Assembly (NCBI GenBank): GCA_016793525.1
Contig: JAEUJT010000022.1
Location: 1-7,321 of the forward strand
DNA from: Archangium sp.
Lineage (GTDB): Bacteria; Myxococcota; Myxococcia; Myxococcales; Myxococcaceae
DNA length: 7,321 nt
Direction of reading: 5' to 3'
The stretch's first letter is position 1; each line of letters opens with the position of its first letter. The notes below the pieces were generated by a model. It was not told the DNA's origin. It saw only the letters and a program-made list of their open reading frames with translations, and made no database searches. Both the position numbers and the translations under genes were made by a program. Shown here in pieces: positions 1 through 7,321 of this stretch.

Positions 1-3000
1 CCTCACTCGACACGCCGAGGGCTCCGATGACCACCTCTTCGACGACCTCGTTCAGGTTCTGGTTGCAGATGCTGCCTGTGCTGCCGCCGGTCTGGTTGGC
101 CAACGAGATGTACTGCCGGCCCGCCTCAGCCTGCGCGTAGCCGACCTTGATGCAGCCCGCTGGGAGCGGCCCGACGATGGCGAACGCCACCGCGTTTTCG
201 GCGCGGTATTCGTCGACGTAGGTGCTCATCGGCTGAATCGCCTTGTTGTCTTCGTCGCTGAAGAAGATGACCACCAGGCCCGCACCTTCGCGAATTCGGA
301 AGGCCTCGGGCGTCGACGCCAGGCGCGCCCGGCGAATGGCTCGGAGCCCGAACTCGATGCCCATCTCGTTCACGTTGCCCTCGAGGCCCACGTCGACGGC
401 GTTCTGGAACGGCACCAGCTGGTTGGTGAAGCCGGCCCCGCGCGGAATATCGCTGTCGGTGGTCACCACCGCGATGCGGAAGTCGAGGCCCGATCGCTGG
501 AACGCTTCGAACAGCCCGGTGGCCGCCGCCTGCAGCGACTGCTGCTGCCGCAACATGCTCAGCGTGTTGTCGATGACGAAGAGGAAGTCGGTCTTCAGTA
601 TGGGCGCCGACGACTTCACGCACTCGTAGCCCAGGTCGCGGTCGGGGTTGGTGCCCGACAGGTGCGAGCCGTTGGTCAGGTCGGTGAGCGCCGGGAGGTT
701 CTGTCGGTACTTCGACTCCGGCGTCACCGCGGCGCCGATGAACAACTGCGTCGGTGTCACTCGGAAGAAGAGCGACACGGCCATTTCGGCGGTGGGGCTC
801 GCCGTGGCGCTCGCGGGCAACGTGCCCAGGGCCGACGGCGCGAGACCCGAGAGACTCGAGAGCAGCCGGTTTCGCACCGAGAAGGCGTTGGTTGGGGTAC
901 CGAAGATGAGCGCCTGCGCGGTGCTGAAGTTCTTCAGGCCGCGATCGCCTTCGAACACTTTGTTGTACCGCTCGGTGCGTTCACGCACGAGCGGCGAGCC
1001 CTGGAGGCCATCGAGCGCGGCGACCTCGCGAGCAGCGAGCGCGTCGAGCGTCGCTGGGTCGTTCGGGTCGACGCCCGCCGGAAGCTCCTTCGCCAGCACC
1101 AACGCCGCGACCTCGGCCGTGTCGTCGTCGAGGAGCACCGCCTGCGCGAGCTCGTGCGAGACGACCGCATACCGGCGGCTGTGGGCGAGCACCACCGTCG
1201 ACCCGGGCACGGGCACCACCAGGTGCTCGACTGGGCCCAACCCTGGGCACGCCCAGTTCGGCACCGGCGGAACGAAGGGGCCGCCGTCGACACCGCCGTC
1301 GGTCGTGCCGGCGTCGACTCCGCCGTCGACCTCGATCCCTCCGTCGATGACCGTCGGGCCCGGCGTGGTGAGCTCCGACGTGCAGGCCGTGAAGACCGCT
1401 CCGGCCGCCACCACCCCGAGCACCGCCGACGCGCGCCGGCGGCTCCGACGCAGTGCCACCACCACCAAGGCTGCCATCGCCAACGTCGCCGCGCCGTCGC
1501 TGCTGTTGCAGCCACAGCCGGTCGTGACCACGGGCCGCGGCTTCGGCTGCATCATGCCGCCGTCGGGCAACATCACCATGCCGGCGTCGTTCATCATCAT
1601 CATGCCGGCGTCTTCACCTCCGTCGACGCCAGCGTCTTCGATGAAGCCACCGTCGGCCGTGGTGCACACCCGCAGGCCCGTCGCCGGGTCGAGGTCGAGC
1701 ATGCCGTCGCAGTCGTTGTCTTTGCCGTCGCAGACCTCTGCAGCGCCGCGGAAGATGACGCGGTCGGCGTCGTTGCAGTCGCCGTCGCAGTTGGTCTGGC
1801 CGTCGCCGTCGGCGTCGAAGCACACCGAGCACAGGTTGAAGACGCCGGCCGCGGAGTCGACGTACCCGTCGCAGTTGTTGTCGACGCGGTCACACACCTC
1901 GCGCGAGTGCGGGGTGATGGCCGGGTCGCCGTCGTTGCAGTCACCGCAGATGGGCGTGAAGCCGTCGCCGTCTTGATCGTCGGCACCTTCGTCGGCGATG
2001 CCGTTGCAGTTGTCGTCGACCGTGTTGCCCGGGAGCTCGATCTTCCCGGGGTTCACGTTGGGGTTCATGTCGTTGCAGTCACCGAAGCAGCTGACGTAGC
2101 GGTCTCCGTCTTGGTCGAAGCCTTCGTCGAACTGGCCGTTGCAGTCGTTGTCTTGCCCGTCGCAGACCTCCATCGCCGCCGAAATGGGCCCCGCCGCCGC
2201 GTGCACCGCGGTGTTGAAGTCGTTGCAGTCGTTCTGGCAGGTGCTGACGCCGTCGCCGTCGTTGTCGGTGTCTTCATCGACGCGGCCGTCGCAGTTGTCG
2301 TCTTTCTGGTTCCCGCATACCTCGCTGCGCAGCGGGCTCGACGACACGTCGTTGTCGTCGCAGTCGCCTGAGCACGTCGAGACGAAGTCACCGTCGCTGT
2401 CGAAGCCCTCGTCGACTTGGTTGTTGCAGTTGTTGTCGAAGCCGTCGCAGCGCTCGATGGCGCCCGGGTTCACGTCGAGAAGCTTGTCGTCGCAGTCGCC
2501 ATGGCCGGTGGTGAAGCCGTCGCCATCTTCGTCGACGTCTTCGTCGAGCGCGCCGTCGCAGTCGTTGTCGACGCCATCACCGACGACCTCCGTGCGGCGT
2601 GGGCTGACGGCGCCACCGGTGCCCGGGTTGTCGTCGCAGTCACCTTCGCAATTGGTGACGCCGTCGCGATCGAAATCGTGGCAGGGGGCGCCCAGGCAGA
2701 CATCACCTTCATCAGACACGCCGTTGCAGTTGTTGTCTTTGCAGTCGCAAATCTCGGCGCCGCCATCGCGCAGGAAGCGGTCGTTGTCATTGCAGTCGCC
2801 AGCGCACGTCGTCTGGCCGTCGCCGTCGAGGTCGAAGCCGTCGTCGATGATGCCGTCGCAGTCGTCGTCGACGCCATTGCAGATCGACTCCGGGTCATTC
2901 ACGCCGCCGTCGGAGAAGGCTGGCACACCACCGTCGGGCAGCGCCCTGGGCGTCTGTTCGCCGATGCAAGCGCCGGTGCCCATGCCGTTCTGGCAGCTCT

Positions 3001-6000
3001 GGGTCCCGTCGACGCAAATGCCGAGGCGGCGCGTGTTGGCGGGCCCGGAGTAGCAGCCGGTCTGGGTGCCGTCGGTGACGCTGTCGCAGTTGTTGTCTTT
3101 GCCGTCGCAGAGCTCGAGCGCTCCCGGCTTGATGGTGTCGTCGTTGTCGTCACAGTCGCAGTTCGCCGCTGCGGTGCTGGTGCAGAGCGCGCACGATTTG
3201 AAGCCGTCCATGTCGACGTCGAAGGTGCCGTTGTCGACGGTGCCGTTGCAGTCGTCGTCGACGCCGTTGCACGTCTCCCCCTGCGGCAGGGTGACACCCG
3301 TGCACACGCCCCACGCGCCAGCCGCGGAGCACGTCTGGATACCGGCCACGCACGCGCCTTTGGGCGTGCACTGCGCACCAGGGCAGGTGTTGAGGTAGGT
3401 GATGGGCGGCGGGATGGTGCCGTCTTCGGCTGAGAAGCAGCGCCGCGTTGGCACGTCGTTGAGCAGGCCGTTGCAGTTGCTGTCGACCGTGTCGCACACC
3501 TCGACCGCGCCAGGCTTGATGTTCGGGTCGTTGTCGTTGCAGTCGCAGTTCACCGGGTTGCCGCACAGCGCGCACGACACGAAGCCATCGTTGTCTTGGT
3601 CGAAGCCGTCGTCCGCGCGACCGTCGCAGTCGTCGTCGAACGTGTTGCAGAGCGTCTCTGGGAGGCTCGGCATGTTCGTCGGCACCTTCTCGCCTACGCA
3701 CGCCCCGTACACGTCAATGCCCGCGCCTGAACACTCCTGGGTACCCGCGACACACGTGCCCACGCCCTGGGTGCCCGAAGGGCCGGAATAGCAGTTGCGC
3801 GAAATCTTGCCGTTGGGCCCAGCGCCTTCATCGACGACGTTGTTGCAGTTGTTGTCGAGGCCGTCGCACGACTCCTGGAGGCCCGGACGCACCCGGTTGC
3901 CCCCGTCGGGGCTGTCGTTGCAGTCGCAGAGGCCCGGGGCGAGCGCGCCGCACGAGCCGCAGGCCAGCACTCCGTCTCCGTCGAGGTTGACGCCCAACCC
4001 GTCGTCAGCCGTGCCGTCGCAGTCTTCGTCCAAGCCGTTGCACGCCAGCTCGGGACCAGACGGCGGCGTCACCGAAGGCAAGGTCTGGCCCGTGCACGCC
4101 AAGAACGCGCCCGCGCCGTCGCAGATCTGCGAACCGGCCACGCAGATGCCGAAGGGCAGACAGATGCCGCCGTCTCGGCAGGTGCCGGCGTAGGTCCCCG
4201 TCGGGCCGTCGAAGCAGATGCGGCGAATGGGGCCGCCGTCGGCCTGCACGTCGAAGATACCGTTGCAGTCGTCGTCTTCGTTGTTGCAGGTCTCGACGAT
4301 GGGGCCGTTGGTGCGCACGCAGGTGGCCGTATTTCCCTGGCACCGCAGCGTGCCGGGCCCACATCGGCCGAACTGCCCGGTCATGCACGGCGTGCCCAAA
4401 CCGGGGATGTCGTCGACGGCGTTGTTGCAGTCGTTGTCGATGCCGTCACACACCTCGGTGGGGTCCGGGAAGACCGTCTGCTGGCAAACGAGAACGCCGC
4501 CGTCGACGCAGTTACGAATACCGTTGCGGCAGGGGCCGAAGAGCCCCGTCAACGTGCACGCGCCTCCGCCGTCGGGGTTGCCTTCGTCGACCGACATGTT
4601 GCAGTTGTCATCGATGCCGTTGCAGCGCTCGGCGATGGGCGCCAGCGGGTTGCATTGCGTACCAGCGTCGGCTGCGCAGGCGATGGTGCCCGACGCGCAG
4701 CGGCCCACGCCTCCGGAGACGGCGCACGTCGTGCCAAGGTTGAAGCCGTTGTCGGTTCCCCCTGAGCAGTTCTCGTCGCGCCCGTCGCACAGCAGCTCAG
4801 GCATGTTCGGGGTGCTCTGAGGGAGGATGGGGGCTGGGCAGCTGGTGATGAGCCCGAGGCAGACACCGGCGTCGGTCCACCGGGCGACGCCGCTGTCAAT
4901 CACCGCATCGCACGCCTGTCGGCCGTTGCGGCAGATGTTCGGGTTGCTCCCAGGACTGCCGTAGGTGCTCGTCGGCGTCGGGTAGAAGTTGCGCGACAGC
5001 TTCTGGCCCACCAACGTCGGGTCTTCGTCGATGAGGCCGTCGCAGTCGTTGTCGATGCCGTCACAGACCTCGGTGCCGCCGTCGAAGGTCGACCGACACA
5101 CCGGCATGCCGCCATCGGCCGGGCACTGCAACATGCCGACGTTGCACACGCCGGGGAGCCCAGGGAGGCACGACATGCCGCCACCCGGGTTGCCGTCGTC
5201 GGGGGTGCCGTCGCAGTCGTTGTCGACGCCGTCACAGGTGGACTCGGAGTTGGCTGGGGTGTTGGCCGGCAACACCTGCTGCGCGCAGGTCGCGAGCACG
5301 CCGCACACGCTGCACGCCGTGAAGCTGGAGGTGCCTGAGCCCGCCGTCGCGTTGCAGGCGCGCTGGCCTCCGACGCAGATGCCGACGTTCTGCGTGCCGC
5401 CGGGACCGTCGTAACAAGCCTGTACAATCTTCGGGGTGTTCGCCGCGCCCTGCTCATCGACGAAGCCGTCGCAGTCGTTGTCGAGGCCGTCACATGTCTC
5501 GGTGCCGGCATCGACATTGCGAACGCACTGCAGGCCCGACACACCCAAGCAGCGATTCGTACCGGCGCTGCACACGCCTTGTTCACCCGTGCTGCACGCG
5601 TTGCCGGCGCCGGAGATGCCGTTGTCGACGGTGTTGTTGCAGTCGTCGTCGATGCCGTTGCAGGTCTCGGTGGTCGCGGTGACGGGAGCGGTGCAGGTCG
5701 TGCCGCCGGGGCACGTGCCGCAGGTCGACCACGTGGTGGTGTTCGGCGACGCCGACACACAGGCCTGCGTACCAAAGCGACAGATACCCGCGTCGACCGT
5801 CCCGGGTCCTGGGAAGCAGAGCTGCGTCAATTTCGGGACGCCCGCATCGGGTACGGCGTTGTCGACGAAGCTGTCGCAGTTGTCGTCAATGCCGTTGCAC
5901 GTTTCGGCAGTCCCCAAAACCACCTGTGGACACGTCAGCGTACCACCCGAGCAGGTCAACGTACTCGCCGCGCAGGGCCCGAACTTCGCTGGAACAGAGC

Positions 6001-6295
6001 ACGCGGCGCCGCCGCCAGGGTTCCCTTCATCGGTCGAGCTGTTGCAGTTGTTGTCTTTGTTGTCGCAGACCTCGGGCGCTGCGCCCGCTGGGAAGCTCTT
6101 CGGGGGGTACGCCGGGCAGGCCGGGCCGCGAATCTGGTCGTCGGTGTCGACACAGTCGCCAAAGCCTCGTCGGCAACCGTCGCTGTCGCAGTCGTCTTCT
6201 TGGTCGAACGGAGGGCCAGGACACGCCGCGTAGGTCGGCGCGGAGTACAGGGCGACCGCGGCCGCCGCTGCCGTCATCAGAATCGAAACGCGCAT
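1..6295 (-). CDS. Giant MopE-repeat / internal MYXO-CTERM-like / vWA-domain surface protein (3' end outside the window)
   Basis: One frame runs from ATG at 6295 to the left edge with no stop: 2098 codons plus one base. Order of parts: signal peptide (residues 1-23); 25 Cys-rich MopE-type units (about 75-1536); Asp/Gly linker with a Met-rich patch (1565-1582); MYXO-CTERM-like segment (1592-1621); second hydrophobic stretch with a lipobox-like Cys1638; DGG linker (1639-1672); unrecognised domain (1673-1898); vWA domain (from about 1899). By eye there are well over 100 Cys, mostly in the first 1540 residues, so it is probably exported and disulphide-rich. MopE-type motifs (Pfam 'putative metal-binding motif') are known from surface and secreted proteins of many bacteria, and vWA domains bind ligands through a metal site. 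I infer a cell-surface protein with metal-binding and adhesive roles. Oddity: a tail motif sits inside the chain, so this may be a fusion of two genes. It is not an orthologue of Methylococcus MopE, so no symbol is given. Confidence 0.93.
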   Translation of the reverse strand, partial: MRVSILMTAAAAAVALYSAPTYAACPGPPFDQEDDCDSDGCRRGFGDCVDTDDQIRGPACPAYPPKSFPAGAAPEVCDNKDNNCNSSTDEGNPGGGAACSVPAKFGPCAASTLTCSGGTLTCPQVVLGTAETCNGIDDNCDSFVDNAVPDAGVPKLTQLCFPGPGTVDAGICRFGTQACVSASPNTTTWSTCGTCPGGTTCTAPVTATTETCNGIDDDCNNTVDNGISGAGNACSTGEQGVCSAGTNRCLGVSGLQCVRNVDAGTETCDGLDNDCDGFVDEQGAANTPKIVQACYDGPGGTQNVGICVGGQRACNATAGSGTSSFTACSVCGVLATCAQQVLPANTPANSESTCDGVDNDCDGTPDDGNPGGGMSCLPGLPGVCNVGMLQCPADGGMPVCRSTFDGGTEVCDGIDNDCDGLIDEDPTLVGQKLSRNFYPTPTSTYGSPGSNPNICRNGRQACDAVIDSGVARWTDAGVCLGLITSCPAPILPQSTPNMPELLCDGRDENCSGGTDNGFNLGTTCAVSGGVGRCASGTIACAADAGTQCNPLAPIAERCNGIDDNCNMSVDEGNPDGGGACTLTGLFGPCRNGIRNCVDGGVLVCQQTVFPDPTEVCDGIDNDCNNAVDDIPGLGTPCMTGQFGRCGPGTLRCQGNTATCVRTNGPIVETCNNEDDDCNGIFDVQADGGPIRRICFDGPTGTYAGTCRDGGICLPFGICVAGSQICDGAGAFLACTGQTLPSVTPPSGPELACNGLDEDCDGTADDGLGVNLDGDGVLACGSCGALAPGLCDCNDSPDGGNRVRPGLQESCDGLDNNCNNVVDEGAGPNGKISRNCYSGPSGTQGVGTCVAGTQECSGAGIDVYGACVGEKVPTNMPSLPETLCNTFDDDCDGRADDGFDQDNDGFVSCALCGNPVNCDCNDNDPNIKPGAVEVCDTVDSNCNGLLNDVPTRRCFSAEDGTIPPPITYLNTCPGAQCTPKGACVAGIQTCSAAGAWGVCTGVTLPQGETCNGVDDDCNGTVDNGTFDVDMDGFKSCALCTSTAAANCDCDDNDDTIKPGALELCDGKDNNCDSVTDGTQTGCYSGPANTRRLGICVDGTQSCQNGMGTGACIGEQTPRALPDGGVPAFSDGGVNDPESICNGVDDDCDGIIDDGFDLDGDGQTTCAGDCNDNDRFLRDGGAEICDCKDNNCNGVSDEGDVCLGAPCHDFDRDGVTNCEGDCDDNPGTGGAVSPRRTEVVGDGVDNDCDGALDEDVDEDGDGFTTGHGDCDDKLLDVNPGAIERCDGFDNNCNNQVDEGFDSDGDFVSTCSGDCDDNDVSSSPLRSEVCGNQKDDNCDGRVDEDTDNDGDGVSTCQNDCNDFNTAVHAAAGPISAAMEVCDGQDNDCNGQFDEGFDQDGDRYVSCFGDCNDMNPNVNPGKIELPGNTVDDNCNGIADEGADDQDGDGFTPICGDCNDGDPAITPHSREVCDRVDNNCDGYVDSAAGVFNLCSVCFDADGDGQTNCDGDCNDADRVIFRGAAEVCDGKDNDCDGMLDLDPATGLRVCTTADGGFIEDAGVDGGEDAGMMMMNDAGMVMLPDGGMMQPKPRPVVTTGCGCNSSDGAATLAMAALVVVALRRSRRRASAVLGVVAAGAVFTACTSELTTPGPTVIDGGIEVDGGVDAGTTDGGVDGGPFVPPVPNWACPGLGPVEHLVVPVPGSTVVLAHSRRYAVVSHELAQAVLLDDDTAEVAALVLAKELPAGVDPNDPATLDALAAREVAALDGLQGSPLVRERTERYNKVFEGDRGLKNFSTAQALIFGTPTNAFSVRNRLLSSLSGLAPSALGTLPASATASPTAEMAVSLFFRVTPTQLFIGAAVTPESKYRQNLPALTDLTNGSHLSGTNPDRDLGYECVKSSAPILKTDFLFVIDNTLSMLRQQQSLQAAATGLFEAFQRSGLDFRIAVVTTDSDIPRGAGFTNQLVPFQNAVDVGLEGNVNEMGIEFGLRAIRRARLASTPEAFRIREGAGLVVIFFSDEDNKAIQPMSTYVDEYRAENAVAFAIVGPLPAGCIKVGYAQAEAGRQYISLANQTGGSTGSICNQNLNEVVEEVVIGALGVSSE
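2..601 (-). other. von Willebrand factor A domain with variant MIDAS (C-terminal side cut by window)
   Basis: From about residue 1899 the chain reads DFLFVIDNTLSML, a hydrophobic strand ending in the first metal-site motif, here D1909-N-T1911-L-S1913 in place of the usual D-x-S-x-S. A helix, a strand (DFRIAVVTTDSD), a GNVNEMGIE loop with helix, and the strand LVVIFFSDEDN follow; Asp2014 or Asp2016 fits the third metal-site motif. The Thr of the second motif is not obvious. Known vWA domains bind ligands through a metal in this site, often in adhesion or protein complexes. The frame leaves the window at residue 2098. Confidence 0.83.
602..1279 (-). other. Unrecognised domain between linker and vWA
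   Basis: Residues 1673-1898 start FVPPVPNWACPG and hold about 225 residues with normal globular composition. Cys is rare: one in WACPG and one in GYECVKS just before the vWA domain, a possible disulphide. There is a charged helical region around LVRERTERYNKVFEG. I do not recognise a family. Confidence 0.6.
1280..1381 (-). other. Asp-Gly-Gly linker after the lipobox
   Basis: Residues 1639-1672 are low-complexity, with several DGG/DAG steps (for example VDGGVDAGTTDGGVDGG). Flexible linkers like this commonly follow the lipid-anchored Cys in myxobacterial lipoproteins and support reading the preceding segment as a former or active lipoprotein signal. Confidence 0.7.
1382..1450 (-). other. Lipoprotein-signal-like segment with lipobox, internal
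   Basis: Residues 1616-1638 show RRSRRR, then AVLGVVAAGAVFTA, then Cys1638. This is the layout of a lipoprotein signal peptide (basic start, hydrophobic core, lipobox V-F-T-A-C). Phe at -3 is less usual than Leu but tolerated. Thr at +2 would not retain the lipoprotein in the inner membrane. In-frame GTG codons at 1465, 1462 and 1459 and an ATG at 1477 could start a separate protein here, but none has a convincing ribosome-binding site. Confidence 0.6.
1433..1522 (-). other. MYXO-CTERM-like sorting segment, internal
   Basis: Residues 1592-1621 read TGCGCNSSDG, then a hydrophobic stretch of about 14 residues (AATLAMAALVVVAL), then RRSRRR. This matches the layout of MYXO-CTERM tails of myxobacteria: a Gly-Cys-rich motif, a membrane span and an Arg cluster. 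Such tails are thought to be cut and anchored at the Cys by a dedicated membrane protease (myxosortase). Normally the Arg cluster ends the protein; here no stop follows and the same frame continues for at least 477 codons. Confidence 0.75.
1550..1603 (-). other. Met-rich patch in Asp/Gly linker
   Basis: Residues 1565-1582 contain eight Met: four in a row at 1565-1568, then 1573, 1575 and 1581-1582, in a DAG/DGG linker between the last repeat unit and the Cys-Gly-Cys segment. Met clusters bind Cu(I) in some exported proteins. Here that is only a possibility, as the patch may be ordinary low-complexity linker. Confidence 0.6.
1687..2887 (-). repeat. MopE-type units 17-25, Ca-type spacers only
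   Basis: Units start at 2887, 2755, 2590, 2455, 2323, 2170, 2038, 1900 and 1738, with steps of 132-165 bp (44-55 residues). After units 17-24 the spacer is the C type: D-x-D-x-D-G, a Cys, G-D-C-N/D-D and usually a Pro-Gly or similar turn before the next Glu (for example FDSDGDFVSTCSGDCDDND after unit 20). This is the classic MopE arrangement. Units 19 and 23 lack the first Cys (EVVGDGVDNDC and ELPGNTVDDNC). Unit 25 leads into the Asp/Gly/Met linker and has no full spacer. Confidence 0.88.
2888..4048 (-). repeat. MopE-type units 11-16, alternating Ca-type and long Cys-rich spacers
   Basis: Units start at 4048, 3874, 3655, 3502, 3277 and 3115. Here the short spacer is replaced by a Ca-binding style ('C') with D-x-D-x-D-G, then C, then C-N/D-D-N-D and P-G-A, as in FDQDNDGFVSCALCG after unit 13. 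The long B type is kept after units 12, 14 and 16 (for example NCYSGPSGTQGVGTC). Spacer order: C B C B C B, with steps of 153-174 bp and 219-228 bp. D-x-D-x-D-G loops resemble those of thrombospondin type 3 and dockerin repeats, so Ca2+ binding is likely; this is inferred from family knowledge. Confidence 0.87.
4049..6073 (-). repeat. MopE-type units 1-10, alternating short and long Cys-rich spacers
   Basis: Ten units of the form E-x-C-D/N-G-x-D-D/N-D/N-C-D/N-x-x-x-D-E/N/D start (minus strand) at 6073, 5905, 5668, 5500, 5242, 5071, 4795, 4630, 4456 and 4294. Short spacers ('A') carry an AC-x-x-G-x-x-G-x-C-x-x-G-x-x-x-C pattern; an example is ACSTGEQGVCSAG after unit 3. Long spacers ('B') carry a C-Y/F-x-G-P-x-G-T then G-I-C-x-x-G-x-x-x-C pattern; an example is CYDGPGGTQNVGICVGG after unit 4. 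Order of spacers after units 1-10: A B A B A B A A A B. Unit-to-unit steps are 162-174 bp for A and 237-276 bp for B. The spacer after unit 6 is a diverged B: it has lost the first Cys and the G-P-x-G-T core. Confidence 0.88.
6227..6295 (-). other. Sec signal peptide of the giant protein
   Basis: The first 23 residues have one Arg at position 2, an Ala-rich hydrophobic core (residues 3-17), and a T-Y-A site before A24-C25. This fits signal peptidase I cleavage after Ala23. Cys25 is not in a good lipobox context because Tyr and Ala precede it, so the mature N-terminus is probably not lipidated. Export agrees with the Cys-rich repeats that follow. Confidence 0.75.
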
Positions 6296-6309
6296 TAGAA
6301 GAAGGCTCC
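6293..6309 (-). promoter_or_regulatory. TAATG stop/start overlap with upstream GGAG ribosome-binding site
   Basis: The TAA ending the barrel-like gene (6297-6295) shares one base with the ATG of the large repeat gene (6295-6293). A GGAG at 6309-6306 lies 10 bases before the ATG and inside the upstream coding sequence. This is a plausible, slightly distant Shine-Dalgarno site. The arrangement is typical of translational coupling within one mRNA, and there is no room for a separate promoter right at the junction. It also supports this ATG over a second in-frame ATG six codons later, which would lose the only basic residue before the hydrophobic core. Confidence 0.7.
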
Positions 6310-7321
6310 AACCTCGACACCGAAGAACATGCGCGTGTCTACTACCGCGAGTCCGGCATTGTCGGAGGCCTGAATGCGCGACAGTCGGCCACCGCCGCGC
6401 GCGAAGAGAAACGAAATGGGCTTGGCCTCGAGCCAGGCCTCACCGGCGACCGTGAAGCCCGGATTCGCGCTGGGGCCAGCGAAGAGAAAGCGAGGGCCCA
6501 CCGCCACGTCGAGCGACAACACGTCTTTGAACACCGGCTGACGAACTCGGAGCTGCGCATCGATGCCGCGGTAGACGGTGCTGATCACCGGCAGATCGCA
6601 AGCAAAGACCGTGCGCTCTTGGCTGAAGCCTCCTCCGAGACCCACGGAGGGCGCGTACGTGCCATCCGTCAGCCGGTACCGGTACGTGCCGCGCAGCTGC
6701 AAGTCATCGTCGGTCATCGAGCAGCTCTGCCCTTCGACGCCGCCCGAGACGCCTGTGGCCGCGGTGAACGAGCGCCGCCAGTGCACTTCGAGCTCGAGGT
6801 CCGACCACTTTTTTCCTTCGGTGGCCGCAATAAATTGCAGGGGGTTGATGTGCGCGTACACACCGATGCCGGGGGTACCGCCGTTGCGGAGCTCGGCCAG
6901 GGTCTCCGCCGCCTCACCCGAGACCGACAGGCTGCGCATCACGCCTCCGGGGCCCACCGCCACGCCGATGCGCGGCTTGGTGCGGCGCTCGTCGAACATC
7001 GATTTCTTCTCGACCGCGGCGAACTCGGTGACGGGCTCCGACACCTCGTCTTCGACTGGCGGAGGCGCCACAGTGGGCTCGTCTTTTGGCGCTTCGGCCA
7101 CAGGTGCGGCGGTCTTCTTCGACAGCTCGATGAGCTCCTTGGCGACCAGCGGTGCCAGCTCGTCGGCGTTCTTCGCGCTCAGCGGCTTGGCCTGCGTGCG
7201 GCCGTTGGGGTCGTAGATGGTGGCGGAAAGCGTGCCGCTCTTGGTGCCGTCGAGCACCACCACGAAGCCGGCCTTCGTGCTGCGCGCCAGCTTCTGAATC
7301 GAGGCGGGTTTGTCGACGGTC
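6295..7321 (-). CDS. Putative outer-membrane beta-barrel protein (5' end outside the window)
   Basis: The frame is open from the right edge to a TAA stop at 6297-6295, giving 341 visible residues. A GTG at 7263 is in frame, but the frame continues upstream of it, so the true start is probably outside the window. Visible residues 1-69 look like a small alpha/beta domain (strand-like GFVVVLDG and LSATIYD, then a helix-like stretch rich in Leu, Glu and Lys). Residues about 70-115 form a Pro/Glu/Ala-rich linker. Residues about 116-341 alternate polar and hydrophobic residues with many Gly and aromatics, as in outer-membrane barrels, and the chain ends MFFGVEVGAFF, with the terminal Phe typical of BAM-recognised barrels. 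Two Cys, near residues 200 and 241, could pair. No family is recognised with certainty. The stop overlaps the start of the next gene, implying an operon and perhaps a joint envelope role. A soluble periplasmic beta protein is the alternative. Confidence 0.82.
   Translation of the reverse strand, partial: TVDKPASIQKLARSTKAGFVVVLDGTKSGTLSATIYDPNGRTQAKPLSAKNADELAPLVAKELIELSKKTAAPVAEAPKDEPTVAPPPVEDEVSEPVTEFAAVEKKSMFDERRTKPRIGVAVGPGGVMRSLSVSGEAAETLAELRNGGTPGIGVYAHINPLQFIAATEGKKWSDLELEVHWRRSFTAATGVSGGVEGQSCSMTDDDLQLRGTYRYRLTDGTYAPSVGLGGGFSQERTVFACDLPVISTVYRGIDAQLRVRQPVFKDVLSLDVAVGPRFLFAGPSANPGFTVAGEAWLEAKPISFLFARGGGRLSRIQASDNAGLAVVDTRMFFGVEVGAFF

Follow-up and report, generated by a model that had tools for sequence, protein, structure and literature searches.

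A conserved joint, in which a MYXO-CTERM sorting tag is followed in the same frame by a type II signal with its lipobox, links a MopE-repeat half to a vWA half in one long gene of Archangium sp., and we consider it quite likely, judging from the sequence, that the product is a secreted polyprotein which myxosortase would cleave at the tag and LspA at the lipobox. The gene lies in a 7,321-nucleotide stretch of DNA (contig JAEUJT010000022.1, positions 1 to 7,321), the whole of which is called the window hereafter; all features described below are on its minus strand.

The frame (2..6295) runs from 6295 to 2 for 2098 codons without a stop and leaves the window at its C-terminal end, which is truncated by the window edge. 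An earlier note on this DNA had described an uninterrupted frame holding both motifs, and this was confirmed, with the positions and Cys1638 exact. The protein begins with a signal peptide, MRVSILMTAAAAAVALYSAPTYA (6227..6295), which is type I by eye, followed by a MopE repeat region of 15 stretches (1670..6226; PF11617, E 2.3e-133) that scores 434 bits against a Pfam gathering cut-off of 27 and thus belongs to that family. A D/G-rich linker (1520..1669) precedes the tag, which is composed of a GCGC signature (residues 1593-1596, 1508..1519), recognized in the sequence and by NCBIfam models, and a hydrophobic span, AATLAMAALVVVAL (residues 1602-1615, 1451..1492), and ends in RRSRRR (residues 1616-1621, 1433..1450). 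As the note had also pointed out, this Arg cluster is common to the tag and to the second signal: it stands between the two hydrophobic spans, as the end of the former and the positive n-region of the latter. The h-region of the second signal, ASAVLGVVAAGAVFTA (residues 1622-1637, 1385..1432), leads into the lipobox FTAC (1382..1393), recognized by a PROSITE-like pattern, with Cys1638 at 1382-1384 and Thr at position +2. Beyond the lipobox come another D/G-rich linker, TSELTTPG...DGG...DGG (1256..1381), and the C-terminal half (2..1255), in which Foldseek and the sequence place a vWA domain at about 11-598 with a MIDAS-like DNTLS. The codon-position GC at the joint (GC3 of 0.89) is coding-like, which is not decisive.

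A MYXO-CTERM tag is defined by a Cys signature, a transmembrane helix and an Arg-rich end, as set out in the available part of PMC11980579, and GCGC, AATLAMAALVVVAL and RRSRRR of the window correspond to the three elements. When the window sequence was cut right behind the Arg cluster, it scored 24.8 bits with TIGR03382 (cut-off 15.85) and 23.8 bits with TIGR03901 (cut-off 20); as a 79-aa piece it scored 22.0 and 20.4 bits, respectively. Neither model was reported at E<=1 for the uncut 2098-aa protein, and an uncut relative (L003) reached 18.3 bits with TIGR03901, below the cut-off. The location of the tag is not C-terminal, since at least 477 residues follow the Arg cluster in the window and the tag is internal in all 48 family sequences introduced below. 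The second signal likewise has the n-region, h-region and lipobox of a type II signal by the PROSITE-like pattern, without the N-terminal location of a lipoprotein signal (residues 1616-1638 of at least 2098), and its lipobox departs from the strict form [LVI][ASTVI][GAS]C by a Phe at -3.

A protein search with the joint and the vWA region led to 35 other proteins of 1449-3074 aa with the same joint. Together with 13 DNA frames they make up 48 sequences, the window among them, which were read by motif and hydropathy; they contain near-copies, and 38 were left after collapsing at 90% identity of the vWA half. The frames of two genomes (G002 and G139), which stop short of the joint, are outside the 48, and the Cys of one protein (P0021) was re-anchored by two residues. 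In all 48 sequences a single frame contains CGC and a first hydrophobic span, then an Arg/Lys cluster, another hydrophobic span and finally a Cys of lipobox type; CGC and Cys served as anchors of the script, and no row failed. The spacing between CGC and Cys varies from 34 to 98 residues, with a median of 46. Among the 38 non-redundant sequences the vWA half shows a median pairwise identity of 52% (minimum 32%), and the hairpin stretch between the two cysteine motifs is less conserved than the vWA half (median identity of 31% vs 54%). The PROSITE-like lipobox is found in 38/38 of them and the strict form in 16/38, whereas such a PROSITE-like lipobox comes next in 11 of 159 other internal hydrophobic segments of related loci, which served as a comparison set; both motifs are kept beyond chance. 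When the tags were cut behind the Arg cluster, 33/38 matched TIGR03901 and 31/38 TIGR03382 at E<=0.1. The residue next to the lipid Cys (+2) is P, T, G, Q, H, A or S in the 38 sequences and never D or K; Lys at this position has been linked to inner-membrane lipoproteins in M. xanthus (PMC3222651, in the part available).

Six-frame searches detected the family in 12/145 genomes of the order to which a relative, G003, belongs (E<=1e-60) and in 14/195 genomes of its phylum (E<=1e-40), 7 more genomes having sister proteins only. Twelve of the 14 family genomes have the joint in an open frame; in the two others, G002 and G139, the contig ends before it. No split two-gene copy of MopE and vWA was found by six-frame searches of these 195 genomes. 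Counterparts of each half do exist. For the vWA half these are the sister proteins: eleven matches were found, one (L108) was left out, and 10/10 of those examined end in MopE motifs past the vWA domain, with an N-terminal lipobox visible in the first 60 residues of 7/10. The sister proteins are vWA lipoproteins, in the order lipobox-vWA-MopE, unlike the window. For the MopE half, a look at other MopE ORFs of related genomes yielded 20 regions, of which 12 open frames passed a length and motif filter; one of the 12 (L162, in G003) encodes a MopE protein with a terminal tag-like tail, as judged by eye. In a tree built from the vWA domains of 38 fused and 10 sister proteins, the fused domains make up one side of a branch with 100/100 support. 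This branch, together with the sister vWA lipoproteins, suggests that a free lipoprotein was probably the ancestor of the vWA half and that the MopE/vWA fusion probably occurred a single time and was then retained. The idea of a gene fusion giving a polyprotein, which was among the readings first offered for this locus, is supported by the same tree (38 fused vs 10 sister domains) and by a joint kept at a median identity of 52%; the cleavage of such a polyprotein would follow from its motifs.

Several database proteins were considered as two-gene counterparts and set aside. P0004, which could pass for a stand-alone vWA protein, is near-identical to L001, whose frame is open upstream through the tag to the contig end. 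P0003, P0005, P0006 and P0007 start within the vWA half, and P0002, from a 2.3-kb contig, starts within the tag; neither situation would be proof of a split gene.

The fold of the C-terminal half of the window is supported as vWA by a structure model of low confidence (pLDDT 63.5, pTM 0.47), for which Foldseek gave 251 matches at E<=0.001; the best 50 of the 251 are nearly all vWA/integrin I-type domains. Pfam gave no match in the vWA half of the window, PF13519 being present in 13 of the 36 proteins with the same joint (the window and the 35 others from the protein search), and a sequence search found no PDB relatives at E<=0.1. The MIDAS-type motif is DxSxS/DxTxS, and DNTLS of the window has this form. 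CglD was considered as the identity of this half and rejected, as the window scores 66.5 bits with the CglD model NF033765 (cut-off 400).

In the upstream gene (6295..7320, read from the sequence, 5' end beyond the window), the stop codon shares bases with the start codon of the fusion ORF (TAATG). At 41-52% identity this gene is found just 5' of the fusion ORF in 7/9 loci, and in those seven its stop and the following start overlap or lie no more than 3 nt apart; it is weak in L117 and was not found in L118. Its product is predicted to resemble an outer-membrane beta-barrel, from a model with a pLDDT of 53.8 whose best 50 Foldseek matches are mostly outer-membrane barrels, none of them at E<=0.001. 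The myxosortase MrtX (NF040593, cut-off 180 bits) is above its cut-off in 12/14 family genomes. The best MrtX matches of the two others, G161 and G163, reach 118 and 114 bits, below 180; the best of the four MYXO-CTERM matches of G161 is the internal tag of this family, with 32.1 bits.

These elements can be arranged in a single scheme, for which we infer the topology, both cleavages, both lipids and a joint function. Sec would export the MopE-repeat part until the hydrophobic span of the tag stops transfer and leaves RRSRRR in the cytoplasm. The same Arg cluster would then act as n-region of the second signal, so that the chain re-enters the periplasm and Cys1638 comes to lie on the outer face of the inner membrane. 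The tag and the signal have opposite membrane orientations and could share one cytoplasmic Arg cluster, so that their back-to-back order would be topologically natural. MrtX, which cuts MYXO-CTERM tags and requires their Cys according to the available part of PMC11980579, would cut at the GCGC cysteine and produce a MopE protein with a C-terminal anchor. Lgt and LspA would lipidate Cys1638 and cut before it, to give an N-terminally lipidated vWA protein, and the hairpin between both cuts would be thrown away. Both products would reach the outer membrane or the surface, where they would probably act with the beta-barrel protein encoded upstream. That no split MopE/vWA pair was found in the genomes searched counts against this scheme, in which the halves would work apart.

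A variant in which one site only is used, e.g. the vWA lipoprotein is released by LspA and the anchor of the MopE part stays in place, or vice versa, appears unlikely. The window lipobox is not of the strict form, the tag scores moderately above the model cut-offs, and the genomes G161 and G163 have no MrtX above the cut-off, all of which would suit such a variant; but both motifs are kept in 38/38 sequences, which argues against it.

The other arrangement to be weighed, which we regard as quite unlikely, is that both hydrophobic spans form a permanent membrane hairpin of one uncut inner-membrane protein. It is consistent with the presence of the spans in 38/38 non-redundant sequences and with the lack of a split copy in the genomes searched. 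The earlier note had considered that homologues with a conserved internal hairpin and no two-gene counterparts would speak against processing, and this is the case in part: no split copy was found, but counterparts of each half exist, the cysteine motifs are constant, the hairpin is less conserved and of variable length (34-98 residues), and joints exist in other families. The processing motifs at both ends of the stretch and its conservation below that of the vWA half both argue against a structural role. So do two other families that carry a joint, an OmpA group and an amidase/PD40 family, which came from a survey of tags.

This survey used TIGR03901 at E<=0.001, with at most 150 candidates scored per genome, in nine genomes chosen for relatives or sister proteins; its coverage was 10/10 in G003, 9/9 in G056, 30/30 in G150, 30/49 in G148, 19/19 in G163, 4/4 in G161, 7/7 in G135, 4/4 in G098 and 7/7 in G057. 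Of 120 MYXO-CTERM matches read, 106 end at most 23 residues from the stop and 14 are internal, a proportion which is not a prevalence, as the genomes were selected. The tag of the present family is absent from the E<=0.001 list in G056, G057, G098, G135 and G163, which carry it, either because it is weak by TIGR03901 or because it lies outside the 150 scored candidates. A signal-peptide-like segment is found at most 60 residues past the tag in 14/14 internal tags (10 type I, 4 type II), a score weakened by the fact that the rule, a hydropathy-plus-motif test and not SignalP, was written after viewing the 14. As a control under the same rule, the 60 in-frame codons beyond the stops of ordinary tagged genes conform in 5/105 cases by the strict version and 11/105 by the lax one (one of the 106 ordinary tags had too little downstream sequence).

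The 14 internal tags fall into eight groups by homology of their downstream halves. The MopE/vWA family of the window is represented by L187 and L261. An OmpA group comprises L186, L197, L284, L286 and L295, with Big_13 adhesin parts upstream in L186, L197 and L295; L284 and L286 were placed by the downstream half alone, and OmpA scores above the cut-off for L295 and, when the whole ORFs are taken, for L186 and L197, and below it for the partial L284. A He_PIG / CARDB group contains L268 and L287. The five others have one example each: MopE+DUF4114 / MopE+FGE-sulfatase with a lipobox (L204), amidase / PD40 (L240), matrixin / matrixin (L277), a protein with no Pfam match on either side (L292) and one with a downstream half of its own (L241). 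The groups are distinct by their downstream halves only, as L204 and L241 resemble the window family in their upstream halves (MopE-type similarity, 31-32%). The first three groups recur across different genomes, while single-example groups could be assembly errors.

The amidase/PD40 family was followed further. A search with this protein gave 335 matches; among the 120 matches listed, 90 have an internal tag, 6 a terminal one and 24 none, by a tag rule of our own rather than an NCBIfam model. At least two of the tags called terminal (P0137, P0142) look like joints cut by the sequence end. Under a lax rule, 87 of the 90 internal tags among the matches listed are followed by a signal-like segment (46 type II, 33 type I, 8 doubtful) and 3 fail. 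Under a strict rule, 66 of the same 90 pass (32 type II, 30 type I, 4 both) and 24 fail, many of these having plausible signals by eye. Individual type calls err: by the lax rule P0056 looks miscalled and rather type I, and among those misfiled by the strict rule P0101, P0103, P0105 and P0107 look type II and P0044 type I. Clear examples at the joint are the lipobox in P0061 and P0082 and the AxA site in P0048 and P0055. The occurrence of both signal types at the amidase/PD40 joint is safe, their ratio being rule-dependent. With type I or type II signals at the same position, a cleavable signal fits better than a structural hairpin. Four members of this family are short (P0143, P0157, P0158 and P0160, 385-494 aa); each terminates in a tag-like tail and seems to correspond to the upstream half only. 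In the OmpA group, which is like MXAN_5598 of Myxococcus xanthus, the C-terminal OmpA domain belongs at the outer membrane, and this too disfavours a protein held in the inner membrane.

Synthesis of the vWA lipoprotein also or only from an internal start codon is very improbable. Translation from the in-frame GTG codons at residues 1611-1613 would yield a lipoprotein with a start of normal appearance, and the gene call that one source gives for a relative (P0004) starts between the tag and the second signal; yet a Shine-Dalgarno-like site stands ahead of such a codon in 1/13 DNA loci (L114), no start position is common to all 13, and there is no stop, hence reading passes through the joint regardless. 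A lost stop or an assembly error in this contig alone, the first of which the note had listed, has practically no probability left and is refuted for the family, because the same in-frame joint occurs in 47 other sequences (near-copies included; 48/48 in one frame) and in 12/14 genomes, is kept at a median identity of 52%, and the fused sequences form one side of the 100/100 branch.

The secreted polyprotein that we prefer can be compared with several known systems. CglD and CglD-like lipoproteins combine a vWA domain and MopE motifs as the window does, and its vWA half is a distant relative of theirs; two sister proteins scanned with NF033765 scored 279 and 290 bits, below 400. The Bradyrhizobium cytochrome b/c1 precursor FbcH is a bacterial polyprotein cut at an internal signal peptide; unlike the window, it is not known to have any but a type I signal, nor a sorting tag. 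Internal MYXO-CTERM tags are already known as 'rare cases' (PMC11980579, available part). The closest of them, MXAN_5598, which a table of vesicle proteins from M. xanthus lists as a protein with an OmpA domain (PMC4158809, as far as accessible), resembles the window in having an internal tag past an adhesin part and a second part in frame, and cutting of its internal sorting signal has been proposed in the accessible text of PMC11980579. Its second half differs from that of the window, being described as a beta-barrel with OmpA and not a lipoprotein, whereas the window has a vWA domain and no OmpA match, and the available portion of the published description mentions no second signal (PMC11980579). 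The proteins L186, L197 and L295 share the architecture of MXAN_5598 as described and have a type I signal-like segment right past the tag; L284 and L286 resemble it by the downstream half alone. In the archaeon Haloferax volcanii, the archaeosortase ArtA substrate HVO_0405 results from the fusion of two once-separate genes, and its central sorting signal was found experimentally to be cut (PMC7157517, part available). This system differs from the window in being archaeal and, by that account, strain-specific and in using another sorting enzyme, and no second signal is mentioned in the accessible part of that report (PMC7157517). If MXAN_5598 and HVO_0405 are a guide, the MopE part of the window would be released bearing its anchor at the C-terminus, and the vWA part bearing a lipid at the N-terminus. 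TraA/TraB of M. xanthus provides another parallel: overlapping ORFs encode a MYXO-CTERM surface protein beside an outer-membrane partner, TraB, which the comparison in the available part of PMC11980579 gives as a barrel/OmpA protein. In the window, by contrast, the gene that overlaps encodes the barrel and lies upstream, and the MYXO-CTERM protein is itself joined in one frame to a third protein.

Neither an earlier description of a tag-plus-lipobox joint nor a paper dealing with an internal lipobox or lipoprotein signal was found in the open-access literature, most subscription journals being outside the scope of that search. As far as this literature shows, three points are apparently new, namely the conserved tag-plus-lipobox joint, the fresh signal-like segment past each of the 14 internal tags in eight groups, and the use of both signal types, I and II, at one and the same joint.

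Beyond the present family, we lean with some reserve towards a wider reading, in which Myxococcota regularly encode secreted polyproteins with one joint cassette, a MYXO-CTERM tag whose Arg cluster is also the n-region of a new signal peptide. Each joint would be cut on both sides, by MrtX and by LspA or signal peptidase I, and so yield equal amounts of two envelope proteins, each anchored or released on its own. Since the Arg cluster is shared, the loss of a stop between neighbouring surface genes would be harmless, so that fusions would arise repeatedly and could persist across distantly related genomes. Such joints may thus be a widespread means of obtaining two anchored surface proteins from a single message. 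If this is true, one secreted precursor would be turned by two membrane enzymes into two anchored proteins, which is unusual for a bacterial polyprotein, and such joints would offer natural dual-cut reporters for the question of which enzyme lipidates MYXO-CTERM cysteines, left open in the available part of PMC11980579. It would also provide an annotation rule for very long myxobacterial surface proteins, an internal tag and then a new signal, which predicts the destination of each part, and the published oddity MXAN_5598 would become one case of a wider pattern.

The junction of an internal MYXO-CTERM tag with a signal-peptide-like segment was also found in proteins other than the fusion ORF of the window. 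An amidase-tag-signal-PD40 fusion (L240:416-2509, minus strand; also protein matches P0044-P0136) is widely distributed; its second signal is of type II in some members and of type I in others, and some shorter members of the family end in a tag-like tail. At another locus (L277:493-2469, plus strand), matrixin-type metalloprotease domains flank a single internal tag and signal on both sides, an arrangement that resembles a joined tandem duplicate. A MopE protein that also carries DUF4114 and an FGE-sulfatase-like domain (L301:3337-10293, plus strand), distinct from the MopE part of the window's fusion ORF, has its own tag-plus-lipobox joint.

Directly upstream of the fusion ORF, a barrel-like gene (window 6295-7320, minus strand) overlaps or almost overlaps it, and the two are kept together in this way in the relatives' loci L003, L109-L113 and L115. 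Two ORFs lie downstream of the fusion ORF in two relatives (L003:11477-14614; L110:15746-18857); these pairs look alike, with sizes of 261 aa and about 750-760 aa, the larger ORF carrying CGAPEPTFQV close to its start. A distant vWA relative was noticed on a 105-kb contig of a MAG labelled Klebsiella pneumoniae (L008), a label which may be wrong.

The hairpin loop is very long in two protein matches, P0040 (residues 1432-1533) and P0009 (residues 1248-1326), where 98 and 75 residues, respectively, separate tag and lipobox, lengths that are compatible with a discarded cytoplasmic loop.
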